Both the position numbers and the translations under genes were made by a program. Source: Gammaproteobacteria bacterium (GTDB lineage: Bacteria > Pseudomonadota > Gammaproteobacteria > GCA-001735895). From it: DNA of 64,000 bases. Location of the stretch: assembly GCA_030066085.1 (NCBI GenBank), contig JASJCI010000025.1, positions 1 through 64,000 of the forward strand, read 5' to 3'. This document shows positions 1 to 64,000 of this stretch, piece after piece. The notes beneath the pieces are model-generated. The model worked only from the letters and a program-made list of their open reading frames with translations, did no database searches and was not told the DNA's origin. Within the stretch, counting starts at the first letter, position 1. Each line of letters starts with the position of its first letter.

Positions 1-165
1 CCAAGGTTTTCTGGATCCCGCGGTCGAGCCGCGGGATGACAACTCAAGAGGTAGAGAATTAAGTCGGAGTACGGCTTTAGCGTAGCAAAACATCGTTTTT
101 AAAAGTGTTTTTGATCAGGCGTTTAAAATATCCCGGACAGTAGTGCGCTGGCGCGGGGATGACGC
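1..165. repeat. REP-like palindromic intergenic sequence
   Basis: Bases 15-37 form a hairpin with a 9-bp stem (ATCCCGCGG at 15-23 against CCGCGGGAT at 29-37, loop TCGAG). A related half-unit with GCGCGGGGATGACG lies near 150-163. The same ATCCC-CGCGGGGATGAC theme returns in the tandem array at 39405-39560. The stretch lies 3' of the transglycosylase gene that ends at 195. No coding signal is seen in 1-194. Confidence 0.6.
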
Positions 166-194
166 AAGGTCGCCAGGTGGAGATCCGGGGAGTG

Positions 195-1754
195 CTAGTT
201 TTCCGGCAGAGTGGTTGCGCGTTTGCGCAGGTGATGGATGAGTAATCCCAGCAACACGACGAGCAAGGCGGCGCCGATCCAGACGGTTTTCATCGGCCTG
301 TCATCGCCGAGGTGGCTTTCGAGCGCTTTTTCACGGCCCTGGCGGGTGCTGTCGAGCCCGCGGTAGGTGACATAGTACTTGTACACGTTGCGCACGTAGG
401 CGGCGGGTTCGCCACTGACCGCGCGAAACATGCCGATCTCGACATTGCCGAACCAGCGATTGGGATCGAAGCCGAGCCGGCTCGCGCGCCGGCGCGCTTT
501 TCGCATGTTGCCGGGACCGGCGTTGTAGGCGGCGAACGAAAACAGCATCCGGTCGAGCGGCGATATCGAATCGTCGGAATAGTAGGTTTCGCGCAGCCAG
601 TGCAGGTACCTGACGCCGGCATGGATGTTGTCTTCCAGCGACGTGATATCCGGGATGCCGACCGCCTTGTCGGCCGCGGTGCTCGGCAGCAGCTGCATCA
701 CGCCGATAGCGCCCGCGGGACTGACCTTGTCCTGGTCGAAGCGCGATTCCTGGTAGGCCTGCGCGGCGATCATCGGCCAGCTGAAATCGTACTGCTCGGC
801 GTAACGCCGGATGATTTCGATGACTTCCTCGTTGCGCGCGCCGTTGTCGTCCGCCAGCGCGTTCTCGATCCAGTCGGCGTCACCGAGGTAGCGGTTCATC
901 AGGATGTTGCCAAGCAGGCTGCCCTTCCTGACTTTCGCCGCGAAAGCGCTGATCGTGCGCATCATCTCGGGGCTGTTCTTGCGCAACGCCCAGGCGATGC
1001 GGCTGCCCGAGTTTACCGCGAGGCCCTCGTGTACCGTGATGTCGTCGAACACCTGCCGCCAGAACTCGGCCTTGTGGCTGTCGACGACGACGGCGCCGAT
1101 GACACCGGCGTTGACCATGTCGAGCAGGTCGTAATCCTCGAGGTATTCGTCGGCCGCGGTAATCGGGACCGGCTGCAGGCCCTGCGCCTCGCGCGCGGCG
1201 TTGAGGCGCTGCAGGTGCTCGAAATAGCTGCTCGAACGGCGCACGTAGAGACCGGTTTCGAGCAGGTCGTCGAACGTGGCGACGTCGCTGGCCGCCGGAC
1301 CGGTAATCACCAGTTCGCTGACGTCGGTGTGGATCGGCGGGCCGAAATCGACCAGTTTCTGCCGTTCCGCCGTGATCGTCAGGTTGCCCATGACGAGGTC
1401 GCCGCGACCTTCGATCAGTCCCGGCAGCAGTTGGTCGCGCGCGACCGGGATCATGACCACTGTCGGCGAACGCACGCGGCCGATTTCCTCGGCGAGGTGT
1501 TCCTCGAAGGCCTTGCCCCAGGCGGCCACGAGGCCGCGCTGGCGGTCGCCGTCGAACTGGAAGAACAGCGGGTTGTGCACGGTCAGGATGCGCACGAAAC
1601 CGCGTTTCGTCATGCCGTCGAGATCGCCGGTCCAGGCTTCGCTGGCGTGCTCGAGGATCTCGCTCCTGCCGTCGCCGGTCTCCTGCGCGAGGCCGGCGCC
1701 GCAGGACGCCAGGGTGAATGCGAGCAGGACGATCAGGGACGAGCGGAAACGCAT
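195..1754 (-). CDS. MltF-like membrane-bound lytic transglycosylase
   Basis: About 519 residues. The start at 1754 gives a lipoprotein signal (RFRSSLIVLLAFTLASC, lipobox LASC); ATG at 1766 is an alternative, and the longer upstream frame is arginine/serine-rich and unlikely. Residues ~35-270 look like a periplasmic solute-binding (SBP_bac_3) domain. Residues ~315-470 are an SLT goose-type lysozyme domain with the catalytic Glu near 336 in YQESRFD and the GVMQLLP motif. A hydrophobic segment (WIGAALLVVLLGLLIHHL) near the C-terminus is unusual for MltF and may anchor that end. The family cleaves peptidoglycan glycan strands to 1,6-anhydromuropeptides. It lies 64 bp downstream of the dioxygenase-like gene on the same strand and may be co-transcribed with it. 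Confidence 0.85.
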   Translation of the reverse strand: MRFRSSLIVLLAFTLASCGAGLAQETGDGRSEILEHASEAWTGDLDGMTKRGFVRILTVHNPLFFQFDGDRQRGLVAAWGKAFEEHLAEEIGRVRSPTVVMIPVARDQLLPGLIEGRGDLVMGNLTITAERQKLVDFGPPIHTDVSELVITGPAASDVATFDDLLETGLYVRRSSSYFEHLQRLNAAREAQGLQPVPITAADEYLEDYDLLDMVNAGVIGAVVVDSHKAEFWRQVFDDITVHEGLAVNSGSRIAWALRKNSPEMMRTISAFAAKVRKGSLLGNILMNRYLGDADWIENALADDNGARNEEVIEIIRRYAEQYDFSWPMIAAQAYQESRFDQDKVSPAGAIGVMQLLPSTAADKAVGIPDITSLEDNIHAGVRYLHWLRETYYSDDSISPLDRMLFSFAAYNAGPGNMRKARRRASRLGFDPNRWFGNVEIGMFRAVSGEPAAYVRNVYKYYVTYRGLDSTRQGREKALESHLGDDRPMKTVWIGAALLVVLLGLLIHHLRKRATTLPEN

Positions 1755-1818
1755 GGGCAACAGCATCGCAACTGCGCAGCGAACCGTCAAGCAATGGGCC
1801 GCGGCGGCCGCCGCGAAG

Positions 1819-2355
1819 CTAATCCGCCTCGAGCACCAGCACAACGTCCGCGAAACTGACTTCCCGGTCCTCGATTTTTGCCTGTTCGACGAACACCGCG
1901 AGATCGGGGTAGGGCAGTCCCTCGAGCCTGGGATCACCCTCGAACAGGATCAGCGAAATCAGCTCGGCGTAGTCGGGATGGGTGATTCGCACGTGGATAT
2001 GCCGCGCACCCCAGACCCCGGGTGCGCCGGCAATATAACCGGGCAGCGCCGTGAGTACGCCGAAGCCGCCGTCGGCGCGAGTGCGCTGGCGGGTACGGTA
2101 ACGAGACGGATTCACCTCGCCGCTGCCGTCGGCCTGCCACAGCTCGACCAGCGCGTCGGCCACCGGGTCGCCGTCGACGTCGAGTACCCGGCCGCGCAGC
2201 TGCAGCTGCTGGCCCGGGTCGCCGTCGCGCCACAGGTTGCGGGATTCGGGGGCATCGGGCTGATAGAAGATGCCGATATCGGTTTCGCCGGTGGGCGCTA
2301 ACTGGCCGCGTTCGGTCGCGCCCGCGCAGCCGACGACCGCGATCCACGCCAGCAT
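1819..2355 (-). CDS. Intradiol ring-cleavage dioxygenase-like lipoprotein
   Basis: About 178 residues from the ATG at 2355, which gives a short hydrophobic leader ending in AVVGC, a plausible lipobox; the frame is open further upstream but without leader character. The fold signature is of protocatechuate/catechol intradiol dioxygenases: GRVLDVDGDPVADALVELWQ, then TRADGGFG, PGY and the metal-ligand pair RHIHV. Two His of the usual 2-Tyr/2-His iron site are therefore visible, with PGY and RYR as candidate Tyr ligands. Secreted members of this superfamily are common and often have no known substrate, so aromatic ring cleavage is only possible. It probably shares a transcript with the transglycosylase downstream and is divergent from yghU. 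Confidence 0.7.
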   Translation of the reverse strand: MLAWIAVVGCAGATERGQLAPTGETDIGIFYQPDAPESRNLWRDGDPGQQLQLRGRVLDVDGDPVADALVELWQADGSGEVNPSRYRTRQRTRADGGFGVLTALPGYIAGAPGVWGARHIHVRITHPDYAELISLILFEGDPRLEGLPYPDLAVFVEQAKIEDREVSFADVVLVLEAD

Positions 2356-2607
2356 AACAAGCCGCGGCAGGCGTTTGGGTCGATTTCGTTCGGCTCGTTG
2401 CGGCACGGGGCTCAGCGCTGGTTCGCAAGCGAGCGTTATCGCGGCAAACCGGTGGATGACAAAAGGGCTATCGCTCGGGGCTCTTGCGCGCGGCGATACC
2501 GGCATCGGCAATCCGGGTGCGGCTGCGCCCCGTACCGTCGGTTATCCGAAAAATGCAGCCGGATGGGTTATCATCCGCCCCCATCACCCGAGCGCGAGAA
2601 CCACGGC

Positions 2608-3393
2608 ATGAGCGACAATGACTACACCCCCCCGAAAGTCTGGACCTGGGACAAGGAAAGCGGCGGCCAGTGGGCCAGCGTCAACCGCCCGATCGCCGGG
2701 CCGACACACGAGCAGACGCTGCCGGTCGGTGACCAGCCGATCCAGCTGTACGCGCTGGGCACACCCAACGGCATCAAGATTACGGTCATGCTGGAGGAGC
2801 TGCTGGCGCTGGGCGAGACGGGCGCGGCCTACGACCTGCACATCATCGATATCGGCAAGGGCGAACAGTTCGGTTCCGATTTCGTCAAGCTCAACCCCAA
2901 CTCCAAGATCCCGGTCATCCTCGACCAGTCCAGGTCGCCGTCGCAGAACGTCTGGGAATCCTGCGCGATTCTTTTTTACCTGGCCGAGAAACACGATGCC
3001 CTGCTGCCGCGGGATGCTGCAGAGCGTACTGAATGCCTGTCGTGGCTGTTCTGGCAGGAGAGCAGCGCGTCTTTTCTCGGCGGCGGTTTCGGCCACTTCT
3101 ACAAGTACGCGCCTTACCCGATGGAATACCCGATCAACCGCTACGCGATGGAAACCAAGCGCCAGCTGGACGTGCTCGACCGGCACCTGGCCGAGCGCGA
3201 ATACATTTGCGCGAGCGGCTACTCGGTCGCCGACATCGCGATCTGGAGCTGGTACGGGCGCCTGGCGATGGGCAAGGGCTACGACGGCGCGGCCGAGTTC
3301 CTCGACACGGCCTCGTACCGGCACGTGATGCGCTGGGCGCAGGTCATCCGCGATCGTGCCGCGGTCGAAAGCGGGCTGGCGGTTTACCGCTGA
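2608..3393 (+). CDS. yghU: YghU-type glutathione transferase / disulfide oxidoreductase
   Basis: 261 residues. The N-terminus (PPKVWTWDKESGG, then GPTHEQTLPVG and LGTPNGIKITVMLEELL) is close to E. coli YghU as I recall it, a Nu-class glutathione transferase with disulfide-bond reductase activity that binds two glutathione molecules. The thioredoxin-like domain covers about residues 45-130, including NPNSKIPVI with the cis-Pro, followed by a helical C-terminal domain. The ATG at 2608 is chosen because the family begins at this M-S-D-N; upstream sequence in the frame is not conserved in character. An inositol monophosphatase-family gene follows after 52 bp on the same strand. Confidence 0.92.
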   Translation: MSDNDYTPPKVWTWDKESGGQWASVNRPIAGPTHEQTLPVGDQPIQLYALGTPNGIKITVMLEELLALGETGAAYDLHIIDIGKGEQFGSDFVKLNPNSKIPVILDQSRSPSQNVWESCAILFYLAEKHDALLPRDAAERTECLSWLFWQESSASFLGGGFGHFYKYAPYPMEYPINRYAMETKRQLDVLDRHLAEREYICASGYSVADIAIWSWYGRLAMGKGYDGAAEFLDTASYRHVMRWAQVIRDRAAVESGLAVYR

Positions 3394-3445
3394 ATCCCGG
3401 CCGGGCGCCGCGCTGCGCGTTACCCGGCATGGGGCGTGAATCCTG

Positions 3446-4249
3446 ATGGAGACCGACGTGTTGCCCGCCGAAGCCGACGAGTTGCGGGCGTTTGCCACCG
3501 GGCTGACGGAGGTCATCTGCGATGTCGTCGCGCGTGAGCGGGCCGGGGCCGAGGCCCGGATCAAGCAGGACGGCTCGCCGGTGACCGGTGTCGATCTCGC
3601 GGTCGAGGAAGCCCTGCGGGCGCGCATCGAATCCACCTACCCGCAGCACGGTATCCTCGGCGAAGAGCTGCCGCTACGTAACGCCGAGGCCGAATGGACC
3701 TGGGTGATCGATCCGATCGACGGCACCAGCCAGTTCGCCGCCGGCCTGCCGAACTACGGCAGTCTCGTTGCGTTGTGCCGGCACGGGATACCGCGGCTGG
3801 GAATCATCTGTCAGCCCGATACCCGCGACGTTTACCTCGGCGTGGCGGGGCTCGGTGCCTGGCTCAACGGCGTCCCGATCGAGACCGCGGCGGTCACCCA
3901 ACTGGGCGCGGCCAACCTGTGTATCACCGATCCCGATGCTTTCGACGGTGACGTCCGTGCCGGCATGTTGCGCCTGCGGCGCGCCGCGCGCTGGCATCTC
4001 TACGAGGGCGGTTGCCTGTCCTTCGGCGCGCTGGCGGCCGGGCGCATCGGCGTCAGCATCTACGGCTCCAATATCGAAAACTTCGACCTGTGCGCGCTGG
4101 TGCCGGTGGTGGAAGGGGCGGGCGGCGTGATCACCGACTGGCAGGGCGGCGCGCTGACGGTCGAGTCCAGCGGCGAAATCGTCGCCAGCGCCAATCGCGC
4201 ACTGCACGATGCGGTGCTCGAGCTGCTTGACAACGAACCCCGGCGCTGA
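3446..4249 (+). CDS. Inositol monophosphatase family phosphatase
   Basis: 267 residues, a normal length for the family. Metal-binding motifs are in order: LGEEL near residue 72, WVIDPIDGTSQF near 90 and the C-terminal NFDLCALVPVVEGAGG near 211. These supply the Glu/Asp ligands for two or three Mg2+ ions. The family includes inositol-1-phosphatase, 3'-phosphoadenosine 5'-phosphatase and histidinol-phosphate phosphatase (HisN type). SQFAAG replaces the common TNFxxG, which is seen in HisN-like members, so histidinol-phosphate phosphatase is a reasonable guess. It follows yghU on the same strand and converges with the kinase-aminotransferase gene. Confidence 0.87.
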   Translation: METDVLPAEADELRAFATGLTEVICDVVARERAGAEARIKQDGSPVTGVDLAVEEALRARIESTYPQHGILGEELPLRNAEAEWTWVIDPIDGTSQFAAGLPNYGSLVALCRHGIPRLGIICQPDTRDVYLGVAGLGAWLNGVPIETAAVTQLGAANLCITDPDAFDGDVRAGMLRLRRAARWHLYEGGCLSFGALAAGRIGVSIYGSNIENFDLCALVPVVEGAGGVITDWQGGALTVESSGEIVASANRALHDAVLELLDNEPRR

Positions 4250-4283
4250 CGCCGATCGTGGCGTCGAGCGACCGCGCCGATGC

Positions 4284-6623
4284 CTACAGCCTGTCGAGGC
4301 AGCGATCGAGCGCGTCGACGAAGCGGTCGACCTGCGGTTTGCCCCAGGCAAAATTGGGCCGCATCTTGAAAACATTTCGTTGCGGGCCGGATTTGCCTAC
4401 CAGGATCTGCTCGTCCAGCATCAGGTCGATGAGCCGCGCGGTTTCCGCGCGCGCCGGGGTTTTGGCCGCGCGATCGGTGACGAACTCCAGGCCGACGATC
4501 ATGCCCTTGCCGCGCACGTCGCCGATCAGCGGCTGCTGGCGCGCGAGTTCACGCAGTTTCGCACGCAGGTAGTCGCCGACCTCGACGCCCTTGTTGACCA
4601 GGTCGTGGCGTTCGATCTGATCGAGCACGGCCATGCCCGCGGCGCAGGATACCGGGTTGCCGCCGAAGGTACTGAACAGTTCGACATGCGCGGCGAAGCG
4701 GTCGATGATGGACTTGTCGGTGATGACCACGCCGAGCGGATGGCCGTTGCCGACCGGTTTGCCCATCGTGATCATGTCGACGTGCTCGAGCCCCTGCGCG
4801 CGAAAACCCCAGAACCGGCCCAGCCGACCCATGCCGGCCTGCACCTCGTCGGCGACCACCAGGCCGCCCGCGGCCTGTACCTTTTGCGCCACCGCGTCGA
4901 AGTAACCCTCCGGCGCCATTGCCACGCCGTTGCTGCACAGCGCGGTGTCGACCATCCAGGCTGCCGGCTGGTGACCGCGTCCCGCGAGGTCGGCAAGCGC
5001 GCGCTCGACGTCGGCGGCGTATCGGTGCGCGGCCCCGGGGTCGTCGGCAAAGCGGCCGCGGTACATGTCAGGCACCTCGAGGTACTCGAGATGATCGAAG
5101 CGCCCGGTTTCCGACGGCGACAGTTCCATCGTGGTCTCGGTGCAGCCGTGGTAGGCCTGCTCCATGATCAGCGCGCCGCCACGCCCGGTGGCGAATTGCG
5201 CGAGCTGCATGGCAACGTCGTTGGCTTCGCTGCCCGAGTTGACGAAAACGCAGGCGTTGAGGTGGTCGGGCAGGTCGGCGGTCAGGCGCTCCGCGTAGTC
5301 GGCGACGATGTCGCAGAGGTAGCGGGTGTTGACGTTGAGCACGCTCGCCTGGCGGTAGAGCGACCTGGCCACGTGCGCATCGGCATGCCCGATCTGCTGC
5401 ACGTTGTTATAGGTATCGAGGTAACGACGGCCATCCGGCGTGATCAGCCACGGCCCTTCGCCGCGCACGAAGTGCAGCGGGCGGTCGTAAAAATGCACCA
5501 CGTCACCGAGGCGCTGGCTGCGCTTGTGCGCCAGCGCACCGTAGTCGGTGTCCCCCGGCGACTGCCCGTGTGCGCTCGCGGCATACACCGGGAAGCGGCA
5601 GGCTTCGCGGATGCGCCGCGTGGCCTGTGCGCGGCCCTGGTCGAGCATGCGCTGCAGGACGCGGACATAGGCGTCGGTACCGCTGAGGTAGCCGTGGCTG
5701 TCGTCGATGGCGTCGCGCCCGCCGACCAGGATCACGTTGGTCGCCTGGCGGATCAGCGCGACGTCGTATAGCAGGTCGACCTCGGCTTCCTCCAGCGGCA
5801 GGCGCGAATCGAAGCCGGCCGCGGTTGCGCACAGGCAGCCGACCGGGTCCGGCTCGTCGTCGGCGCAGGTGTCGATGGCGGCGATCTCCGAGACCAGCGG
5901 GCCGTAGAGCAGGTCGCCGAAATCGATGATGCCGGCCGGCCGGCGCGGGTCGGACGGATCCACCAGCACGTTGCGCGCGTCGGCATCCTGGTGGATGACC
6001 TGCCAGCGCAGCTGCGACAGCTGCGGCAGCACCTCGGCCTCGGCGTGGTCGAGCAGGCGGTGGCACAGCGAGCGCAGCTCGGCGTCCGCCAGCAGTTCGA
6101 CCTGCGGCCGGATTTCGAGGCAGCGGGTCAGGTCCCACAGGTGGTCGTTACTGCGCGCGGCGGGATGAAAGAAACCGCGCAGCGCCAGGTCGAGGTCGGC
6201 CATGAGCGCGCCGAGCGCGTAGCGCAGCGGATCGCACAGCGCGTCCGGCCGCGAATCGAGCGGATCGCCGGGCAGGTAACTGAGCACGCGCAGCAGGTGG
6301 CGCTCGCCGCTGGCGGCTTCGATCCATTCGTAGGCCCGTCCGCCGGCGGAGGCGATCATGCGCGGCACCGGCAGCTCGGGATTGCGTGCGGCGATGTGTT
6401 CGAGCGCGCGCAGCTGGAAATCGACGATGGCCTCGGCTTCGGCGGCATTGGCGATTTTCAGCACCAGCGCTTCGCCGTTATCGCGGCGTACCTGCCACGT
6501 CAGGTCGCGCTCGCTGTCCTGCGGCAGAAACTCGCCATCGATGTCGTACAGTTCGCGCGCGGCCTGGCGCACCTGGTCGAGCTCGAATCGCGGAAGATTT
6601 CGCTTGAGCGCTTCGCTAGCCAT
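4284..6623 (-). CDS. Fused APH-family kinase and class III aminotransferase (phospho-lyase type)
   Basis: 779 residues, two enzymes in one chain. Residues ~1-330 are an aminoglycoside/choline-kinase-like phosphotransferase with the catalytic loop IHQDADARNVLVD and the metal-binding GIIDFGD. Residues ~360-779 are a fold-type I class III PLP aminotransferase with VVADEVQAGMGR and the Schiff-base Lys near 622 in MGKPVGNGHP. In animals separate proteins of these families are hydroxylysine kinase and 5-phosphohydroxylysine or phosphoethanolamine phospho-lyase. Bacterial fusions of the two are known, some with an extra M23 peptidase domain between them, which is absent here. A likely role is phosphorylation of a hydroxylated amine followed by PLP-dependent elimination of phosphate; the substrate cannot be told. 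Confidence 0.85.
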   Translation of the reverse strand: MASEALKRNLPRFELDQVRQAARELYDIDGEFLPQDSERDLTWQVRRDNGEALVLKIANAAEAEAIVDFQLRALEHIAARNPELPVPRMIASAGGRAYEWIEAASGERHLLRVLSYLPGDPLDSRPDALCDPLRYALGALMADLDLALRGFFHPAARSNDHLWDLTRCLEIRPQVELLADAELRSLCHRLLDHAEAEVLPQLSQLRWQVIHQDADARNVLVDPSDPRRPAGIIDFGDLLYGPLVSEIAAIDTCADDEPDPVGCLCATAAGFDSRLPLEEAEVDLLYDVALIRQATNVILVGGRDAIDDSHGYLSGTDAYVRVLQRMLDQGRAQATRRIREACRFPVYAASAHGQSPGDTDYGALAHKRSQRLGDVVHFYDRPLHFVRGEGPWLITPDGRRYLDTYNNVQQIGHADAHVARSLYRQASVLNVNTRYLCDIVADYAERLTADLPDHLNACVFVNSGSEANDVAMQLAQFATGRGGALIMEQAYHGCTETTMELSPSETGRFDHLEYLEVPDMYRGRFADDPGAAHRYAADVERALADLAGRGHQPAAWMVDTALCSNGVAMAPEGYFDAVAQKVQAAGGLVVADEVQAGMGRLGRFWGFRAQGLEHVDMITMGKPVGNGHPLGVVITDKSIIDRFAAHVELFSTFGGNPVSCAAGMAVLDQIERHDLVNKGVEVGDYLRAKLRELARQQPLIGDVRGKGMIVGLEFVTDRAAKTPARAETARLIDLMLDEQILVGKSGPQRNVFKMRPNFAWGKPQVDRFVDALDRCLDRL

Positions 6624-6916
6624 AGTCCTGCCCGGCAGTGAAAGTGGGCGCCAGTATAACGAATTGTGCGGCCATCGCTGGAGAGGTAACGCGCGGTCCC
6701 GACCCGACTCAGGTGGCGGCTGCTGCGGCGGAGCTTGCCGCTATCGGCGCAGGGCTCTTCACTGTTGCCGGTTGTGCCCGCGAACCGGTCCGGGGTTTCC
6801 GGCCGGGTACGTCATCGATGCCGGCTCGAGCGACGTTGCCGTCGATCGAGGCAATCCGCTAGACTTGGGTCGCAACAGATTGTCCCCGTCAAGGTTCCGC
6901 AACGGAAAGATTGCCG

Positions 6917-7972
6917 ATGCTCCCGAGGTTACTGCTCCTGTCTGCGCTGCTTGCAACGCCGTTGTTGCAGCACGCCGACGCGTCGACTCGACAACCGGTC
7001 GACGAAGCGGCGATCGTCGCGGCGGCCTGGCGTACGGGTCCGATCAAGAGCTTCATGCTGCAGCGCGATGGCGAACTGCTGGTCGAAGCTCATCGCGCGG
7101 GTATGCGGGCCGATCGCTCGACCAACGTCAAGTCGGTGTCCAAGAGTATCATTTCGCTGCTGGTCGGCATCGCGATCGAGCAGGGCCACCTGGCGGGCGT
7201 GCAGCAGACCATCGGCGAGTTTTTTCCGGATTACTTCGAGCGTCGGCCCGATGCCGTGAAGGCGGCGATCACGATCCAGGATTTGCTGACGATGCGCGCG
7301 GGCCTCGAATCCACCAGTCGCCGCAATTACGGCAGCTGGGTACTGAGCGACAACTGGGTCGAGTACGCGCTCGACCGGCCACTGGTCGATGTGCCGGGCC
7401 GCGGCATGATCTACAGCACCGGCTCCTCGCATTTACTGTCGGCCGTGCTGACGCAAGCCACGGGCACCAGTACCCGCGCGTTTGCCGAACGCTACCTGTT
7501 CGCGCCGCTGGGTATCCGGGTCGGCGGCTGGGATCGGGACCCGCAGGGCGTCTATTTCGGCGGTAACAACATGGCGCTGTCGCCGGCGGCGCTGCTGCGT
7601 ATCGGCGCGATGGTCATGAATAGCGGCATGCATCGAGGCAGGCAAATCGTGCCGCGATCCTGGATCGAGGAGTCGATGCGGGTTTACACCCGCAGCCGCT
7701 TCAATCCCTATGACTACGGCTACGGCTGGTGGCAGCGCGAGCTCGATGGCACCACCGTGCAGTTCGCGTGGGGTAACGGCGGGCAGTACATCCTGATGAT
7801 CCCCTCGCTGCGAACCGTCGTTGCGATCGCGTCCAGCAGCAGCCAGGACACCGCCGGCAATCGAAACAGCCGGCGCCTGCTGTTCGAGTTCGTCGAACAC
7901 ACGTTGATCGCCCAGCTGCGTAACCAGCCGCGGGCGGCCCGCTCGTCGCCGGGCGGGCCGCACCCGGCATGA
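6917..7972 (+). CDS. Secreted serine hydrolase, class C beta-lactamase family
   Basis: 351 residues from ATG 6917, preceded by GGAAAGA at a good distance; a TTG at 6911 in frame would sit on the ribosome binding site. The N-terminus is a signal peptide (LPRLLLLSALLATPLLQHADA). The SxxK motif is SVSK with Ser73 and Lys76; YSTGSSHLLS is the YxN-equivalent region, and GNGGQYI near residue 290 stands in for KTG. This matches beta-lactamase-related esterases and 6-aminohexanoate-oligomer hydrolase-like proteins rather than true beta-lactamases. Its stop overlaps the ATG of the next small gene (ATGA), so the two are probably translationally coupled. Confidence 0.87.
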   Translation: MLPRLLLLSALLATPLLQHADASTRQPVDEAAIVAAAWRTGPIKSFMLQRDGELLVEAHRAGMRADRSTNVKSVSKSIISLLVGIAIEQGHLAGVQQTIGEFFPDYFERRPDAVKAAITIQDLLTMRAGLESTSRRNYGSWVLSDNWVEYALDRPLVDVPGRGMIYSTGSSHLLSAVLTQATGTSTRAFAERYLFAPLGIRVGGWDRDPQGVYFGGNNMALSPAALLRIGAMVMNSGMHRGRQIVPRSWIEESMRVYTRSRFNPYDYGYGWWQRELDGTTVQFAWGNGGQYILMIPSLRTVVAIASSSSQDTAGNRNSRRLLFEFVEHTLIAQLRNQPRAARSSPGGPHPA

Positions 7973-8127
7973 CGTCCGGGTTCGACGGGATCACGCTGTT
8001 GCTGATCGTCGCGCTGGTCGCGACGCTGATCGCGTTCTTCAGCGGCGTTTTTCCCTATCCCTACGGCTGGATCGTGCTGACGGCCTTGCTGCTGATGCGC
8101 CTCACCGCCACCCGGCGAAAAGACTGA
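7969..8127 (+). CDS. Small two-segment membrane protein, 52 residues
   Basis: The ATG at 7969 overlaps the stop of the serine hydrolase (ATGA). The frame encodes 52 residues and stops at 8125-8127. Residues ~8-25 (ITLLLIVALVATLIAFF) and ~34-45 (WIVLTALLLMRL) are hydrophobic, separated by a Pro/Tyr turn (GVFPYPYG), and the C-terminus is basic (TATRRKD). This suggests a membrane hairpin. No family is recognised. The coupling, the clean membrane pattern and the fact that the dispersed repeat begins only after the stop argue that it is a real gene. Confidence 0.6.
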   Translation: MTSGFDGITLLLIVALVATLIAFFSGVFPYPYGWIVLTALLLMRLTATRRKD

Positions 8128-8143
8128 TCCCGAATCACCAACC

Positions 8144-8183
8144 GGGGACGTACCCCATTTTTCGCAAACCGGGGACGTACCCC
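8144..8183. repeat. GGGGACGTACCCC element, two copies
   Basis: Copies at 8144-8156 and 8171-8183, 27 bp apart. Each is flanked by an A run on the left and TTTTT within 1-2 bases on the right. The pair fills the space between two convergent genes (stops at 8127 and 8189), so it may end transcription from one or both sides. Confidence 0.75.
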
Positions 8184-8188
8184 GTTTT

Positions 8189-8503
8189 TCAGCCCTCGCG
8201 ATCCATTTGCCAGACGGTCTTGGAGGCGCGGCTCAGGTAGGGGGCCGGCAGCAGTTTTTGCTCGCGTTTTTCGGCCTGCTGAAAAATCGCGATCGTCATG
8301 AAGACGCCGGCGATCACCAGCAGGTGGCTCAGCCAGACGTAGCCGAAGGCGTAGATCGACAGGAACGACAGCGAAAAAATCATGCTCCACATCCAGCCCA
8401 GCACCTGCATCATCCAGTGGCGCGCGGCCAGCGGCGCGTTCCTGAGCGGGTTGAAACGGCTGTCCATGACGGATTTCCAGGTCAGTGCGATTTGGTCTTT
8501 CAT
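8189..8503 (-). CDS. Small 2TM-domain membrane protein
   Basis: 104 residues. Two membrane segments are seen (MMQVLGWMWSMIFSLSFLSIY and VWLSHLLVIAGVFMTIAIF) between a basic N-terminus and a charged C-terminus, the layout of 2TM-domain proteins. The start at 8503 is preceded by GGAGGAATCG on the minus strand, a strong ribosome binding site. No catalytic motif is visible. It converges with the 52-residue gene across the repeat pair and is divergent from the fatty acid hydroxylase gene. Confidence 0.7.
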   Translation of the reverse strand: MKDQIALTWKSVMDSRFNPLRNAPLAARHWMMQVLGWMWSMIFSLSFLSIYAFGYVWLSHLLVIAGVFMTIAIFQQAEKREQKLLPAPYLSRASKTVWQMDREG

Positions 8504-8767
8504 AGCGATTCCTCCACAAGTGACGGGGGTATTTACGATGTTTTGTCAAGGTTAGATCAAAAAATTATTCGACAAATATTAGACATTTGCCGGCGCAATC
8601 ACGATCAGTCTGTGGCCTGGAGACTGCCTGGGCCCTGCAGGCCTCGCGATGTCACAGGGGAGGAGCACGATTGTCTCGGTCCTGCGGGTCCCTCAATGAG
8701 CAGGGGGAATTCTGCTGGCGGGGCATGTGTACTATACATAAGACCACGTTTTTTGGATAAAGCGGTT

Positions 8768-9916
8768 ATGCAGCAGGATTACGAGTACCGGGAGCGCGAG
8801 GTCGAACTCGACGAGGCGCGCGAGTTTCGCTTCGGCGAAGGCAAGATCAGCGGCTACGCGGCGGTGTTTCTCGGCGCCATGAGCCTGCTTGCGGTGCTGG
8901 CCTACCTTTATCCCCAGTACCTGACCACGCGCGAACTGCGCGAGGTATACGATCCGGTCCTGCTGCAGAAGGTGCTGAAGTACGGCATGTACTTCTCGCT
9001 GTTCTTCGGCGTGCTGACCTTCGTCCTCGGCGGTTACCGGCGGCTCGGTATCGCCGGGATCGTGCTTACCGGGATCGCGTTCCTGCTCGGGGGTTATGCA
9101 ATCCCGATCCGCGGTGTCGAGTCCAATCGCCTGTCGCTCGGGGTCGACTGGCTGATCCTCGCGTTCCTGCTGTCGACTTTCGTGTTCATGACGCTGGAAA
9201 AACTGTTCCCGCGCTTCCGTAACCAGGTCATCCTGCGCGAGGAATGGGGGCTCGACCTGTTCTACTTCGTGTTCAATCACCTCGCGATTTCCGCGATCCT
9301 GATCTACGCCAACTACCAGGTCAGCCATTTCGAATGGGCGGTCAGTTCGACCGTGCAGGATACCATTCGCGCAACGCCGCTGTGGCTGCAGGTCGTCGTC
9401 ATCGTGCTGGCCGCCGATTTCGTGCTCTACTGGGAGCACCGCATGTACCACGAGGTCAGGCTGCTGTGGCCGATTCACGCCGTGCACCACTCGGTGCGCA
9501 ACCTGGACTGGCTGGCGGGTTCTCGCGGGCACTTCGTGCAGGTCTTTTCCGAGCGCGCGCTGGTCATGATCCCGCTATACCTGCTCGGTGTCGATACGCT
9601 GGCGCTGAACATCTACGTGACCTTCGCCGCGCTGCAGGCGATCCTGATTCACTGCAACGTGAACTTTTCCTTCGGTCCGCTGAAATACGTTTTTGTCACG
9701 CCGCAGTTTCACCACTGGCACCACAGTTCGGAAAAGCCCGCTATCGATACCAACTACGCTGCGCATACCGTGCTGTTCGACTGGCTGTTCGGTACCTACC
9801 ACATGCCCGCCGAACACTGGCCGGCGCACTACGGCACCACCCGGCCGCTGCCCGCGAGTTTTATCGGCCAGTTAATGTACCCGTTAACCGCTGCCAGGCA
9901 CCGCGACGGGGATTGA
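8768..9916 (+). CDS. Fatty acid hydroxylase / sterol desaturase family membrane enzyme
   Basis: 382 residues from ATG 8768. A charged cytoplasmic N-terminus of about 25 residues leads into five or six membrane segments. The histidine clusters that bind the di-iron centre are present: EHRMYH near residue 223, HAVHHS near 239 and HHWHHS near 316. These enzymes use O2 to hydroxylate or desaturate lipids. Bacterial members include hydroxylases of ornithine lipids, carotenoids and sterol-like compounds, and the substrate cannot be read here. An AT-rich stretch upstream (8520-8580) and TATACAT at 8733 are candidates for its promoter. Confidence 0.88.
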   Translation: MQQDYEYREREVELDEAREFRFGEGKISGYAAVFLGAMSLLAVLAYLYPQYLTTRELREVYDPVLLQKVLKYGMYFSLFFGVLTFVLGGYRRLGIAGIVLTGIAFLLGGYAIPIRGVESNRLSLGVDWLILAFLLSTFVFMTLEKLFPRFRNQVILREEWGLDLFYFVFNHLAISAILIYANYQVSHFEWAVSSTVQDTIRATPLWLQVVVIVLAADFVLYWEHRMYHEVRLLWPIHAVHHSVRNLDWLAGSRGHFVQVFSERALVMIPLYLLGVDTLALNIYVTFAALQAILIHCNVNFSFGPLKYVFVTPQFHHWHHSSEKPAIDTNYAAHTVLFDWLFGTYHMPAEHWPAHYGTTRPLPASFIGQLMYPLTAARHRDGD

Positions 9917-10564
9917 ACAGGTTCGCTTGCCGCACCTGAACAGGGCGGTTTCCTGCCGGCACTCCCGGCTTGCCGTCATTCCCGGCTGCGCGCATGCCGT
10001 CCATCTCGAAAAGCCGGGCCTGTTCAACGCGGTACTGCAGGACTTCCTCGGCCCGTAGCCGGTTGACGCGGAAGCCGACCGATTCCGCGCAGTGCCCCGC
10101 GGAGGCACCCCGAATTCGACCGTTGGTCGAAAATCTGGCCGCAAAATCCGTGTTTTTTCCCGAAACGTGTCTTATTCCCGATATTCGGTCTTTTTGCCGC
10201 TTGTCGGCCGTTTTGTACCGCCTGTCCCCGGCACGGATCGATCGAATCGGTACCGGGACCGGTGTGCGGTGTGATGTTGGTCAAAAAATGTCCGCCCGGG
10301 GTGCCGAAATGCAGGCGCAGCAAGGATTTCGCCGGTAGGCCGGGTAAACCTGGGCTATACATATCTGTCCGAAGTCAAGTTAAAGGAGTCACAAAATTGG
10401 CCAGGCCCGTTTTCATGGGTATCGGCGCAGGCCAAGTGACGAGCAAAGGGGGCCCGGGCGCGCATGTCACGCCCGCTGCATACCAGGGGTCAGGGATGCC
10501 CGCGTTTAACCAACCGCAGCGCCGAACGCAAGATCAACAGCCGATCGTGGGTGGAGTCTGAGCC
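9917..10564. other. Gene-free leader region of the chemosensory operon
   Basis: 648 bases without a convincing gene; the short frames here have no start signals or family likeness. The right half probably holds the operon promoter and a leader. At 10397-10435, TTGGCC pairs with GGCCAA around an inner hairpin GCCCGT-TTTC-ATGGGT (10405-10420), and a second hairpin GGGCG/CGCCC lies near 10455-10475. CTATACATAT near 10354 is a weak -10 candidate. I do not recognise a known riboswitch. Confidence 0.5.
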
Positions 10565-11344
10565 ATGCACGACGGTAATTACCTGAGTTTTCTCGGCCTC
10601 ACCGAGCTCGAAATAAAGGTGCTCAAGAGCATCTTTACGCTCGCGCCGAAGCTCAAGGAAAACTTTTTGCTGATCCCGCCCGAGCAAATCGAGCGCGCGG
10701 ATGTCATCCTGGTCAACGGCGACGATCCCGCTGCGATTCGCACCTGGACCGAACTGCGCCAGGACAACCAGCTGCTGGCCTCGCTGATGCTGACCGACAA
10801 CGCCGATCTCACCGGTGGCGACAATACCATTCAGCGGCCGATCCGCGTGCAGAAGCTGATCGCGGCGCTGGAAAACATCGTCGACAGTACTTCCGTCGAC
10901 ATTACGACCACGAACATCGACCAGGGCGAGGAAAAGTCGGCCGCGCTCGACATCCTGGTGGTCGACGACAGTTTCCCGGTGCGCAAGTACATGCAGCACA
11001 AGCTCGAGGAGCTGGCCAGGTTCCCGATCAATATCAGCTTTGCCGCCAATGGCGAGGAAGCGATTCACAAGGCGGCGCAGCACGACTACGGCCTGATCTT
11101 TCTCGATGTAATGATGGAAGGCATGGACGGTTACAAGGTCTGCAAGCACATCAAGGCCGGGCGGGGCGCTTACGTGGTCATGCTGACCAGCAAGAAATCA
11201 CCGTTCGACAAGGTGCGGGGCACCATGTCCGGTTGCGACGCCTACGTCACCAAGCCGCCGGCCGACGAGCGCCTGGCCGAGGAGCTGAACAAGAGCGTTG
11301 CCCGGCGAACCGCCCAGTTCGCCCAGGTTGCGCAGGCGCGCTGA
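10565..11344 (+). CDS. Response regulator with N-terminal partner domain (PilG-like position)
   Basis: 259 residues. Residues ~128-250 are a receiver domain: acidic pair in LVVDDSFPVRKYM, phosphoacceptor Asp in LIFLDVMMEGMDGYKVC, and Lys in YVTKPPADE. Residues 1-110 look like a degenerate receiver or adaptor domain (VILVNGDDP, LASLMLTDN) without the acidic pocket. It is the first gene of the chemosensory operon, where PilG stands in Pil-Chp systems, although PilG itself is a single receiver. No DNA-binding domain is present, so output is probably by protein contact. Confidence 0.8.
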   Translation: MHDGNYLSFLGLTELEIKVLKSIFTLAPKLKENFLLIPPEQIERADVILVNGDDPAAIRTWTELRQDNQLLASLMLTDNADLTGGDNTIQRPIRVQKLIAALENIVDSTSVDITTTNIDQGEEKSAALDILVVDDSFPVRKYMQHKLEELARFPINISFAANGEEAIHKAAQHDYGLIFLDVMMEGMDGYKVCKHIKAGRGAYVVMLTSKKSPFDKVRGTMSGCDAYVTKPPADERLAEELNKSVARRTAQFAQVAQAR

Positions 11345-11417
11345 ACGGGCGGATCAACGACAGCGCTAACGAATCAACAACTGACACGAACTTGAAACAC
11401 GACTGGAGACAAACGAC

Positions 11418-11783
11418 ATGGCGATGAAAAAAGTACTGGTGGTCGACGACACCGCCGCGCACCTGCAGCAGCTGAAGGAAATCGTATCCGACGCCGGCTA
11501 CCAGGTGATTACCGCAACCTCGGGCAAGGAAGCGGTGCAGAAAACCCAGGCGGAGAAGCCGAGCATGGTGTTCATGGATATCGTCATGGACGATCTCGAC
11601 GGCTACGGCGCCTGCCGCGAAATCACGCGCAACGACGACACCAGCGATATCCCGGTGGTTTTCGTCAGCACCAAGAACCAGCGCGCCGATCACATCTGGG
11701 CGGAGAAGCAGGGTGCCAAGGCACTGCTGACCAAGCCGATCGACAGCGACGTGATCGTCAAGCAGCTGAACACCTACATCTGA
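11418..11783 (+). CDS. Single-domain CheY-like response regulator (PilH-like)
   Basis: 121 residues, a bare receiver domain. KVLVVDDTAAHLQQLKEI supplies the acidic pair, VFMDIVMDDLDGYGACR the phosphoacceptor Asp, and the conserved Thr/Ser and Lys are in VVFVSTKNQ and ALLTKPID. The start at 11418 (MAMKK) has GGAGA 9 bases upstream; ATG 11424 is the alternative. It sits between the first response regulator and CheW, with 7 bp to the latter. In Pil-Chp systems the second regulator often acts as a phosphate sink or counter-regulator. Confidence 0.87.
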   Translation: MAMKKVLVVDDTAAHLQQLKEIVSDAGYQVITATSGKEAVQKTQAEKPSMVFMDIVMDDLDGYGACREITRNDDTSDIPVVFVSTKNQRADHIWAEKQGAKALLTKPIDSDVIVKQLNTYI

Positions 11784-11790
11784 TTTCGCG

Positions 11791-12336
11791 ATGAGCTCCG
11801 CACCCGCACGACAGCAACCCGGCCTGCCGGTCGACGATGTCTCGAAGCAGGACCTCGCAACCGGCGAGGACCTGCTGTTCGACCTCGGCGCCGCGGTCGG
11901 TGACGACCACGACCTGCAGGTACACACCGTGCTGATCGGCAACATCGGGCTGGTGCTGCCGAAGCACGAAATCAGTGAACTGATCGACCGCCCGGCGGTC
12001 TGCAGCCTGCCCAATACCCTGACGTGGTTCGACGGGGTCATCAGCGTGCGCGGCAGCATGATCCCGGTGTTCGACCTGCACCAGCTGTTTTCGATCGAGG
12101 CGCCGGCAGGCAAGCGACGCCTGATCGTGGTCGGCCAGAACGAGACCGCGGCCGCGTTCTGGGTGGACGATTTTCCGCGGCTGCTGGTGCTCGACGACGA
12201 TGACGTCACGACCGCCGAGCCGCCGCTGCCGTCGCTGATCCGCGCGCATGCGCAACGCTTCTTCCTCAAGCAAGACCAGGCCTGGGTCGAATGGGACGTG
12301 CAGGCCTTCTTCAGCGCGCTCGGCGAAAAACTGTAG
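11791..12336 (+). CDS. CheW-like adaptor protein (PilI-like)
   Basis: 181 residues. After a ~40-residue N-terminal extension the CheW fold follows: VHTVLIGNIGLVLPKHEISELID, WFDGVISVRGSMIPVFDLHQLF with the G-x-I-x-x-R-G core, and RRLIVVGQNE. It should couple the CheA kinase to the receptor encoded two genes downstream. The gap to the preceding cheY-like gene is 7 bp, so co-translation is likely. Confidence 0.85.
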   Translation: MSSAPARQQPGLPVDDVSKQDLATGEDLLFDLGAAVGDDHDLQVHTVLIGNIGLVLPKHEISELIDRPAVCSLPNTLTWFDGVISVRGSMIPVFDLHQLFSIEAPAGKRRLIVVGQNETAAAFWVDDFPRLLVLDDDDVTTAEPPLPSLIRAHAQRFFLKQDQAWVEWDVQAFFSALGEKL

Positions 12337-12388
12337 CGATGATTTATCAATAACGACGCAATCCAATATCGATCCGGAGAATTGAGTC

Positions 12389-12961
12389 ATGTTTCGAAAA
12401 ATCCTGTTTATCTCACTGCTGGTCGCTCCCGGCCTCGCGTTGGCCAACGACTATAGCCAGCAAGAGCTCGAGGACCTGCTCGCGACCAAGATCCGCTTCG
12501 CGCAGCACATGGCGCTCAACCCGAGTATCGTGCGCGCGGTCGAATCACAGAACAACGAGCAAATCGCGCTGGCCGAGATCAAGCGTCGCGACGACGAATG
12601 GAAGAATGCCGACGGCGCACCCATCGCGTTGATCCGGGACGTTACCGGCAACCGGGTGGCGCGCTACTTCCAGCGCCGGGTGGAAAACAACAGCGCGATC
12701 GACGAGGTGTTCCTGACCGACAACCAGGGCGCCAACGTCGCCGCCTTCCCGCCCACCAGTGACTACTGGCAGGGTGACGAGGAGAAGTGGACCGCGTCCT
12801 ACAACAACGGTAACGGCGTGGTGTTCATCGGTCCGCTCGAATTCGACGACAGTACCCAGAAGACCCAGGTGCAGATCAGTGCGCCGATCCTGTCGCAGGA
12901 CCGCACCGTGGGTGTGCTCGTGCTGGGTGTCTCGGTCGACTACCTGAACCTGCAGCAGTAG
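12389..12961 (+). CDS. Secreted single-Cache-like sensor protein
   Basis: 190 residues with a signal peptide (FRKILFISLLVAPGLALA) and no later membrane segment, so it should be periplasmic. The body follows the Cache/PDC sensor pattern: a long N-terminal helix (LEDLLATKIRFAQHMALNPSI), then IDEVFLTDNQGANVAAFPPTSDYWQGDEEKW and a C-terminal strand pair ISAPILSQDRTVGVLVLGVSVD. Such domains usually sit in the extracytoplasmic part of receptors, for example sensing small carboxylates or amines. Here the domain is a separate soluble protein encoded directly before the MCP gene, which suggests a binding protein presented to that receptor. Confidence 0.72.
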   Translation: MFRKILFISLLVAPGLALANDYSQQELEDLLATKIRFAQHMALNPSIVRAVESQNNEQIALAEIKRRDDEWKNADGAPIALIRDVTGNRVARYFQRRVENNSAIDEVFLTDNQGANVAAFPPTSDYWQGDEEKWTASYNNGNGVVFIGPLEFDDSTQKTQVQISAPILSQDRTVGVLVLGVSVDYLNLQQ

Positions 12962-13014
12962 GCAGTTCGACAATCAATCAATCAAGTTAGCAACAGTGGC
13001 ATAGGGCTTGAATC

Positions 13015-14823
13015 ATGTTTAGTAACAGCAAAATCAGTCGCCGACTCGTCATCCTGATCGCCGCGATGACCCTGACGATCGTCTCGATCGGCGGCGTAAC
13101 CATGGTCGGCATGACCGGAATGGTGGCCGACACCGCAACCCTGAACGCCAAGACGGCGGAAGCCGCGGCCTTCTCGCGGATCGCCGGCTCGGTGCGTTAT
13201 TACATGCTCGACGTGGGCCAGGAACTCTCCGCCGGCTCGCTCGAATGGGAGCAGGCGGAAAGCCTGCTCGCGACCGGTTCCGAGGAATTCGAGCGACTGT
13301 GGCAGGCGCAGCAGGCAACCATCGCGGCGGATCCGAAAAACCGCGAATTTTTCGAAGACAGCTTCGGCCTCGAGGTCGAACTGGTGCGCGAGGGTTACAA
13401 GGAGCTGTCGACCCTGGTTGCCGCGCGCGATATCGACCGGCTGCTGGTGTGGGTCATCAACGAATTGCGCGGTTATGCCGACCCGTTCCTGAACTCGGCG
13501 GACGCGCTGTCCAACCTGAGTTCCTACGAGGCGAAAGCGATTTACGAGGAAAGCGAGCGGCTGGCGAACGTCTACCTGATGACCGCCGCGCTGGTAATCC
13601 TGGTCGGTTTCCTGGTTGCGATGTTCCTCGGTTCGCAGGTGTATGGCTCGATCACCGGCCCGATTTCGACCATCTCGGATATCGTGCAAAAGGTTGCCAG
13701 GGGTGATCTCGAGGCGCGCACCGAGCTGACCACCAGCGACGAACTGGGTGAACTCGCCACCGCCTTCGACAACATGCTGGACGAACGCGTATCGTCGATG
13801 GCGCAGGTATCGCGCGACAACGAGAACCTCAACAACTCGGTCATCATGCTGCTCGAGGCGGTATCGGATCTGAGTAATCGTGATCTCACCGTACACGTGC
13901 CGATCGCCGAGGACGTGACCGGCCCGGTGGCGGACGCGATGAACATGCTGACCACCGAAACCGCGCGCGTACTGGCGCAGATACGCCAGATTTCGAACCA
14001 GGTCGCGCAGGCGGCGGCCATGGTGGAATCGCAGGGCGGCAAGATCAACCAGCTCGCGGACGAGGAGCGCGCCATCATCGAGGACACGATGACCAAGCTC
14101 GACGAGGCGTCGAAAACCATGGTGCTGATCGCCCGCCAGGCAAAAGCGAGTAACGATATCGCCGCGCGCGCGACCGAGTCGACCGAGGAAGCGCTGCAGA
14201 CGGTAACCCGCACCACCCAGGGCATGAACGAAATCCGCGAAACGATCGCCGAAACCGAGAAACGCATCAAGCGTCTCGGTGAACGCTCGCAGGAAATCAA
14301 CGGCGTGGTCGAGATCATCAACAACATCGCGGAACGCACCCACATCCTGTCGCTGAACGCCTCGATGCAGGCCGCCGCGGCGGGTGATGCCGGCCGCGGT
14401 TTCGCGGTGGTTGCCAACGAGGTTCAGCGCCTCGCCGAATCGTCGCGCGACTCGACCTCGGAAATCGCGGGCCTGGTCAACAACATCCAGGTGGAGACCG
14501 CGGAAACCATGGCGGCGATGAACAAGGCTATCGCGCAGGTGGTCGAGGGTTCCGAGCTGGCGCAGACTTCCGGTGTCAAGATGCAGACGACCCAGGAGAC
14601 CACCGCCGAGCTGGTAAGCGCGGTAGAGCAGATCGCCAAGCGTTCGATGCTGCAGGCCCAGGTCACCCGGGCGCTGCTGTCGAAAGCGGAGGAAGCGCAG
14701 AAGTCTACCGAGGAAACCAACAGCGAGATCAAGCTGCAGGCCGACCAGGCGACCAACCTGGTGCAGTTCTCGCAGCAGCTGCTGGAATCGGTCAACGTGT
14801 TCCGGCTGCCGGAGGCTTCCTGA
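13015..14823 (+). CDS. Methyl-accepting chemotaxis protein (PilJ-like receptor)
   Basis: 602 residues. The first membrane segment is at ~8-30, the periplasmic region at ~31-180, the second segment at ~185-207 (TAALVILVGFLVAMFLG), HAMP at ~208-262, and a coiled signalling domain follows. The conserved tip (ILSLNASMQAAAAGDAG, then GRGFAVVANEVQRLAESS) begins near residue 444; the usual IEAARAGE is SMQAAAAGD here, as in PilJ-type receptors. No C-terminal NWETF-like pentapeptide tether is present, in keeping with the absence of cheR and cheB from the operon. Its sensory partner may be the Cache protein encoded just upstream. Confidence 0.9.
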   Translation: MFSNSKISRRLVILIAAMTLTIVSIGGVTMVGMTGMVADTATLNAKTAEAAAFSRIAGSVRYYMLDVGQELSAGSLEWEQAESLLATGSEEFERLWQAQQATIAADPKNREFFEDSFGLEVELVREGYKELSTLVAARDIDRLLVWVINELRGYADPFLNSADALSNLSSYEAKAIYEESERLANVYLMTAALVILVGFLVAMFLGSQVYGSITGPISTISDIVQKVARGDLEARTELTTSDELGELATAFDNMLDERVSSMAQVSRDNENLNNSVIMLLEAVSDLSNRDLTVHVPIAEDVTGPVADAMNMLTTETARVLAQIRQISNQVAQAAAMVESQGGKINQLADEERAIIEDTMTKLDEASKTMVLIARQAKASNDIAARATESTEEALQTVTRTTQGMNEIRETIAETEKRIKRLGERSQEINGVVEIINNIAERTHILSLNASMQAAAAGDAGRGFAVVANEVQRLAESSRDSTSEIAGLVNNIQVETAETMAAMNKAIAQVVEGSELAQTSGVKMQTTQETTAELVSAVEQIAKRSMLQAQVTRALLSKAEEAQKSTEETNSEIKLQADQATNLVQFSQQLLESVNVFRLPEAS

Positions 14824-14880
14824 GCGCGGGTTCGAACGGTCGATACCCGCAGCCGCCGCTAACGATGAATCGGTAAATCG

Positions 14881-17800
14881 ATGACAGATCAAAACACGGA
14901 CAACCTCGATGCGTTGCTGACGCTGCTCGAACTGGCGCATGCCGACGTTGCCGACAGTCTCGGCGACGACGGTGCGGTGGAGGGTGACGCGTTGCGCCAG
15001 GCCTGCGCGGGGCACCTCGAGAACCTGCTGTGGGCCGCGGAACAGGCCGGTGCCGGTAACCTGTACCTGGTCGCGGACGCGCTGCAGACGCATCTCCTCA
15101 ACCCGGCGACCGCTATCGATGTGGCTACTGCCGCCCGGTTGCTGGACTGGTTCGGTGACGCACGGCTCTACGTCGAGGCGCCGACCGAAGAGTTTGCGCG
15201 GGCGCTGCTCGAACCGCTGCCGCCGGAACTGCGCGCGGGCCTGCTGCCGCTGCTGACCGCCGGCGACGAAGAGGAACGGGCCGCGGCTGTATTTCCCGAG
15301 GAGCCGGTGACGTCGTTTCCGCGGGAGGACGCGGATGTCTTTCCCGGCGAAGACCCGGTAGTCGCTTTCCCGGTCATGCACGACGAGGTCGGGTCCGCGG
15401 CGGACACCCCCGAATTCGACCAGGACGACCTGCTCGGCATGCTGGCTTTCGAGCTGCAGGAGGTTGCTCCCCGGCTCGATTCACTGGCCCGACAGCTGGC
15501 CGCGGCGGATGCGGGCGAGGCGTCGGCGGCGCTGGTGCAGGATTACCTCGAGATTCTCGGCCGGGTCGAAACCACTGCCGCCGAGCTCGATTTGCGGGGG
15601 CTGACTTTTGTTTGCGGCTTCCTCGACACCAACCTCGCGTTGATTGCCACGCGCGACGGTGACGCGCGGCTCGAGGCCATCGACGTGCTGCGCGGCTGGC
15701 CCGCGGTGGTCATCGATCATCTCGTGCACCCTGAGGACGACAGCCGCTGTCTCGCGGTGGTCGATCACCTCGAGTCACCGGCCTGGCCGCAACCGGTGCC
15801 GTACCGCGACCTGCGCACGCTGATCGAGGGCCTGGCGAAGTCGGTCGAGGTCAGCAGCGAATTCGTCGCCGAGGCGCGCGCGGTCGAAGCGACCGCGCAA
15901 GACGTGTTGCTGGAAATCTCGGCCGATACCAGCGCCGAACTCATCGAGGCCTTCTTTGCCGAGTCGCCGGGTCACGCCGAGGCCCTGTCGGGCCTGACCG
16001 CCGCGATTACCCGCGGCGTCGACGTACAGGCCAACGTCGAGGCTGCGCAGCGCATCGCGCATACGCTGAAAGGCTCCGGTAACCTGATCGGCGCACAGGG
16101 ACTGGCCAACGTGTCGCATCATCTCGAGGATATCCTCGAGTTCATCGCCCGCCACCAGTTTCAGCCGCCCGCGGCACTCGCGCACACGATGCAGGAAGCC
16201 AGCGACCTGGTCGAGGCCATGATCGAGGCCCTGCAGGGCATGGTGCCGCCGCCCGCGGAGGCGCAACGCGTGCTGCAGGATGTGCTCGACTGGGCCAACC
16301 GGATCGACAGTGGACGCATGCGCGAGAGCGACTATGCCGATTCCGCGGCGCGGCCCGATATAGCGCCACCGTCGGTCCCGGTAGAAGACCTGCCGCACCC
16401 GGATCGCCGCCGGGTCGAGCCCGAACCCGTAGCCCCGGCGCCGGCCGAGGACGCGGCCGCGAGCGCGGCCCCCGCGGCCGAGGAAACGGTGCGCGTACCG
16501 CTCAGGCTGCTCGACAGTATCTTTCGCATCGTCAGTGAAACCGCGATCACGGGCGCCCAGATCCAGGAACGCCTGAACCGGCTCGAGGGTGGTGAAAAAC
16601 TGATCCGCAACAACGACGGCCACCTGCAGCAGCAGCGTTACGAGCTGGAAAATCTCGTCAGCGTGCGCAGCATGGCGGCCAAGCACCGCGGCCAGGCAAT
16701 GGGTGCCGACGGCGAATTCGATGCGCTGGAAATGGACGAATACGACGAGTTTTACAGCGCAACCCATGCCTATATCGAGGCGGTAGCGGACTCACGCGAA
16801 ATCCTGCGTGGATTTACCGGCGAGGTTTACGAACTCGATTCGCTGTTCGTCGAGCAGCAGCGGCTCAACAAGGAACTGCAGCAGATGGTCATGACCACGC
16901 GCCTGGTTCCGGTCAGCACGATCGCGTCGCGACTGCAGCGGACGGTGCGCCAGGTCTGTCGCACCACCGGCAAGCAGGCCGAGCTGTCGATCTATGGCCA
17001 GGAACTGCTGCTCGACGGCGACGTGCTGAGCAAGCTCGCCGATCCGCTGATGCACATGTTGCGCAACGCGGTCGACCACGGCATCGAGGATTTCGATACG
17101 CGCGTGGGTGCCGGTAAACCGCCGGTGGGCCAGATCATGCTGGAGTTCGTGCAGGAGGGTAACAACGTGGTCGTCAACTGCAGCGACGACGGTTGCGGCC
17201 TCGACTACGGGCGCATTCGCGCCACCGCGATCGAGCGCGGGCTGATTACGGCCGACGATGCGCGCGATAACGAGGCGCTCGCACTGCTGATCCTGCAGAC
17301 CGGTTTCTCCACCCGCGAGCAGGTCACCCAGGTCTCCGGGCGCGGCGTCGGCATGGACGTGGTCAACAACACGATCCAGGCACTCAACGGCACGATGAAG
17401 GTCGGCGACGGCGAAGACGGCGGCACCCGCATTTCGCTGCGCCTGCCGATCACGCTGCTGACCAGCCACTGCCTGCTGACCGGGGTCGGCAAGCAAAATC
17501 TGTACGCCATTCCGACCCTGTCGCTGACGCAGATCCTGTCGCCCGGCACCGGCTTCATCGAGAACCTCGGCGACGAGCTGAGTTACCGGCTCGATGACGA
17601 AATCTACCCGGCGCACACCCTCAATGCACTGATCGGATCGGCCGACCGGCATATGCGCGACAACCTCGACCAGTACAACGTCGTGCTGGTGCAGACCGCC
17701 AACGGCGTTGCCGCGGTGGTGGTCGAGCGCGTGGTCACCAGTTACGACCTCGTGGTCAAGAACATGGGGGCTTACGTCAAGTCGATCAGCGGTATCGCCG

Positions 17801-18303
17801 GCGTGTCGATGCTCGGTAACGGTGACGTGGTGCCGGTGCTCGACCTGGCGGCGATGGTGCAGGCGCGGGAAAACTCGGAGCTGGATACGGGTCGCATCAA
17901 TGCCGAGGCGGAGGCCGCCGAGGCGCCCGGGCTGCCGAAGGTGCTGATCGTCGACGATTCGCTCAGCGTGCGCAATTCGCTCGGCCAGTTGATGCGCGAC
18001 AGCGGCTACGAGGCGCTGCTCGCACGTGACGGTCTCGAGGCGATCAATATCATTCGCGCCGAGCATCCGGATATCGTGCTGACCGACCTCGAGATGCCGC
18101 GCATGAACGGCTTCGACCTGGTCAGCTATATCCGCAACACCAGCGATCAGCCGAGCCTGCCGGTGGTGATGATTACCTCGAGAAACATGGCCAAGCACCG
18201 GCAGCAGGCGGAAACCGCCGGCGTGAATCGCTTCATCGCCAAACCTTTCATCGACGATGAAATCCTCGATTGCATCGAAACGGAGCTTTCGCTGATGGCG
18301 TGA
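14881..18303 (+). CDS. Hybrid CheA histidine kinase (ChpA-like)
   Basis: 1140 residues. Two degenerate helical regions (~1-130 and ~185-335), reminiscent of the FimV/ChpA-type N-terminus, come first. Next are a true HPt domain with His394 in RIAHTLKGSGNLIG, a Pro/Ala linker (~470-535), a dimerisation region, and an HATPase with N-box LRNAVDHGIED (Asn729) and a glycine box GRGVGMDVV. A CheW-like domain (~860-1010) and a C-terminal receiver with Asp1069 in VLTDLEMPRMNGFD complete it. ChpA of Pseudomonas has several HPt domains; only one here keeps the phosphorylatable His motif. It is the central kinase of the operon and its receiver may act as an internal phosphate sink. Confidence 0.9.
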   Translation: MTDQNTDNLDALLTLLELAHADVADSLGDDGAVEGDALRQACAGHLENLLWAAEQAGAGNLYLVADALQTHLLNPATAIDVATAARLLDWFGDARLYVEAPTEEFARALLEPLPPELRAGLLPLLTAGDEEERAAAVFPEEPVTSFPREDADVFPGEDPVVAFPVMHDEVGSAADTPEFDQDDLLGMLAFELQEVAPRLDSLARQLAAADAGEASAALVQDYLEILGRVETTAAELDLRGLTFVCGFLDTNLALIATRDGDARLEAIDVLRGWPAVVIDHLVHPEDDSRCLAVVDHLESPAWPQPVPYRDLRTLIEGLAKSVEVSSEFVAEARAVEATAQDVLLEISADTSAELIEAFFAESPGHAEALSGLTAAITRGVDVQANVEAAQRIAHTLKGSGNLIGAQGLANVSHHLEDILEFIARHQFQPPAALAHTMQEASDLVEAMIEALQGMVPPPAEAQRVLQDVLDWANRIDSGRMRESDYADSAARPDIAPPSVPVEDLPHPDRRRVEPEPVAPAPAEDAAASAAPAAEETVRVPLRLLDSIFRIVSETAITGAQIQERLNRLEGGEKLIRNNDGHLQQQRYELENLVSVRSMAAKHRGQAMGADGEFDALEMDEYDEFYSATHAYIEAVADSREILRGFTGEVYELDSLFVEQQRLNKELQQMVMTTRLVPVSTIASRLQRTVRQVCRTTGKQAELSIYGQELLLDGDVLSKLADPLMHMLRNAVDHGIEDFDTRVGAGKPPVGQIMLEFVQEGNNVVVNCSDDGCGLDYGRIRATAIERGLITADDARDNEALALLILQTGFSTREQVTQVSGRGVGMDVVNNTIQALNGTMKVGDGEDGGTRISLRLPITLLTSHCLLTGVGKQNLYAIPTLSLTQILSPGTGFIENLGDELSYRLDDEIYPAHTLNALIGSADRHMRDNLDQYNVVLVQTANGVAAVVVERVVTSYDLVVKNMGAYVKSISGIAGVSMLGNGDVVPVLDLAAMVQARENSELDTGRINAEAEAAEAPGLPKVLIVDDSLSVRNSLGQLMRDSGYEALLARDGLEAINIIRAEHPDIVLTDLEMPRMNGFDLVSYIRNTSDQPSLPVVMITSRNMAKHRQQAETAGVNRFIAKPFIDDEILDCIETELSLMA

Positions 18304-18334
18304 GCCGTAATGAAAAGCAAATAGGATACCTGCT

Positions 18335-18874
18335 ATGAATACCAGCGACATGTACGACAAGACCGCGAAGGGTAAGACGGAAATCGCCGACAACGCCGCG
18401 GGACTCTCGATGATGGAACGACGGGTCCTGATCCTGGTCAACGGCGAAAACGACGTCGACACCCTCAAGAAACTCTCCCTGTGCGACGATATCGGGACCA
18501 CCCTCGATCGCCTGCTCGAGCTCGACCTGATCGAATCCGGTGAAACGACGATCGTCGATATAACCACCCCGACCGGCGCAGCGGACGCCGACAGCGCTGG
18601 CGGCGCCAGCAGCGAAGGCGGCGGCGGCGACGGCGATGAGCTGGTAGTCGAGGCGCGAGAGTTCATGTGCAACACGCTGCAAACCTTCGGCAACCGCGTG
18701 CGCATCGTGGATCTCAACAATGCCATCGCCGATACCAGCAATATCGGTGAGCTAGAGGGACTGGTCAAGCCCTGGTACCACGCGATTTCCGAAACGCCCG
18801 GCGGCATGTACCAGGCGGACGACCTGCGCAAGGATCTGCTCGCGCTGCTGGACCGCGGCAAGCAGGCCGCCTGA
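18335..18874 (+). CDS. Winged-helix-like protein ending the chemosensory operon
   Basis: 179 residues of unknown function. Residues ~22-75 (LSMMERRVLILVNGENDVDT then LLELDLIES) look like the small winged-helix fold that appears as an adaptor in many regulatory proteins. A flexible Gly/Ala/Ser linker follows (~85-103). The C-terminal ~65 residues (EFMCNTLQTFGNRVRIVDLN, WYHAISETPGG) form a second helical domain. It is 31 bp after the cheA-like gene and followed by the terminator, so it belongs to the operon; it may be an output factor in place of, or next to, the response regulators. Confidence 0.65.
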   Translation: MNTSDMYDKTAKGKTEIADNAAGLSMMERRVLILVNGENDVDTLKKLSLCDDIGTTLDRLLELDLIESGETTIVDITTPTGAADADSAGGASSEGGGGDGDELVVEAREFMCNTLQTFGNRVRIVDLNNAIADTSNIGELEGLVKPWYHAISETPGGMYQADDLRKDLLALLDRGKQAA

Positions 18875-18996
18875 CGAAGCGCTTGCCGGCCCGGAGACGA
18901 TTCCGGGTCGGGCCGCGCGCCGACCACGGAGCCTGGTACGCGGGCGGTAAGCGGCGCCAATCCCTGCTTGTGCGGGCCGGTCGCCATGGCCGGAAT

Positions 18997-19019
18997 GCGC
19001 CTTTCAAGGCGCCTTTTTT
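18997..19019 (+). terminator. Intrinsic terminator of the chemosensory operon
   Basis: Stem GCGCCT/AGGCGC with loop TTCA (18997-19012), followed by C and six T. It lies 123 bp after the last gene of the operon and 33 bp before the ABC transporter gene. Confidence 0.85.
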
Positions 19020-19051
19020 ACCAGCCTCCCCGGTCTGGTTAAACTACCCGC

Positions 19052-20857
19052 ATGGAAACCACCCTGACCATCGCCAAGGATGCGCCGCGCCTGTCGCGCT
19101 CGCCGCTGCGCTTCGCGCTCTACTTTTACCTGAAGTCGCGCTGGACACTGGCGGCGATGTTCGTCTTCGAGGCGGCGCAGGCCGCCTGCACCATCCTGCT
19201 GCCGTACGCGATCAAGGAGATCATCGACGCGGTCACGCTGGCCAACCGGACCGGTGCGGATATTTTTGTCACGGCGCAGGACGCGCTGATCCTGTTCGCG
19301 TTGCTGAACCTCGGCATCGTGCTGTTCAGCCGCGCCAGCGGCGCGATGCTGGTGCTGACCGGGCCGAAGCTGCGGCGCGAGATCCGGCGCACCCTGTTCA
19401 GCTATATCCAGCATCACTCGCACAACTACTTCATTTCCCATTTCGCCGGTTCGCTGGCCGCCCGCATCGCGGAGGTCGCGATGAGCAGCATGCTCGCGCT
19501 GTGGACGGTAGCGTTCGACTTTTATCCGCTGATCATCAAGTCCGCGGTTGCGCTGATCCTGCTCTCCGCCGCCAGCGGCGAGCTCGCGCTTGCCCTCAGT
19601 CTCTGGCTCGGCGTGTACATCTACGTGTCCTACCTGCTCGCGCGGCGCTGCCGGGTCTACGCGCAGGACTTCGCCGAGGCGCGCTCGCTGGTTACCGGCA
19701 AGGTGGTCGATTCGGTGACCAACCTGATGAACGCCAAGATGTTCGCCCGGCGCCAGTTCGAGGAAGAGTACCTCACCGATTATCTCGATCACGAGGTCGA
19801 CCAGGCCCTGCGCACCTACTGGTACATGGAAAAGCTGCGCTGGTTCCAGTACGGCGCGGCGATGGTGCTGATGGTGTCGATGGTGGGCTACGCGCTCAGG
19901 ATCTGGGCCGGTGGCGGCCTGACGGTGGGCGAGTTCACGATGGTCGCGGGGCTCGCGATCATGCTGATCGAGGCTGCCCGCGGCCTCTCCCGAACCTTTC
20001 TCGATTTCTTCGAACACGTCGGCAATATCGGTGACGGCGTTTCGGTATTCGTACAGCCGCACGAAATCGTCGATCGGCCCGATGCCGCCGAGCTCGAGGT
20101 CAGCCACGGCGGGATCGAGTTCGCTGACGTCGTGTTCGCGTACCGCGAGGGCCTGCCGGTTTTCGAACACTTGAGCGTGGCGATCGAGCCCCGCCAGCAC
20201 GTCGGCCTGGTCGGGTTTTCCGGATCGGGTAAATCGACCTTCGCCAACCTGATCCTGCGCCTGTTCGAATGTAATTCCGGCTCGATCGCGATCGACGGCC
20301 AGGACATTCTCGACGTCACCCAGGACAGCCTGCGGCGCAACATTTCGATGATCCCGCAGGACCCGCAGCTGTTTCACCGCTCGCTGATGGAGAACATTCG
20401 CTACGGCCGCCTCGATGCGAGCGACGACGAGGTCGTCGACGCGGCGCGCAAGGCGCATGCCCACGATTTCATCCTGCAGACGGAACAGGGCTACGAGTCG
20501 CTGGTCGGCGAACGCGGGGTGAAACTGTCGGGCGGGCAGCGCCAGCGCATCGCGATCGCGCGCGCGATCCTGAAGGATGCGCCGATCCTGATACTCGACG
20601 AGGCGACGTCGTCGCTCGACTCGGTTACCGAAAAGGAAATCCAGCAGGGCCTCGTGCACCTGATGCAGGGGCGCACCGTGGTCGTGGTGGCGCACCGCCT
20701 GTCGACGATTGCGCACATGGACCGCATCCTCGTGTTCGACCAGGGGCGCATCGTCGAGGACGGCAGCCACGAGGCGCTGCTCGGGCGGGACGGCCACTAC
20801 GCGCGCCTGTGGAACATGCAGGCCGGCGGCTTCCTGCCCGAAACCGACCAGCCCTGA
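19052..20857 (+). CDS. ABC exporter, fused permease and ATPase
   Basis: 601 residues in a single-chain half-transporter of the MsbA/ABCB type. The first ~340 residues hold six membrane segments. The ATPase domain has Walker A GFSGSGKST near residue 390, signature LSGGQRQR near 491, Walker B ILILDEATSSLD near 512 and the switch His in VVVAHRLST. It would act as a homodimer exporting a lipid, peptide or drug; the substrate is not evident. It follows the terminator of the chemosensory operon and is probably transcribed alone; repeat elements lie after its stop. Confidence 0.9.
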   Translation: METTLTIAKDAPRLSRSPLRFALYFYLKSRWTLAAMFVFEAAQAACTILLPYAIKEIIDAVTLANRTGADIFVTAQDALILFALLNLGIVLFSRASGAMLVLTGPKLRREIRRTLFSYIQHHSHNYFISHFAGSLAARIAEVAMSSMLALWTVAFDFYPLIIKSAVALILLSAASGELALALSLWLGVYIYVSYLLARRCRVYAQDFAEARSLVTGKVVDSVTNLMNAKMFARRQFEEEYLTDYLDHEVDQALRTYWYMEKLRWFQYGAAMVLMVSMVGYALRIWAGGGLTVGEFTMVAGLAIMLIEAARGLSRTFLDFFEHVGNIGDGVSVFVQPHEIVDRPDAAELEVSHGGIEFADVVFAYREGLPVFEHLSVAIEPRQHVGLVGFSGSGKSTFANLILRLFECNSGSIAIDGQDILDVTQDSLRRNISMIPQDPQLFHRSLMENIRYGRLDASDDEVVDAARKAHAHDFILQTEQGYESLVGERGVKLSGGQRQRIAIARAILKDAPILILDEATSSLDSVTEKEIQQGLVHLMQGRTVVVVAHRLSTIAHMDRILVFDQGRIVEDGSHEALLGRDGHYARLWNMQAGGFLPETDQP

Positions 20858-20892
20858 AATCCGCCCACTGGAAGCCGATACCCGGCAAAACC

Positions 20893-20949
20893 GGGGACGC
20901 AAAACCGGGGACGTACCCCGGGTTTTAGTCGGGGACGTACCCCTTTTTT
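20893..20949. repeat. GGGGACGTACCCC element, two full and one partial copy
   Basis: A partial copy begins at 20893 (CGGGGACGCAAAA). Full copies are at 20907-20919 and 20931-20943, the last followed directly by a T run. They lie 3' of the ABC exporter gene and 140-200 bp before the glycosyltransferase gene. Confidence 0.75.
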
Positions 20950-21090
20950 CGGGCAGGGATTGAAGTCGGGACTCTCGCCGCGGAATGTTTTGCTCGCCGA
21001 GAATGCCGATGCCGCGATTCGGACCGCGGGGCTGTCGCCGGGAATCGGGTATACTGGTCACGTAATTCAGTCCCGCGAAGTGTAACCCGT

Positions 21091-22275
21091 ATGGAGAATC
21101 TGCTGCTGATTGCCTGCGTGCTGGCGATCGTATCCTGGTGGATCGTGCTGCCGCTGCGCACGGTGTTGCACGAGCGCAAGCTCGAGGCGTTGTCGGCGGC
21201 GCCGTACGTCGAGCCCGCGAACTGGCCGCTGGTCAGCGTGCTGGTGCCGGCCAGGAACGAGCAGGATTCGCTCGCGGATGCGGTACAGAGCCTGCTCGAG
21301 GTCGACTATCCCGCGCTCGAGATCGTCATCATCGACGATCGTTCGGACGACAGCACCGGCGATATTGCCGAGCGCCTCGCGCAACGGGATGCGCGTATCC
21401 GCACGCTGCACATCGAGAGCCTGCCAGAGGGCTGGCTGGGCAAGGTGCACGCGATGCATCGCGGCATCGCCATGAGCAACGGCGAGTGGCTGCTGTTTAC
21501 CGACGCCGATATTCACTTTTCGCGCGCGGTTCTGAAACGGGCCATCGCCCACTGCCTGCGGCGGGAGCGCGACTTCCTGACGCTGTTTCCGGGATTTGTC
21601 GACACCGGGCTGGTAATCGCCGCGACGCAAACCGCCTTTGGTGTGATCCTGCTGTCGCTGCTGGATTTCGACCGTATCGCCAGGCCGGACAACCCGATGG
21701 CGATCGGGATCGGCGCTTTCAACCTGGCCCGACGTTCGTACATCGATGCGGACCAGGGACTCGAGTGGCTGCGCATGGAAGTCGCCGACGATGCCGGGAT
21801 TGCGCTGATGATGAAGCAACGCGGCGCTGCCATGGACGTCTTGAGCGGGCATGGCCTGGTCGAGGTCGACTGGTACCCGACGCTGACGGCCATAATGGAC
21901 GGCGTGGTCCAGCGTTTCGTCATGGGCGCCAATTACCGCCTGGGCTTCTACTGCCTGCAATGCCTCGCGTTCGTGTTCTGCCTGCTGGCGCCGATCATCG
22001 TCTCTGTACTGCTGTCGTCGGTGACGCCGCTGGCCTGGCTCGGTCTCGCCGCCTTCGCCTTGCCGTCGCTGATCATCGCCGCTGGCCTGCGCGGGCATAC
22101 GATTGCGCTGGGTCCGCTCATGGCCCTGCCGCTGGGTTACACGGTGATCGCCTATGGCATGTTGCGCTCGGTGGTTACCTACCTTCGGCGTGGCGGCCTG
22201 TACTGGCGCGGCACCGTCTACCCGCTGCGCGAATTGCGCGCTTCGCAGCGCGTGCGGATGAAAGCCTTTTTCTGA
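21091..22275 (+). CDS. Membrane-bound family 2 glycosyltransferase
   Basis: 394 residues. An N-terminal membrane segment (residues ~2-22) precedes a GT-A domain: VSVLVPARNE near residue 48, the UDP-binding IIDDRSDDST near 81, WLGKVHAMHRG near 117 and the DxD motif FTDADI near 136. Three or four membrane segments follow from ~285 to the end. The combination resembles HpnB-like and CrtQ-like transferases that act on membrane lipids such as hopanoids or carotenoids; no linked pathway gene tells the acceptor. It ends at an inverted set of repeat elements shared with the convergent HAD gene. Confidence 0.82.
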   Translation: MENLLLIACVLAIVSWWIVLPLRTVLHERKLEALSAAPYVEPANWPLVSVLVPARNEQDSLADAVQSLLEVDYPALEIVIIDDRSDDSTGDIAERLAQRDARIRTLHIESLPEGWLGKVHAMHRGIAMSNGEWLLFTDADIHFSRAVLKRAIAHCLRRERDFLTLFPGFVDTGLVIAATQTAFGVILLSLLDFDRIARPDNPMAIGIGAFNLARRSYIDADQGLEWLRMEVADDAGIALMMKQRGAAMDVLSGHGLVEVDWYPTLTAIMDGVVQRFVMGANYRLGFYCLQCLAFVFCLLAPIIVSVLLSSVTPLAWLGLAAFALPSLIIAAGLRGHTIALGPLMALPLGYTVIAYGMLRSVVTYLRRGGLYWRGTVYPLRELRASQRVRMKAFF

Positions 22276-22307
22276 CCGTGCCTGTTGTCCGCGAGAAAAA
22301 GCAAAAC

Positions 22308-22371
22308 GGGGACGTACCCCGTTTAAATCGGGAAAATCGGGGTACGTCCCCGGTTACAGGGGTACGTCCCG
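22308..22371. repeat. GGGGACGTACCCC element, three copies in opposed orientation
   Basis: One copy at 22308-22320 reads GGGGACGTACCCC, and two copies at 22339-22351 and 22359-22371 read as the reverse complement (the last ends CCCG). They lie between the convergent glycosyltransferase and HAD genes, so the opposed copies match the two directions of transcription. Confidence 0.75.
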
Positions 22372-22388
22372 GATAAAACGGGATGTGC

Positions 22389-23219
22389 TCAGGAGTCGTC
22401 GAGCGCGAAGCGCTGGCGCAGGAAACGCGCGATGCCTTCCTCGTCATGGTGGCCGATCACCGCGGTTGCGGCGGCCTTGATCCTGTCGTTGGCGTTGGCC
22501 GGGGCGTAAGCCTCGTCGGCGGCTTCGAACATGCTGAGATCGTTGTCGCTGTCACCGAAGCAGATCACGCGTTCGAGACCCAGTAACTCCTTCAGCGCGA
22601 TGATGGCGCCGCCCTTGCTGGCGTCGCTGTGATGAATATCCAGCCAGTGCCAGTCCGCGCCCTCGCGGGCGAGGCCGGAGTAGGCGACCAGGTGCGCTTC
22701 GTCCTCGACCTGCGACACCACGGCCTGGATCGCATCATGCTGGCCGATCGAGTTGACATGGGTGACGGTTGCGTCCGCCGGCAGATCGTCGAGCGCGTGC
22801 ATGCCGACGTGGCCCTCGATATCGAGTACCTGCATGAGTTCGCGATCGGCCGCGGTGCCCGTCGCGGCGTGGTAAACCGAGCTGTTGTGGTTTTCGTCGA
22901 GGGTAAACACGAACGGCGACAGGCCCTGTTGCAGGCAGGCGCGCACGACATGTTCCAGCTCGGGTGCCGTCAGCGTCGTGCTGCTCGAGTAGCGTCGTTC
23001 GTCGGGATGCCAGATCAGCACGCCGTTCTTGTAGGCCTGCGGCAGCTCGAAAGGGTGGTTCTCGATGATGGCGCGGGCGCCGTGCAGCGTGCGTCCGGTC
23101 GCAATGGTGTACGCGATCTCGCGCTGCGACAGCAGGTCCAGGGTTTCGCGGGTGTAGTCGGAGATGGTCGAATTACGATCGAGCAGCGTGCCGTCGAGGT
23201 CGAAAACGATGAGTTCCAT
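22389..23219 (-). CDS. HAD superfamily phosphatase, Cof type
   Basis: 276 residues. Motif I FDLDGTLLDRN is at the N-terminus, motif II is IATGRT near residue 40, Lys of motif III is in SKGGAIIALKELLG, and motif IV is CFGDSDNDLSMFE near 225. The cap lies between motifs II and III, as in the Cof/YbiV/YidA group of sugar-phosphate and cofactor phosphatases. The substrate is unknown. It is the last of four minus-strand genes that start with the two GcvT-like proteins but is 159 bp from them, so co-transcription is uncertain. Confidence 0.85.
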   Translation of the reverse strand: MELIVFDLDGTLLDRNSTISDYTRETLDLLSQREIAYTIATGRTLHGARAIIENHPFELPQAYKNGVLIWHPDERRYSSSTTLTAPELEHVVRACLQQGLSPFVFTLDENHNSSVYHAATGTAADRELMQVLDIEGHVGMHALDDLPADATVTHVNSIGQHDAIQAVVSQVEDEAHLVAYSGLAREGADWHWLDIHHSDASKGGAIIALKELLGLERVICFGDSDNDLSMFEAADEAYAPANANDRIKAAATAVIGHHDEEGIARFLRQRFALDDS

Positions 23220-23378
23220 GGCGGGCGTAATCCGTCAGGCGTCGAGAACGATAGTGTCGCCGCTGTAAACCGGCGATGCAAATCCGGTCGCTTGTCCGGG
23301 CCGCGAGGCCCGAATCGGCGCTGGCAGCGAGGGAATATGCCCCGCGTTGGCTCGCTGGACGGTGCTCTGCATAACCGG

Positions 23379-24545
23379 TCAGCCTTTCGCCAGGGCCTTG
23401 CGTGGGTCGTAGAAGGGCTTCGGCACAACCTTCGCCGCGCGGCGGCCGTCAGGCGTATCGACTTCGACCTCGGTAGCGAGCGCCGTATGTTCGATTTGCA
23501 TCATGGCGAGCGCGATATTGGCTTCGAGCCGCGGCGAATAAATCGCGGAGGTCACCCGGCCGACGGTTTCTCCGCGATGGCTGATCGGCCAGTACTCCGT
23601 GTTGGGTCCCGCTAGCGGTTCGCCGTCGAGTTCGAGGCCTGCCTGCAGTCGGCTGACGCCTGCGCGCGCGATACGGGCCAGCGCCGCCTTACCGACGAAG
23701 TCGGCTTCCATCTCGAGATCGACCAGGCGTTCGAGGCCGAGCTCGAAGGGATTGGTGTGGATGTCCATGTCGCTGTGATAGGACAGCATGCCGGCCTCGA
23801 TCCGGCGAATCGAGGAAGTGTGCCCGGGTTGCAGCCCGAACGGTTTGCCGGCGGCCATGATCGTTTCCCAGAGCTCGTCGCCGCGGCTGCCGTCGCGCAG
23901 GTAGATTTCATAGCCCAGCTCGCTCGACCAGCCCGTGCGGGACACTATCAGCGGAATACCGTCGAGTTCGTGTTCCTCCAGCCAGTAGTAGCGGAGCCGG
24001 TCGATTTGCTCGCCGAACAGCGCCTGCATGATCTTGCCCGAGTTCGGCCCCTGCAGCTGCAGCGGCGATACGTCGGGCTCGCGGATCTCGACGTCCATGC
24101 CGCTGTTGACGGCAACGCCCTGCGCCCACAGCAGCACGTCGCTGTCGGCCAGCGAAAGCCAGAAGTGGTTCTCGCCGAGGCGCAGCAGCACCGGATCGTT
24201 GAGGATGCCGCCGGCGGCGTTGGTGATCAGCACGTACTTGCACTGGCCGACCGCGCACTGTGACAGGTTGCGCGGCGTCAGCAGCTGGGTGAAGCGCGTG
24301 GCGTCGGGACCCGTGATTTCGACCTGCCGTTCGACCGCGACGTCGCTGAGCGTCGCCGTGCTGACCAGGTTCCAGAAGTTCTGCACGGGATCGCCGAAAT
24401 CGCGCGGGATGTACATGTGGTTGTAGACCGAAAAACCGGTCGCGCCCCAGCGCACCGTGGCGTCGAAGTAGGGTGATTTTCGAATCTGCGTGCCGAAGCC
24501 GAAGCGGCGGGCGGCCGCGTTCGCGGCCGTATCAGTGTCATTCAT
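23379..24545 (-). CDS. dmdA: Dimethylsulfoniopropionate demethylase-like protein (GcvT family)
   Basis: 388 residues, the size of DmdA. The N-terminal part (RKSPYFDATVRWGATGFSVY, then NHMYIPRDFGDPVQNFWN) and later blocks (VAVERQVEITGPDA, EPDVSPLQLQGPNSG, VSRTGWSSELGYEIYLRDG) are, from memory, close to the DmdA of marine bacteria. DmdA transfers a methyl group from DMSP to tetrahydrofolate. The wider family is the aminomethyltransferase (T-protein) of glycine cleavage, but no gcvH or gcvP is nearby. An upstream paralogue and a DUF1330 gene on the same strand may belong to the same unit. Clade-level confirmation needs a tree. Confidence 0.75.
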   Translation of the reverse strand: MNDTDTAANAAARRFGFGTQIRKSPYFDATVRWGATGFSVYNHMYIPRDFGDPVQNFWNLVSTATLSDVAVERQVEITGPDATRFTQLLTPRNLSQCAVGQCKYVLITNAAGGILNDPVLLRLGENHFWLSLADSDVLLWAQGVAVNSGMDVEIREPDVSPLQLQGPNSGKIMQALFGEQIDRLRYYWLEEHELDGIPLIVSRTGWSSELGYEIYLRDGSRGDELWETIMAAGKPFGLQPGHTSSIRRIEAGMLSYHSDMDIHTNPFELGLERLVDLEMEADFVGKAALARIARAGVSRLQAGLELDGEPLAGPNTEYWPISHRGETVGRVTSAIYSPRLEANIALAMMQIEHTALATEVEVDTPDGRRAAKVVPKPFYDPRKALAKG

Positions 24546-24726
24546 AACTATTCAGGAAGCTCCAGGATTTGCGCTTTGCGGCGGCCGCGCGACCTCGCGC
24601 AATTATCGCCAGGCGCGGCAGTATACCCGGGTAACTACGCCGGGGTAGTCGATTCGGATTCAGGTCACGGCCAGCGGACGTGGCCGGGGGGCCTGGCTGG
24701 TCGGCGGGTAGCGATGTGACGCGGGG

Positions 24727-25026
24727 TCAATCCTCGAACTCGTCGCACAGCACCGCCCGGGCGCCCTCGATCGAGTTCAGTCGCAGGCCGACGATCGCCT
24801 GGTACTCGGGCGAGTTGTACCAGCGCCTGGCCTCGTCGCGGTCCTTGAACTTCAGCATGACGGTGCGGGTATCGCCGCTATCACCCTCGATGACCTCGAC
24901 GTTTTCGTCGACGATCAGGATCTCGGGGGCATAGGGCCCCAGGGTCTCGACAGCTTTGGGCAGGTAGTCGTTGTTGAGCGTGTCGGCGTCGGTAACCTTG
25001 TGCGTGAAGATCAGGTAGGCGGCCAT
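24727..25026 (-). CDS. DUF1330 family protein
   Basis: 99 residues from ATG 25026, chosen because CGGAGGA lies just upstream on the minus strand. The ferredoxin-like small fold of DUF1330 is recognisable (AAYLIFTHKVTDADTLNNDY, VMLKFKDRDEARRWYNSPEY). The family is related to dimeric alpha-beta barrel proteins; its functions are mostly unknown. It lies between the two GcvT/DmdA-like genes, 181 bp before dmdA and 116 bp after the other, and may form one unit with them. Confidence 0.8.
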   Translation of the reverse strand: MAAYLIFTHKVTDADTLNNDYLPKAVETLGPYAPEILIVDENVEVIEGDSGDTRTVMLKFKDRDEARRWYNSPEYQAIVGLRLNSIEGARAVLCDEFED

Positions 25027-25142
25027 CAGAAAGTCCTCCGGGACGGAACCCCTGCTATGCATGGACGAACCATTATAAGGCCAATCGCCGTTGAATGTCG
25101 GCCCTCCATACCCGTCCGGGTCAGCAGCGCCGACGGATGTGT

Positions 25143-26300
25143 TCAGCCGGCGGGTAAATCCTCGCGCAACGAGCGCCGCGGGATTTTCTTGTCGGGATCG
25201 ACGAACGGCAGGGTCGTCAGCGTAATGTCACGCGCGCCCTCCGCGGTTTCGACCCGCAAGCGGCCATTGCCGTCGACATGCTCGATGTCGAGCAGCGCAA
25301 AACCGATATTCTGCTCCAGCCGCGGTGAATAAACCGCCGACGAGATGTGCCCGACCTGTTTACCGTCGGCAACCACGGGCCAGCGGTGTTCGTTGTTCTT
25401 TTCGAACGGGGCGCCGCTCATGAATACGCCGACCACCTTGCGCCGGATACCCTCGGCGCGAATCCTTGCCAGTGCCGTCTTGCCGATGAAGTCGGGCTTG
25501 TCGAATGCGATCAGTCGTTCCATGCCCATTTCGAGCGGGTTCTCGGCGGGCGTCATGTCGGAGCCGAAATCGAGTACGCCGCCCTCGATGCGACGAATGC
25601 GATTCGGCGAGCCGGGCGACAGGCCGAGCGGCTGGCCGGCGGTCATGATGATTTCCCACAGTTCGTCGCCACGTTCGTAACCGAGCAGGTAAACCTCGAA
25701 ACCGACTTCCGAGCTGAACCCGGTGCGCGAGATCACCACGTCGATGCCGTCGACGGAGCCGTACATCCAGTGGTAGTAACGCAGGTCGAGGATAGCGTCG
25801 CCGAAGACCCTGGCGACGATCTCGGGCGAGCGCGGACCCTGGATCTGCAGCGGGTACACGTGCGGCGTGGTCACCTCGACGTCGTGGCCCGAGTAGGCCG
25901 AAACACCCTTGGCCCACAGGTACATGTCGGCGTCGGCAGTCGACAGCCAGAAGCGATCGTCGGCGATACGCAGCATCACCGGGTCGTTGAGGATGCCGCC
26001 GTCCTGGTTGGTCATGACCAGGTAACGGCACTGGCCGACGGCAACCTTGCGCACATCGCGCGGCGTCAGCAGGTTGGTGAACGCCTCGGCGTCGGGTCCG
26101 GCGATCTCCACGCAGCGCTGCACCGCGACGTCCCACAGGCCGGCGCGCTCGATCGTGTTCCAGTACTCGTTGACCGGGCTGTCGTAACCCACCGGCATCC
26201 ACATGCCGTTGTAGGGATGAAACTCGCTGGCGCCGTATTTCAGGCTGGATGCGAAAAAGGGCGACTTGCGGATGCGTGGATTCAGACCGTGCGCTTTCAT
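25143..26300 (-). CDS. GcvT/DmdA-family paralogue
   Basis: 385 residues from the ATG at 26300 (MKAHGLNPRIRKSPFF); the longer upstream frame is basic and lacks family likeness. It aligns end to end by eye with the DmdA-like neighbour: KSPFFASSLKYGASEF, GPDAEAFTNLLTPRD, YPLQIQGPRSPEI, SRTGFSSEVGFEVYL. It differs at the likely substrate-facing N-terminus, where FSVYNHMYIPRDF becomes FHPYNGMWMPVGY, so it probably handles another methylated compound with tetrahydrofolate. Proteins of this kind are usually annotated only as aminomethyltransferase family. It heads the minus-strand set. Confidence 0.8.
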   Translation of the reverse strand: MKAHGLNPRIRKSPFFASSLKYGASEFHPYNGMWMPVGYDSPVNEYWNTIERAGLWDVAVQRCVEIAGPDAEAFTNLLTPRDVRKVAVGQCRYLVMTNQDGGILNDPVMLRIADDRFWLSTADADMYLWAKGVSAYSGHDVEVTTPHVYPLQIQGPRSPEIVARVFGDAILDLRYYHWMYGSVDGIDVVISRTGFSSEVGFEVYLLGYERGDELWEIIMTAGQPLGLSPGSPNRIRRIEGGVLDFGSDMTPAENPLEMGMERLIAFDKPDFIGKTALARIRAEGIRRKVVGVFMSGAPFEKNNEHRWPVVADGKQVGHISSAVYSPRLEQNIGFALLDIEHVDGNGRLRVETAEGARDITLTTLPFVDPDKKIPRRSLREDLPAG

Positions 26301-26694
26301 GGACTCGGGGGCTCGTCGGTGATATCGAAACAGGCGCGTAGTGTACACAAGCCGGTGCGCCGGTAACGAGGGAATTCGACACTTCGAGTCCCGGGCGATA
26401 GTGCCCCTGCCCGGGCTTGTTGCGGATGGCGGCAGGGTCCGCGCCGGCTTGCCGACAAGGGCCGGGGAGCGGCGACGCGGCATCAACCCGATTAGCCGAC
26501 CGTTCGTCGGAAAATTGACGCTTGTCGTGGATCAAGTCCGCAAAAACACCGCCGTATGGTCTATAGACAGCGCTGCGTGCGGCTTTCAGCGGCCGAAGCG
26601 CAGCGGGTCAGGAAAGACATCGCCTGAAAACACACCGGGAACATCTCGCCTTCCAGATTCAACCGGGCTGCCGTACTGGCCCAGGGAGCTAAAA
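26301..26694. other. Intergenic region upstream of lipoprotein gene
   Basis: 394 bases between two divergent genes. There is no convincing gene. A degenerate FNR/CRP-type dyad TTGTC-GTGG-ATCAA is at 26522-26535, with TATGGT (26555) and TATAGA (26562) as possible -10 sequences for the rightward gene; the spacing is not exact for either. The ribosome binding site GGGAG is at 26684-26688. Confidence 0.4.
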
Positions 26695-27741
26695 ATGGTT
26701 TACACGGGTCTTGGCATGGGATTACGTACGCGTATAAGCGGCGTCGCGCGCCTGGCGGCGAGTCAGCAGGTCGGTCGCAGCAGGCGGGTCGTTGCGCTGG
26801 CAATGATCTCTTGCGCGTTGATGCTGAACGGCTGCAGCAGCTCCGATTCGGACGATCCGAATACCGGTTACTTCATCGACTCGGCGGTCGAGGGTGTTTT
26901 CTACACCACGCCATCGTTTTCGGGTACCACCGATGTCAACGGCACCTTTACCTACATGCCCGGTGAAGAAGTCAGCTTTTACATCGGCGATATCCTGCTC
27001 GGTACCGCGGTCGGGCAGGACATCCTGACGCCGATCGAGTTCGTCCCCGGCGCGGTCGATACGAGCAACCCCGAAGTCGTCAACATCCTGCGTTTCATCC
27101 AGTCGCTGGACGAGGACGGTAATCCCGACAACGGCATTAGCATTACCGCGTTCTCGGTCGACCAGGCGGTCGGCCAGAGTCTCGACTTTTCGCTGTCGAC
27201 CGGTGATTTCGAAAACGCGGCCGATGCGCTGCTGGTCGTGCTGACCTCCGGCACGGTAACGAGCCTGATCGATGCCTCGGATGCCATCGATCATTTCAAC
27301 GGCAGCAACGGGGGCGGCAGCTCGTCCCCGAACCTGGCACTCAGCGGCGCGGATACCGCGTTGTTCGGAACTTCCTTCAGCTATGATCCGGTGCTGACGA
27401 CCGTGACCGATCTCGGCCTGGGTCTGCAGTCGATTACCTGGCAGCAGCCAATGGCGAATTCCTCCTTGCTCGAGGTCGGGGTCATTATTCTCGGCACCGA
27501 CATCCAGTCGGTTTCACTGGCCTGGAGCAACGGCAGCGGCAGTGGCCCGGCCAATGCCACCTACGGTATTTCCTGCCCCGGTAACATCGCCCCGCTGTTC
27601 CCGGCCGGCGACTGCAGCCAGATGGGACTCGATACGGTGAACGGTGACGTGACTTTCGACGTCAGCATCGGTCCCTACGAGATCGTGCCGCCCAACGGCG
27701 CGACCGCGGCGATCAGCGCGAGCGGCCTGCTCGAGTACTGA
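26695..27741 (+). CDS. Secreted lipoprotein with a beta-rich domain
   Basis: 348 residues from ATG 26695, preceded by GGGAG. The long basic leader runs through MGLRTRISGVARLAA to a hydrophobic stretch and lipobox ALMLNGC, followed by SSSDSDD. Residues ~60-130 show a pattern common in large marine surface proteins (GVFYTTPSFSGTTDVNG, then FTYMPGEEVSFYIGDILLG). A glycine/serine linker (NGSNGGGSSSP) precedes a C-terminal domain of ~140 residues. Function is unknown; an outer-surface location is likely. A repeat element lies 43 bp after the stop. Confidence 0.72.
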   Translation: MVYTGLGMGLRTRISGVARLAASQQVGRSRRVVALAMISCALMLNGCSSSDSDDPNTGYFIDSAVEGVFYTTPSFSGTTDVNGTFTYMPGEEVSFYIGDILLGTAVGQDILTPIEFVPGAVDTSNPEVVNILRFIQSLDEDGNPDNGISITAFSVDQAVGQSLDFSLSTGDFENAADALLVVLTSGTVTSLIDASDAIDHFNGSNGGGSSSPNLALSGADTALFGTSFSYDPVLTTVTDLGLGLQSITWQQPMANSSLLEVGVIILGTDIQSVSLAWSNGSGSGPANATYGISCPGNIAPLFPAGDCSQMGLDTVNGDVTFDVSIGPYEIVPPNGATAAISASGLLEY

Positions 27742-28070
27742 GCGCGGAACAGGCAGGGAAAAACCACGGACCCGGATTAAAACGGGGTACGTCCCCTGTT
27801 TTTCTGTTTCCCCGGGGCTTGTTGCCCGCTAGCCAGCCCTCGTGCATGTTCGAACCTTCGGCTACGCCGGTAGTGACGTAACGCAATGGAAGCGACCGCA
27901 GGGACAGGTCCAGCTCGAGCTTTTGCCGCGCGCTACTCTCGCCGGGCCGGGTCCCGGTCGAGACCGCGGTGCCGTCGCGGACGAGGCGTCCGCTTTGGCG
28001 ATCGGCGTATAGACAATGCCGGCACGACGTTATGTAATAGTCGCATCGTGAGAACTCCGGGCCTTCGTCG
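27742..28070. other. Intergenic region with one repeat copy
   Basis: 329 bases. The dispersed element GGGGTACGTCCCC is at 27784-27796, followed by TGTTTTT. The rest holds no gene or clear promoter that I can support; short frames here lack start signals. Confidence 0.5.
27784..27796. repeat. GGGGACGTACCCC element, single copy (reverse orientation)
   Basis: One copy reading GGGGTACGTCCCC on the plus strand with AAAA upstream and TGTTTTT downstream, 43 bp after the stop of the lipoprotein gene. The A-hairpin-T layout resembles a bidirectional terminator. Confidence 0.7.
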
Positions 28071-29069
28071 ATGAGACCGCCCCTGACCCTGGATGACCTG
28101 ATCGTCGATTGCTGCGGCGGCCGCGGCGCACACGACGCGCAACTGCTGGCCGAGATCGAGGCCGGGCTCGCGACCAATCGCGCGGTGCTGCTGCGTAATA
28201 CCGGTATGACCGAGGTTGCCGAGATGGCGGCCTGGGCCGAGTTCGTCGGCGCGCCGCGGATGGAGTACAAGTATGGCACCGGGTTTCGCTACCCGATGGG
28301 CGGCGGCGTGCTCTCGGTCGGCACCGAGCCGCCGCACTCACCGGTCGAACCCCATTGCGAAATGGCCTACTGGAAGTTTTATCCGCGCAAGGTGCTGTTC
28401 GGCTGCGAATCGATTCCCGCGCGCGGCGGCGAAACGGTAATCGCCGATAACCGCCGGGTGACCGAGGATATCCTGCCGACCGAGGCGGGGCGCAAGATTC
28501 TCGAGCGGGGCATCCGCTACATCCGCAACTTCAGCGATCGCGATCGCCCCGACAGTATTCCGAGCATGAAACACTGGCAGGACAATTTCGGCCTCGAAGC
28601 GCGCGCAGAGCTGCGCCAGTATTGCGGCGAGATGGAATGGGACCTGCTGGAGCGCGCCGATGGCTCGGTACAGGTCTCCTATCCCGAGGAGGGCTACGAG
28701 TATGACCCGGTCAGCGGTACCGACCTGTTTTTCACGTCGATCACCCGTCTCGGCCGCTGCTTCGACGAATGGCCGCCGTTCGACCGGTTACCGAGCGAGC
28801 AGCGCCCCTATCACCTGACCTACGCCGATGGCGGCGACTTCAGCGCGCAGGACCTCGCCACGATCGAGGCGGTGTTCGCGCGCTACTCGGTGCCGATCAC
28901 CTGGCAACCCGGCGACATCGCGGTGCTGGACAATATCGCCTGGACCCATGCGCGGCCGGCCTACGAACTGCAACCGGGCGAGGAACGTCGTATCGGCCTG
29001 CTGGTCAGCGAACCGGTCGATCGCCGGCGCATCGTGACCCTGCGGCGCCAGGATCAGCACGTCGAGTAA
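28071..29069 (+). CDS. TauD/TfdA-family Fe(II)/2-oxoglutarate dioxygenase
   Basis: 332 residues. The facial triad is visible: HCE in VEPHCEMAYW near residue 98 and the distal His in NIAWTHARPAYE near 293, followed by the 2-oxoglutarate-binding Arg in ERRIGLLVS. The long insert with GTEPPHSPVEPHCEM and VLFGCESIPARGGET is typical of TauD/clavaminate-synthase-like enzymes. The substrate could be a sulfonate, amino acid or other small molecule. The stop is one base before the ATG of the TM2 gene, so the two are probably co-expressed. Confidence 0.85.
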   Translation: MRPPLTLDDLIVDCCGGRGAHDAQLLAEIEAGLATNRAVLLRNTGMTEVAEMAAWAEFVGAPRMEYKYGTGFRYPMGGGVLSVGTEPPHSPVEPHCEMAYWKFYPRKVLFGCESIPARGGETVIADNRRVTEDILPTEAGRKILERGIRYIRNFSDRDRPDSIPSMKHWQDNFGLEARAELRQYCGEMEWDLLERADGSVQVSYPEEGYEYDPVSGTDLFFTSITRLGRCFDEWPPFDRLPSEQRPYHLTYADGGDFSAQDLATIEAVFARYSVPITWQPGDIAVLDNIAWTHARPAYELQPGEERRIGLLVSEPVDRRRIVTLRRQDQHVE

Positions 29070-29070
29070 A

Positions 29071-29469
29071 ATGTCGCCCGCGAGCAACACACACAGCATG
29101 GCCGTCGGCTACATCCTGTGGATCTTCGGCTTTATCGGCAGCCACCGCTTTTACTTCGGTCGGCCGGTGTCGGGAACGATCTACTTTTTCACGCTCGGCC
29201 TGTTCCTGATCGGCTGGATCGTCGACCTGTTCCTGATCCCGGGGATGGATCGCGCCGCCGATGCGCGTTATGCCACCGGTGGCAAGGACTATACCGTCGC
29301 CTGGATCCTGCTGACCTTCCTCGGGATTTTCGGCATTCACCGCTTTTACCTCGGCAAGTGGGTAACCGGAATCATCTGGCTATTGACCGGTGGCCTGTTC
29401 CTGTTCGGCTTGCTCTACGACCTGCTGACGCTGAACACGCAGATCGACGAAGTCAACCGCGGGGTGTAA
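29071..29469 (+). CDS. Tandem TM2-domain membrane protein
   Basis: 132 residues holding two TM2 modules. Module 1 (GSHRFYFGRPVSGTIYFFTLG, then GWIVDLFLIP) covers ~20-58; module 2 (GIHRFYLGKWVTGIIWLLTG, then LLYDLLTLN) covers ~85-125. Each has the G-x-H-R-F-Y-x-G turn followed by two membrane segments and a D-acid motif. ATG 29071 starts one base after the preceding stop; ATG 29098 is an alternative. Function of bacterial TM2 proteins is unknown. Confidence 0.85.
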   Translation: MSPASNTHSMAVGYILWIFGFIGSHRFYFGRPVSGTIYFFTLGLFLIGWIVDLFLIPGMDRAADARYATGGKDYTVAWILLTFLGIFGIHRFYLGKWVTGIIWLLTGGLFLFGLLYDLLTLNTQIDEVNRGV

Positions 29470-29505
29470 GCAGGTAACGGGCCGACGCAGCGTGTTGCGT
29501 TCGCG

Positions 29506-29997
29506 TCAGCCGAAGGCGTTGGCGGTCTCGAAGCGGTAGGGTACCTCGTACACGGCGTCACCGACGCTGACGCGCACCAGCACCAGCCAGTGCATGACGC
29601 CGACCGAGCAGGCGAATACGCCGCCCTTGCCGGCGAACGCGATCGCGTCACCGCTGCTATCGATTCGCGCGAGCTGGTGAGTCAGGTACTCGAGTTGCCC
29701 CATATCCATGTTGACACCCGCGAAGCGCGCGCCAACGGCCTCGGGCTCGAAATGCAGGAAGCGGGCGCTGAGTTCGAGCACGTCGGTTGCGACCGCGTTC
29801 CTGGGACTGATCTCGAAAGTCATACTGCCGCCCCCGGGCAGGTCGCTGCTGCAGGGCTGCAGGTGCAGGCTGCAGCCCTCGACCACCGGCAGGCGCACGG
29901 TCGGCGGGCCGAGGCCGATAAACCAGTACCACGATGCGCCCGCGGCCGCGAGCAGCAGCAGGCCGATGATGCCCGCGCGCTGCTGGCGCGGCGTCAC
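29506..29997 (-). CDS. Membrane-anchored periplasmic protein linked to SCO
   Basis: 163 residues. The start is taken as GTG 29997, whose GTGA overlaps the stop of the SCO gene; the longer frame is antisense-like. One membrane anchor (RAGIIGLLLLAAAGASWYWF) is followed by a periplasmic domain with two Cys in EGCSLHLQPCSS and the block AGVNMDMGQLEYL, then VFACSVGVMHWLV. Met/Cys/His-rich positions of this kind and the operon partners suggest a copper-handling role in cytochrome oxidase assembly. The family is not named here. Confidence 0.65.
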   Translation of the reverse strand: MTPRQQRAGIIGLLLLAAAGASWYWFIGLGPPTVRLPVVEGCSLHLQPCSSDLPGGGSMTFEISPRNAVATDVLELSARFLHFEPEAVGARFAGVNMDMGQLEYLTHQLARIDSSGDAIAFAGKGGVFACSVGVMHWLVLVRVSVGDAVYEVPYRFETANAFG

Positions 29998-30680
29998 GAG
30001 TCCTCCCAGCGCTGCTGGATCGCGGCCAGGTCGCGGATCATGGCCATGGGGTCGTGCGGCGGGGTGAAGATTGCGTGCAGCCTGGCGTCCGGATCGAGCA
30101 GGTAGATCGCGGCCGAATGGTTGATCAGGTACGAGTTTTCCAGCTCCGCCGGAACCGCCTGGCCCGGTTCGAGCCGCAGGATTTCGCCGCCGCGGTAGTA
30201 AACCCGCTCGTAAAAGACGCCCATGGATTTTGCCAGCCGGTCGACCACCGGCTGGTCCGCGGTCACGCCGAGAAACGACGGATGGTAAAACGCGGCGTAC
30301 TGCTGCAGCGCTGCGGGTGCGTCCCGCTGCGGGTCGACCGACACGAACACGACCTGCGGCGATTGCGCGACGCGCGCGGGATCCCGTTCGATCGCGCGCA
30401 TCATTTCCGCCATCATGTAGAGCTCGGTCGGGCAAACGTCCGGGCAGCCGGCGTAGCCGAAGAACAGCAGCGACCATCGCCCCTCGGCATCGTCCGTGCC
30501 GTATTTGCCACGCTGTGCGTGCGTCAGTTCGAGGCCCGTAACCGCCTGCGTTTGCGGCAGTACGAATGCATCCTCGGTTTGCAGTCGGGTAACGGCCCGG
30601 TCGCAGCCAGCCGTGACCAGCAGGCCTGCCAACAGGCACAGGATAAGGGGGATCTGGCCGCCAGTTGTCGAACGAATCAT
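29994..30680 (-). CDS. SCO1/SenC-family copper chaperone, lipoprotein
   Basis: 228 residues. A signal peptide with lipobox LLVTAGC anchors it to the membrane facing the periplasm. The thioredoxin fold carries the copper-binding CPDVCP near residue 80 and the conserved His in SYLINHSAAIYL near 184. SCO proteins deliver copper to, or reduce, the CuA site of cytochrome c oxidase. It lies 15 bp after the PCuAC gene and overlaps the next gene by four bases, a tight operon. Confidence 0.92.
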   Translation of the reverse strand: MIRSTTGGQIPLILCLLAGLLVTAGCDRAVTRLQTEDAFVLPQTQAVTGLELTHAQRGKYGTDDAEGRWSLLFFGYAGCPDVCPTELYMMAEMMRAIERDPARVAQSPQVVFVSVDPQRDAPAALQQYAAFYHPSFLGVTADQPVVDRLAKSMGVFYERVYYRGGEILRLEPGQAVPAELENSYLINHSAAIYLLDPDARLHAIFTPPHDPMAMIRDLAAIQQRWEDS

Positions 30681-30695
30681 GCCGGACTCCGCGGG

Positions 30696-31364
30696 TTAGT
30701 TGGCCATCGTGCCTTGCGCACAGCTGTGCTCGTCCTCGTGGCCCTGCATCTGGCCGTGTACCTGCATGTGCGCGCAATCGTGTTTACCCTCGTGGCCCTG
30801 CATGTGGCCCTGCCCGCATCCCTGTTTATGCTTGCCGGCCTGCACCTGCTTGTGCTTCTGCTGCCCGCAGCCGTGCTTGCCTTTATGGCCTTCCATCTGC
30901 CCGTGTCCCTGCCCGTGGCCGTGCATCATCTTGTTACCCTTGCGCACGTCGGCATCGATGGTCTGCTCGCTGCCGTCGTCGAACACCAGCGTCAGCGCAA
31001 CCGTCTCGCCCTCGGTCGGCACCGTCCGCGGCCCGATCAGCATGACGTGCCAGCTGCCGGGCTGCAGCATCGTCTTGCTGCCTGCCGCGAGCGGAATCTT
31101 TGCATGCGGCACCATCTGCATGACGCCGTCCTGCATCATGGTCCGATGCAGCTCGACCCGTTCGACCTCGAGCGACGTGCGTGCCGCGACCAGGTAACGT
31201 TCGCTGTCGGAAGGGTTGTTGATCACCATGAAGGCGCCGAGTGCCGGTGCACTCGGCGGCGCGGCGCGTACCCATGCGTCGCTGATTTCGATCTCGTGGG
31301 CCTGTACTGCAAAAGCGGTCAATAAGAGCGCCAGCGTGATCGGCGCGCGAAGTATATGTTTCAT
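30696..31364 (-). CDS. PCuAC copper chaperone with long His/Met/Cys-rich tail
   Basis: 222 residues from ATG 31364. Signal peptide (KHILRAPITLALLLTAFAVQA) first, then the PCuAC domain (~22-145) with ISDAWVRAAPPSAPALGAFM and the copper site: Met in VINN region, VELHRTMMQDGVMQMVP and a final His/Met set. The last ~75 residues are an unusual metal-rich tail of repeats such as HGHGQGHGQMEGHKGKHGCG and QGHMQGHEGKHDCAHMQ. PCuAC hands Cu(I) to CuA of oxidase with SCO, the next gene. The tail probably stores or buffers metal. Confidence 0.9.
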   Translation of the reverse strand: MKHILRAPITLALLLTAFAVQAHEIEISDAWVRAAPPSAPALGAFMVINNPSDSERYLVAARTSLEVERVELHRTMMQDGVMQMVPHAKIPLAAGSKTMLQPGSWHVMLIGPRTVPTEGETVALTLVFDDGSEQTIDADVRKGNKMMHGHGQGHGQMEGHKGKHGCGQQKHKQVQAGKHKQGCGQGHMQGHEGKHDCAHMQVHGQMQGHEDEHSCAQGTMAN

Positions 31365-31501
31365 GTCGTTGTTTCCTGAGTGATTCGGTCGGTCCGCGCT
31401 GCGACGACTATCATGGATAATCGGCACTCGGGCGGGTAGCGGATTTGAATGCCTGGCTCGACCTGTCCGCAAATGTCGGCGGCAGACCGGGGCGGGCGCG
31501 C

Positions 31502-31882
31502 TCAGGCGGGTGGGGCGCGGCTCAGGTAGCGGGAGAAGTGCCGGGAATTTTTGCTCGGCGCGGCCAGGCCGGCCGGCTTCGCGTGGCGCAGTTGCGCCCG
31601 CGCGGCCGCCATCGGCGCAGCGGGTCCTGCTTCGTCATCGAGACCGAGCTGCAGAATGCAGGCCGGGCACTCATGGCAGGCGGGCGGCTCCTGCGATTGC
31701 CGTTCGAGCGACACGAATACCTGCTGCGGGCCCGACAGGGTGCAGAGCACGTCGAAAAAACCCGCAACCGGGCTCGCCATAACGCCCGCGAACGCCGGCG
31801 CGACCGACTGCAACAGGAATACCAGCGCGAGTGCCGGCAGCAGCTCACGCCTGGATTTGTTGATGTGAAATCGCAGCTCCAT
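31502..31882 (-). CDS. Small secreted Cys-containing protein (DUF2946-like)
   Basis: 126 residues. It has a basic start, one hydrophobic segment (LLPALALVFLLQSVAPAFAG) and a cysteine cluster CHECPACIL near residue 70. The size and layout resemble DUF2946-type proteins often found with copper genes, but the likeness is weak. It is upstream of the PCuAC gene with a 137-bp gap. The proposed -10 lies only a few bases before the ATG, so the transcript would be nearly leaderless or the true start differs. Confidence 0.55.
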   Translation of the reverse strand: MELRFHINKSRRELLPALALVFLLQSVAPAFAGVMASPVAGFFDVLCTLSGPQQVFVSLERQSQEPPACHECPACILQLGLDDEAGPAAPMAAARAQLRHAKPAGLAAPSKNSRHFSRYLSRAPPA

Positions 31883-31890
31883 ATATGGAA

Positions 31891-31933
31891 ATCATATCAG
31901 CACCGACCGCCCTCAAGAATTGATCCAAATCAG
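31891..31933 (-). promoter_or_regulatory. Candidate FNR/ANR-type promoter of the copper genes
   Basis: TTGAT-CCAA-ATCAG at 31920-31933 matches 9 of 10 bases of the FNR half-site pair. Reading leftward, TATGAT (31896-31891) lies where a -10 would be if the box is centred near -42. It faces the small Cys protein and the copper/SCO genes. The predicted start of transcription is only ~2-3 bases before the ATG at 31882. Confidence 0.4.
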
Positions 31934-31999
31934 ATTCGTATCCCGTCGATGGCCTGTATTGCGCTGCTTGTGCCGGGCCGTAATTACTCCGCGCAGCGT

Positions 32000-32128
32000 T
32001 CACGGTTGGTTCCCCCTGTGCGCGGCGCTCGCGTCGATGTCATACGTGTCGCGCGGCACCGGTCGTTCGATCAGCTTGCCATTGATCACGGCGAGTCCGG
32101 CATCGGCTGCCGCGCAGGCCTGCATCAT
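32000..32128 (-). pseudogene. Coupled 42-residue ORF, possible remnant of a citrate-lyase-type protein
   Basis: ATG 32128 overlaps the stop of the oxidoreductase gene (ATGA), and the frame encodes 42 residues: QACAAADAGLAVINGKLIER then PVPRDTYDID. The segment GLAVINGKLIE resembles the C-terminal end of HpcH/HpaI-type CoA-ester lyases (typically G-V-x-x-x-D-G-K-M-I/V). The rest of such a protein would overlap the oxidoreductase and is not present, so this is either a remnant or a small coupled gene. Weak evidence. Confidence 0.3.
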
Positions 32129-34449
32129 GCCCCGGGTTGTTTGATGATCAAGGGTGGCTCGAACGCGGTCAGCGGCGGCAGCGCGTCCGCGTAACGCTCG
32201 ATCTCGACCAGGCAGGTATGCGCGATCGGCCCCTGCGCGAGCCGGGAGGTGCCGATGTCCGCTGTCAGCACGTTCGGATTGCCGTGTTTGCACAGGCTGC
32301 CGGGGCGCCCGGGTTCGAGCGGGTCGTACCAGGCGCCGGCGCTCATTTGCACCACGCCGGGCATGACCTGGTCATCGACCACGAGGCCGCCGAGGCAGGC
32401 GCCGCGGCGGTTGAACACGCGCACGATCTCGCCGGCGACGAGTCCGCGGGCAGCGGCATCGGTCGGGTGCATCACGATCGGTTCGCGTCCCCGGATCTTG
32501 GCCGCGCGACTGTGGCTGCCGTGATCGAGCTGGGAATGCAGCCTGGTTTTCGGCTGGTTTGAGACCAGGTGCAGCGGGAAGTCGGCGGTGTCGCCGCCGA
32601 GCCATTCGCTCGGCGCCATCCATGCGGGGTGTCCGGGGCAGTCGTCGTATTCGAAGCTCGCCACGGTAGCCGAAAAAATTTCGATTTTGCCCGACGGGGT
32701 CGGTAACGGGTGGGCATCCGGATGGTCGCGAAACGCCTGCAGCATCACCACCGGTTCCGCTGGCGGGGGCGCTTTGAACCAGCCCGCCCGTCTGAACTCG
32801 CTGTACGCCGGCAGCTGGATCCCGCGCTCGCGGCAGCGTTCGACGGTCGCGGCGTAAATCGATTCGATCCACTGCTGCTCGCTGCGGCCCTCGGTGAATT
32901 CCGCTTCCAGGCCCATCGCGCGCGCAATGCCGGTGAAGATAGCGTAGTCGTTGCGGCTGTTGCCGACCGGTGCGATCGCCTGCTGCATGTCGATGACGTA
33001 GGGGTCGCGCGGCGAGATGCCGAGGTCGTTACGTTCGAGGGTGGTCGTACACGGCAGCACGACATCCGAATGTTTCGCCATCGCGTTCCAGCACCACTCG
33101 TTGACGATGATCGTGTCCGGTTTGCGCCAGGCTGCGAGCATCTTGTTCAGGTCCTGGTGATGATGAAACGGGTTGCCGCCGGCCCAGTAGACCAGGTGGA
33201 TGTCGGGATACTCGTAACTGCGGCCGTTGAACTCGAAGGACCCGCCGGGATGCAGCAGCATATCGCTGATGCGCGCCACCGGGATAAAGGTGGACAGTGC
33301 GTTTTGTCCCTGCGGCAGCGAAGCGCCGGGTATGCGGGTGTCGTGTCCACCGATGCCGTTGGTGGTGGAGTAACCGAACGTGATGCCGCCGCCCGGCAGA
33401 CCGATCTGGCCCAGCATCGCGGCTACTGTAATCGCGGCCCAGAACCCCTGTTCGCCGTGGTGCTGGCGGGTCAGCGACCAGCTCACCGAGATCATGCTGC
33501 GGCAGGCCGCGAGGCGGCGCGCGAGTTCTCGGATGCGCTCCGCCGGCAGTGCGCAGATCGCGGCGGCCCAGTCGGCATCCTTGACGATACCGTCGTCGCT
33601 GCCGTCGAGATAGCCGCGGAAGCGTTCCATGCCGACGGTGTAGCGCTCGAGGAACGCGTCGTCGGCCAGGTCCTCGTCGATCAGCGTCTGCGCGATCGCG
33701 ATCAGCATTGCCGCGTCGCTACCGGGCCGGAGCGGTAACCACTCGGCATTCAGCGAGTCGTCGACATCGCCGCGGATCGGGCTGACGTTGACGAACTCGA
33801 TACCGGCCGCCCGCGCCGCTCGCATTTGTTCGCGCTGCAGGTGGCGCCCCACGCCGCCGGCGTTGACCTGGCCGTTCGACAGCGGCATGCCGCCGAACGC
33901 AACCACCAGCCGGCCGGCGTCGATCACGGACTGCCAGCTGGTGCTTTGCAGCAACAGCTGCCAGTAATCGCCGAGCACGTGCGGCACGATGACCTCGGCG
34001 GCGGCGAAACTGTAGGTACCGATCGAACGGGTGTAGCCACCGATACACTTCAGGAACCGATGCAGCTGGCTTTGTGCATGGTGAAAACGACCGGCGCTGG
34101 ACCAGCCGTAGGAACCGCCGTAGATGGCCTCGTTGCCGTGCGTACTCCTGACCCGGTCGAGTTCGGCGGCAACCAGTCGTTCCGCCTGTTCCCAGCTCAC
34201 CTCGACGAAGGGTTCGACGCCGCGCAGGTGGGTGTTGCTGCCGGGCCCGGATTCGAGCCAGCTCTTGCGGATCATCGGCGCACGGATGCGCGTGGGCCCG
34301 TCGATGACGTCGATGATACCGCTGCCGATCGGCGAGACATCGTCGTCTTCCTCGAAGCCGTGTAATGCCCTGACCACGCCATTGTCGGTCTCGACCCGGT
34401 AGGTGCCCCAGTGGCTGCCGGTCAGCGGCAATCGGTCTTTTGCTGGCAT
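32125..34449 (-). CDS. Molybdopterin oxidoreductase, BisC/TorA-like, cytoplasmic
   Basis: 774 residues of the DMSO-reductase superfamily. N-terminal LTGSHWGTYRVETDNG and the region GSYGWSSAGRFHHAQSQLHRFL match the TMAO/biotin-sulfoxide reductase group, where a Ser of that loop ligates molybdenum. No N-terminal Fe-S cysteines and no twin-arginine signal are present, so it is probably cytoplasmic like BisC. Likely activity is reduction of an S-oxide or N-oxide, using bis-MGD cofactor. It is divergent from the selenoprotein gene, with 149 bp between the starts. Confidence 0.87.
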   Translation of the reverse strand: MPAKDRLPLTGSHWGTYRVETDNGVVRALHGFEEDDDVSPIGSGIIDVIDGPTRIRAPMIRKSWLESGPGSNTHLRGVEPFVEVSWEQAERLVAAELDRVRSTHGNEAIYGGSYGWSSAGRFHHAQSQLHRFLKCIGGYTRSIGTYSFAAAEVIVPHVLGDYWQLLLQSTSWQSVIDAGRLVVAFGGMPLSNGQVNAGGVGRHLQREQMRAARAAGIEFVNVSPIRGDVDDSLNAEWLPLRPGSDAAMLIAIAQTLIDEDLADDAFLERYTVGMERFRGYLDGSDDGIVKDADWAAAICALPAERIRELARRLAACRSMISVSWSLTRQHHGEQGFWAAITVAAMLGQIGLPGGGITFGYSTTNGIGGHDTRIPGASLPQGQNALSTFIPVARISDMLLHPGGSFEFNGRSYEYPDIHLVYWAGGNPFHHHQDLNKMLAAWRKPDTIIVNEWCWNAMAKHSDVVLPCTTTLERNDLGISPRDPYVIDMQQAIAPVGNSRNDYAIFTGIARAMGLEAEFTEGRSEQQWIESIYAATVERCRERGIQLPAYSEFRRAGWFKAPPPAEPVVMLQAFRDHPDAHPLPTPSGKIEIFSATVASFEYDDCPGHPAWMAPSEWLGGDTADFPLHLVSNQPKTRLHSQLDHGSHSRAAKIRGREPIVMHPTDAAARGLVAGEIVRVFNRRGACLGGLVVDDQVMPGVVQMSAGAWYDPLEPGRPGSLCKHGNPNVLTADIGTSRLAQGPIAHTCLVEIERYADALPPLTAFEPPLIIKQPGA

Positions 34450-34598
34450 TGAATCGAATCTCGGCGGGTGGCCCCTGGCGTGGCCAGATTAGCCGCTCGC
34501 GTTTGCGAGTGTCAACGCGTCGCGGCGCGCCGTTTTGCCGGCGCAGGGGACTGTGCTAACGTGGCCGCCGTGCACGCGTACGCGAGGAGGGTTAAATA

Positions 34599-35834
34599 AT
34601 GGTGCGATTGACCGAGATGCCGGCCGTCGGGCGCGGATTCATCTCACAACTCGAGATTCCCGCGGTCGAGCGAACCGCGTGGACCGAGCCGCTGCCGGCC
34701 GCGCGGCGCCGGGTCGCGATCGTGTCGACCGCGGCGCTGTCGCGGCGCGGCGAAAAACCTTTTTCCTGGCTGGCGCGCGATTACCGGGTCATTCCCAAAG
34801 ACGAACGCGACCTGGTAATGACCCACGTAGCGGTCGAGTACGATCGCACGGCGTGGCAGCAGGATCTCAACGCGATCCTGCCGCTCGACCGTCTCGACGA
34901 GATGGCCGCTGCCGGTAAAATCGGTTCGGTGGCCGAAGAGCACTATGCTTTCATGGGTGCCGCCGACCCGGTCGACATGGAAAAATCCGCGCGCGAGGCA
35001 GCGGCGCGGATGCGCCAGGATGGTGTCGACACGGTTTTCCTGGTACCTGTCTGACCTTTTTGCACGCGCGCCGTGTGCGGGCTTGCTCACTACTTCGAAG
35101 CCGAGGGGTTTGCCACGGTGCTGGTCGGCTTCGTGCGCGAACACATCGAGGCTTACCGGCCGCCGCGCGCGCTGTGGCTCGATTTCCCGATGGGGCGTCC
35201 GCTGGGCAAACCGAACGACCCGGCTTACCAGCTCAGGGTCATGCGCGCGGCATTTGCCCTGCTGGAGGTACCATCCGGCCCGGTGCTCGAGGACTTCCCC
35301 GACGTCATCCCGGTGCGCGACGGGCGCATGGGTTACGCGCTGCCGCCGGAACTGGTGCTGGCCAGCGAGGATATCGGCGATGTCGACCAACGCCTCGCCA
35401 TGGTCGAGACCGAGATTGCCGACCTGCGGTCGGCCTATGACGCCGCGGTAGCCGCGCGCGGTCGCACCACGGTTGGTGCCAGCGGGCTCGCGGTGACCGA
35501 GCTGGCAAACTATATCGCGGCATTCGTCCGTGGTGAAAAACCCAGGAGTCCGCGCAAGGGGGTACCGCCGATCCCGCTGCTCAAGCTGGTGGTCGAGGAC
35601 CTGCAGGCCTATTACACCGAGGCGCGCACGCAGCGCGATGGCATCGACGATTTCGAGCTGGTGGGGCAGTGGTTCTGGGAAGAGACGCAAGCCGGGCAAT
35701 TGCTGCTGTGCCTGGAGGCGGTTTCGCTCGAATCCGACGATCGGGTGCTGCGCCAGATCGTCGATATGTCGCTGATAACGCCGCGCTTCTGGTCCGAGGG
35801 TCCGCTGCCCGGCTCCTCGGGTTCGGGCTGGTAG
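34599..35834 (+). CDS. GrdB-family selenoprotein, in-frame TGA read as selenocysteine
   Basis: 411 residues if TGA at 35052-35054 is read as Sec152; otherwise the frame breaks into 151 residues and an unexplained downstream frame. The two halves are in the same frame and form one protein: before the TGA are VAIVSTAALSRRGEKPF, DLVMTHVAVEYDRTAWQQDL, IGSVAEEHYAFMG; after it come UPFCTRAVCGLAHYFEAEG and RPLGKPNDPAYQ. This is the pattern of the glycine/sarcosine/betaine reductase selenoprotein B family, in which relatives have Cys in place of Sec (CxxC for UxxC). ATG 34599 has GAGGAGG upstream. The C-terminal ~180 residues exceed the core family. Substrate is unknown; clostridial glycine reductase partners are absent. 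Confidence 0.82.
35055..35078 (+). promoter_or_regulatory. Candidate bacterial SECIS hairpin
   Basis: Directly after the TGA, GCACGCG (35062-35068) pairs with CGTGTGC (35072-35078), six Watson-Crick pairs and one G-T, closing a CGC loop. The loop holds an exposed G about 15 bases after the stop codon. Bacterial SECIS elements lie in this position, with a G in the apical loop; the distance is slightly short. Confidence 0.5.
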
Positions 35835-35862
35835 GGCACTAAACCAAAAGGGGGGCTGCCGG

Positions 35863-37395
35863 CTATTCGGGGGGCGAGCGCACGCTGCCGCCGCGGCGGG
35901 CGTCGGCGATGCCGGCGAGGCCGTCCTGCGGCGAACCGAACACGGCCTGTACGCCGCCGAAGTACATCGATGGCGCCGCGAACGGCCGTGGCGTCAAACC
36001 GCGTGTCGCTTCGACCGGCAGACCGGGCTCGAACGCGATGCTTTGCTGGTGTGCGGCGGTTTCGACGTGCAGGCGCGGGTGTTCGACCGCGGCGGCCAGG
36101 TCCATGCCGCGCGCGGCGAAGTTGACCAGCGTCTGCGCAATCGCGGTCGTGATGCGCGATGCGCCGGGCGAACCGATGGCAAGCAGCGCGCCATCGCGGC
36201 GCCGGCGCGCGATCGTCGGCGCCATGTTGGACGCGAGCCGGTCGCCGGGCCGAAGGCTGCTCAATCCTTTCGTGTGCAGGTCGAGTTCACCGAGCGAGTT
36301 GTTGAGCCAGAAACCGGTGCCCTCGACCAGCGCGCCGGAGCCGTAGCCGGCCGAGGCCGTGATCGCGCAGGCGAGGCCGTCGGCGTCGACCGCGGAGACG
36401 TGTGACGTGGACGGTGCCTGCAGCAGCGACGTGTCGGCAACCCCGGCAAGAGCGAGTAAACGCTCGACCTCGCCGGCCACCTCGGCGCCGGCGCCGTCGA
36501 GCCGGGCGTGGCGATAACCGAGCACCGCGTGCTGCGCGGTGATCATGTGCCCGGTCGCCTGCGCGAGATCGTCGCCCGCGCCGAGCCTGTCGAGGATCAG
36601 CAGCATCGCCGCCAGGCAGGCGCCACCGACCGCCGGTGGCGGGTTGGTGGCGACGTCCCAGTCGCCGATATGTGCGCGCACCGGTGCGCGTTCCACGGCT
36701 TCGTATGCGCGCAGGTCGTCGATGCCGAGTAAACCGCCGCGGCCGCGCACGCCGTCGGCGATATGGCGACCCAGTTCGCCGCGGTATAGCGCTTGCGGAT
36801 CGCGCGCGATTTCGCGCAGGGTATCGGCCAGGTGGGGGATATGCACGGTGTCACCCTCACCGAGCGGACTGCCGTCGGCATGGTGCAGGATGCGGTTGCT
36901 GTCGGGATGCCAGCGGTAGATCGCCTCGTGGGTATAGCCGAGGTATTCGGCGGCACCGCCGGTGAGCGGAAAGCCGCGCTCGACGCAGTCGATCGCCGGC
37001 TGCAGCAGCTGTTGCCACGGCAGGTGACCGTAACGCGCGGCCGCGAGACTCAGCCCGGCGAAGGCGCCCGGCGTGGCAATCGTGCCGTAGCCGACCCGCT
37101 GGCGGGTTTCGCCGCCGTAATCGAATACCACCTCGTGGGTGTCGGCCTCGAAGCTTGCCGGGTCCAGCCCGCGACCGGGCATTTCGGCGTAACCGTCGAT
37201 GACGCGCGGCTCGCCGGCCGCTGGCCAGACGGTGACGAATGCGCCGCAGCCCGGTGACATGATGCCGGTGTCGGTACACATCGAGACGATTTCGGCGGCA
37301 ATCGCGGCGTCGACCGCGTTACCGCCGCGCGCGGCAACCACCGCGCCGGCCTCGGCGGCGATGCGGGTTCCTGCGGCGATGGTGACGTCGGACAT
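35863..37395 (-). CDS. Gamma-glutamyltransferase family protein without signal peptide
   Basis: 510 residues. The N-terminal block GTRIAAEAGAVVAARGGNAV and the cleavage/nucleophile site STSHVSAVDADG (Thr, as in TTHYS of E. coli Ggt) are clear, followed by GYGSGALVEGTGFWLNNSLG and GSPGASRITTAIAQTL. Autocleavage at that Thr gives the two subunits. Unlike periplasmic Ggt there is no signal peptide, so it is probably cytoplasmic, as for some acylases and glutathione hydrolases of the family. Ribosome binding site AAGGAG precedes the start. It is divergent from the GCS2-CBS gene. Confidence 0.88.
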   Translation of the reverse strand: MSDVTIAAGTRIAAEAGAVVAARGGNAVDAAIAAEIVSMCTDTGIMSPGCGAFVTVWPAAGEPRVIDGYAEMPGRGLDPASFEADTHEVVFDYGGETRQRVGYGTIATPGAFAGLSLAAARYGHLPWQQLLQPAIDCVERGFPLTGGAAEYLGYTHEAIYRWHPDSNRILHHADGSPLGEGDTVHIPHLADTLREIARDPQALYRGELGRHIADGVRGRGGLLGIDDLRAYEAVERAPVRAHIGDWDVATNPPPAVGGACLAAMLLILDRLGAGDDLAQATGHMITAQHAVLGYRHARLDGAGAEVAGEVERLLALAGVADTSLLQAPSTSHVSAVDADGLACAITASAGYGSGALVEGTGFWLNNSLGELDLHTKGLSSLRPGDRLASNMAPTIARRRRDGALLAIGSPGASRITTAIAQTLVNFAARGMDLAAAVEHPRLHVETAAHQQSIAFEPGLPVEATRGLTPRPFAAPSMYFGGVQAVFGSPQDGLAGIADARRGGSVRSPPE

Positions 37396-37414
37396 ATTCG
37401 GGCTCCTTGCGCCG

Positions 37415-37456
37415 AGTATGTCGGGCTGTGCCCGCGGCAGTGTTGATCTGGCTCAA
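37415..37456 (-). promoter_or_regulatory. Candidate FNR-type promoter of the gamma-glutamyltransferase gene
   Basis: TTGAG-CCAG-ATCAA (minus strand, 37456-37443) matches 9 of 10 FNR-box bases. CATACT at 37420-37415 is a fair -10. With +1 at 37408 the box is centred at -41.5, the exact class II position, and leaves a 13-base leader holding AAGGAG. Confidence 0.45.
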
Positions 37457-37489
37457 TTGCGAAATAAATCAACCGGTTAGGATGTGCCG

Positions 37490-39370
37490 ATGGGTGAACA
37501 CCGGGTCCACGATACTTCCGACGAGCAGCGCACGCGGGTTTTCGTGCGCGCGATGCTCGACGATATCCGCGCGCTCGAGGCGATGATCGCGGACGACCGC
37601 ATCGAGCGCGGAGTCAAGCGTGTCGGCGTCGAGCAGGAAATGTACATCGTCGATAGCGCGGGTTATCCGCTGGGGATTTCCGACCAGTTGCTCGAACGTA
37701 TCGGCGAGGACAACTTCAGCACCGAACTCGCGCGCTTCAACCTCGAAGCCAACCTCGACCCGATTGCGCTCGGCGCCGATTTCCTGGGGGTCCTGGAGCA
37801 AGACCTGAAATCTGCGCTGCAACAGGCCGACGCCGCGGCTGCCGGGCTCGACGCGCGCGTCGTGCTGACCGGCATCCTGCCGACGCTGCAGGAGAAGCAT
37901 GTCCAGCACGAGAGCCTGACACCCGAGACTCGCTACCATTGCCTCAACGACACCTGCATGGCCGCGCGTGGCGACAGTTTCACCCTCGTGATCGATGGCG
38001 TCGATCCGCTCGAGGCGAGCTTCGACAGCATCGTCGTCGAGGGTGCCAGCACCAGTTTCCAGTTCCACCTGCAGGTCGATCCCGACGAAGCCGTGCCGCT
38101 ATACAACCTCGCGCAGCTGATCACCGCGCCGCTGCTCGCGCTGTCGGCCAACTCGCCGGTATTGCTCAACCGCCGCGTGTGGCACGAGACCCGCGTGGCG
38201 CTGTTCGAGCGCTCGATCGAGTACCGCTCGGCCGCGCAGCTCGCGCGCGGCGTGCCGACCCGGGTCGGCTTCGGCGAAGCCTGGGTGCGCGATTCGATCG
38301 TCGAAGTGTTCCGCGAAAACGCGATGCGTCACCACGTCATCATGGTGCGCGACCCGATCGACGATCCGTTTGCCGCCCTGGGCGCGGGCCAGGCACCGGA
38401 GCTCGGCGCGCTGACCCTGCACAACGGCACCGTGTGGCGCTGGAACCGGCCCTGCTACGGCGTTACCGATGGTAAACCGCATTTGCGCATCGAGAACCGC
38501 GCACTGCCGGCCGGGCCGACGATCGTCGACCAGGTTGCCAGTGCGGCGCTGTTTTACGGGTTGATGACGGCGCTGGCGGACGATGCCGCGAGCATCCCGC
38601 GGCAACTCGACTTCGAGGATGCGCGCGCGAACCTGTTCGCCGCTGCGCAGCAGGGGCTCGCGGCGCGTTTTACCTGGCTCGACGGTGAACGGATCGGCGC
38701 GCGCAAGCTGTTGCGCAGGCGACTGCTGCCGGCCGCGCGCGCGGGGCTTGCGGCACTGGACGTGCCCGCGGCCCAGATCGAGCGCTATCTCGGTATCGTC
38801 GAGGCGCGCGCGGAAAGCGGCCGCACCGGCGCGCGCTGGCTGCTCGACAGCCTGGCCAACGTTCCGCCACAGGAACGCGAGGCCGTGTGCCTCGAGGCGG
38901 TCGAAATCGTGCACGCGCGCCAGGGCGGCGATCGGCCCGTGCACGAATGGGACCTGATCGGGCCAGCGCCGGCAGCCGGCCAGCCGCAGGACAACCTGCG
39001 CGTGGCCGACGTGATGACCAGCAACCTGTTCACCGCGCGCCCGGACGACCTCGTCGACCTCGCCACCAGCATGATGGAGTGGCGCCACGTACGCCACGTG
39101 CCGGTGGAAAGCATCGCCGGCGAACTGGTGGGATTGCTGTCGACCCGCGAGTTGCTGCACCTGCGCGACAGCGATGATGCCGCCACCCCGGTGGCCGATA
39201 TCATGCAGACCGATCCGCCGACGATCGCAGCCGACGCGCCGCTCGCCGAGGCGTTTGCGCAGATGCTCGAAAACGAGGCGGGCTGCCTGCTGGTGGTGGC
39301 CCAGCGGCAGCTGGTCGGTATCGTTACCGAGCGCGACCTGCTCGAAGCGGCGGTGGAGCTGATCCCCTGA
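37490..39370 (+). CDS. Glutamate-cysteine ligase-like (GCS2) enzyme fused to a CBS pair
   Basis: 626 residues from ATG 37490; GTG 37484 is possible. Residues ~1-470 belong to the GCS2/carboxylate-amine ligase fold: VKRVGVEQEMYIVDSAGYPL, FNLEANLDPI, HLQVDPDEAVPLYN, LSANSPVLLNRRVWHETR. Residues ~505-626 form two CBS motifs (VADVMTSNLFTARPDDLVDL and VADIMQTDPPTIAADAPLAE). CBS pairs bind adenine nucleotides and would regulate the ligase. The likely product is a gamma-glutamyl peptide, but substrate is not proven. It is divergent from gamma-glutamyltransferase, so the two may make and recycle related compounds. Confidence 0.82.
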   Translation: MGEHRVHDTSDEQRTRVFVRAMLDDIRALEAMIADDRIERGVKRVGVEQEMYIVDSAGYPLGISDQLLERIGEDNFSTELARFNLEANLDPIALGADFLGVLEQDLKSALQQADAAAAGLDARVVLTGILPTLQEKHVQHESLTPETRYHCLNDTCMAARGDSFTLVIDGVDPLEASFDSIVVEGASTSFQFHLQVDPDEAVPLYNLAQLITAPLLALSANSPVLLNRRVWHETRVALFERSIEYRSAAQLARGVPTRVGFGEAWVRDSIVEVFRENAMRHHVIMVRDPIDDPFAALGAGQAPELGALTLHNGTVWRWNRPCYGVTDGKPHLRIENRALPAGPTIVDQVASAALFYGLMTALADDAASIPRQLDFEDARANLFAAAQQGLAARFTWLDGERIGARKLLRRRLLPAARAGLAALDVPAAQIERYLGIVEARAESGRTGARWLLDSLANVPPQEREAVCLEAVEIVHARQGGDRPVHEWDLIGPAPAAGQPQDNLRVADVMTSNLFTARPDDLVDLATSMMEWRHVRHVPVESIAGELVGLLSTRELLHLRDSDDAATPVADIMQTDPPTIAADAPLAEAFAQMLENEAGCLLVVAQRQLVGIVTERDLLEAAVELIP

Positions 39371-39404
39371 AGCAGTCGCACCGCCCGCTACCGCGGGTCG
39401 CGAG

Positions 39405-39560
39405 ATCCCCGCTTGCGCGGGGATGACGAGGCAAGCCTCGCCAGCATCCGCCATCCCGCTTGCGCGGGGATGACGAGGCAAGCCTCGCCGGCATCCGCCA
39501 TCCCGCTTGCGCGGGGATGACGAGGCAAGCCTCGCCGGAATCCGTCATCCCGCTTTGGCG
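39405..39560. repeat. Tandem REP-like array, 47-bp unit, about three copies
   Basis: The unit begins ATCCCGCTTGCGCGGGGATG and continues with GACGAGGCAAGCCTCGCC and a GCATCCGCC spacer. Copies start near 39405, 39452 and 39499, and a diverged fourth end lies at 39546. The core CCCGCTTGCGCGGG can fold as a hairpin, and GAGGCAAGCCTC is a second palindrome. It lies between convergent genes ending at 39370 and 39582. Confidence 0.85.
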
Positions 39561-39581
39561 GACCGCCGCGCAAGCGGGGAA

Positions 39582-40634
39582 CTACGCGCGCGGTTTGTTG
39601 AGCAGCAGTTCCTCGTTGTGGATCGGCGGGAATTCTTCCGCGCCGACATACCTGGGATACTCGTCGAGGTAGGGCAGCGGTCCGTCCGGGCAGGGGAAAA
39701 CGCACAGCACCTCGCCATCGGCATTGCGCAGCGCGTCGAGTTCACCCGCCGCGTCCGCCTTGTCGAGATGCTGCAGCAATCCCGCCAGCGCCATGCCCGA
39801 GGTCGGGCCTGCCATCAGGCCGCGCCGGCTGAGGGCCATGCTCAGGCGGTAGGAGACTTCGCTCTCGGCACACTCGACATGGTCGACATGCGCACGCCAG
39901 TCGAAATCGACCAGGTTGAGCAGTTTCTCGGTGCGCGCGCCCGGCACGTAATGTTCCGGCGCGCGCATGACGCCGACCACCGGCAGGTCGGGGTTGTGCG
40001 ATTTCAGGTAGGTCGAGGTGCCGATCAACGTCCCGGTAGTGCCGAGCGCGGCGGCAAAAATGCTCAGCTTGCCGTCGGTCTGGTCCCAGATCTGCGGTCC
40101 GGTCCACTTTTCGTGAGCTCCCGGGTTGTCCGGGTTCTCGTACTGCCCCGGGTTCAGCATATCGGGCCGCTCACCGTCCCTGCGCGCCTTGTATACACCG
40201 CTGGCCGGATCGTTGTCGGCGGGTTTGGCCGGTTCCTGGTTGACGATCGGCTCGACGCCGAAGAACAGCAGCATCAGCAGCTTGTTCCATGAAATTTCGG
40301 CGGGTACGTAGGAAAAGGTCTTTTCCACGCCGAACTGTCGGGCCGCGATAGCGAGCGAGAATACGGTGTTGCCGGACGAATTTTCGATCAGCGCCTCGAC
40401 CCCCTCGAGATCGCCGCGCCGCGCCTGTTCGCGGATCATGTTGAAGGCGGGGACCGCCTTGACGTTGCCGAGCGGCAGCAGGTTCATCATCTTGGCAAAT
40501 ACGCGCACCCCCTTGTCGGCGAGCGGGTTGAGCGTCGACGGGATTTCGACCAGCGGTACGTACGGCAGCTTGTCCGGGTCCATGAAATCCTGGATGGCGT
40601 CCGCCCCGCTGAAAACGTTTTTTTCGGTATGCAT
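39582..40634 (-). CDS. Cysteine synthase-like PLP enzyme (fold type II)
   Basis: 350 residues from ATG 40634; the upstream frame to TTG 40748 would run through a likely promoter (TACACT near 40666), so the shorter form is preferred. PLP Lys is in NVKAVPAFNMI near residue 57, the phosphate loop for the substrate is SSGNTVFSLA near 86, and the PLP-phosphate loop is AALGTTGTLIG near 198. This is the cysteine synthase / cystathionine beta-synthase fold with an insert around 140-180 (DPASGVYKARRDG). Exact reaction is unclear. Confidence 0.8.
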   Translation of the reverse strand: MHTEKNVFSGADAIQDFMDPDKLPYVPLVEIPSTLNPLADKGVRVFAKMMNLLPLGNVKAVPAFNMIREQARRGDLEGVEALIENSSGNTVFSLAIAARQFGVEKTFSYVPAEISWNKLLMLLFFGVEPIVNQEPAKPADNDPASGVYKARRDGERPDMLNPGQYENPDNPGAHEKWTGPQIWDQTDGKLSIFAAALGTTGTLIGTSTYLKSHNPDLPVVGVMRAPEHYVPGARTEKLLNLVDFDWRAHVDHVECAESEVSYRLSMALSRRGLMAGPTSGMALAGLLQHLDKADAAGELDALRNADGEVLCVFPCPDGPLPYLDEYPRYVGAEEFPPIHNEELLLNKPRA

Positions 40635-40891
40635 CTCGCGTTTCGTACCGCTCAAGACCCTGACAGTGTACTCGATTTGCCAGTCCCCGGTGCGCTCGCC
40701 GGCAGCCGCCGGAATCGTCGCGGATAGCGCCGGTGTTTTTTCCGGCAAACGGGACTGTCAGGGGGTAAGCTCGTCGGCAAACGTGCCCCGTTGCTCGCTT
40801 TTTCATCCGTCAGCAGCGCGGGAATCGCTATAATCAGGCTTATCGACCGGAATCGACGCGGTCGAATGGATGACACCAGCCTGGATTTCGA

Positions 40892-42127
40892 ATGGATCTG
40901 AAAAACACCCCGCCAGCCAGCTTGAAAACACTCGCGCCGTTCGCGCTGAGCCTGTTGCTGGGCGTGCTGCTGGCCGGCTGCGGTGGCGGCGGCAGTAGTG
41001 GCGACGACGATCCACCCGTGCAGTCGCGCAGTTTCCACATGGGATTCACCCCGTTTCCGTACAACGCCGATCCGGCGACGCTGCTGGCGGTGGTGGACGA
41101 TGTCTACGGCAAGATCGGATCCGATGCGGACATGGTGCTGCATCACCTGGAAGAGGGTATCCCGTGGAATGCCGCGCTGGCCGACGACCTGCTGACCCCG
41201 GCCGCGGTCACCTTCCCGTACTCGAACCATATTCGCACGGACTGGGAAACGCGCCGCGGCAAGACGCCCGCGGGGCATAGCAAGTACATTGCGATCACGC
41301 CGATCAATCTCGACCGCAACGGCCTCGCGCCGTGGCGGGATACGGCCAACGAAATGGCCCTGCAGCCGCCGTTCGATAGCCACGCGGCCAACGGCGATTT
41401 CGACGCCGCGGACGTCAAGACCGCCTACCTCAATTATTGCCTGCGCGTGATCGAGTATTTCGAACCCGACTACCTCGCGATCGGTATCGAGGTGAACCTG
41501 CTGCGGCGCAATACCGACGCCGCGACCTGGGCGAAGTACATCGAGCTGCACGAGCACGTGTATACCAGCCTGAAGCTGCTGCATCCGGACCTGCCGATTT
41601 TCGCCTCGGTCCTGCCGGTGGAGATGTTGAGCGGCTACGTCGGTCCTTCCGCCGAGTTTGCGGGCGATCAGGACGGTTACCGCAATTCGCAACTGGCAGC
41701 GCTCGCCGACGTGCTCGCGTTCAGCGATATCTACGGCATCTCGCTCTATCCATTCATGACGGTGTATTTCGCAAGCCCGTTCCCGGCTGACATGTTCACG
41801 CAGATATTTGCGCTGAGCGACAAGCCGAAGGCGATTGCCGAGACCGGCATGCTGGCGGAAAACCTGACGGCCGCGACGATTTCGTTCGAGGGCAGCCCGG
41901 GCAAGCAGCAGGATTACCTGCGCTCGATGCTGGAGGCGGCCGACGCCAACGACCTGTTGTTCGTCAACTGGTTCGTGCTGCAGGATTACGATCTTTTCTG
42001 CGTTTTCATCGGCGGCTGTTCGGACGGCGATGTCCTGTGGCGCGATACCGGCGTGTACGACGGCGCGGGCAACACCCGCCCGAGCCACGCTACCTGGAAG
42101 GACTGGCTCGAGCGACCGCTGCGCTGA
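40892..42127 (+). CDS. Lipoprotein with a glycoside-hydrolase-like barrel
   Basis: 411 residues. Signal and lipobox LLAGCGGGGSSGDDD mark an outer-surface or periplasmic lipoprotein. The body reads like a (beta/alpha)8 barrel: HMGFTPFPYNADPATLL, YLAIGIEVNLLRR with a possible acid/base Glu, DIYGISLYPFMT, and KAIAETGML with a possible nucleophile Glu, then NWFVLQDYD. That layout fits clan A glycoside hydrolases, but the family is not recognised. A repeat element lies 93 bp after the stop. Confidence 0.65.
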   Translation: MDLKNTPPASLKTLAPFALSLLLGVLLAGCGGGGSSGDDDPPVQSRSFHMGFTPFPYNADPATLLAVVDDVYGKIGSDADMVLHHLEEGIPWNAALADDLLTPAAVTFPYSNHIRTDWETRRGKTPAGHSKYIAITPINLDRNGLAPWRDTANEMALQPPFDSHAANGDFDAADVKTAYLNYCLRVIEYFEPDYLAIGIEVNLLRRNTDAATWAKYIELHEHVYTSLKLLHPDLPIFASVLPVEMLSGYVGPSAEFAGDQDGYRNSQLAALADVLAFSDIYGISLYPFMTVYFASPFPADMFTQIFALSDKPKAIAETGMLAENLTAATISFEGSPGKQQDYLRSMLEAADANDLLFVNWFVLQDYDLFCVFIGGCSDGDVLWRDTGVYDGAGNTRPSHATWKDWLERPLR

Positions 42128-42220
42128 GGTCGAGACGCTGCACCTGGCGCGCGCCGGCTGACCGATCTGCCCGGGGCAGCCCGGTTTCTCGGGATTCTGC
42201 CGTAGCCGGCTGGTGAAGGT

Positions 42221-42233
42221 GGGGTACGTCCCC
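42221..42233. repeat. GGGGACGTACCCC element, single copy (reverse orientation)
   Basis: Reads GGGGTACGTCCCC followed by GTTTTT, between the convergent lipoprotein (stop 42127) and ferredoxin reductase (stop 42279) genes. Confidence 0.7.
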
Positions 42234-42278
42234 GTTTTTGGTGTTTTGGTCCTGGGCGGCGCGGGCCTGTCCGCGGAT

Positions 42279-43337
42279 TCAGAACGACGGCAGGAAACGA
42301 TCCGCGGAAATCCGGTCCTTGGCGAAGCCCTGCTTGAGCAGGTAGAGCTGCATCGCATCGACCAGCCCGGGCGGCCCGCAAAGGTAGGCGTCGGCCTGTT
42401 CGAAGCCGGTGGTGAGCGTCGGCAGGTGCTCGTAGAAGTAACCGCGCAAGCCTTTCCAGTTGCTCGGTCTCGGTTCGCGTGACAGCACGCTGACAAACTC
42501 GATCGGCGTGCCGAAAGCCCAGCGATTGACGACCGGATCGAGGTAATCCCGGTGAAACAGGTGCTGCTGGTCGCGCGCGGCGAAAACCACGCGCACCGGC
42601 GGCTGTTCCATCGACGGCAGGCTGGCGAGTTCCTCGAGCATCGCGAGCACCGGCGCAAGGCCGGTGCCGCCGGCAAAAAACAGCGCGGGGCGCTTCCGGT
42701 CGCGCAGCACGAAATGGCCCAGCGGCCGGCTTACGCGCAGTCTTGCCCCGACCCGGTCGACAGCGGTCAGCCATTCGCCGAGACGCCCGCCGGGAAACTC
42801 GCGTACGAAAAAACGCAGCTCGCCGTCGCCACGACAGGCACCGGCAAAAGAAAAACAGCGCGCCGGCACGACGCCGGGCACTTCGAGACGCGCATACTGT
42901 CCGCTGTTGTAGCCGTTGGGATGGGGTTTATCGAGCCGGACCTCGAGCAACAGCACCAGCGGCGTAATCCGTTCGACCCGGGTAACGGTGGCATCGATGT
43001 CGGCTTCGTCGGGCGCGAGGCCGTCGAACAGGTAATCGCTCGCGACCGTGAGCGCGCTTTGCACGTGGCAACGGCAGGCCAGCACATCACCCTGCGCCAG
43101 ATCCTGCGAGCTGATCACGTCGCCGAAATCGGTCAGCGCCCGGACCTTGCCCGCGGTTACCCGGCAGCGGCAGCTGCCGCACAGGCCGACCCGGCAACCG
43201 TTCGGCCATTCGAGCCCCGCCGCCAGCGCCGCCTGCAGCAGCGTCTGCCCCGCGGCGACAGCAAAACTCGTGCCGTCGCTGAGCGTGACCGTGTGCGCGG
43301 CGCCCCGGCGCGGCTTTGGCGTCGAGCTCGAGCTCAT
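42279..43337 (-). CDS. Ferredoxin-NAD(P)H reductase, 2Fe-2S plus FAD/NAD domains
   Basis: 352 residues from ATG 43337 (GGAGGA lies 11 bases upstream). Residues ~15-95 are a plant-type 2Fe-2S ferredoxin with cysteines in NGCRVGLCGSCRCRV and LACRCHV. Residues ~110-210 bind FAD (YNSGQYARLEVPG, RCFSFAGACR), and ~215-350 bind NAD(P)H (FFAGGTGLAPVLAML, CGPPGLVDAM). This is the electron-transfer component of ring-hydroxylating or mono-oxygenases such as those with phenol hydroxylase; the oxygenase partner is not in the window. Confidence 0.87.
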   Translation of the reverse strand: MSSSSTPKPRRGAAHTVTLSDGTSFAVAAGQTLLQAALAAGLEWPNGCRVGLCGSCRCRVTAGKVRALTDFGDVISSQDLAQGDVLACRCHVQSALTVASDYLFDGLAPDEADIDATVTRVERITPLVLLLEVRLDKPHPNGYNSGQYARLEVPGVVPARCFSFAGACRGDGELRFFVREFPGGRLGEWLTAVDRVGARLRVSRPLGHFVLRDRKRPALFFAGGTGLAPVLAMLEELASLPSMEQPPVRVVFAARDQQHLFHRDYLDPVVNRWAFGTPIEFVSVLSREPRPSNWKGLRGYFYEHLPTLTTGFEQADAYLCGPPGLVDAMQLYLLKQGFAKDRISADRFLPSF

Positions 43338-43721
43338 GCGCGGCAAAATCCTCCGTGCCCGGCGGATCCGACTGCTGCCCGTTCAGGCAGGTTCGACTGG
43401 GTTTTCAACGGCTTGTCTCCGTGGTTGCCATCTTGCGACGCGCGCGACGAAGCGCGCCACAGCAAATCTTATACGCAGGTTTTCGATCGCGGTATCACCA
43501 TTTGCAAAAAGGCGTCGTGCCGAGCTCGCGCTCGACCTGCCGCGATTTTTGCCGGTCTTTTCCCCTGTCCGCACGGGCAGTTGCCATAGCGATCATTGGC
43601 TTAACTTATCCGGCAACTGGCCGATGCAGAAGCTGACGCGGCGCCGTGCGAGGCATGCCGGGCGCTGATACGGGCAGTGGTTCGGACGAGCGGAGCTGCC
43701 AGCAGGATAATCGAAAGCGAT

Positions 43722-45605
43722 ATGTTACGAGAGTTTTCACAGTTCGGAAGGTGGCTGGTCACGGCACTGATCGTGCTGGCGCTGGGCGTACCGGCCGCGG
43801 TAACGGCCGCCGAACCCGCGCTCGACCTGACCGCGGCCGAAAAAGCCTGGCTGGCGGAGCATCCGTCGATCCGGCTCGCGGTCGACATCGACTGGGCCCC
43901 GTTCGAGTACATCGACGCGCGGCGCAATTACGTCGGCATGGCGGCCGAATACATCTCCCTGGTCGAACAGCGGCTCGGTATCGAGTTCGAGGTGGAAAAG
44001 GAAAAAACCTGGTCGCAAGCCGTCGAGGCGATGAAACAGCGCGAACTCGACATGTATTCCTGCGTGGTGTCGACCGTGCAACGCCGCGAATACGTCGACT
44101 TTACCCGCCCCTACCTGTCGTTCCCGATGGTCATCGTTACCTCGGACCAGGTGGCCTACGTCAACGGTGTGCGTGATCTGCGCGGGGAACAAGTCGCCGT
44201 GGTCGAGGGTTATGCCACCCAGGACCTGATGGAAAAGAACCATCCCGAAATCGAACTCTATCTCGCGCGCAACGTCGCCGATGCGCTCGAGCAGGTATCA
44301 CACGGCAAGGTCTACGCCTACATCGGTAACATCGCCACGGTCAGTCACGTGATCAAGCGCGAGGGCCTGACCAACATCAAGATTTCCGGCGAGACGCCAT
44401 ACAACTACGAGCTGTCGATGGCGGTGCGTAACGACTGGCCCGAATTCGTGCCCATCCTGCAAAAAGCGCTGGATTCGATCAGCGAACAACAGCGTGACCA
44501 GATCTACCGCAACTGGATCAGCCTGCGTTACGAGCACGGCTTCGACTACGAACTGTTCTGGCAAATCCTCGGCGCGGTCTTGCTGGTACTCGTAACCGTG
44601 GTGGCCTGGAACCGGCGCCTGTCGAGCGAGATCGACAAACGGATCGATGCCGAGCGGCTGGCGCAGGACGCCCACCAGCGACTCGAAACGGCCAACCGCA
44701 AGCTGGTCGATTACGTCGATATCGTCGATCGCCACGTGATCACCTCGTCGACCGACAAGTGGGGGCGGATCACGTCCGCCAGCTCGGCGTTTCGCGAGAT
44801 CTCCGGCTACAGCGAGCGCGAACTGATCGGTCGCAGTCACAGTATCGTGCGCCACGAAGATATGCCGGCGGCACTCTACCGCGATATGTGGCAAGCGCTC
44901 ACCCGCGGCGGGTCCTGGGAAGGCGAGATCAAGAACCGCAAGAAGAACGGCGATTACTACTGGGTGCAGACCTACATATCACCCGTGTTCGGCGACGATG
45001 GCGAGATCACCGGTTATACCGCGATTCGTGAAGACATTACCGCCAAGAAGCTGGCCGAGGAGCTGTCGATCACCGACGAGCTGACGGGCATGTATAACCG
45101 TCGGCACTTCAACGAGCTGTTTCCGCGGGAGCTCGCCCGCGCGCAGCGCGAGCGGCGTATTCTCGGCCTGATGATCATGGACGTCGATTACTTCAAGGCC
45201 TACAACGACAACTATGGCCATCAGCATGGCGACGAGGCGCTGCGCAACGTGGCGCAAACGATCAGGGACCACCTGCGGCGCGCCGGCGATTTTGCGTTCC
45301 GCATCGGCGGCGAGGAATTCGCCGTGGTGGTCAATTCGGACGACCCGGCGGACATCGGCCGGGCCGCGGAAAACCTGCGCCGCGCGGTCGAGGATGCCGG
45401 CTTCGAGCACGCCTATAGCAATATCGCCGAGCACATCACGGTATCGATCGGCCTGGTTCGCCACGACGGCCGGGCGGCGACCGCGGGCCATGAACTGCTG
45501 TTCCGCCGCGCCGACGACGCGCTCTACGAGGCCAAGCGACGCGGCCGCAATTGCGTGGTCGAGCACGACAGGCTGGTCGAAATGAAGCTGGCCGGCGAAT
45601 CCTGA
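43722..45605 (+). CDS. Diguanylate cyclase with periplasmic binding domain and PAS
   Basis: 627 residues from ATG 43722. Signal/anchor (WLVTALIVLALGVPAAVTA), then an SBP_bac_3 periplasmic binding domain (~30-275: LAVDIDWAPFEYI, MYSCVVSTVQRREYVDFTRP). A membrane segment follows (~281-303, ELFWQILGAVLLVLVTVVAW), then PAS (~335-455) and GGDEF (~460-615). The active-site sequence is GGEEF in FRIGGEEFAVV, so c-di-GMP synthesis is expected. It should sense a small molecule in the periplasm and make c-di-GMP. No I-site RxxD is found right before it. Confidence 0.9.
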   Translation: MLREFSQFGRWLVTALIVLALGVPAAVTAAEPALDLTAAEKAWLAEHPSIRLAVDIDWAPFEYIDARRNYVGMAAEYISLVEQRLGIEFEVEKEKTWSQAVEAMKQRELDMYSCVVSTVQRREYVDFTRPYLSFPMVIVTSDQVAYVNGVRDLRGEQVAVVEGYATQDLMEKNHPEIELYLARNVADALEQVSHGKVYAYIGNIATVSHVIKREGLTNIKISGETPYNYELSMAVRNDWPEFVPILQKALDSISEQQRDQIYRNWISLRYEHGFDYELFWQILGAVLLVLVTVVAWNRRLSSEIDKRIDAERLAQDAHQRLETANRKLVDYVDIVDRHVITSSTDKWGRITSASSAFREISGYSERELIGRSHSIVRHEDMPAALYRDMWQALTRGGSWEGEIKNRKKNGDYYWVQTYISPVFGDDGEITGYTAIREDITAKKLAEELSITDELTGMYNRRHFNELFPRELARAQRERRILGLMIMDVDYFKAYNDNYGHQHGDEALRNVAQTIRDHLRRAGDFAFRIGGEEFAVVVNSDDPADIGRAAENLRRAVEDAGFEHAYSNIAEHITVSIGLVRHDGRAATAGHELLFRRADDALYEAKRRGRNCVVEHDRLVEMKLAGES

Positions 45606-45649
45606 CCCGGGTCGGCCGCCCCGTGCCGCCACGCGCGCCCGGCCCCGGG

Positions 45650-46684
45650 TTATTGAAATTCCTGTTGCAGATCGACGGTCGAGCGTTTGCCGATCGCGTC
45701 GTAGTTTTGTTCCAGCCAGGCCGCGGTCACCTCGCGGCCCGCGTCGCGCAGGTGGCACAGGAAATCCCAGTCCGGGCTGAACTTGCTGGCGACGCTGAAG
45801 CGGTCGGTGACGTCGTCGGCCCGGATCGAATGAATATTCAGGTGGGTGAAGTGGAAGTGATCGCGGAACTCGTCCTTGATCCAGCCTTCCTCGACCATGC
45901 GCTTGACGAAATGAATCGCGCGCATTTCGCGCAATAGCGACGAGTTGAAGCTGATCTCGTTGATGCGGTTGTGAATGTCGTGCGAGGTCTTCGGCACCTC
46001 GTCGCGCTCGATCGGGTTGACATGCAGAATCACGATGTCGTCCGTTGCGGTGTCATAGATCAGCGGGTAGAGCGCGGGATTACCCATGTAACCGCCGTCC
46101 CAGTAGGCTTCGCCATCGATCTCGACCGCCTGGAACAGCATCGGCAGGCAGGCCGACGCCAGGACCGCTTCGAGGCTGACTTCCTCGTTGTGAAACACCT
46201 TGATCTTGTTGCTGCGCACGTTGGTCGCGCAGATGAACATGTTGACGCAGTCGCAGCGCTTGATTTCGTCGAAATCCACGTGGCGCATCAACACGTCGCG
46301 CAGCGGATTGATATCGAGCGGGTTGAACTGGTAGGGCGAAAATACCTTGGTGAAGGTATCGAACCAGTGGTAGGCGAGCGTCTGGCCAAGATCCTGCCCG
46401 CCGAAAAACTGTTCCCACAACGATGGTCGTATCGGGCTGTAGCGCTGACCGGCGTCGCTGATATCCCGCCAGAAATCATGCAGCGCCTGGCGCGCACCGT
46501 CAGCCCCGTGTTTCATCTTGCCGTAGGCGTAGACCGCGGTGTTCATCGCGCCGGCGCTGGTGGCGCTGAGGCCGTCGATTTCCAGGCGTCCGTCCTCGCA
46601 CAGCTTGTCGAGGACACCCCAGGCAAAGGCGCCGTGCGCGCCGCCACCCTGCAGGGCCAGGTTGACCGGTTTGGGCGCGGTCAC
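45650..46684 (-). CDS. Patatin-like phospholipase
   Basis: 344 residues. GTG 46684 overlaps the stop of bdhA (GTGA) and is the start. LALQGGGAHGAFAWG is the oxyanion loop; the nucleophile Ser is in SATSAGAMNT, with Ala in place of the first Gly of GxSxG; the partner Asp is in YWDGGYMGNP near residue 205. Patatin-like proteins next to 3-hydroxybutyrate dehydrogenase are a recurrent pair. It may act on lipids or on polyhydroxybutyrate-related esters. Confidence 0.85.
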   Translation of the reverse strand: MTAPKPVNLALQGGGAHGAFAWGVLDKLCEDGRLEIDGLSATSAGAMNTAVYAYGKMKHGADGARQALHDFWRDISDAGQRYSPIRPSLWEQFFGGQDLGQTLAYHWFDTFTKVFSPYQFNPLDINPLRDVLMRHVDFDEIKRCDCVNMFICATNVRSNKIKVFHNEEVSLEAVLASACLPMLFQAVEIDGEAYWDGGYMGNPALYPLIYDTATDDIVILHVNPIERDEVPKTSHDIHNRINEISFNSSLLREMRAIHFVKRMVEEGWIKDEFRDHFHFTHLNIHSIRADDVTDRFSVASKFSPDWDFLCHLRDAGREVTAAWLEQNYDAIGKRSTVDLQQEFQ

Positions 46685-47463
46685 TGCGCGGTCCAGCCAC
46701 CGTCGAGTGGCGTGATGGTACCGGTCATGCTGGCGCCGCCCGCGGAGCACAGGAAGCGGGCGAACTCGCCGATCTGCTCGATGGTGACGAACTGTTTGGT
46801 CGGTTGCGCCGCGAGCAGCACGTCACGCTTGACTTCGTCCTCGCTGATGCCGCGCGCCTGCGCGGTGTCGGCGACCTGGCCCTCGACCAGCGGCGTCCAG
46901 ACGTAACCCGGGCAAATCGCGTTGCAGGTAATGTTTTCCTCGGCGACTTCCAGTGCCACCACCTTGGTCAGCCCCGCGATACCGTGCTTGGCGGCAACGT
47001 AGGCCGATTTGAATGGCGATGCCACCAGTGCGTGGGCCGAGGCGAGGTTGATGATGCGGCCCCAGCCGGCGGCGCGCATCAGCGGCACGCACAGGCGCGT
47101 CGTATGGAAGGCGGCGGTCAGGTTGAGGCCGATGATCAGGTCCCACTTTTCCGGCGGAAACTCGGCGATCGGCGCGACGTGCTGCACGCCGGCGTTGTTG
47201 ACCAGGATGTCGACGCCGCCGAAACGCTCGCGTGTCGCTGCCACCAGCGCCTCGATTTGATCGGCCTGCGTCAGGTCGGCGCCGTGGTAAAACGTCTCGA
47301 TGCCGCAGCTTGCGCGCAGCTCGGCGCAGTCACTTTCGATTTGCCGAGGATCGCCGAAACCGTTGATCACGAGATTGGCGCCGTCCTGCGCCAGTGCACG
47401 TGCGATCCCTTGGCCGATCCCGCTGGTCGAGCCGGTGACGATGGCTGTCTTGCCTGCAAGCAT
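46681..47463 (-). CDS. bdhA: 3-hydroxybutyrate dehydrogenase (SDR family)
   Basis: 260 residues from ATG 47463. The Rossmann motif is TGSTSGIGQG, then NNAGVQHVAPI, catalytic Ser in LASAHALVASP, and Tyr/Lys in SAYVAAKHGIAG. The block AICPGYVWTPLVEGQ and the final TGTITPLDGGWTAQ are typical of BdhA. It oxidises (R)-3-hydroxybutyrate to acetoacetate with NAD+, part of polyhydroxybutyrate or ketone-body use. It overlaps the patatin gene by four bases. Confidence 0.9.
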   Translation of the reverse strand: MLAGKTAIVTGSTSGIGQGIARALAQDGANLVINGFGDPRQIESDCAELRASCGIETFYHGADLTQADQIEALVAATRERFGGVDILVNNAGVQHVAPIAEFPPEKWDLIIGLNLTAAFHTTRLCVPLMRAAGWGRIINLASAHALVASPFKSAYVAAKHGIAGLTKVVALEVAEENITCNAICPGYVWTPLVEGQVADTAQARGISEDEVKRDVLLAAQPTKQFVTIEQIGEFARFLCSAGGASMTGTITPLDGGWTAQ

Positions 47464-47859
47464 GAGTCTTCTCCGGATAAAGCCGTTACGCGGATGTAGT
47501 GTCGCCGACAACATTCCACAAGCGGTGCGCGCGGTATCTTAACCCGGCCCGGCCAAAAAAGATCGAAAGCGCCCGCCGTGGACGAGATTGCACCCTGCCT
47601 GGGCAAAAGGCAGTCGGCGCCGGCGGGCAAGAGCGGGAGCCAGGCCGGCAGGCGCAACTGCCGTTCGCGCAGATGGGTGACCGAAAATTCGATATGATCT
47701 TCAGCCAGCAGGTCGGAGCTTCGCTATACCGGGCCGAGCTGATTGCAGACGAGGCGCTCGTTGCGGGGTTCTAGCGGCACTCGGGAGAGCCGATCAGCCG
47801 ATTTTTCACGCGGCGAACTATTGTCTATCATCGTGGTATCCCAGCCACTGGAGCCAGGC

Positions 47860-48279
47860 ATGAATCCCGATCCGGACTGCATCTTCTGCAAGATCATTGC
47901 GGGTGAAATCCCCTGTTTCAAACTCTACGAAGACAAAGCCACGTTTGCGTTCATGGATATCAATCCCGCCAACGAGGGGCACGCGCTGGTGATTCCCAGG
48001 GAACACGCGGCCGACGTGCACGCGGTTTCGGCCGAGGCAATTGCCGCCACCGTGGTGACGGCCAAGAAGATCGCGACCGCGGTCGAGCGTACGGTCAAGC
48101 CCGATGGCCTCAACCTGCTGCAGTGTAACGGTCCGGCGGCGGCGCAATCGGTGCTGCACTTCCACATGCACGTGCTGCCGCGTTTCGACAACGACGAGCT
48201 GAAACTCAACTGGGGTCTTCAGCCTGGCGACATGGACGCGATCGGCGCACTCGCCGAACGCATACGCGCCAACCTGTAG
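47860..48279 (+). CDS. HIT-family nucleotide hydrolase
   Basis: 139 residues from ATG 47860. DCIFCKIIAGEIPCFKLYED near the start and the catalytic HIT motif LHFHMHVLPR near residue 100 are clear. The protein resembles HinT-like purine nucleoside phosphoramidase and Ap4A hydrolase relatives. The two Cys in CIFC match Zn-binding HIT members. Confidence 0.9.
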   Translation: MNPDPDCIFCKIIAGEIPCFKLYEDKATFAFMDINPANEGHALVIPREHAADVHAVSAEAIAATVVTAKKIATAVERTVKPDGLNLLQCNGPAAAQSVLHFHMHVLPRFDNDELKLNWGLQPGDMDAIGALAERIRANL

Positions 48280-48293
48280 CTGCCCCCGCAGGC

Positions 48294-48321
48294 AAAAAAA
48301 GCCCGGACCAGGGGTCCGGGC
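48294..48321 (-). terminator. Intrinsic terminator of the fasciclin gene
   Basis: On the minus strand a 9-bp stem (GCCCGGACC/GGTCCGGGC, 48301-48321) with a 3-base loop is followed by seven T (48300-48294). It lies 39 bp after the fasciclin stop and next to the HIT stop. Confidence 0.9.
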
Positions 48322-48360
48322 CGAGAGGCCCCCGCGCCCACACGCGAGGCAGGTAACGCT

Positions 48361-49512
48361 TTACTGTCCGACCGGAATCGGCAGCAGCACGCGGTTGATG
48401 GTATGGATGATACCGTTGGCGGCGCGCAGGTCGCTGGCGAAAAGAACCAGGCGGGGGTCGCGCACGGCCGGGGCGTTGTCCTCGAGGCGTCTGCCGTCCG
48501 GGTAGAAGGTCGCGTCATCGAAGAGGGTGTCGATGGTATCCGACAGGATGACGTCCTTGACCACCTGCGTCCCCGGCGACACGTGGTAGAGCAGCACGGC
48601 GGTCAGCAACGGGATCGGGTCGCCGCCACCGAGTTCGGTCAGTGCGCCGACGATGAACTCGAATGCGCCGGATTCGCGGAAGCCGCGATAACCCAGCGAA
48701 CGCGCCAGGCGGACGAAGGCCGCGTCGTTCGGTGCGAACACGGTGAAGTCGCCAGTCCTGTCGTTCAGGGTTCCGTCCAGGCCGGCGGTTTGCAGTGCGG
48801 TCAGCAGCAGGTCGTAATCGAAACGGTTGAAATCGAAGTTGCCGCCGCTCTTGCCCACGATCTCGGCGATCGTAGGTTCGCTGTCCGGATCGTTGTTCGG
48901 CAGGTCGGACGGGATCAGCACGCGGTTGATGGTATGGATAATGCCGTTGCGCGCGACGATATCGCTCTTGAACGCGAGCAGGCGCGGGTTCTTGAAATCC
49001 GGATCGGCGTCGAGCAGCTGGCTGCGGAACGGTACGATGCCGGAGTCGGGCAGCAGGGTTTCGATCACGTCGACGTGACGGATTTCGGCCAGCGTCTTGG
49101 CTTCCCCATCGACGTGGTAGAGCAGGATGTCGGTCAGCGGTCCGACCGGGTCACCTTTGCCGAGAATCGTCAGGGTGTCGACTATCGTGCTGAACGCACC
49201 CGCCTCGTCCCAGCCTTTGAAACCGAGATCACGCGCGAGGCGGATGAAAGCCCGGTCGGTGGGTGCAAACACGGTGAAGTCGGCGTTCTCGTCATCGAGG
49301 GTGCCGTCGAGGCCTGCCGTCACCACGGCCTGCAGCAGGATGTCGTAATCGTGCCGGTTGCGGTCGAAGTCACCGCCGCTTTGCAACACGATCTCGGTGA
49401 TAGTCGGTGTGCTGTGATGGTCGGCAGCGACCTGCGCGCTGGCTGCCAGCAGCAGCGCGCCGGCACTGGCCGCAGCCAGCCAGGCGGCCGTTTTAGTCGG
49501 TTCGCGATTCAT
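48361..49512 (-). CDS. Secreted protein with two fasciclin (FAS1) domains
   Basis: 383 residues. A signal peptide (TAAWLAAASAGALLLAASAQVAA) leads into two FAS1 repeats, ~38-205 and ~210-383. Each carries TVFAPTDRAFI or TVFAPNDAAFV (H1 region), LLYHV, and NGIIHTINRVL (H2 region). FAS1 proteins mediate adhesion or matrix contacts. The two repeats are more similar to each other than usual, suggesting a duplication. It ends at a strong terminator. Confidence 0.9.
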   Translation of the reverse strand: MNREPTKTAAWLAAASAGALLLAASAQVAADHHSTPTITEIVLQSGGDFDRNRHDYDILLQAVVTAGLDGTLDDENADFTVFAPTDRAFIRLARDLGFKGWDEAGAFSTIVDTLTILGKGDPVGPLTDILLYHVDGEAKTLAEIRHVDVIETLLPDSGIVPFRSQLLDADPDFKNPRLLAFKSDIVARNGIIHTINRVLIPSDLPNNDPDSEPTIAEIVGKSGGNFDFNRFDYDLLLTALQTAGLDGTLNDRTGDFTVFAPNDAAFVRLARSLGYRGFRESGAFEFIVGALTELGGGDPIPLLTAVLLYHVSPGTQVVKDVILSDTIDTLFDDATFYPDGRRLEDNAPAVRDPRLVLFASDLRAANGIIHTINRVLLPIPVGQ

Positions 49513-49952
49513 TGTTCTCTCCAGGGTTTCATTGAGGCGTCAAAATACGCGGGGTGCCGTGAAACCGGCGTGAAAGCGATGTGAAGATATTGTGAAGATC
49601 CGCAGCCGGGGCGGATTCATCGCGCAAACCGACCGGAAATGCGGATGAGAGCGACGCGCGGGGTCGAAAAACGGATTTCCGCAACCCGCGGCAAGCGTGA
49701 GCGAGCCTGGCCTTTTTTATCGGTTAGTCGGGAGCCTGCATCAACATGTAGTGGGCCGGCGGCCGCTTGCCTACCAGATCTTGTGTTTAATGCCCCCGGA
49801 TTGTACCTGCCCGGGCTGTTGGCTCGTTCGCGGGTGCGAATTTGTGACCCTGTTTACCAATTTTGCACGTGGTTTTTTGCCAGTCTGAACTACTATTAAT
49901 TCAGCAATTGAGACAATTGATAACGGAACCCGGAAACGACACGAACTGACCC
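49513..49952. other. Intergenic region between fasciclin and motor-like genes
   Basis: 440 bases between divergent genes. No gene is convincing. The right end is AT-rich (near 49850-49930) and probably holds the promoter of the coiled-coil gene, with TATTAAT at 49893 as a possible -10. TGTGAAGATATTGTGAAGAT at 49580-49599 is a short direct repeat. Confidence 0.45.
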
Positions 49953-51686
49953 ATGTTTGCTACCAAATCCGAAACCAATAAATCGAAAACGATCGACGCA
50001 TTGATTCCGATGATCGATCTGTTCGCCGTACTCGCGATCGTATTCATGATCTACTCCAGCGACGAAATCATCGCCGCGCAGGAGAAAAGCCAGGAGACGA
50101 TCGACGAGATCGCCACCGAGTACAAGAAGCTGAAAGAAGAAGTTGCCGCGGCCGAGGAGGCCAGGCAGCGCCGGCGCGATACCCTGGCCGAGAACGCGGT
50201 CAAAACGCTCGAGGAAATCGAGTCGGAGCGCGAGCAAAAGGCGCAGCAGCTGGTGCAGCAGTTTACCCAGATGATGGAAGCGCAGCAGGCCGAGGCCAAG
50301 AAGGAATATGAAATCCTCGTCGCCAAGCTGGAGCTCGAGCAGGAGAAAGAAGTCGAGCGCCAGAAAACCGAACTGCAGCAGGAAAAACAGCAGCAGTTGC
50401 AGACCCAGGTGGCCCAGCTGGAACAGCAGAAAGAGCAGGAAGTCTCGGCGGCCAAGCAGGTCTTCGAACAACAGATGACGACCAAGCAGCAGCAGCTCGA
50501 AATGACCACCCAGGCGATCATCGCCGCGGAGATGGAGCGCGTGCAGGACCTGACCCAACAGCAGGCCGCGCTCGAGCAGCAGAAACAGACCGAGGTCGCC
50601 ATGGTGCAGCGGCAAAGCTCCGAGGCGCTGGCGCAACAGCGGGCGCAGCTCGAAGCGCAGAAGCAGGCTGAAGCGCAGGCAGCCGCGGAACAGGCCCGAC
50701 AGCAGGCCGCGGCCGAAGCCCAGGCGAAGCTGCAGCAGGAGCTGGCGGCGCAACAGGCCCGCCTGGAAGCGCAGAAGGCACAGGAGCTGGCGGCGCAGCA
50801 AGCCGCGGCCGAACAGCAAAAACAGCAGACGCTGGCGCAACAGCTGGCGGCGCAGCAGGCGCAGCTCGAAGCGCAAAAGGCGCGTGAACTGGCCGAAGCC
50901 GAAGCCGCCGCGCAGGAACTGGCGAAAAAGGCAGCGCAGGCTGCCGCCGAGGAAGCCGAGCGTGAAGTCAGGAAGACGGCCAAGCAGCAGGCGCAGGCCG
51001 AGGTCGAGGCCGAGCATGCCGAGGCGATGCAGCAGCAGCTGGCGCAGCTCGAGGCGCAAAAAGAGGCCGAGCTCAAGCCGTTTCTCGACGCCGAGCGCGA
51101 GCGCCAGGAAGCGCAGAAAGTTCGCGAGCAGATCGTCGACAACCTGCTGGAAAACTTCAAGGATTCCGACGAAGGCGACGTCGATATCGACCAGAAGACC
51201 GGCAAGGTCCGGATCAACTTCCAGGAGTCTTACTTCGTGCGCGGATCGGCCGAGCTGTCGGACAGCATGAAAGACCTGCTGCGCGTCATGATCCCGAAAT
51301 ACGCCAAGAGCATCTACGAGAACGAGGGTGCGGCCAAGCAGGTCGAGTCACTCAAGATCTCGGGCCTGACCTCGCCGATTTTCCGCGGCCGGTATTTCGA
51401 CATCAATGATACCTCGCCCGAGGGCGAAGAAGCGCGCGAGTACAACCTCAAGCTGAGTAACGACCGCGCGCTGGCGATGTACAACTACATATTCGACGAG
51501 GCGGAAATGGGCGATTACCCGTATCGCGCCCAGTTGAAGGCCGATCTTGGTATCGAGGCCCTGGGTTACCGAACCGCTACCCCGGTGCCGCAGCACCTGG
51601 TGGGCGAAAAAGCGGTCTGTCTCGAGTACGACTGCAAGAAAGAGCAGGCATCGATTCTCGAATTCAAACTTTATTCCGAGCTGTAA
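49953..51686 (+). CDS. Membrane-anchored coiled-coil OmpA-domain protein (ExbD/TolR-MotB-like)
   Basis: 577 residues. Residues 17-36 (ALIPMIDLFAVLAIVFMIY) form one membrane segment that aligns with the ExbD/TolR proton-channel helix; Asp22 stands where the proton-carrying Asp is found. Residues ~42-400 are an extreme Gln/Glu/Ala/Lys-rich coiled coil (AQQAAAEQQKQQTLAQQLAA). Residues ~402-577 look like an OmpA/MotB peptidoglycan-binding domain (KVRINFQESYFVRGSAELSD, LKLSNDRALAMYNYIFD). The coil could span the periplasm or much of it. The partner gene follows after 39 bp. Confidence 0.8.
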   Translation: MFATKSETNKSKTIDALIPMIDLFAVLAIVFMIYSSDEIIAAQEKSQETIDEIATEYKKLKEEVAAAEEARQRRRDTLAENAVKTLEEIESEREQKAQQLVQQFTQMMEAQQAEAKKEYEILVAKLELEQEKEVERQKTELQQEKQQQLQTQVAQLEQQKEQEVSAAKQVFEQQMTTKQQQLEMTTQAIIAAEMERVQDLTQQQAALEQQKQTEVAMVQRQSSEALAQQRAQLEAQKQAEAQAAAEQARQQAAAEAQAKLQQELAAQQARLEAQKAQELAAQQAAAEQQKQQTLAQQLAAQQAQLEAQKARELAEAEAAAQELAKKAAQAAAEEAEREVRKTAKQQAQAEVEAEHAEAMQQQLAQLEAQKEAELKPFLDAERERQEAQKVREQIVDNLLENFKDSDEGDVDIDQKTGKVRINFQESYFVRGSAELSDSMKDLLRVMIPKYAKSIYENEGAAKQVESLKISGLTSPIFRGRYFDINDTSPEGEEAREYNLKLSNDRALAMYNYIFDEAEMGDYPYRAQLKADLGIEALGYRTATPVPQHLVGEKAVCLEYDCKKEQASILEFKLYSEL

Positions 51687-51725
51687 AACTGACCAACATC
51701 CTGACGAGGGTTAGGGGAGCAAACA

Positions 51726-52778
51726 ATGTTCAAGTACGTATTTTTAGGCATTATCGCGGCAACGGTGTATTTCGTGTTCTTCCTGGACGTGGCGATCACC
51801 AACGAGATGGTCGGCCGGCTGTTCATCAGCGGTATCGGCGCCTGTTTCCTCGCGTTCTGTTTTTTCAAGTTTGGCCTGCACTACAAGATCGCGTCGCTCG
51901 GTCGCTTCGCGACCGCGTTCTATTACGCGGTCTTCGAGTACAAGAAAGTACAGACGGCGCCGTCCGACCTGCCGTACGTCGACAGTGTGCGGCAACAGGC
52001 CGAGGTTGCGCTCGCGGCCAACTTCGACCCGACGCTGTCCGGGGGTCAGCTGGCGATACCGGTTACGCTCTACTCAGGCAAGGATCCGTACCTCGAGGAG
52101 CTGCGCGCCAAGATCAAGGAAGCGGAGAAGCTCAAGCTCAAGTCGCACCAGCTCGATACCCAGGCGAACATCCTGCTCGACAAAACCCAGGATGACATGG
52201 TCGAGAAGAACCTCGTCACCGGCGAAAAGCCCAAGCTGTTCGATCGCTGGTTCGAGATGGTCGAGGGTACCGAGGCGATCATCGATCTGACCACCGACGA
52301 GCTGAAGGAACAGGGTTACGGCCAGTCTCCCGATTACGAAATGATCAGCCGGATCGCGCTCGATCGTAATCCGCATTTCGGCACGACCTACCGGATCTTC
52401 GAATCCGAGGCGATCGCCGGCATCCTGGCGCGTGCGCCGTTCATGATCATCCTGATCGGTATCATCGGTACCTTTGCCGGCTTTTACCTGGCGCTGGCGC
52501 AGGGCGGTGACATCAAGGCCGGTGCCTCGGTGGCGATCGTGAGCTCGCTGGTCGGCCTGCCGACCGCGCTGATGATGGAATATATCAATACGCTGTTTCC
52601 GGACCAGGATCGTTACCGGCGCGCGTTCAACACCTACAAGGTTGCACTGGAGTTGCTGTTCAACCACGAGCAGGAGCTTTCCAGTATTCGCCAGGACCGC
52701 CGGCGCGAAGACAAGCTGCCGGGCGAGTCTTACCAGCCCGAGGATCGCGCGGGTTCGTCTTATTCCGGACCGAACTAG
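51726..52778 (+). CDS. MotA/TolQ/ExbB-like ion channel subunit
   Basis: 350 residues. Two N-terminal membrane segments (~5-23 and ~27-48), a cytoplasmic region of about 180 residues rich in charged helices, and then two more segments: RAPFMIILIGIIGTFAGFYL (~240-262) and GASVAIVSSLVGLPTALMME (~272-296). The last pair has the spacing and G/A/T pattern of TolQ/ExbB/MotA helices that pack around the Asp-bearing helix of the partner. AGGGG at 51713 precedes the ATG. It ends at a strong terminator, so the two genes form a complete unit. Confidence 0.8.
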   Translation: MFKYVFLGIIAATVYFVFFLDVAITNEMVGRLFISGIGACFLAFCFFKFGLHYKIASLGRFATAFYYAVFEYKKVQTAPSDLPYVDSVRQQAEVALAANFDPTLSGGQLAIPVTLYSGKDPYLEELRAKIKEAEKLKLKSHQLDTQANILLDKTQDDMVEKNLVTGEKPKLFDRWFEMVEGTEAIIDLTTDELKEQGYGQSPDYEMISRIALDRNPHFGTTYRIFESEAIAGILARAPFMIILIGIIGTFAGFYLALAQGGDIKAGASVAIVSSLVGLPTALMMEYINTLFPDQDRYRRAFNTYKVALELLFNHEQELSSIRQDRRREDKLPGESYQPEDRAGSSYSGPN

Positions 52779-52800
52779 GTATACCGGGAAACTGCAAAGG

Positions 52801-52831
52801 GCCGGTGACGAGTCGTCACCGGCTTTTTTTT
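52801..52831 (+). terminator. Intrinsic terminator of the motor-like unit
   Basis: A 10-bp perfect stem (GCCGGTGACG/CGTCACCGGC, 52801-52823) with a 3-base loop AGT is followed by eight T. It lies 22 bp after the stop of the channel gene. Confidence 0.93.
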
Positions 52832-52928
52832 GCCCGCGTCTGGCGCGGTCAGGATGTGGGTATCGAGGCCATCAGCGTCCCTGCCAACGGCCACGATTCG
52901 GATGGACGGAGCGAGTACTCCGCCGTGA

Positions 52929-53117
52929 TCAAGGGTAACGGCTGTCGCGCCGGGTGGCGTGCAGACGTTCGAGCGCGTAGCGGCTGGTCTGGTCTTCGGC
53001 CGGAACATTCAGGCGGGTGTTGTCCGCGGCGCGGGCGATCAGCCGGTAAAACGCGATCGCGAACAGCAGGTGGGCAAGAATGAACCCGCTGGCGGCAAGG
53101 CCAATAGTGATATCCAT
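52929..53117 (-). CDS. Small single-pass membrane protein, 62 residues
   Basis: From ATG 53117. One membrane segment (GLAASGFILAHLLFAIAFYR) near the N-terminus and a charged cytoplasmic tail (AEDQTSRYALERLHATRRD). No family recognised. It lies 22 bp after another 62-residue single-pass protein on the same strand, so they are likely co-expressed and may work as a pair. Confidence 0.6.
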   Translation of the reverse strand: MDITIGLAASGFILAHLLFAIAFYRLIARAADNTRLNVPAEDQTSRYALERLHATRRDSRYP

Positions 53118-53139
53118 TTCTGTTTTCCCGGGTCTAGCC

Positions 53140-53328
53140 TCAGGCAGCCTTGCGCGAGTCAGAATGATCGTGCCGGCCAGCTTGCGGCCGTGAGCTGTGA
53201 CGCTCTTCGATCCGAACCGCCCGGGTGCGCAGGCGCAGCACGCGGTAAAAATTCCAGGCAAAAAATGCCAGGACCGAAACATAAATAAACATGTAACCCG
53301 CCGGTGCGGCGAAAATATCGTTTTCCAT
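53140..53328 (-). CDS. Small single-pass membrane protein, 62 residues (upstream partner)
   Basis: From ATG 53328. N-terminal ENDIFAAPAGYMFIYVSVLA runs into one membrane segment ending FFAWNFYRVL; a basic, His-rich tail follows (RIEERHSSRPQAGRHDHSD). No family recognised. Same length as the downstream protein, though the sequences differ. Confidence 0.6.
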   Translation of the reverse strand: MENDIFAAPAGYMFIYVSVLAFFAWNFYRVLRLRTRAVRIEERHSSRPQAGRHDHSDSRKAA

Positions 53329-53484
53329 CTTGGACTTGACTCCTGATCGATTCGTGTTAAACGCTGTGTCGGAAACTCGGCCGTCACAGCATCCGCGGCA
53401 CATTGTCTGGTAGACCGCGGGCATGCACTTGGTTTACGGCCGCAAGCGGGAGATGGATCAGCAGACCGGGCAGGAAAGGCGGTC

Positions 53485-54225
53485 CTAGTTGAGCAATTGC
53501 AGCAGGGTTGTCACGCAGAGACAGTCACGCCCGTACTGCCGCCGCAACACCTGTGACGGATGTTCCGTGTCGCCGAGGCTATCGAGTACCAGTGCGGCGC
53601 CGGTGAAGTCGTCGTCGCGCGTGTAGCCGTTGCGGGTGATGACGGTTTTCAACCCGGCACCGAGCGACGCGCGCAGACCGTTGCCCGAATCCTCGAAGGC
53701 GAGGCACTGGCGCGCATCGAGCCGCATTTTTGCCAGCACGTAGCGATAAATGTCCGGCGCGGGTTTTTTGCGCGGCACGACATCGCCGGCGCCGATGACC
53801 TCGAACCAGCCGATGCTGTGTTCACCGATGGTGCTGGCGAGCAGGGCGGCGACGTTTTGCGGCGTGGTCGTGGTCGCGATGGCAAGGCGGATACCCGCTT
53901 CACGCGCCTCGTTCAGCAGGCGTTCGACGCCCGCGCGCAGCGCAATGGCGTGGCCTTCGAGCAGCGCAACGTAGTGGCGGGTTTTAGCCGCGTGCAGGAG
54001 CGCGTCGAATTGCGGGTCTAGGTCCTGCAACAGCCCGCGAGTGCGCGCGAAATGCCGGATACGTTCCTTGCCGCCGGTGACGCTGAGCAGTGCGCCGTAG
54101 GTATCCTCGTCCCAGTGCCAGTCGAGGCCGGCCTCGGCAAATGCCAGGTTGAAGGCAACGCGGTGACCGTCGCGCTCGCTGTCGGCCAGCGTGCCGTCGA
54201 CATCGAAAACAAATGCCTCGATCAT
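53485..54225 (-). CDS. HAD phosphatase, CbbY-like
   Basis: 246 residues. Motif I FDVDGTLADSERDGHR, a helical cap (~15-85), motif II IATTTTPQN near residue 116, Lys in VPRKKPAPDIY near 153 and motif IV FEDSGNGLRAS near 176. This is the CbbY/beta-phosphoglucomutase-like subgroup; CbbY removes xylulose-1,5-bisphosphate in autotrophs but no Calvin-cycle genes are here. The gene follows a 103-residue hypothetical gene by 21 bp. Confidence 0.87.
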   Translation of the reverse strand: MIEAFVFDVDGTLADSERDGHRVAFNLAFAEAGLDWHWDEDTYGALLSVTGGKERIRHFARTRGLLQDLDPQFDALLHAAKTRHYVALLEGHAIALRAGVERLLNEAREAGIRLAIATTTTPQNVAALLASTIGEHSIGWFEVIGAGDVVPRKKPAPDIYRYVLAKMRLDARQCLAFEDSGNGLRASLGAGLKTVITRNGYTRDDDFTGAALVLDSLGDTEHPSQVLRRQYGRDCLCVTTLLQLLN

Positions 54226-54246
54226 GTTGTCGCCCCGCGGGTGGTT

Positions 54247-54558
54247 CTAATCGGGGTCCTGGTCGTCGCCCTGGCGGGAGTTACCAGCCGTGCGGTCGAA
54301 CTCGACGATGCGCGCACCCGGTCCCCGGTCACGGTACTGCGGCAGATCGGGCGGCGCATCGCCACGGAGTTCACGCTCGCGCGCCGCGATGAGCGCGAAG
54401 GCGGCGCGAATGTCCTCGATCGTCTGCTCCGACAGCGGGTTGCGCATGCCGGGTGGCGGGGTCACGTCGCGTACCACCGCAGCCAGCACCTGGCGCAGCT
54501 GGATCAGGATACGGTGTTCCAGCGTGGGTTGCGTTTTGTCGTCTTCGGTGTCGGACAT
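54247..54558 (-). CDS. Hypothetical 103-residue cytoplasmic protein
   Basis: No signal or membrane segment. The helical middle (ILIQLRQVLAAVVRDVTPPP, LSEQTIEDIRAAFALIAARE) is flanked by charged, probably disordered ends. It lies 21 bp before the CbbY-like gene on the same strand and was probably conserved with it. No function can be given. Confidence 0.6.
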   Translation of the reverse strand: MSDTEDDKTQPTLEHRILIQLRQVLAAVVRDVTPPPGMRNPLSEQTIEDIRAAFALIAARERELRGDAPPDLPQYRDRGPGARIVEFDRTAGNSRQGDDQDPD

Positions 54559-54747
54559 AATCGGATTTCAGCGGCCGGGCGAGGTTAGAGCATGCGTGAT
54601 TTCGAGCAAAAAAGAACTATCCTCGAAGGTATAGGTATCGACATGAGCAACCAGCACACTGGTTGACCGGTCAAAACGTCGGGTTTATCCGCCAGCGCTT
54701 CAAGGTAGAATACTTAACCTACCAATGATCACCGACAGGACCGCAGC

Positions 54748-55221
54748 ATGAGATCGATCGTCGCCATCGCGTGTTTTTTCGTCACCGCAACCGCGCTCGC
54801 GGGCGACCCTTTCTGGCGCGAGGGTATGACCGCCGAGCGTCATGAAATCACCGTCTACCGCAGCGAGACCTGTGGCTGCTGCAAGGCCTGGATCGAGCAC
54901 CTCGAGGAGCATAACTTCAGCGTCAACGACATGACCGTGGAAGATGTCAACGCCTACAAGCTGAAGCTCAAGGTACCGCCGAGCGGCGCCTCCTGCCACA
55001 CCGCGGTCGTCGATGGCGTCGTCGTCGAGGGTCACGTGCCCGCGCAGGACATCAAGCGCCTGCTTTCGAGCGAGCACAACACCCGCCTGCTGACCGTACC
55101 GGCGATGCCGTCGGGTACCCCGGGAATGGATATGCCCGGCGCGCCCAGACAGGATTTCAAGGTTTTCGCGGTGAGCGAGGACGACGAGGTCAGCGTATTC
55201 AACAGCTACACCGATTACTAG
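54748..55221 (+). CDS. DUF411 metal-binding protein
   Basis: 157 residues with a signal peptide (RSIVAIACFFVTATALA). The thioredoxin-like DUF411 domain has the metal motif SETCGCCKAWIEHLE near residue 42, then PSGASCHTAVVDG and VEGHVPAQDIKRLL. These proteins bind copper or other metals in the periplasm. The extra C-terminal part with MPSGTPGMDMPG is Met-rich, which also fits copper. Confidence 0.88.
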   Translation: MRSIVAIACFFVTATALAGDPFWREGMTAERHEITVYRSETCGCCKAWIEHLEEHNFSVNDMTVEDVNAYKLKLKVPPSGASCHTAVVDGVVVEGHVPAQDIKRLLSSEHNTRLLTVPAMPSGTPGMDMPGAPRQDFKVFAVSEDDEVSVFNSYTDY

Positions 55222-55460
55222 CTTCCGCACGATGAACGGCGCCAGCCGGTTGGTAACGGCCCCGTAGCTGCCGCCCGGGCGCTGCAGGCGCGTGCCGCCT
55301 GCGATTCACGATGTCATCTCCCGGCCGTCCGGCGCGTGCGACAGCCATTGCTATCAGTTCGAAAAAACCGAAATCATGGCATAAACAATTCGGATTTTTA
55401 TTCAAGCGCTGCACCCCTATCATTTCCCCTCACGAAACAGGATTTCGCGAGGAGGAAAAA

Positions 55461-55832
55461 ATGAAAATCGAGATACAGGCCGACGGAATCGAGCTCAACG
55501 AGAAGCTGCGTGATTTTACGCTCTGCTGTGCCGGTTTCGAGCTCGGCAATTTCAAACAGCGCATCGATACCGTGCGGGTTAGCCTGGCTAACCTGGTGAA
55601 TTCGCAACAGGGTCGTGACCAGTTCTGCCAGGTGCGGGTAATATTCGCCGAGCGCCAGGACGTGGTGGTCGAGGCGATCGATATAGACCTGCACGTCGCT
55701 ATCCACTGGGCGCTGGAGCGCGCGGGCTGGAACGTGGCCAGCCGGGTACAGCTCGAACAGCGCAGGCTCGAGCGCGGCCTGATTGCCGCGCAGGCTCTCG
55801 GCGGCGAGGGTGAGCCTGACCGGGCCGCCTGA
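55461..55832 (+). CDS. HPF/RaiA-like ribosome-associated protein
   Basis: 123 residues from ATG 55461 (AGGAGG just upstream). The pattern KIEIQADGIELNEKLRDF, TVRVSLANLVNSQ, FCQVRVIFAERQDVVVEAID and IHWALERAGWNVASRV is that of the S30EA/HPF fold. The HPF family stabilises inactive ribosomes in starvation; this one has a modified helix 1 and a longer C-terminus, so it may be a divergent member. Confidence 0.65.
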   Translation: MKIEIQADGIELNEKLRDFTLCCAGFELGNFKQRIDTVRVSLANLVNSQQGRDQFCQVRVIFAERQDVVVEAIDIDLHVAIHWALERAGWNVASRVQLEQRRLERGLIAAQALGGEGEPDRAA

Positions 55833-56398
55833 ACGCAAGCCTTCCGCCGGGCGGGATCCCTTGCCTTTGCTGTACGCCACCGCCCGGCTCTCGGGAACGA
55901 CGGCTCCCGCTGCCAGCTGATTGAGCCCTTCAGCTGCCCCCGTCGACACGTCGCCGTCGCGCATTACGACGTGGTCGATCCCTTGCCGGCGCTTACTGCG
56001 GATGCGTGGCGTATACCCGGCGATGGGTAGACATCGCATCGAGGCTGACCATGGTCAGGGCCGCCACCGCCACCATGGTCAGTGTCCTTGTATTCACCCG
56101 AACGGCGGCACGCCCCATAGCCGGCTTCGACGCGAGCTTGAGCATCGCGACCTGCAGACCCCACAACGAGCCCATGACGAGCAGCATCAGGATCGATAAC
56201 GGCGTAACCTGCGGCATGTGATCCCGGTGCCAGGCGGGGCATGCACGGGCCCGCCGTCAAGACGGATGTCCCCGGGCTGGTGGATATTGCCGTTCAGTAT
56301 ACCCATTTCAGGTCCGAAACCCGCTGGTCGACGTACCGCTACCCTGCAGGGTGGTTGCCGCGGCCTGCGGGCAAGCACTGACATGACAGGAGACAAGC
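55833..56398. other. Region without a clear intact gene
   Basis: 566 bases. Apart from the short EamA-like fragment on the minus strand at 55993-56217 there is no supported gene. The ribosome binding site for sohB (AGGAGA at 56388-56393) is at the right end. Confidence 0.5.
55993..56217 (-). pseudogene. Possible remnant of an EamA/DMT transporter N-terminus
   Basis: A 74-residue frame begins with LSILMLLVMGSLWGLQVAML then KLASKP, close to the first membrane segment of EamA permeases (LWGxNFxxxKLA). After that the frame turns arginine-rich (GRAAVRVNTRTLTMV) and stops. Intact EamA proteins are ~290 residues. Either a decayed gene or a small membrane protein; evidence is weak. Confidence 0.35.
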
Positions 56399-57481
56399 GT
56401 GACAGAATTCCTACTTGACTACGGCCTGTTCGCCGCCAAGCTGGCGACTTTCGTCGTTGCCGTGCTGGTCGTAATCCTCGTATCCGCGCTGGCCACCCGG
56501 CGCAGGCGCAGGTCGATGAAGGGCCATATCGAAACCACCCGGGTCAACGATGAACTCGAGGCGATGCAGACCGCGCTCGATGCCGCCGTATCCGATCCCG
56601 ATACCTTCAAGCTGCATCTAAAGCAGCGGCAAAAAGACAAGAAACTCGAACGCAAGCAGCGGCGCAAGACGCTGAAGCAGGCTATGCGCGGCACCCCCGA
56701 CGCAGCGGACATGGAATCGGGCAAGGCGCGCGTTTTCGTGCTCGACTTCGATGGCGACCTGCGCGCGTCAGCGGTGTCGCGCCTGCGCAAGGAAATCACC
56801 GCGGTCCTGTCGATGGTCCGCGGCGGCGATGCCGTGGTGCTGCGACTCGAGAGCAGCGGCGGCATGGTGCACGCCTATGGCCTCGCGTCGTCGCAACTGC
56901 AGCGCTTGCGCGATCGGGACATCGATCTCACCGTGTGCGTCGACAAGGTTGCCGCCAGCGGGGGTTACATGATGGCCTGCGTCGCAAACCGTATCCTGGC
57001 GGCACCCTTCGCGGTGCTCGGCTCGATCGGCGTAATCGCGCAGATTCCCAATTTCCATCGACTGCTGAAGAAAAACGACATCGATTTCGAGATGATTACC
57101 GCCGGCGAGCACAAGCGTACGCTGACCATGCTCGGTGAAAACACCGACAAGGGACGCGCCAAGTTCATCGAGGAGATCGAGGACGTGCACCAGCTGTTCA
57201 AGGACTACGTCGCCGAGCATCGTCCCGCGCTCGACCTTGCCAGGGTCGCAACCGGTGAAACCTGGTACGGTCAGCGCGCGCTGCAGCTGGCGCTGGTCGA
57301 CCAATTGAAAACCAGCGACGAGCACATAGCGGACGCCTGCGAGACGGCCGATGTGTTCGAGGTACGTTACGAGGAAAAGAAGCCGCTGCCGGAGCGCCTG
57401 GGCATCGCCGTGCAGGACGCGGCGGACGGACTGTTGCTGCGCTGGTGGGAACGCGGCACCAGCCGCCGCCACCTGTCCTGA
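56399..57481 (+). CDS. sohB: Inner membrane peptidase SohB
   Basis: 360 residues from GTG 56399 (AGGAGA 6 bases upstream). One N-terminal membrane segment (LATFVVAVLVVILVSALA), a basic charged stretch, and the S49 peptidase core: VLRLESSGGMVHAYGLA, VCVDKVAASGGYMMACVA with the catalytic Ser, FAVLGSIGVIAQIPNFH, and Lys in HKRTLTMLGEN. Size and order match SohB. It clips membrane proteins or signal peptides. Confidence 0.93.
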   Translation: MTEFLLDYGLFAAKLATFVVAVLVVILVSALATRRRRRSMKGHIETTRVNDELEAMQTALDAAVSDPDTFKLHLKQRQKDKKLERKQRRKTLKQAMRGTPDAADMESGKARVFVLDFDGDLRASAVSRLRKEITAVLSMVRGGDAVVLRLESSGGMVHAYGLASSQLQRLRDRDIDLTVCVDKVAASGGYMMACVANRILAAPFAVLGSIGVIAQIPNFHRLLKKNDIDFEMITAGEHKRTLTMLGENTDKGRAKFIEEIEDVHQLFKDYVAEHRPALDLARVATGETWYGQRALQLALVDQLKTSDEHIADACETADVFEVRYEEKKPLPERLGIAVQDAADGLLLRWWERGTSRRHLS

Positions 57482-57496
57482 AACGCGCGACGTCGG

Positions 57497-58153
57497 TTAG
57501 CGATTGACCTGGATCATGATTTCGTTGCGGCGCAGGAACGGCAAGGTCCAGGGCGGATCGTAGCCGGCGTAGCTCGGTCCCGACATCGCGTCGAGGCCGT
57601 TCTGCTCGAGCCAGTCGCTCAGGCGCGCGAAGTTTTGTTCGAACTTGCGTTCGCTCCTGAGACCGGAGTAGGTCAGCACCGCGATGCGACGCGGTTGCAG
57701 CGCGCGCAGGCGCACGTCGTCGCGTAACGGTTCGGGCGCGCTGTCGATGGTATAACTGGCGGGCAGGACGAAGGCAAAACGCCAGCCGGTGGTGGCCTTG
57801 TCGGCGATCACCGGTGCGGTCATTTCGATCGATTCGCCGCGGTCGTCCTCGCTGGCAACCACCGGTGCGGTCATCTCGATATCCTGTCGTGCACGGTTTT
57901 CACCGGAAATATAGGCAAACAGCCTGCCGAAGGCGCGGTTGCCGGCATCGTCGAAATCAGCCTCGACGAAAGTTTCGACCACGACCATCGAGTGATAGTC
58001 CCGGACCTCGATGTCGCCGCTGGTCCGGACCAGGTCGTAGCCTGCTTCCTCGACGGTCCTGACGCCGAACATGCTGCAGCCGCCGAGCAGCAGCAAGGCG
58101 CAAATGGTTGCGAGCCGGGTGGTCGCGGAAGGGTCGAGATCTGGTGGTACCAT
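57497..58153 (-). CDS. SOUL heme-binding family lipoprotein
   Basis: 218 residues from ATG 58153, which places lipobox LLLLGGC near residue 25. The SOUL domain follows: EEAGYDLVRTSGDIEVRDYH, AFGRLFAYISGENRARQDIE, MTAPVV and IEMTAPVIADK, and the C-terminal WTLPFLRRNEIMIQV. The family binds heme in eukaryotes; the bacterial role is unknown. Confidence 0.87.
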   Translation of the reverse strand: MVPPDLDPSATTRLATICALLLLGGCSMFGVRTVEEAGYDLVRTSGDIEVRDYHSMVVVETFVEADFDDAGNRAFGRLFAYISGENRARQDIEMTAPVVASEDDRGESIEMTAPVIADKATTGWRFAFVLPASYTIDSAPEPLRDDVRLRALQPRRIAVLTYSGLRSERKFEQNFARLSDWLEQNGLDAMSGPSYAGYDPPWTLPFLRRNEIMIQVNR

Positions 58154-58300
58154 GAGCGAAGTCACGCGTGCTGTTGTAAGGCACAATACGCGCGCTCCGG
58201 ACCGATGGATCGCGAACCTGGCGCAAAAGGAAACCGGCGGGCTCGTCCCTGTGCCCCCCGGATTACGGATTTGCCGGCCTGTTTGCCGGCCGGGCCGTCG

Positions 58301-58642
58301 CTAGTGCAGTACCGGCAGCCGGTTCAGGCGGAAGCGCAGCGCGAACTTGCCGTTGCCGATCACGCGCGCCTCGCCGTCGATGACACCGGCCTCGACCTTG
58401 CCGCGAAACTCGATCGGCAGGCCCTTGACGTCGGACTGGCCGAACAGCGTGCGGGTGTCGATGTGCTGCGTCAGGTTTCCTTCCATCGCGAAAGCTTCGC
58501 CGTCGATGGCGTAGGTACCGGTGGTAAAGTGTTCCGCGCTGGCGCTGCGGAACTCGCCGTCGCTGATGAAGGCGGTGGAAAACTGTTCCCAGCCGTAGGG
58601 TCCGAGTATTTCGACCGCGTAGATACCGTCCACGTTTTGCAT
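58301..58642 (-). CDS. GrlR-like small protein
   Basis: 113 residues. NVDGIYAVEILGPYGWEQFS, GEFRSASAEHFTTGTYAIDG and HIDTRTLFGQSDVKGLPIEF give the beta-barrel pattern of GrlR-domain proteins, first seen as a type III secretion regulator in enteropathogenic E. coli. In other bacteria these are of unknown function, and no secretion genes are nearby. Confidence 0.55.
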   Translation of the reverse strand: MQNVDGIYAVEILGPYGWEQFSTAFISDGEFRSASAEHFTTGTYAIDGEAFAMEGNLTQHIDTRTLFGQSDVKGLPIEFRGKVEAGVIDGEARVIGNGKFALRFRLNRLPVLH

Positions 58643-58847
58643 GTTCGTCTCCTGACTGTATTCGTTGAGGCAATCCCGGGAACGGATCGGCCGGCGCGGG
58701 TGTGCCGCGATCGGTCCCGTGATCGATGAGGTAAATATGGATTCAATCCCGCCGAAATAAAATTCGAATTAATAATCCGAATACTTCGAAAAATATAAGT
58801 AACGTGCCCAGCGGCCGTGAGCCCGCTGCAAAAAGTCGCGCAGCCGG

Positions 58848-59675
58848 TCAGGTACCGAAGAACTTCGAGAATGTTACCAACAGCGACAGGCTCGAATCTT
58901 CGTCGGTCAACGGGCTATCGGAGATTGCCGAGTCGAACCAGGTATTTTCGATGACGACGCGCGTCAGGCCACCGAGAAATGCCGGTGTCGCCAGTGTTAT
59001 CCCCAGCGTCGTGTTCAGCGCGCTGTCGCCATCGTAAGCCGGACGAAATGAGGTAGCCTCGGTATCGGTGACCCCGTAGTAGTAGTCGACGTGGCGGCTG
59101 TCGAGGTAGCTCAGGCCGATCCCGGGTTCGACCAGGAGCGGCCCCGCGCGGTATACGCGCGCCAGGCCGAGGGAAAGTTCTCGGCCATCCGAGCGATCGA
59201 GCACATCGTGCAGACTTGACAGTTCGATCTTCCAGTCGTTGCGCTGGTAACCGAGACCGATGCCGGCATCGAGCGAGATTTCGCGCTCTTCCATACCCTC
59301 GAATATGTCGCTGTCGGATTCGTCGAAGCCGTCGAAGCGCGGACTCAGGCGCAGGTCGAGCTCGAATTCGCCGAGTTTCGCTGCCTTCCAGGACACGAAC
59401 GGGCCGAATACGCTCAGTCTCTTACCGCGGTAGCCGAGGATGGGCAGGGCAGTTACCTGCTGATCGTAATCATCGTAAATCCCGCTGTCGATGCCGACCG
59501 CGGCACCGTACAGGAACCCCTGCGGTTCGAGGCGGGCGCGGTTTTCGCCGCGCTCGGATGCATTTTCGCTCGCGCCCGCGGTCCCGCTGGCGAATGCCAG
59601 CAGGCTCAGCATCATGGCCAGCAGGCTGGCGCGGCCCAGACCGCAGCCGCTGTATGGCTTCCTGGATATTTTCAT
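58848..59675 (-). CDS. MipA/OmpV-family outer membrane protein
   Basis: 275 residues. Signal peptide (LLAMMLSLLAFASGTAGA), then a beta-barrel pattern: GFLYGAAVGIDSGIYDDYDQ, LPILGYRGKRLSVFGPFVSW, ISLDAGIGLGYQRND, LSYLDSRHVDYYYGVT and a C-terminal Phe-containing strand (LSLLVTFSKFFGT). MipA/OmpV proteins are outer-membrane scaffolds or porin-like barrels. The start is 36 residues upstream of the mature part. Confidence 0.87.
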   Translation of the reverse strand: MKISRKPYSGCGLGRASLLAMMLSLLAFASGTAGASENASERGENRARLEPQGFLYGAAVGIDSGIYDDYDQQVTALPILGYRGKRLSVFGPFVSWKAAKLGEFELDLRLSPRFDGFDESDSDIFEGMEEREISLDAGIGLGYQRNDWKIELSSLHDVLDRSDGRELSLGLARVYRAGPLLVEPGIGLSYLDSRHVDYYYGVTDTEATSFRPAYDGDSALNTTLGITLATPAFLGGLTRVVIENTWFDSAISDSPLTDEDSSLSLLVTFSKFFGT

Positions 59676-59710
59676 CGGTAAGTATACGCGGGCGACGCGG
59701 CGCTGGTTCG

Positions 59711-60754
59711 CTATAGCTTGCTGTTCTCGATCAGTTCGCCGATGGCGGCGGCGCTGCTCGCGGGGTCGCGGCGATAGACTTCGAGCACCTGCTGCGCGAG
59801 GGCCTGCCAGTGTGCCGTGCTGGACGGCAGCAGTTCCTCGAGTGCTGCGCGTCGGCCGCTCGCCGTCCAGTCGTCGAAGGCGGTCGCCAGGGCGGGGAAC
59901 AGATGCTTGCGCAGGTGCGTGAGGTTGGCGAAAAAAAAGTGCAGCGGCGCGTCGTCATCGGCGGCCAGCAGTCCCGGCAGGGTACTCTGCGAATCGGCGA
60001 GGTGGTCGCGCACCGCCCGCAGCAGGAAGGCGGTTTTCGAGCGCGGCATGGCCGCCAGCATCTGTTCCCACTCGGGGCCGAGTTGCTGGCCGGCCAGCAC
60101 TTCACCCTTTTCGTGCAGCAGCACGGATTCGAGCATCGCGTCGGTCATGGCTTCCAGCGCGGCACCGGCATCGCGGTCGAAATCGAAGTTGCCGAGCGCG
60201 CGTCCCATGGCATTGTCGAGTCGATTCCAGCGCCACTCCTCGAAACGTTCCCAGATCATCCGGCGCAGCGATTCGCGTCGAATGTAGATCGTGCCGTCGC
60301 GGGTCATGGCCGGTGGCGCGGTCAGGTCGCGCGCGTACTCGGTCTCGCTGATCAGCACGGTAAAATCGGCCCGCGTCTCGCGCCGCAGCAGTTTGCCGAG
60401 GAAAAAATGCGGTGTCGACTGCTGGCCGAGACCACCGCTGTAAACCAGCCCGTGCGGGTTGAGCGCGGCGTTCATCGCGCGGTCGTCGAAGGGGTCGTAA
60501 CACAGGCCGTCGAGCGGCAGGTCCTCGAAGGGCTCGTCCTCGATGCGCTCCCACAGGCTTTCGCGCTCGCGCAGCCAGTCGCCGACATCGCTCTGACACA
60601 CGCTGTCATCGAAGCGATAGCCTTTTTCCCAGCGGTAGTATTCGCGCATCTTGAGCAGGTAAACGCACAGCGTATAGTCGCCGGCGTGACGCGCGTCGGA
60701 GATATGGCAGTTGCGCTGGACCGCGCTCAACAGTGACTCGAGACCTGGTTCCAT
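59711..60754 (-). CDS. Conserved hypothetical protein (Sfum_1244-like)
   Basis: 347 residues, cytoplasmic, no signal or membrane segment. NCHISDARHAGDYTLCVYLL then KMREYYRWEKGYRF near the N-terminus is, as I recall, the hallmark of Sfum_1244-family proteins. The rest is helical and charged. No catalytic motif is evident and function is unknown. It lies on the same strand as the outer membrane protein gene, 35 bp before it. Confidence 0.6.
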   Translation of the reverse strand: MEPGLESLLSAVQRNCHISDARHAGDYTLCVYLLKMREYYRWEKGYRFDDSVCQSDVGDWLRERESLWERIEDEPFEDLPLDGLCYDPFDDRAMNAALNPHGLVYSGGLGQQSTPHFFLGKLLRRETRADFTVLISETEYARDLTAPPAMTRDGTIYIRRESLRRMIWERFEEWRWNRLDNAMGRALGNFDFDRDAGAALEAMTDAMLESVLLHEKGEVLAGQQLGPEWEQMLAAMPRSKTAFLLRAVRDHLADSQSTLPGLLAADDDAPLHFFFANLTHLRKHLFPALATAFDDWTASGRRAALEELLPSSTAHWQALAQQVLEVYRRDPASSAAAIGELIENSKL

Positions 60755-60865
60755 CTGACGAGGTTATGGCTCACCCGGATGGCACAGTGTCGGCATATTC
60801 AGGCCGAAAATCAATCGCTGCGCGGCACAACCCGGGCAGCGTCGGCCCGAGCCGATGCGCCTGCT

Positions 60866-61546
60866 TCAATCCAGCGGCAGGTGGCCGGTCTTGACCCAGA
60901 TGATCGTATCCTCTTCCACGTACGGGAAGTGCTGGCTCATGTGCGGGCTGCGAATCCAGCTGCCGGCGGGATACTCGCCGAACTCGTCGCGGAAAACCCC
61001 CGCAAGGACCAGGATCTCCTCGCCGCCGAAGTGACGGTGGGGCTGGAAACGTTCGCCGGCCGGCCATTTTACCAGCGCGGTGTGTTCATGCTCGAAGCTG
61101 TGCAGCGGCATGACCTCGAGGCCACCCTGGCCCGGCAACCAGTCCGCCGTAGCGGTATCGATCACGGTCTGCTGGCCGTCGGCCGGGTCGAACTGGTCGA
61201 GCTTGACGAACAGCAGGCAGCCCTCGCGCGTGAATGGCTGGTGCCGGGAGCCGGGCGGGTTACGCAGGTAGCTGCCCTTGCCGTAGTCACCGTTTTCGTC
61301 GGCAAAGACACCGTCGAGGACCAGGATTTCCTCGCCAAGCGGGTGCGTGTGCGGGCTGAAGCTGCTGTCCGGGGCGAAGCGCACCAGGCTGGTGGTCCGG
61401 CCGCTCTCGGCGAACTCGCGGCTGAGCGGCTTGCGCTGCACGCCGTCGCAGGGACTGCCGACCCAGTCCATGGCTGCGGTTTCGATCACGACGCGTTGGC
61501 TGAAATCGAAGTTCAATCGGTCGGCTTGCGGGGCTGAATCCGGCAT
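60866..61546 (-). CDS. ChrR-like bicupin protein
   Basis: 226 residues with two cupin domains. Domain 1 (~25-115) has FSPHTHPLGEEILVLDG and SRHQPFT; domain 2 (~130-222) has FQPHRHFGGEEILVLAG and MSQHFPY. Each carries the H-x-H-x(4)-E cupin metal site. They resemble the C-terminal cupin of anti-sigma factor ChrR, but the zinc-binding anti-sigma domain is missing. It may be a metal-dependent sensor or enzyme. It is divergent from the HxlR regulator gene. Confidence 0.82.
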   Translation of the reverse strand: MPDSAPQADRLNFDFSQRVVIETAAMDWVGSPCDGVQRKPLSREFAESGRTTSLVRFAPDSSFSPHTHPLGEEILVLDGVFADENGDYGKGSYLRNPPGSRHQPFTREGCLLFVKLDQFDPADGQQTVIDTATADWLPGQGGLEVMPLHSFEHEHTALVKWPAGERFQPHRHFGGEEILVLAGVFRDEFGEYPAGSWIRSPHMSQHFPYVEEDTIIWVKTGHLPLD

Positions 61547-61651
61547 GGTGGTTACCTGCTATTCGTTGAAGGTTACGTTAGGATATGGCCACCGGGCGCC
61601 GTTTGAAAGCAGGCACAAATTGGTGGGGTAGGTACTTGCGGGTATATCTTT

Positions 61652-61996
61652 ATGAAATCCAAGGGGAAAATTTTTGCCAGGAAATCGGCGCCGCAACAGA
61701 GCGCGCGCATGGTGGAGACCATTTTCGGCTGCAAGTGGTCGTTAACCGTGTACCAGCTGCTCGCCAGCGGCATCAACCGCCCGGGTGAAATGGTGCGCAG
61801 CGTGGAAGGGCTGACCACCAAGGTGCTCAACGAATGCCTGCGGCGCAACGTGAAATTCGGCATCCTCGAACGTACCAGTTATGCCGAGACACCGCCACGC
61901 GTGGAATACCGCGTTACTCCCTTCGGCGAACGTTTCATCCGGGTGATCGACGAGCTGGAAAACCTGCAGGCCGAGATCGACGACCGGCGCGCCTGA
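61652..61996 (+). CDS. HxlR-family transcriptional regulator
   Basis: 114 residues, winged helix: MVETIFGCKWSLTVYQLLAS, INRPGEMVRSVEGLTTKVLN, ECLRRNVKFGILERTSYAE and PPRVEYRVTPFGERF. HxlR regulators respond to aldehydes, quinones or other reactive molecules. The usual lone Cys near the N-terminus is in FGCKWS. It is divergent from the bicupin gene, a plausible target. Confidence 0.85.
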   Translation: MKSKGKIFARKSAPQQSARMVETIFGCKWSLTVYQLLASGINRPGEMVRSVEGLTTKVLNECLRRNVKFGILERTSYAETPPRVEYRVTPFGERFIRVIDELENLQAEIDDRRA

Positions 61997-62106
61997 CGAT
62001 TTCCGACGAACGGTCGTCATCTCCCGGGAAATGAGAACCAGTTCGCAAAAAAACCGCTATGGCCGTGGACTAGACTCAAACGACGTTTAAGGAATCGACG
62101 AATGCC

Positions 62107-62526
62107 ATGCTCGACATCATCGCCCTTGGATTGCTGCTGTTTATCGCCGCCAGCCTGACTTTCGGCGCTATCGCGATCGTCGGTATCCCCTACCGGATTG
62201 CGGCCGAGCGTAACCACCCGCAGCAGGACGCGATTTACTTCGCGGGCTGGGCCAGCCTGTTCACGCTGCACGCCGCCTGGCCGCTGGTCTGGATCTGGGC
62301 CGCGGCCTACCGCGAGGACCCCGTGCCGCGCTTCGCGCAGCTGAACGAGGATACGGCAATCAACGACCGCGCCGAGGCCGATGACGAAGCGGCCGATCCG
62401 GCACTCGATCAGCTCGACGAGGACATTACCGATTCGGTTACGCTGTTACGCCACCGTTACGACGTGCTCGACGATCGTCTCGAGCGTATCGAAACCGCCA
62501 TCATGGCGGCCTCGGACGCGGCCTGA
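62107..62526 (+). CDS. DUF3302 membrane protein (YibI/YiaW-like)
   Basis: 139 residues. Two membrane segments and the block IPYRIAAERNHPQQDAIYFA then GWASLFTLHAAWPLVWIWA match E. coli YibI/YiaW. Those proteins are ~105-120 residues; this one has an extra acidic and coiled C-terminus (QLDEDITDSVTLLRHRYDVL). In E. coli it precedes a HlyD-family gene, as here (15 bp). Confidence 0.82.
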   Translation: MLDIIALGLLLFIAASLTFGAIAIVGIPYRIAAERNHPQQDAIYFAGWASLFTLHAAWPLVWIWAAAYREDPVPRFAQLNEDTAINDRAEADDEAADPALDQLDEDITDSVTLLRHRYDVLDDRLERIETAIMAASDAA

Positions 62527-62541
62527 GGAGGGAGCAGGAAA

Positions 62542-63120
62542 ATGGAAATTTTCGTGGTTACGGGTTACGCGGCAATCGCCATCGCCATGTTCGCGGTGTT
62601 TCGCCTGCCGCTGAATCGCTGGACGGTTCCGGTCGCCTCGCTGGGCGGTCTGTTCGTAGTTTTCACGCTGATCCAGGTACTGAACCATTACCACCCGCAC
62701 TCGGCGTCGAGCGCGCAGGCCCCGGCGAGCGGGAGCGAAACCGGCGCCGAATCCGGGGCGCCGCAGCTGGTCGCCTGGTTTCGCCTGAATCAACAGGGCC
62801 GGCTGCACGACGGCAGCAGCGCCGAGGTGACTTTCGACGCGATTCCGGGCGAGGTTTTCAGCGCCGAGGTGCGTTCTGTGCTGGCGTCCGCCGACCTGCC
62901 GCAGGGCTTGCCGGGGGCGCCCGCGGAAACGGCGCGGGCGGCGCTGTTGCCGGTACTGCTGGCGGTAACCGACGAACGCTATGCGCTCTATCACGGGTTG
63001 CTGGCGGGTAATGCCGCGCAGGCCGCGGTTTACGGCGAAGACCTGCCGCAACTCGCGGTGGTGCGCAAGACGCTGCTGCGCATGGCGGCGTGGATGAACT
63101 ACCTTTCGCTACCCGCCTGA
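62542..63120 (+). CDS. Shortened HlyD-family protein (YibH/YiaV-like)
   Basis: 192 residues compared with about 378 for YibH/YiaV. N-terminal membrane segments and LPLNRWTVPVASLGGLFVVF match the start of YibH/YiaV, and the C-terminal half (QLVAWFRLNQQGRLHDGSSA, EVTFDAIPGEVFSAEVRSVL, then VVRKTLLRMAAWMNYL) matches its end. The whole coiled-coil hairpin and lipoyl region between them is missing, replaced by a Ser/Ala/Gly-rich linker (SASSAQAPASGSETGAESGA). The reading frame is open and clean. It overlaps the convergent TPR gene by 12 bases. Confidence 0.78.
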   Translation: MEIFVVTGYAAIAIAMFAVFRLPLNRWTVPVASLGGLFVVFTLIQVLNHYHPHSASSAQAPASGSETGAESGAPQLVAWFRLNQQGRLHDGSSAEVTFDAIPGEVFSAEVRSVLASADLPQGLPGAPAETARAALLPVLLAVTDERYALYHGLLAGNAAQAAVYGEDLPQLAVVRKTLLRMAAWMNYLSLPA

Positions 63121-64000
63121 TCGCGTGGTCTCGTCCGCGTCGGGCAGGCCGGCAAGGCTGAGCCCCTCGAGTATCTTTTCCAGCACGTCACGGTCGCGCA
63201 ACGGCCAGCGCTCGCGCAGTCCCGACACGGTGACATTCGGCGCCAGCCCGCGCAGTCGTTCCACCGAAGCGCGCGCGTCGTCCAGCTGTCCGAGGTGTGC
63301 CTGTGCCGCCGCCAGGACGCGCCAGGTCGTATCCCAGCCGTCATAAATGCGCAGCGACCGCATGGCCTGTTCGCGGGCCTGTTGATAGCGCCCGCAACAC
63401 AGGTGCGCCAGCGCGAGGCTGGCAAAAAAGAAAAACGCGTTGGGGTCGCCGGGACTGACCCGGATCGCGGCCTCGATCAGCGGGATGCCGGTCTCGGGAT
63501 CGCCGCTGACGATCAGGCAGGCGCCGCCCAGGAAACTGACGAAGGCGATGTTGGGATTGATCTCGAGAGCGCGGTTCACCGCCTGCAGTCCCTGGTCGTA
63601 GTCGCGCGCAATCATGATCAGCACGAAACCGGCCAGCACGAGTACCAGCGCATCGTCGCGATCGGCTTCGATTGCGCGGCGCGCCATGTCGATGGCCGTG
63701 GCCGTATCGTCGTCGCTGTAGGCGCCCCACGCGCGGGTCAGCCGTTCTTCGTAGGCCCAGGCCAGGTGTGCCAGCGCGAGCCCGTAGTCCGGGTCCAGCG
63801 TGACCGCCCGGTGCAGGTAATCGAGCGCCTGCCGGTTCTGCTGCGGGCGCATCGACTGTAGCAGCGGCAGCGCCCGCAGGTACAGGTCGTAGGCATCCAT
63901 GTCGTCGGTGGGCTTGTGCTGCGAGCGTTCGATTTCGGCCACCCGCAGCGATGGCTCGATCGCGCCGACGACGCTCTCGGTGATGCGGTCCTGCAGTTCG
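63109..64000 (-). CDS. TPR protein, C-terminal part (5' end outside the window)
   Basis: At least 297 residues to the window edge, which lacks the start; the frame is open to 64000. At least five TPR units are seen (ALDYLHRAVTLDPDYGLALA, AIDMARRAIEADRDDALVLV, GLQAVNRALEINPNIAFVSF). The preceding part (VAEIERSQHKPTDDMDAYDL, then YLRALPLL) is as in class III adenylate/guanylate cyclases or CadC-like regulators with a TPR tail. The N-terminal domain is beyond the window. Confidence 0.8.
   Translation of the reverse strand, partial: ELQDRITESVVGAIEPSLRVAEIERSQHKPTDDMDAYDLYLRALPLLQSMRPQQNRQALDYLHRAVTLDPDYGLALAHLAWAYEERLTRAWGAYSDDDTATAIDMARRAIEADRDDALVLVLAGFVLIMIARDYDQGLQAVNRALEINPNIAFVSFLGGACLIVSGDPETGIPLIEAAIRVSPGDPNAFFFFASLALAHLCCGRYQQAREQAMRSLRIYDGWDTTWRVLAAAQAHLGQLDDARASVERLRGLAPNVTVSGLRERWPLRDRDVLEKILEGLSLAGLPDADETTRSGG

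Follow-up and report, generated by a model that had tools for sequence, protein, structure and literature searches.

A PrdB-like gene with an in-frame TGA, very probably encoding a selenoprotein, in a gammaproteobacterial genome

The locus

The window, the whole stretch of 64,000 nucleotides that was analysed, contains the following features of the gene under study.

34599..35834, + strand: A-type PrdB-like gene, 411 aa, predicted selenoprotein with Sec at residue 152 (TAG stop included)
34585..34591, + strand: putative Shine-Dalgarno sequence AGGAGGG, by its sequence a plausible ribosome-binding site
35052..35054, + strand: in-frame TGA, predicted Sec codon (U152), also TGA in the paralog
35061..35063, + strand: TGC codon of Cys155, the U-x-x-C partner, invariant in the alignment
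35066..35082, + strand: predicted SECIS hairpin of 5 bp with one internal mismatch, loop CGUNN at 35072-35076 (codon constraint, consensus fold, covariance model)
34656..35309, + strand: predicted Rossmann-like alpha/beta domain, about residues 20-237 (AlphaFold2 model)
35382..35765, + strand: predicted helical C-terminal domain, about residues 262-389, beyond the PrdB match (profile match limits, AlphaFold2 model)

Translation from the ATG at 34599 to the TAG ending at 35834 gives one frame of 411 residues with exactly one TGA, at codon 152. The surrounding residues are V-P-V-U-P-F-C-T-R-A-V, with the motif U-P-F-C. Open-reading-frame calling with table 11 splits this region into two frames; both the translation and the calls agree with the sequence-only reading, in which a single gene had been described as divided at this TGA by ordinary gene calling.

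Conservation among relatives

One genome per species was scanned (84,980 species), yielding 188 relatives. Of the two search patterns used, one lay upstream of Sec and the second was designed with a Cys codon, so that the scan did not favour TGA. TGA was present at the aligned codon in all of the best 80 of the 188 relatives (named genomes), the carriers of which include Alpha- and Gammaproteobacteria, Desulfobacterales and Chloroflexi. This degree of conservation far exceeds what chance would give. The closest 41 relatives (A-type) keep the TGA and have 411-412 residues unless cut by a contig end. The scan found no relative on viral contigs. Shorter homologs (about 300 aa, lacking the C-terminal domain) are present in three genomes of the genus and have CPVC at the site. 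The position is thus occupied by UGA in the best 80 relatives and by Cys in the three shorter homologs, and the earlier suggestion that a UxxC pair stands where Cys-type relatives have CxxC holds.

The TGA form and selA were compared over 57 relatives. The TGA form was found in 11 of these, and selA in ten of the 11 and in no other (Fisher p ~2.5e-10, calculated by hand with relatedness ignored); in the eleventh genome (G023) only a fragment of the gene is present, where the contig ends. Within the genus, most genomes lack both the TGA form and selA. The genus yielded 15 A- and B-type copies, all with the TGA.

In the tree, an A-type group in which alpha- and gammaproteobacterial sequences are mixed is 66-79% identical to the query, and a deeper group comprises the B-type copies and the sequences from Desulfobacterales and Chloroflexi. 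Two SelA types that are about 50% identical occur within the one genus (L012 (G000:C36), L038, L040, L042 and relatives), suggesting repeated acquisition of the sel operon. Together, the mixed tree and the two SelA types suggest transfer of the selenoprotein trait between lineages.

Selenocysteine machinery

The genome to which the window belongs is a 4.39-Mb draft in 85 contigs, 96.6% complete. Searches of the genome located selA (574 bits), selB (388 bits) and the tRNA-Sec gene selC (73 bits) consecutively in one operon on contig C36; selD forms part of a 745-aa frame on contig C14, with Cys at the SelD active-site motif. The genome thus has selA, selB, selC and selD, all of them outside the window, in which the sequence-only reading had noted no sel gene. 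A second paralog (B-type, 42% identical) lies on contig C73 and has its TGA at the corresponding codon. Besides these, one formate dehydrogenase alpha subunit was examined; it has Cys, so the A-type gene and the C73 paralog may be the main selenoproteins of this genome.

SECIS element

Synonymous codon identity was analysed in 36 A-type genes. Its excess over expectation averages 0.09 per codon and reaches 0.74-0.75 at codons 156-159 and 161; the top 13-codon windows of the gene begin at codons 145-159. Nowhere else in the gene is codon choice as constrained as directly behind the TGA. In an alignment of 85 distinct sequences covering all groups, ACGCGCGCCGT and a later GCG hardly change even at third positions; variable third positions occur at codons 155, 159 and 162 (alignment positions 12, 24 and 33).

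RNAalifold gave a consensus hairpin with pairs 15-31, 16-30, 18-28, 19-27 and 20-26 and the loop CGUNN; this structure leaves the variable third positions unpaired. Substitutions at positions 18 and 20 retain G-U pairs, and one double change retains pair 15-31. This is the sole compensatory change, as the stem hardly varies. An earlier hairpin, drawn by hand (pairs 11-31 to 16-26), was compatible with 99.4% of cells, yet showed no double change; the variable and fixed third positions are better accounted for by the RNAalifold structure. Single-sequence minimum-energy folds downstream of the TGA were no better than those of shuffled sequences, so the case for a SECIS element rests on codon constraint and consensus structure.

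Bacterial SECIS rules as given in PMC13188914 call for a small loop, a G in the first two loop positions, a distance of 16-37 nt from the UGA and an energy limit of -7.5 kcal/mol. The predicted hairpin agrees with these in loop size, in the G at loop position 2 followed by U, and in its 17-nt spacing; the consensus structure has an energy of -6.95. A covariance model (R1) of the region following the TGA gave significant E values genome-wide only at the A-type gene and its paralog. These matches rest mainly on sequence, since the model was built with the hand-drawn structure. A third match (C3:26215, E 0.47), in a formate dehydrogenase operon, was taken as chance because the alpha subunit there reads without TGA, with Cys.

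Family assignment and predicted structure

The NCBIfam profile TIGR04483 (PrdB) matches residues 12-222 across the TGA (E=2.3e-26, 92.7 bits), which places both halves in one family, as had been supposed. This score lies below the 300-bit equivalog cut-off. Weaker NCBIfam matches were obtained to GrdH, GrdF and GrdB. The Pfam profile GRDB (PF07355) matches residues 79-149 with 36 bits, above the gathering cut-off. Significant profile matches around the UxxC site thus place the protein in the PrdB/GrdB superfamily, and by its profile scores it is closer to the D-proline reductase subunit PrdB than to GrdB. The GrdB-family label given in the sequence-only reading is to be corrected, PrdB being the nearest curated family. 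That reading had also named the mid-protein Sec (152 of 411) as a difference from GrdB; residue 152 lies well inside the 238-position PrdB profile, so the position is not unusual for PrdB. The added C-terminal part that it described is, in the AlphaFold2 model, a helical domain beyond the PrdB match.

The protein and PrdB share homology over residues 12-222, a Sec site within the matched region and UxxC; they differ in the score, far below the equivalog cut-off, in the additional helical C-terminal domain here, about 180 residues long, and in the lack of any PrdA-type protein in this genome. The likeness to GrdB, GrdF and GrdH (selenoprotein B of glycine, sarcosine and betaine reductase; PF07355) consists of weaker homology around the Sec and UxxC; unlike them, the present system has no GrdA and no GrdE-type subunit, and the region ahead of the Sec is shorter.

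The Pfam GRDB match (window 34827-35045) stops at profile position 345 of 347, just before the Sec, perhaps because the seed sequences were cut there. With a profile that ends at the Sec, annotation may miss the second half of such proteins.

The AlphaFold2 model is a confident single fold (mean pLDDT 87, pTM 0.89) in which U152 lies between strand 145-149 and helix 153-168. A sequence search of solved structures gave no match, and Foldseek returned nothing at E<=0.001. The best VIA-align hit (Z 8.0, rmsd 3.1, 138 aligned, residues 33-237) is an SDR Rossmann protein and is not informative on function. A match to a thioredoxin-family profile is marginal (E=0.051).

Partner subunits

No match to PF09338, the PrdA/GrdE-type pyruvoyl subunit, was found in the own genome or in 24 of 27 relatives; the other three (G464, G466 and G467) gave strong matches and served as a positive control. 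The GrdA profile, for which there was no positive control, likewise gave no match anywhere in the genome, in line with the earlier remark that no GrdA lies near the gene. The genome thus yielded neither the PrdA expected for D-proline reductase nor the GrdA and GrdE-type subunits expected for glycine, betaine or sarcosine reductase.

Neighbouring genes

Two further features of the window were compared with the surroundings of the A-type gene in named genomes.

32125..34449, - strand: BisC/TorA-like S/N-oxide molybdoenzyme (TMAO-reductase-like), divergent, 149 bp from the gene; homolog near 7/41 A-type loci
25143..26486, - strand: DmdA/GcvT-like THF-dependent demethylase; DmdA-like genes near 8/41 A-type loci

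A second DmdA-like copy is present at 23379-24545, both copies lying 8-11 kb upstream of the selenoprotein gene. These side-by-side genes of the DMSP demethylase family both score below the DmdA equivalog cut-off and are possibly demethylases for another substrate.

Among the 41 A-type loci, 34 have selB nearby, 29 selA and 18 selD. Three relatives within the genus have the A- and B-type paralogs on either side of selA-selB-tRNA-Sec; in most others the B-type copy is near selA or selB. In the relative L036 (G017:C267), transposase-like frames were seen by eye at both ends of the A-sel-B cluster.

Other recurrent neighbours are a LysR regulator (12/41), GcvH (10/41), a choline-dehydrogenase-like GMC oxidoreductase (5/41) and the binding protein and permease of a betaine/proline-type ABC transporter (3-4 of 41). 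GcvH is 72 bp downstream of the gene at several loci, and its lipoyl-lysine motif is intact in L063. In a SAR116 genome (L058:9233-9800), the GcvH-like frame directly 3' of the A-type gene looks decayed, with several stops. The loci with BisC, DmdA-like genes or GcvH are a minority and partly belong to close relatives; none of the three was found near the 39 deeper-branching loci. Neither TauD (28071) nor gamma-glutamyltranspeptidase (35863) recurs as a neighbour in related loci. In the window, 35863-39370 after the selenoprotein gene encodes the latter and a GCS2-plus-CBS-domain protein, which are of a glutathione-metabolism type.

Interpretation

The TMAO-reductase-like and DmdA-like genes, betaine transport and GcvH hint that the protein may act in the metabolism of methylated amines or sulfonium compounds. 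As the substrate, a sulfonium, quaternary amine or S/N-oxide compound would fit these neighbours, a possibility that we hold to be doubtful. Our fullest proposal, which is rather unlikely to be right in every part, is that the protein belongs to a pyruvoyl-independent branch of PrdB/GrdB that has its own C-terminal domain and is almost always a Sec form. In marine bacteria it would cleave or reduce methylated onium or S/N-oxide compounds, would possibly be recycled by a lipoylated GcvH-like protein, and would spread with selA-selB-selC-selD as their main client.

The protein might instead be a general thiol-disulfide or peroxide-type reductase, still containing Sec, and not a catabolic enzyme that cleaves C-N or C-S bonds. 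UxxC occurs in many redox selenoproteins (PMC1088965, Table 3), and the most constant neighbours are sel genes and not a pathway; but the thioredoxin-family match is only marginal and the catabolic neighbours recur in alpha- and gammaproteobacterial loci. Judged on the profile matches and gene neighbourhoods, this reading is possible, though we would not expect it to prevail.

A Stickland-type reaction, with the protein as a genuine D-proline reductase or the B subunit of a glycine/betaine reductase, is very unlikely. PrdB, GrdH and GrdF are the best curated matches, the Sec site falls inside the PrdB match and such genes are named proline reductase in published surveys; against this stand 93 bits at a 300-bit equivalog cut-off, the absence from the genome of GrdA and of PF09338, whose control works, the extra C-terminal domain and the many carriers that are marine proteobacteria and not Stickland fermenters. 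On the absence of partners and the added helical domain, we conclude that the protein is very probably not a D-proline or glycine reductase.

That the TGA is a genuine stop, giving two proteins (151 aa and a 253-aa frame from GTG 35073) or marking a decayed gene, would suit the calling of each half as its own frame under table 11 but is hardly credible, given the same-codon TGA in relatives across phyla at nearly constant protein length, the lack of a Shine-Dalgarno-like sequence ahead of GTG 35073, the sheet of a confident single model that the split would divide, and a gene presence that tracks selA. Frame, conservation, machinery and codon constraint, all in silico, make it very probable that 34599-35834 encodes a single selenoprotein with UGA decoded as Sec at residue 152.

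In this selenoprotein, SelB and tRNA-Sec, guided by the hairpin that starts 11 nt past the UGA, would insert Sec at residue 152, and Sec152 and Cys155 would form a selenol-thiol pair where a helix begins. On the model of PrdB/GrdB (PMC13188914), the U152 selenolate would probably attack the substrate. Cys155, as the resolving thiol, would then release the product through a selenosulfide that a dithiol would reduce, again as in PrdB/GrdB. With the pyruvoyl-type subunit absent here and in the 24 relatives, substrate activation must differ from that of PrdB/GrdB; as the protein lacks such a partner, the substrate probably needs no Schiff-base activation.

Relation to known selenoproteins

PrdB-type UxxC selenoproteins have been known since 2005, when 42 were described from the Sargasso Sea (PMC1088965), and are abundant in marine metagenomes; the GOS survey gives 235 Sec and 110 Cys forms (PMC2398784). 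Proline reductase is listed among the more widespread bacterial selenoprotein families, in 110 organisms (PMC5029168). The Sargasso Sea and GOS 'proline reductase PrdB' selenoproteins resemble the present protein as described in these surveys, being marine, UxxC-containing, related to pfam07355 and mostly Sec forms, and are probably this very group. The gene is therefore a well-supported addition to a known kind and not a new selenoprotein family. In the open-licence literature, as far as its accessible text goes, we found no description of the C-terminally extended, PrdA-less architecture or of the linkage to sel genes.

Since ordinary gene calling halves the protein and Pfam GRDB stops at the Sec, a widespread marine family can readily escape notice or be given the wrong name of proline reductase. 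The sel-gene linkage suggests that many marine bacteria may retain selenocysteine in good part because of this family. One carrier is the named strain Roseovarius aestuarii KCTC 22174 (L094), which makes the function directly testable.

Follow-up and report, generated by a model that had tools for sequence, protein, structure and literature searches.

A gammaproteobacterial gene pair encoding a putative ion motor of the ZorA/ZorB lineage with a long coiled coil on its B subunit

Introduction

The best solved match for both proteins described here is the motor of Zorya, a phage defense system. In its known structures (8vvn for type I, 8vvi for type II, and 8qyd), a MotA/ExbB-type A subunit, ZorA, is combined with a B subunit, ZorB, that carries a single Asp-bearing membrane helix and an OmpA-superfamily wall domain. 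According to PMC11890865, this Asp faces a ring of Ser/Thr residues in ZorAB, and Zorya requires the long tail of ZorA. That tail is a cytoplasmic rod, the A gene precedes the B gene, and effector genes accompany them.

Other systems share parts of this plan. MotA/MotB stators have the same motor core and an OmpA-type anchor, joined by a short linker with a plug, and work in a flagellar context (PMC12505986). TolQ/TolR/TolA-Pal and ExbB/ExbD/TonB share the A-type core and the Asp helix, and TolA adds a long helical rod; in these systems, however, the Asp helix, the rod, and the anchor are separate proteins. In GldL/GldM, which serves gliding and type 9 secretion, the B-type subunit is itself a periplasmic shaft (18 nm; PMC9389320), built of globular domains and much shorter than the coil described below. 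Finally, the peptidoglycan-binding proteins of NCBIfam group PRK09039 (NF006542 to NF006546) also unite a membrane helix, a coil, and an OmpA domain beside an A-type gene. PMC12505986 notes that certain nonflagellar relatives have extraordinarily large periplasmic domains, so proteins of this sort may already have been encountered. Our literature search, in which subscription papers and bioRxiv were thinly covered, did not uncover an account of a ZorB-type B subunit bearing a long coil.

Here, we describe a two-gene unit in a 64,000-nucleotide stretch (the window) of contig JASJCI010000025.1 from a gammaproteobacterium. Computation establishes the gene pair, its conserved residues, the relatedness of its domains, and the period and length of its coil. 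On balance, we favor the view that it is a 5:2-type ion motor of the ZorA/ZorB lineage, distinct from Zorya defense, with a long wall-bound tether and a putative role in the envelope. A first-pass annotation had called the unit possibly undescribed. Its nearest domain relatives proved to be ZorA/ZorB, and the PRK09039 precedent had been missed; the parts are of known kinds, but their combination and the unusual coil do look new.

A two-gene unit with its own terminator

Both open reading frames (ORFs) are real genes, and the order B then A, with a spacing of 39 bp in the window (Table 1), is kept in 20 of 21 loci retrieved with the A protein as the query (B is split over two ORFs in L033 and L046, and L038 begins at A). 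B has one hydrophobic segment; its N terminus is net positive, and residues 36 to 60 are net negative. A has four such segments, peaking at residues 6 to 24, 29 to 47, 239 to 257, and 266 to 284, and a C-terminal stretch of about 65 residues beyond the last.

Table 1. Coordinates of the features of the unit within the window
Feature	Position	Strand	Description
Gene B	49953..51686	+	577 aa; membrane helix bearing Asp22, then a long coiled coil and a ZorB-type wall domain
B membrane helix	49998..50054	+	Peak residues 16-34; Asp22 = 50016-50018
B coiled coil	50058..51077	+	Residues 36-375, free of Pro and Gly; 3.70 residues per turn, right-handed supercoil predicted
B C-terminal ZorB/OmpA-type domain	51135..51683	+	Residues 395-577; LS-x2-RA motif, invariant Cys-x4-Cys
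Gene A	51726..52778	+	350 aa; MotA/TolQ/ExbB/ZorA-like ring subunit (predicted)
Intrinsic terminator	52799..52831	+	GC-rich hairpin then 8 T

The first-pass annotation had described B as a protein with one Asp22-bearing membrane helix, a Gln/Ala/Glu coil, and an OmpA-type domain, which proved correct. It had also claimed a terminator for the unit; the hairpin 3' of A, GCCGGTGAC, with its run of 8 T, is indeed strong (folding z, -4.0). A sigma-70 scan found no promoter. A had been described as a four-segment MotA/TolQ/ExbB-like subunit; the four segments are present, and the core appears to be of this type. In Pfam, A (P0002) has no match at an E value of ≤1, and among the A/B pairs, only a paralogue from the same genome passes MotA_ExbB (PF01618). 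Neither window protein was assigned to a Pfam family.

A ZorB-type wall domain

Residues 375 to 577 of B are predicted to adopt an OmpA/MotB/ZorB-type fold (pLDDT, 78), although the match to Pfam OmpA (E value, 0.0095) lies below the family cutoff. The domain is ZorB-type, as evidenced by a PDB profile search (8vvi ZorB; E value, 9.1e-6), Foldseek (8vvi; E value, 5e-6), VIA-align (Z scores of 13.4 for 8vvi, 11.8 for 8qyd, 10.5 for 8vvn, and 9.9 for MotB), hhalign against ZorB (98.1%), a tree of C-terminal domains that groups B with ZorB-like proteins, and the PADLOC ZorB model, on which B scores 80 bits, about fourfold lower than two ZorB controls (292 and 325). The fold libraries were queried with this domain only. 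At the position of the OmpA GHTD motif, B reads GLTSP; because the Asp of that motif is missing, peptidoglycan binding by B is likely but uncertain.

For A, the nearest solved relative is ZorA, as evidenced by a joint profile that matched 8vvn with an E value of 5.8e-6, although the ZorA profile matches include a cytochrome oxidase chain, so the profile is not very specific. An AlphaFold2 model of A from 19 rows reached a pLDDT of only 38 and was discarded.

Departures from Zorya

In the window pair, the long rod would be periplasmic and belongs to B, rather than being a cytoplasmic part of A, and the gene order is reversed. Of the hallmarks of Zorya, the pair has the ZorB-type wall domain; it lacks recognition by curated models, the long cytoplasmic C-terminal tail on A, and zorC, zorD, or zorE in the locus. 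NCBIfam ZorB2 gives B 28.6 bits against a cutoff of 400, and A has no match. PADLOC returned no Zor match on the 10 neighboring genes; two of these gave only general matches, one to a HIT-family model (ThsC2) and one to a patatin model (phospholipase effector), and both appear to be ordinary representatives of large families. The genome itself has no ZorA1 match at 1e-10.

The pair is chromosomal and was found here in a Woeseiaceae-type genus and a few relatives. Clustering of ORFs in the 21 loci and the window, where several flanks end at contig ends, revealed no conserved neighbor with a functional link; a short-chain dehydrogenase/reductase (SDR) gene in four loci and a LysM/M23 gene in three were rejected as such, and clustered ORFs that overlap the pair on the opposite strand are artifacts. 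Neither neighboring genes nor co-occurrence indicate any particular function.

These observations bear on whether the pair could be a Zorya-like phage defense sensor, in which the coil and wall domain of B would detect damage to the wall when a phage infects, and A, through its cytoplasmic domain, would activate an effector encoded elsewhere. The kinship of both subunits with ZorA and ZorB, the position of B in the tree, and a patchy presence across the order (17 of 41 genomes) are all consistent with this idea. We nevertheless consider it unlikely, given the missing tail, the scores far under those of Zorya models, and the lack of effector genes among the neighbors scanned. Moreover, the pair was not found in the phage, plasmid, and viral collections searched, and no conserved variable island context was seen.

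A coil with a nonheptad period

Gln, Ala, and Glu account for 78, 75, and 60 of the 340 coil residues of B. From residue 20 to residue 375, there is not a single Pro or Gly; at least one occurs in the coil of 6 of 18 homologues. The period is 3.68 to 3.71 residues per turn in all 18 full-length homologues of the window family, where power at 3.50 is below the shuffle mean; the window coil alone is just 1.6 standard deviations above shuffles, and in the final third of the coil, the periodicity is weak and scattered. In a distant relative, L196, 26-residue repeats produce a peak at 3.71 (power, 7.8; shuffle maximum, 0.76 ± 0.20). The genome of the window holds two further A/B-type pairs, including a paralogue of the window pair whose coil is longer, has 46-residue units, and repeats with a period of 3.54 (7 of 7). 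A period of 3.70 predicts a right-handed supercoil for the window family, and one of 3.54 predicts a left-handed supercoil for the paralogue; this opposition in predicted handedness is new here. Pfam coiled-coil matches on other pairs (Taxilin, IFT57, ATG16, etc.) and PADLOC matches to JetC/LmuB reflect composition and were set aside.

The PRK09039 proteins provide a precedent for the domain layout. In 20 loci from a ZorA1 search, an A-type gene directly adjoins a PRK09039-type B gene in 7 (NCBIfam assignment was run on 4 of these 7 B proteins), 9 loci look Zorya-like with a short B, and 4 (L148, L150, L151, and L154) were unparsed by ORF calling. The coil spans 174 to 251 residues in the seven proteins, while one family model has 627 positions. 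In contrast to the window pair, these coils are heptad (3.49 to 3.51 in 7 of 7), A precedes B, and the wall domain falls on the MotB/Pal side of the tree (hhalign against B, 14.4%; E value, 0.0019). Because wall domain, gene order, and coil type all differ, the two long B coils seem to have arisen separately.

The coil of window B is about 50 nm long; coils span 323 to 467 residues among its relatives and 539 to 745 in the paralogue, or 48 to 111 nm overall. The periplasm is 25 to 30 nm deep (PMC8928145). A coil that exceeds this depth and varies in length is no ruler across the periplasm, which weakens the first-pass idea of a machine reaching far across it, at least as a straight radial reach. 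The notion that coil length comes in whole helix turns (P = 0.0045 with 3.70 given, P = 0.09 with the period scanned) was not used; the test had 10 distinct lengths from relatives that are not independent, with L048 omitted and L044 and L047 corrected by hand for terminal extensions.

Coil length is also central to the idea of a Tol/Ton-like force transducer, whose coil would fold into a half-length hairpin spanning the periplasm and pull on an outer-membrane or wall partner. There is a precedent in domain II of TolA, a 22-nm helical hairpin (PMC8928145), and a hairpin made from the window coil would be about 25 nm long. We judge this distinctly improbable: the window coil has no turn-forming break, the variable lengths do not suit it (half of the paralogue coil is 40 to 55 nm), and TolA of the same genome lacks such periodicity. 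No TolA/TonB, TolB, or Pal gene lies within the unit or its neighbors, and a full tol-pal locus is on another contig. Tol-Pal, ExbB-type, and MotAB-type genes are all retained in this genome, so the pair is not a substitute for any of these systems.

Flagellar neighbors and conserved motor residues

The first-pass annotation had noted the absence of tol, ton, flagellar, and zorC/D/E genes beside the pair. This is true of the window, but among five loci read gene by gene (the window, L048, L059, L196, and L197), two have flagellar genes at a distance of about 3 kb; these are the outlying homologues L048, beside motA/motB, and L196, beside fliL/fliM. Together with the MotB-type anchoring domain, these cases could point to an accessory stator for flagellar or surface motility, pushing on a rotor in the cytoplasm and held by B at a remote point on the wall. 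Such a role is very unlikely for the window pair, which has no flagellar or conserved neighbor and no Pfam MotB_plug match in B, in a genome with its own MotA/MotB-type pairs.

Asp22 is retained in 23 of 24 loci, a count that includes near-copies; in the remaining one, L049, which a contig end truncates, MIDLF can still be read. A motif listing chosen by the presence of the Asp itself is circular and was not the basis of this count. In A, Thr249 and Ser274 are invariant. The pair thus appears to have the signature residues of a 5:2 motor, an Asp on the B helix and Ser/Thr residues on TM3/TM4 of A, in keeping with the Asp and Ser/Thr ring described for ZorAB (PMC11890865), and the earlier reading of an ion-motor-like A/B pair with a long coil on B is supported. 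That the pair is no working motor but a passive wall-to-membrane tether or a regulated ion leak that retains the motor fold, in which the coil of B and the cytoplasmic part of A are no more than scaffold, is very improbable, as the strict conservation of Asp22, Thr249, and Ser274 argues for ion conduction.

Proposed mechanism

For the favored ZorA/ZorB-lineage motor, we infer the stoichiometry, topology, dimeric parallel coil, rotation, and wall binding. Five A subunits would encircle a B dimer at its two membrane helices, and ions flowing between Asp22 of B and Thr249/Ser274 of A would drive rotation of the A ring about the B axle. The B helices would continue into a two-stranded, right-handed periplasmic coil of about 340 residues, and the ZorB-type end domains likely grip peptidoglycan. 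At about twice the depth of the periplasm, the coil must lie at an angle, follow the wall, or double back; it may thus be a long, torsionally compliant tether rather than a ruler. Pull or slack on the wall-bound tether could gate ion flow, and the motor could return torque or tension to the wall or turn its cytoplasmic ring. The role is probably envelope related.

As a long shot, the paralogous motors of one cell may have opposite-handed shafts that act as complementary torsion springs or clutches, storing work and passing it to the wall. Should both A rings rotate clockwise when viewed from outside, one and the same reaction torque would unwind one shaft while tightening the other.

Implications

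Few kinds of 5:2 ion motor exist, and any further arrangement is a test of their shared mechanism. Here, the addition is a rod placed on the anchored axle rather than on the ring, with nonheptad repeats and a length greater than the space it occupies. Estimates of motor torque (about 40 pN nm) and of the torque that uncoils a coiled coil (30 to 40 pN nm) are close (PMC9389320), so that, if the motor is real, torque on a motor's own anchor becomes testable. It would also place a ZorA/ZorB-type motor core in a role other than phage defense, which would bear on the origin of Zorya and on the automatic annotation of ZorB matches.

GENOMIC CONTEXT AND DISTRIBUTION OF THE B-A PAIR

B, the long-coil subunit, and A, a putative ring subunit resembling MotA, TolQ, ExbB, and ZorA, have one membrane segment (carrying Asp22) and four, respectively. 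A 39-bp gap separates their genes, and a strong terminator follows A. Ordinary genes flank the pair (patatin-like phospholipase, SDR, HIT, and fasciclin genes upstream; HAD hydrolase, DUF411, and S49 peptidase genes downstream), and no Zorya, Tol, or flagellar gene was found among its neighbors in the window.

B and A are a conserved unit. With A as the query, 21 loci were recovered from named assemblies, nearly all of them labeled as Gammaproteobacteria MAGs, with one Woeseiaceae, one Pseudohongiella, and one Burkholderiales; B lies upstream of A at 20 of these, and the remaining contig begins at A. Of 41 genomes sampled from the surrounding order, 17 carry A (16/31 in its own genus and 1/10 elsewhere, counting G023, where only a fragment lies at a contig end). 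The B domain occurs in 16 of the 41 (E<1e-100), and in G025, one of the genomes with A, the contig starts just 5' of this gene. The class sample yielded A in 3 of 369 genomes, own genome counted, and in the phylum sample, a profile built jointly from A and the paralog matched 1 of 398, the own genome. No match was found among 72,556 plasmid records, among 50,697 phage records, or in the viral contigs searched. Across loci, at most of which neighbors were clustered only, without annotation, no conserved neighbor was seen beyond the pair itself. Two outlying homologs are about 3 kb from flagellar genes, namely, L048 (motA/motB) and L196 (fliL and fliM).

The genome also carries the usual motors: PF01618 was detected at 10 places, 9 of them above the cutoff, including TolQ of a tol-pal locus and ExbB-type and MotA-type genes. 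One of these places is a paralogous B-A pair, whose C-terminal half is present in 19 of the 41 genomes of the order, with fragments in three more, all within the genus. The genome also encodes a third, more distant pair that is near universal in the genus (28/31 genomes) and has relatives at L170, L171, L172, and L175. The B protein of this third pair combines a heptad coil with a C-terminal domain that OmpA models did not match.

Coordinates of the gene pairs and associated features
Feature	Location	Strand	Details
Gene B	window 49953-51686	+	577 aa
Gene A	window 51726-52778	+	350 aa
Cys-x4-Cys of B	window 51618-51635		B residues 556-561
Paralogous B-A pair	G000:C45:91682-95226 (L052:4683-8227)		B 882 aa, A 299 aa; 4-bp B/A overlap
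Third A/B-type pair	G000:C14:1-1460 (L110)		A 309 aa, B ~332 aa
L196 B (genome G087)	L196:4703-7435		910 aa
Probable DNA repeat array beside a PRK09039 pair	L141:8002-10217		short peptides recurring in translations of both strands

A ZorB-TYPE DOMAIN WITHOUT ZORYA PARTNERS

Sequence and modeling evidence assigns the C-terminal wall domain of B to the ZorB type. The PADLOC ZorB1 score is 80 bits, where two ZorB controls scored 292 and 325, and a PDB profile search placed ZorB 8vvi first (E 9.1e-6). The same structure was matched by Foldseek (E 5.0e-6) using a predicted model of the domain (pLDDT 78, pTM 0.76). In VIA-align comparisons, three ZorB structures (8vvi, Z 13.4, rmsd 4.6, 178 aligned; 8qyd, Z 11.8, rmsd 3.7, 164 aligned; 8vvn, Z 10.5, rmsd 4.4, 170 aligned) ranked ahead of MotB 2zvy (Z 9.9, rmsd 3.8, 157 aligned), and hhalign gave 98.1% to a ZorB set versus 14.4% to a PRK09039 set. 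A domain tree united the window family and the paralog in one clade (support 100/100), which grouped with six of seven ZorB-like rows (100/99); the seventh, very long-branched, fell on the opposite side. Carriers of the domain in the class sample (12/369 genomes, E<=1e-6) comprise 4 long frames (578-913 codons) and 8 short ones (227-290), with none between. The Cys-x4-Cys at the domain's end is invariant in both paralogs and is possibly a periplasmic disulfide.

For A, the relationship to ZorA appears real, though thin, because the joint A/paralog profile that matches ZorA 8vvn (E 5.8e-6) also matches a cytochrome oxidase chain (E 2.9e-4). Thr249 and Ser274 are invariant in 15/15 rows, paralog included, and a long tail is absent from A.

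Sequence families are already known for the motor core and the wall domain, and even for B proteins with a long coil. PRK09039 proteins, which are annotated as peptidoglycan binding, share with B the long coil and an adjoining A-type gene; B proteins of this type occur at 7 of 20 loci, and their pairs constitute a second lineage of long-coil pairs. Their genes lie directly 3' of a MotA/ExbB/ZorA-like gene at L141, L143, L146, L147, L149, L153, and L155; the recurring peptides at L141 probably reflect DNA repeats, of the CRISPR kind or comparable, rather than genes. The name PRK09039 was mentioned only twice in the papers searched. As far as our searches go, three features are new: a ZorB-type domain on a long coil without any Zorya partner, a nonheptad B coil, and two paralogs in one genome that are predicted to be oppositely wound.

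LENGTH, PERIODICITY, AND POSSIBLE FUNCTION OF THE COIL

Between membrane helix and wall domain, B spans 323-467 residues in the window family, 539-745 in the paralog, and 665 in L196. At the coil rise of 0.1485 nm per residue, these spans correspond to 48-69, 80-111, and 99 nm. Such lengths exceed a periplasm width of 25-30 nm (PMC8928145); provided that this width applies here, a straight radial course is ruled out, which leaves oblique, wall-parallel, or hairpin courses. Inserts cluster at B residues 200-375, with none at residues 1-150: the membrane-near part is fixed, and the far part can vary in length. Of 18 proteins, 12 lack Pro and Gly throughout the stretch from membrane helix through coil end.

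In 18 full-length window-family homologs, hydrophobic residues recur most strongly with a period of 3.68-3.71 residues per turn, and none of these proteins has its peak at 3.50. This period is robust to the treatment of Ala (3.71 with Ala left out, 3.69 with Ala fully counted); by thirds, the peak is 3.69, then 3.66, and then weak and scattered. The clearest case is L196 B, in which a 26-residue unit recurs near-regularly some two dozen times (lag 26, z 26; 7 turns, or 3.714 per turn), with a peak at 3.71 whose power is 7.8 versus a shuffle maximum of 0.76 +- 0.20. Elsewhere, the peaks are 3.53-3.54 in the paralog (7/7 proteins; 46-residue repeats, i.e., 13 turns at 3.54, in 3/3 tested for lag), 3.50 in the third pair (4/4), and 3.49-3.51 in PRK09039 proteins (7/7). 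Because a straight helix has about 3.63 residues per turn, with right-handed supercoils above this value and left-handed ones below it (a passage in PMC4786415), the window-family coil is predicted to be right-handed and the paralog coil left-handed.

For related motors, PMC9389320 gives the view that the influx of ions rotates the pentamer clockwise around the dimer, viewed from outside. If B were anchored at its far end, its membrane end would experience an anticlockwise reaction torque, which, by our own reasoning, would unwind a right-handed coil and tighten a left-handed one. PMC9389320 also gives estimates of similar size for motor torque (~40 pN nm) and coil uncoiling torque (30-40 pN nm). 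The cell may use the torsion of the coil, or the coil may be just a loose tether through which the wall opens the channel by pulling. The repeats of L196 B would be a good natural template for studying right-handed coiled coils.
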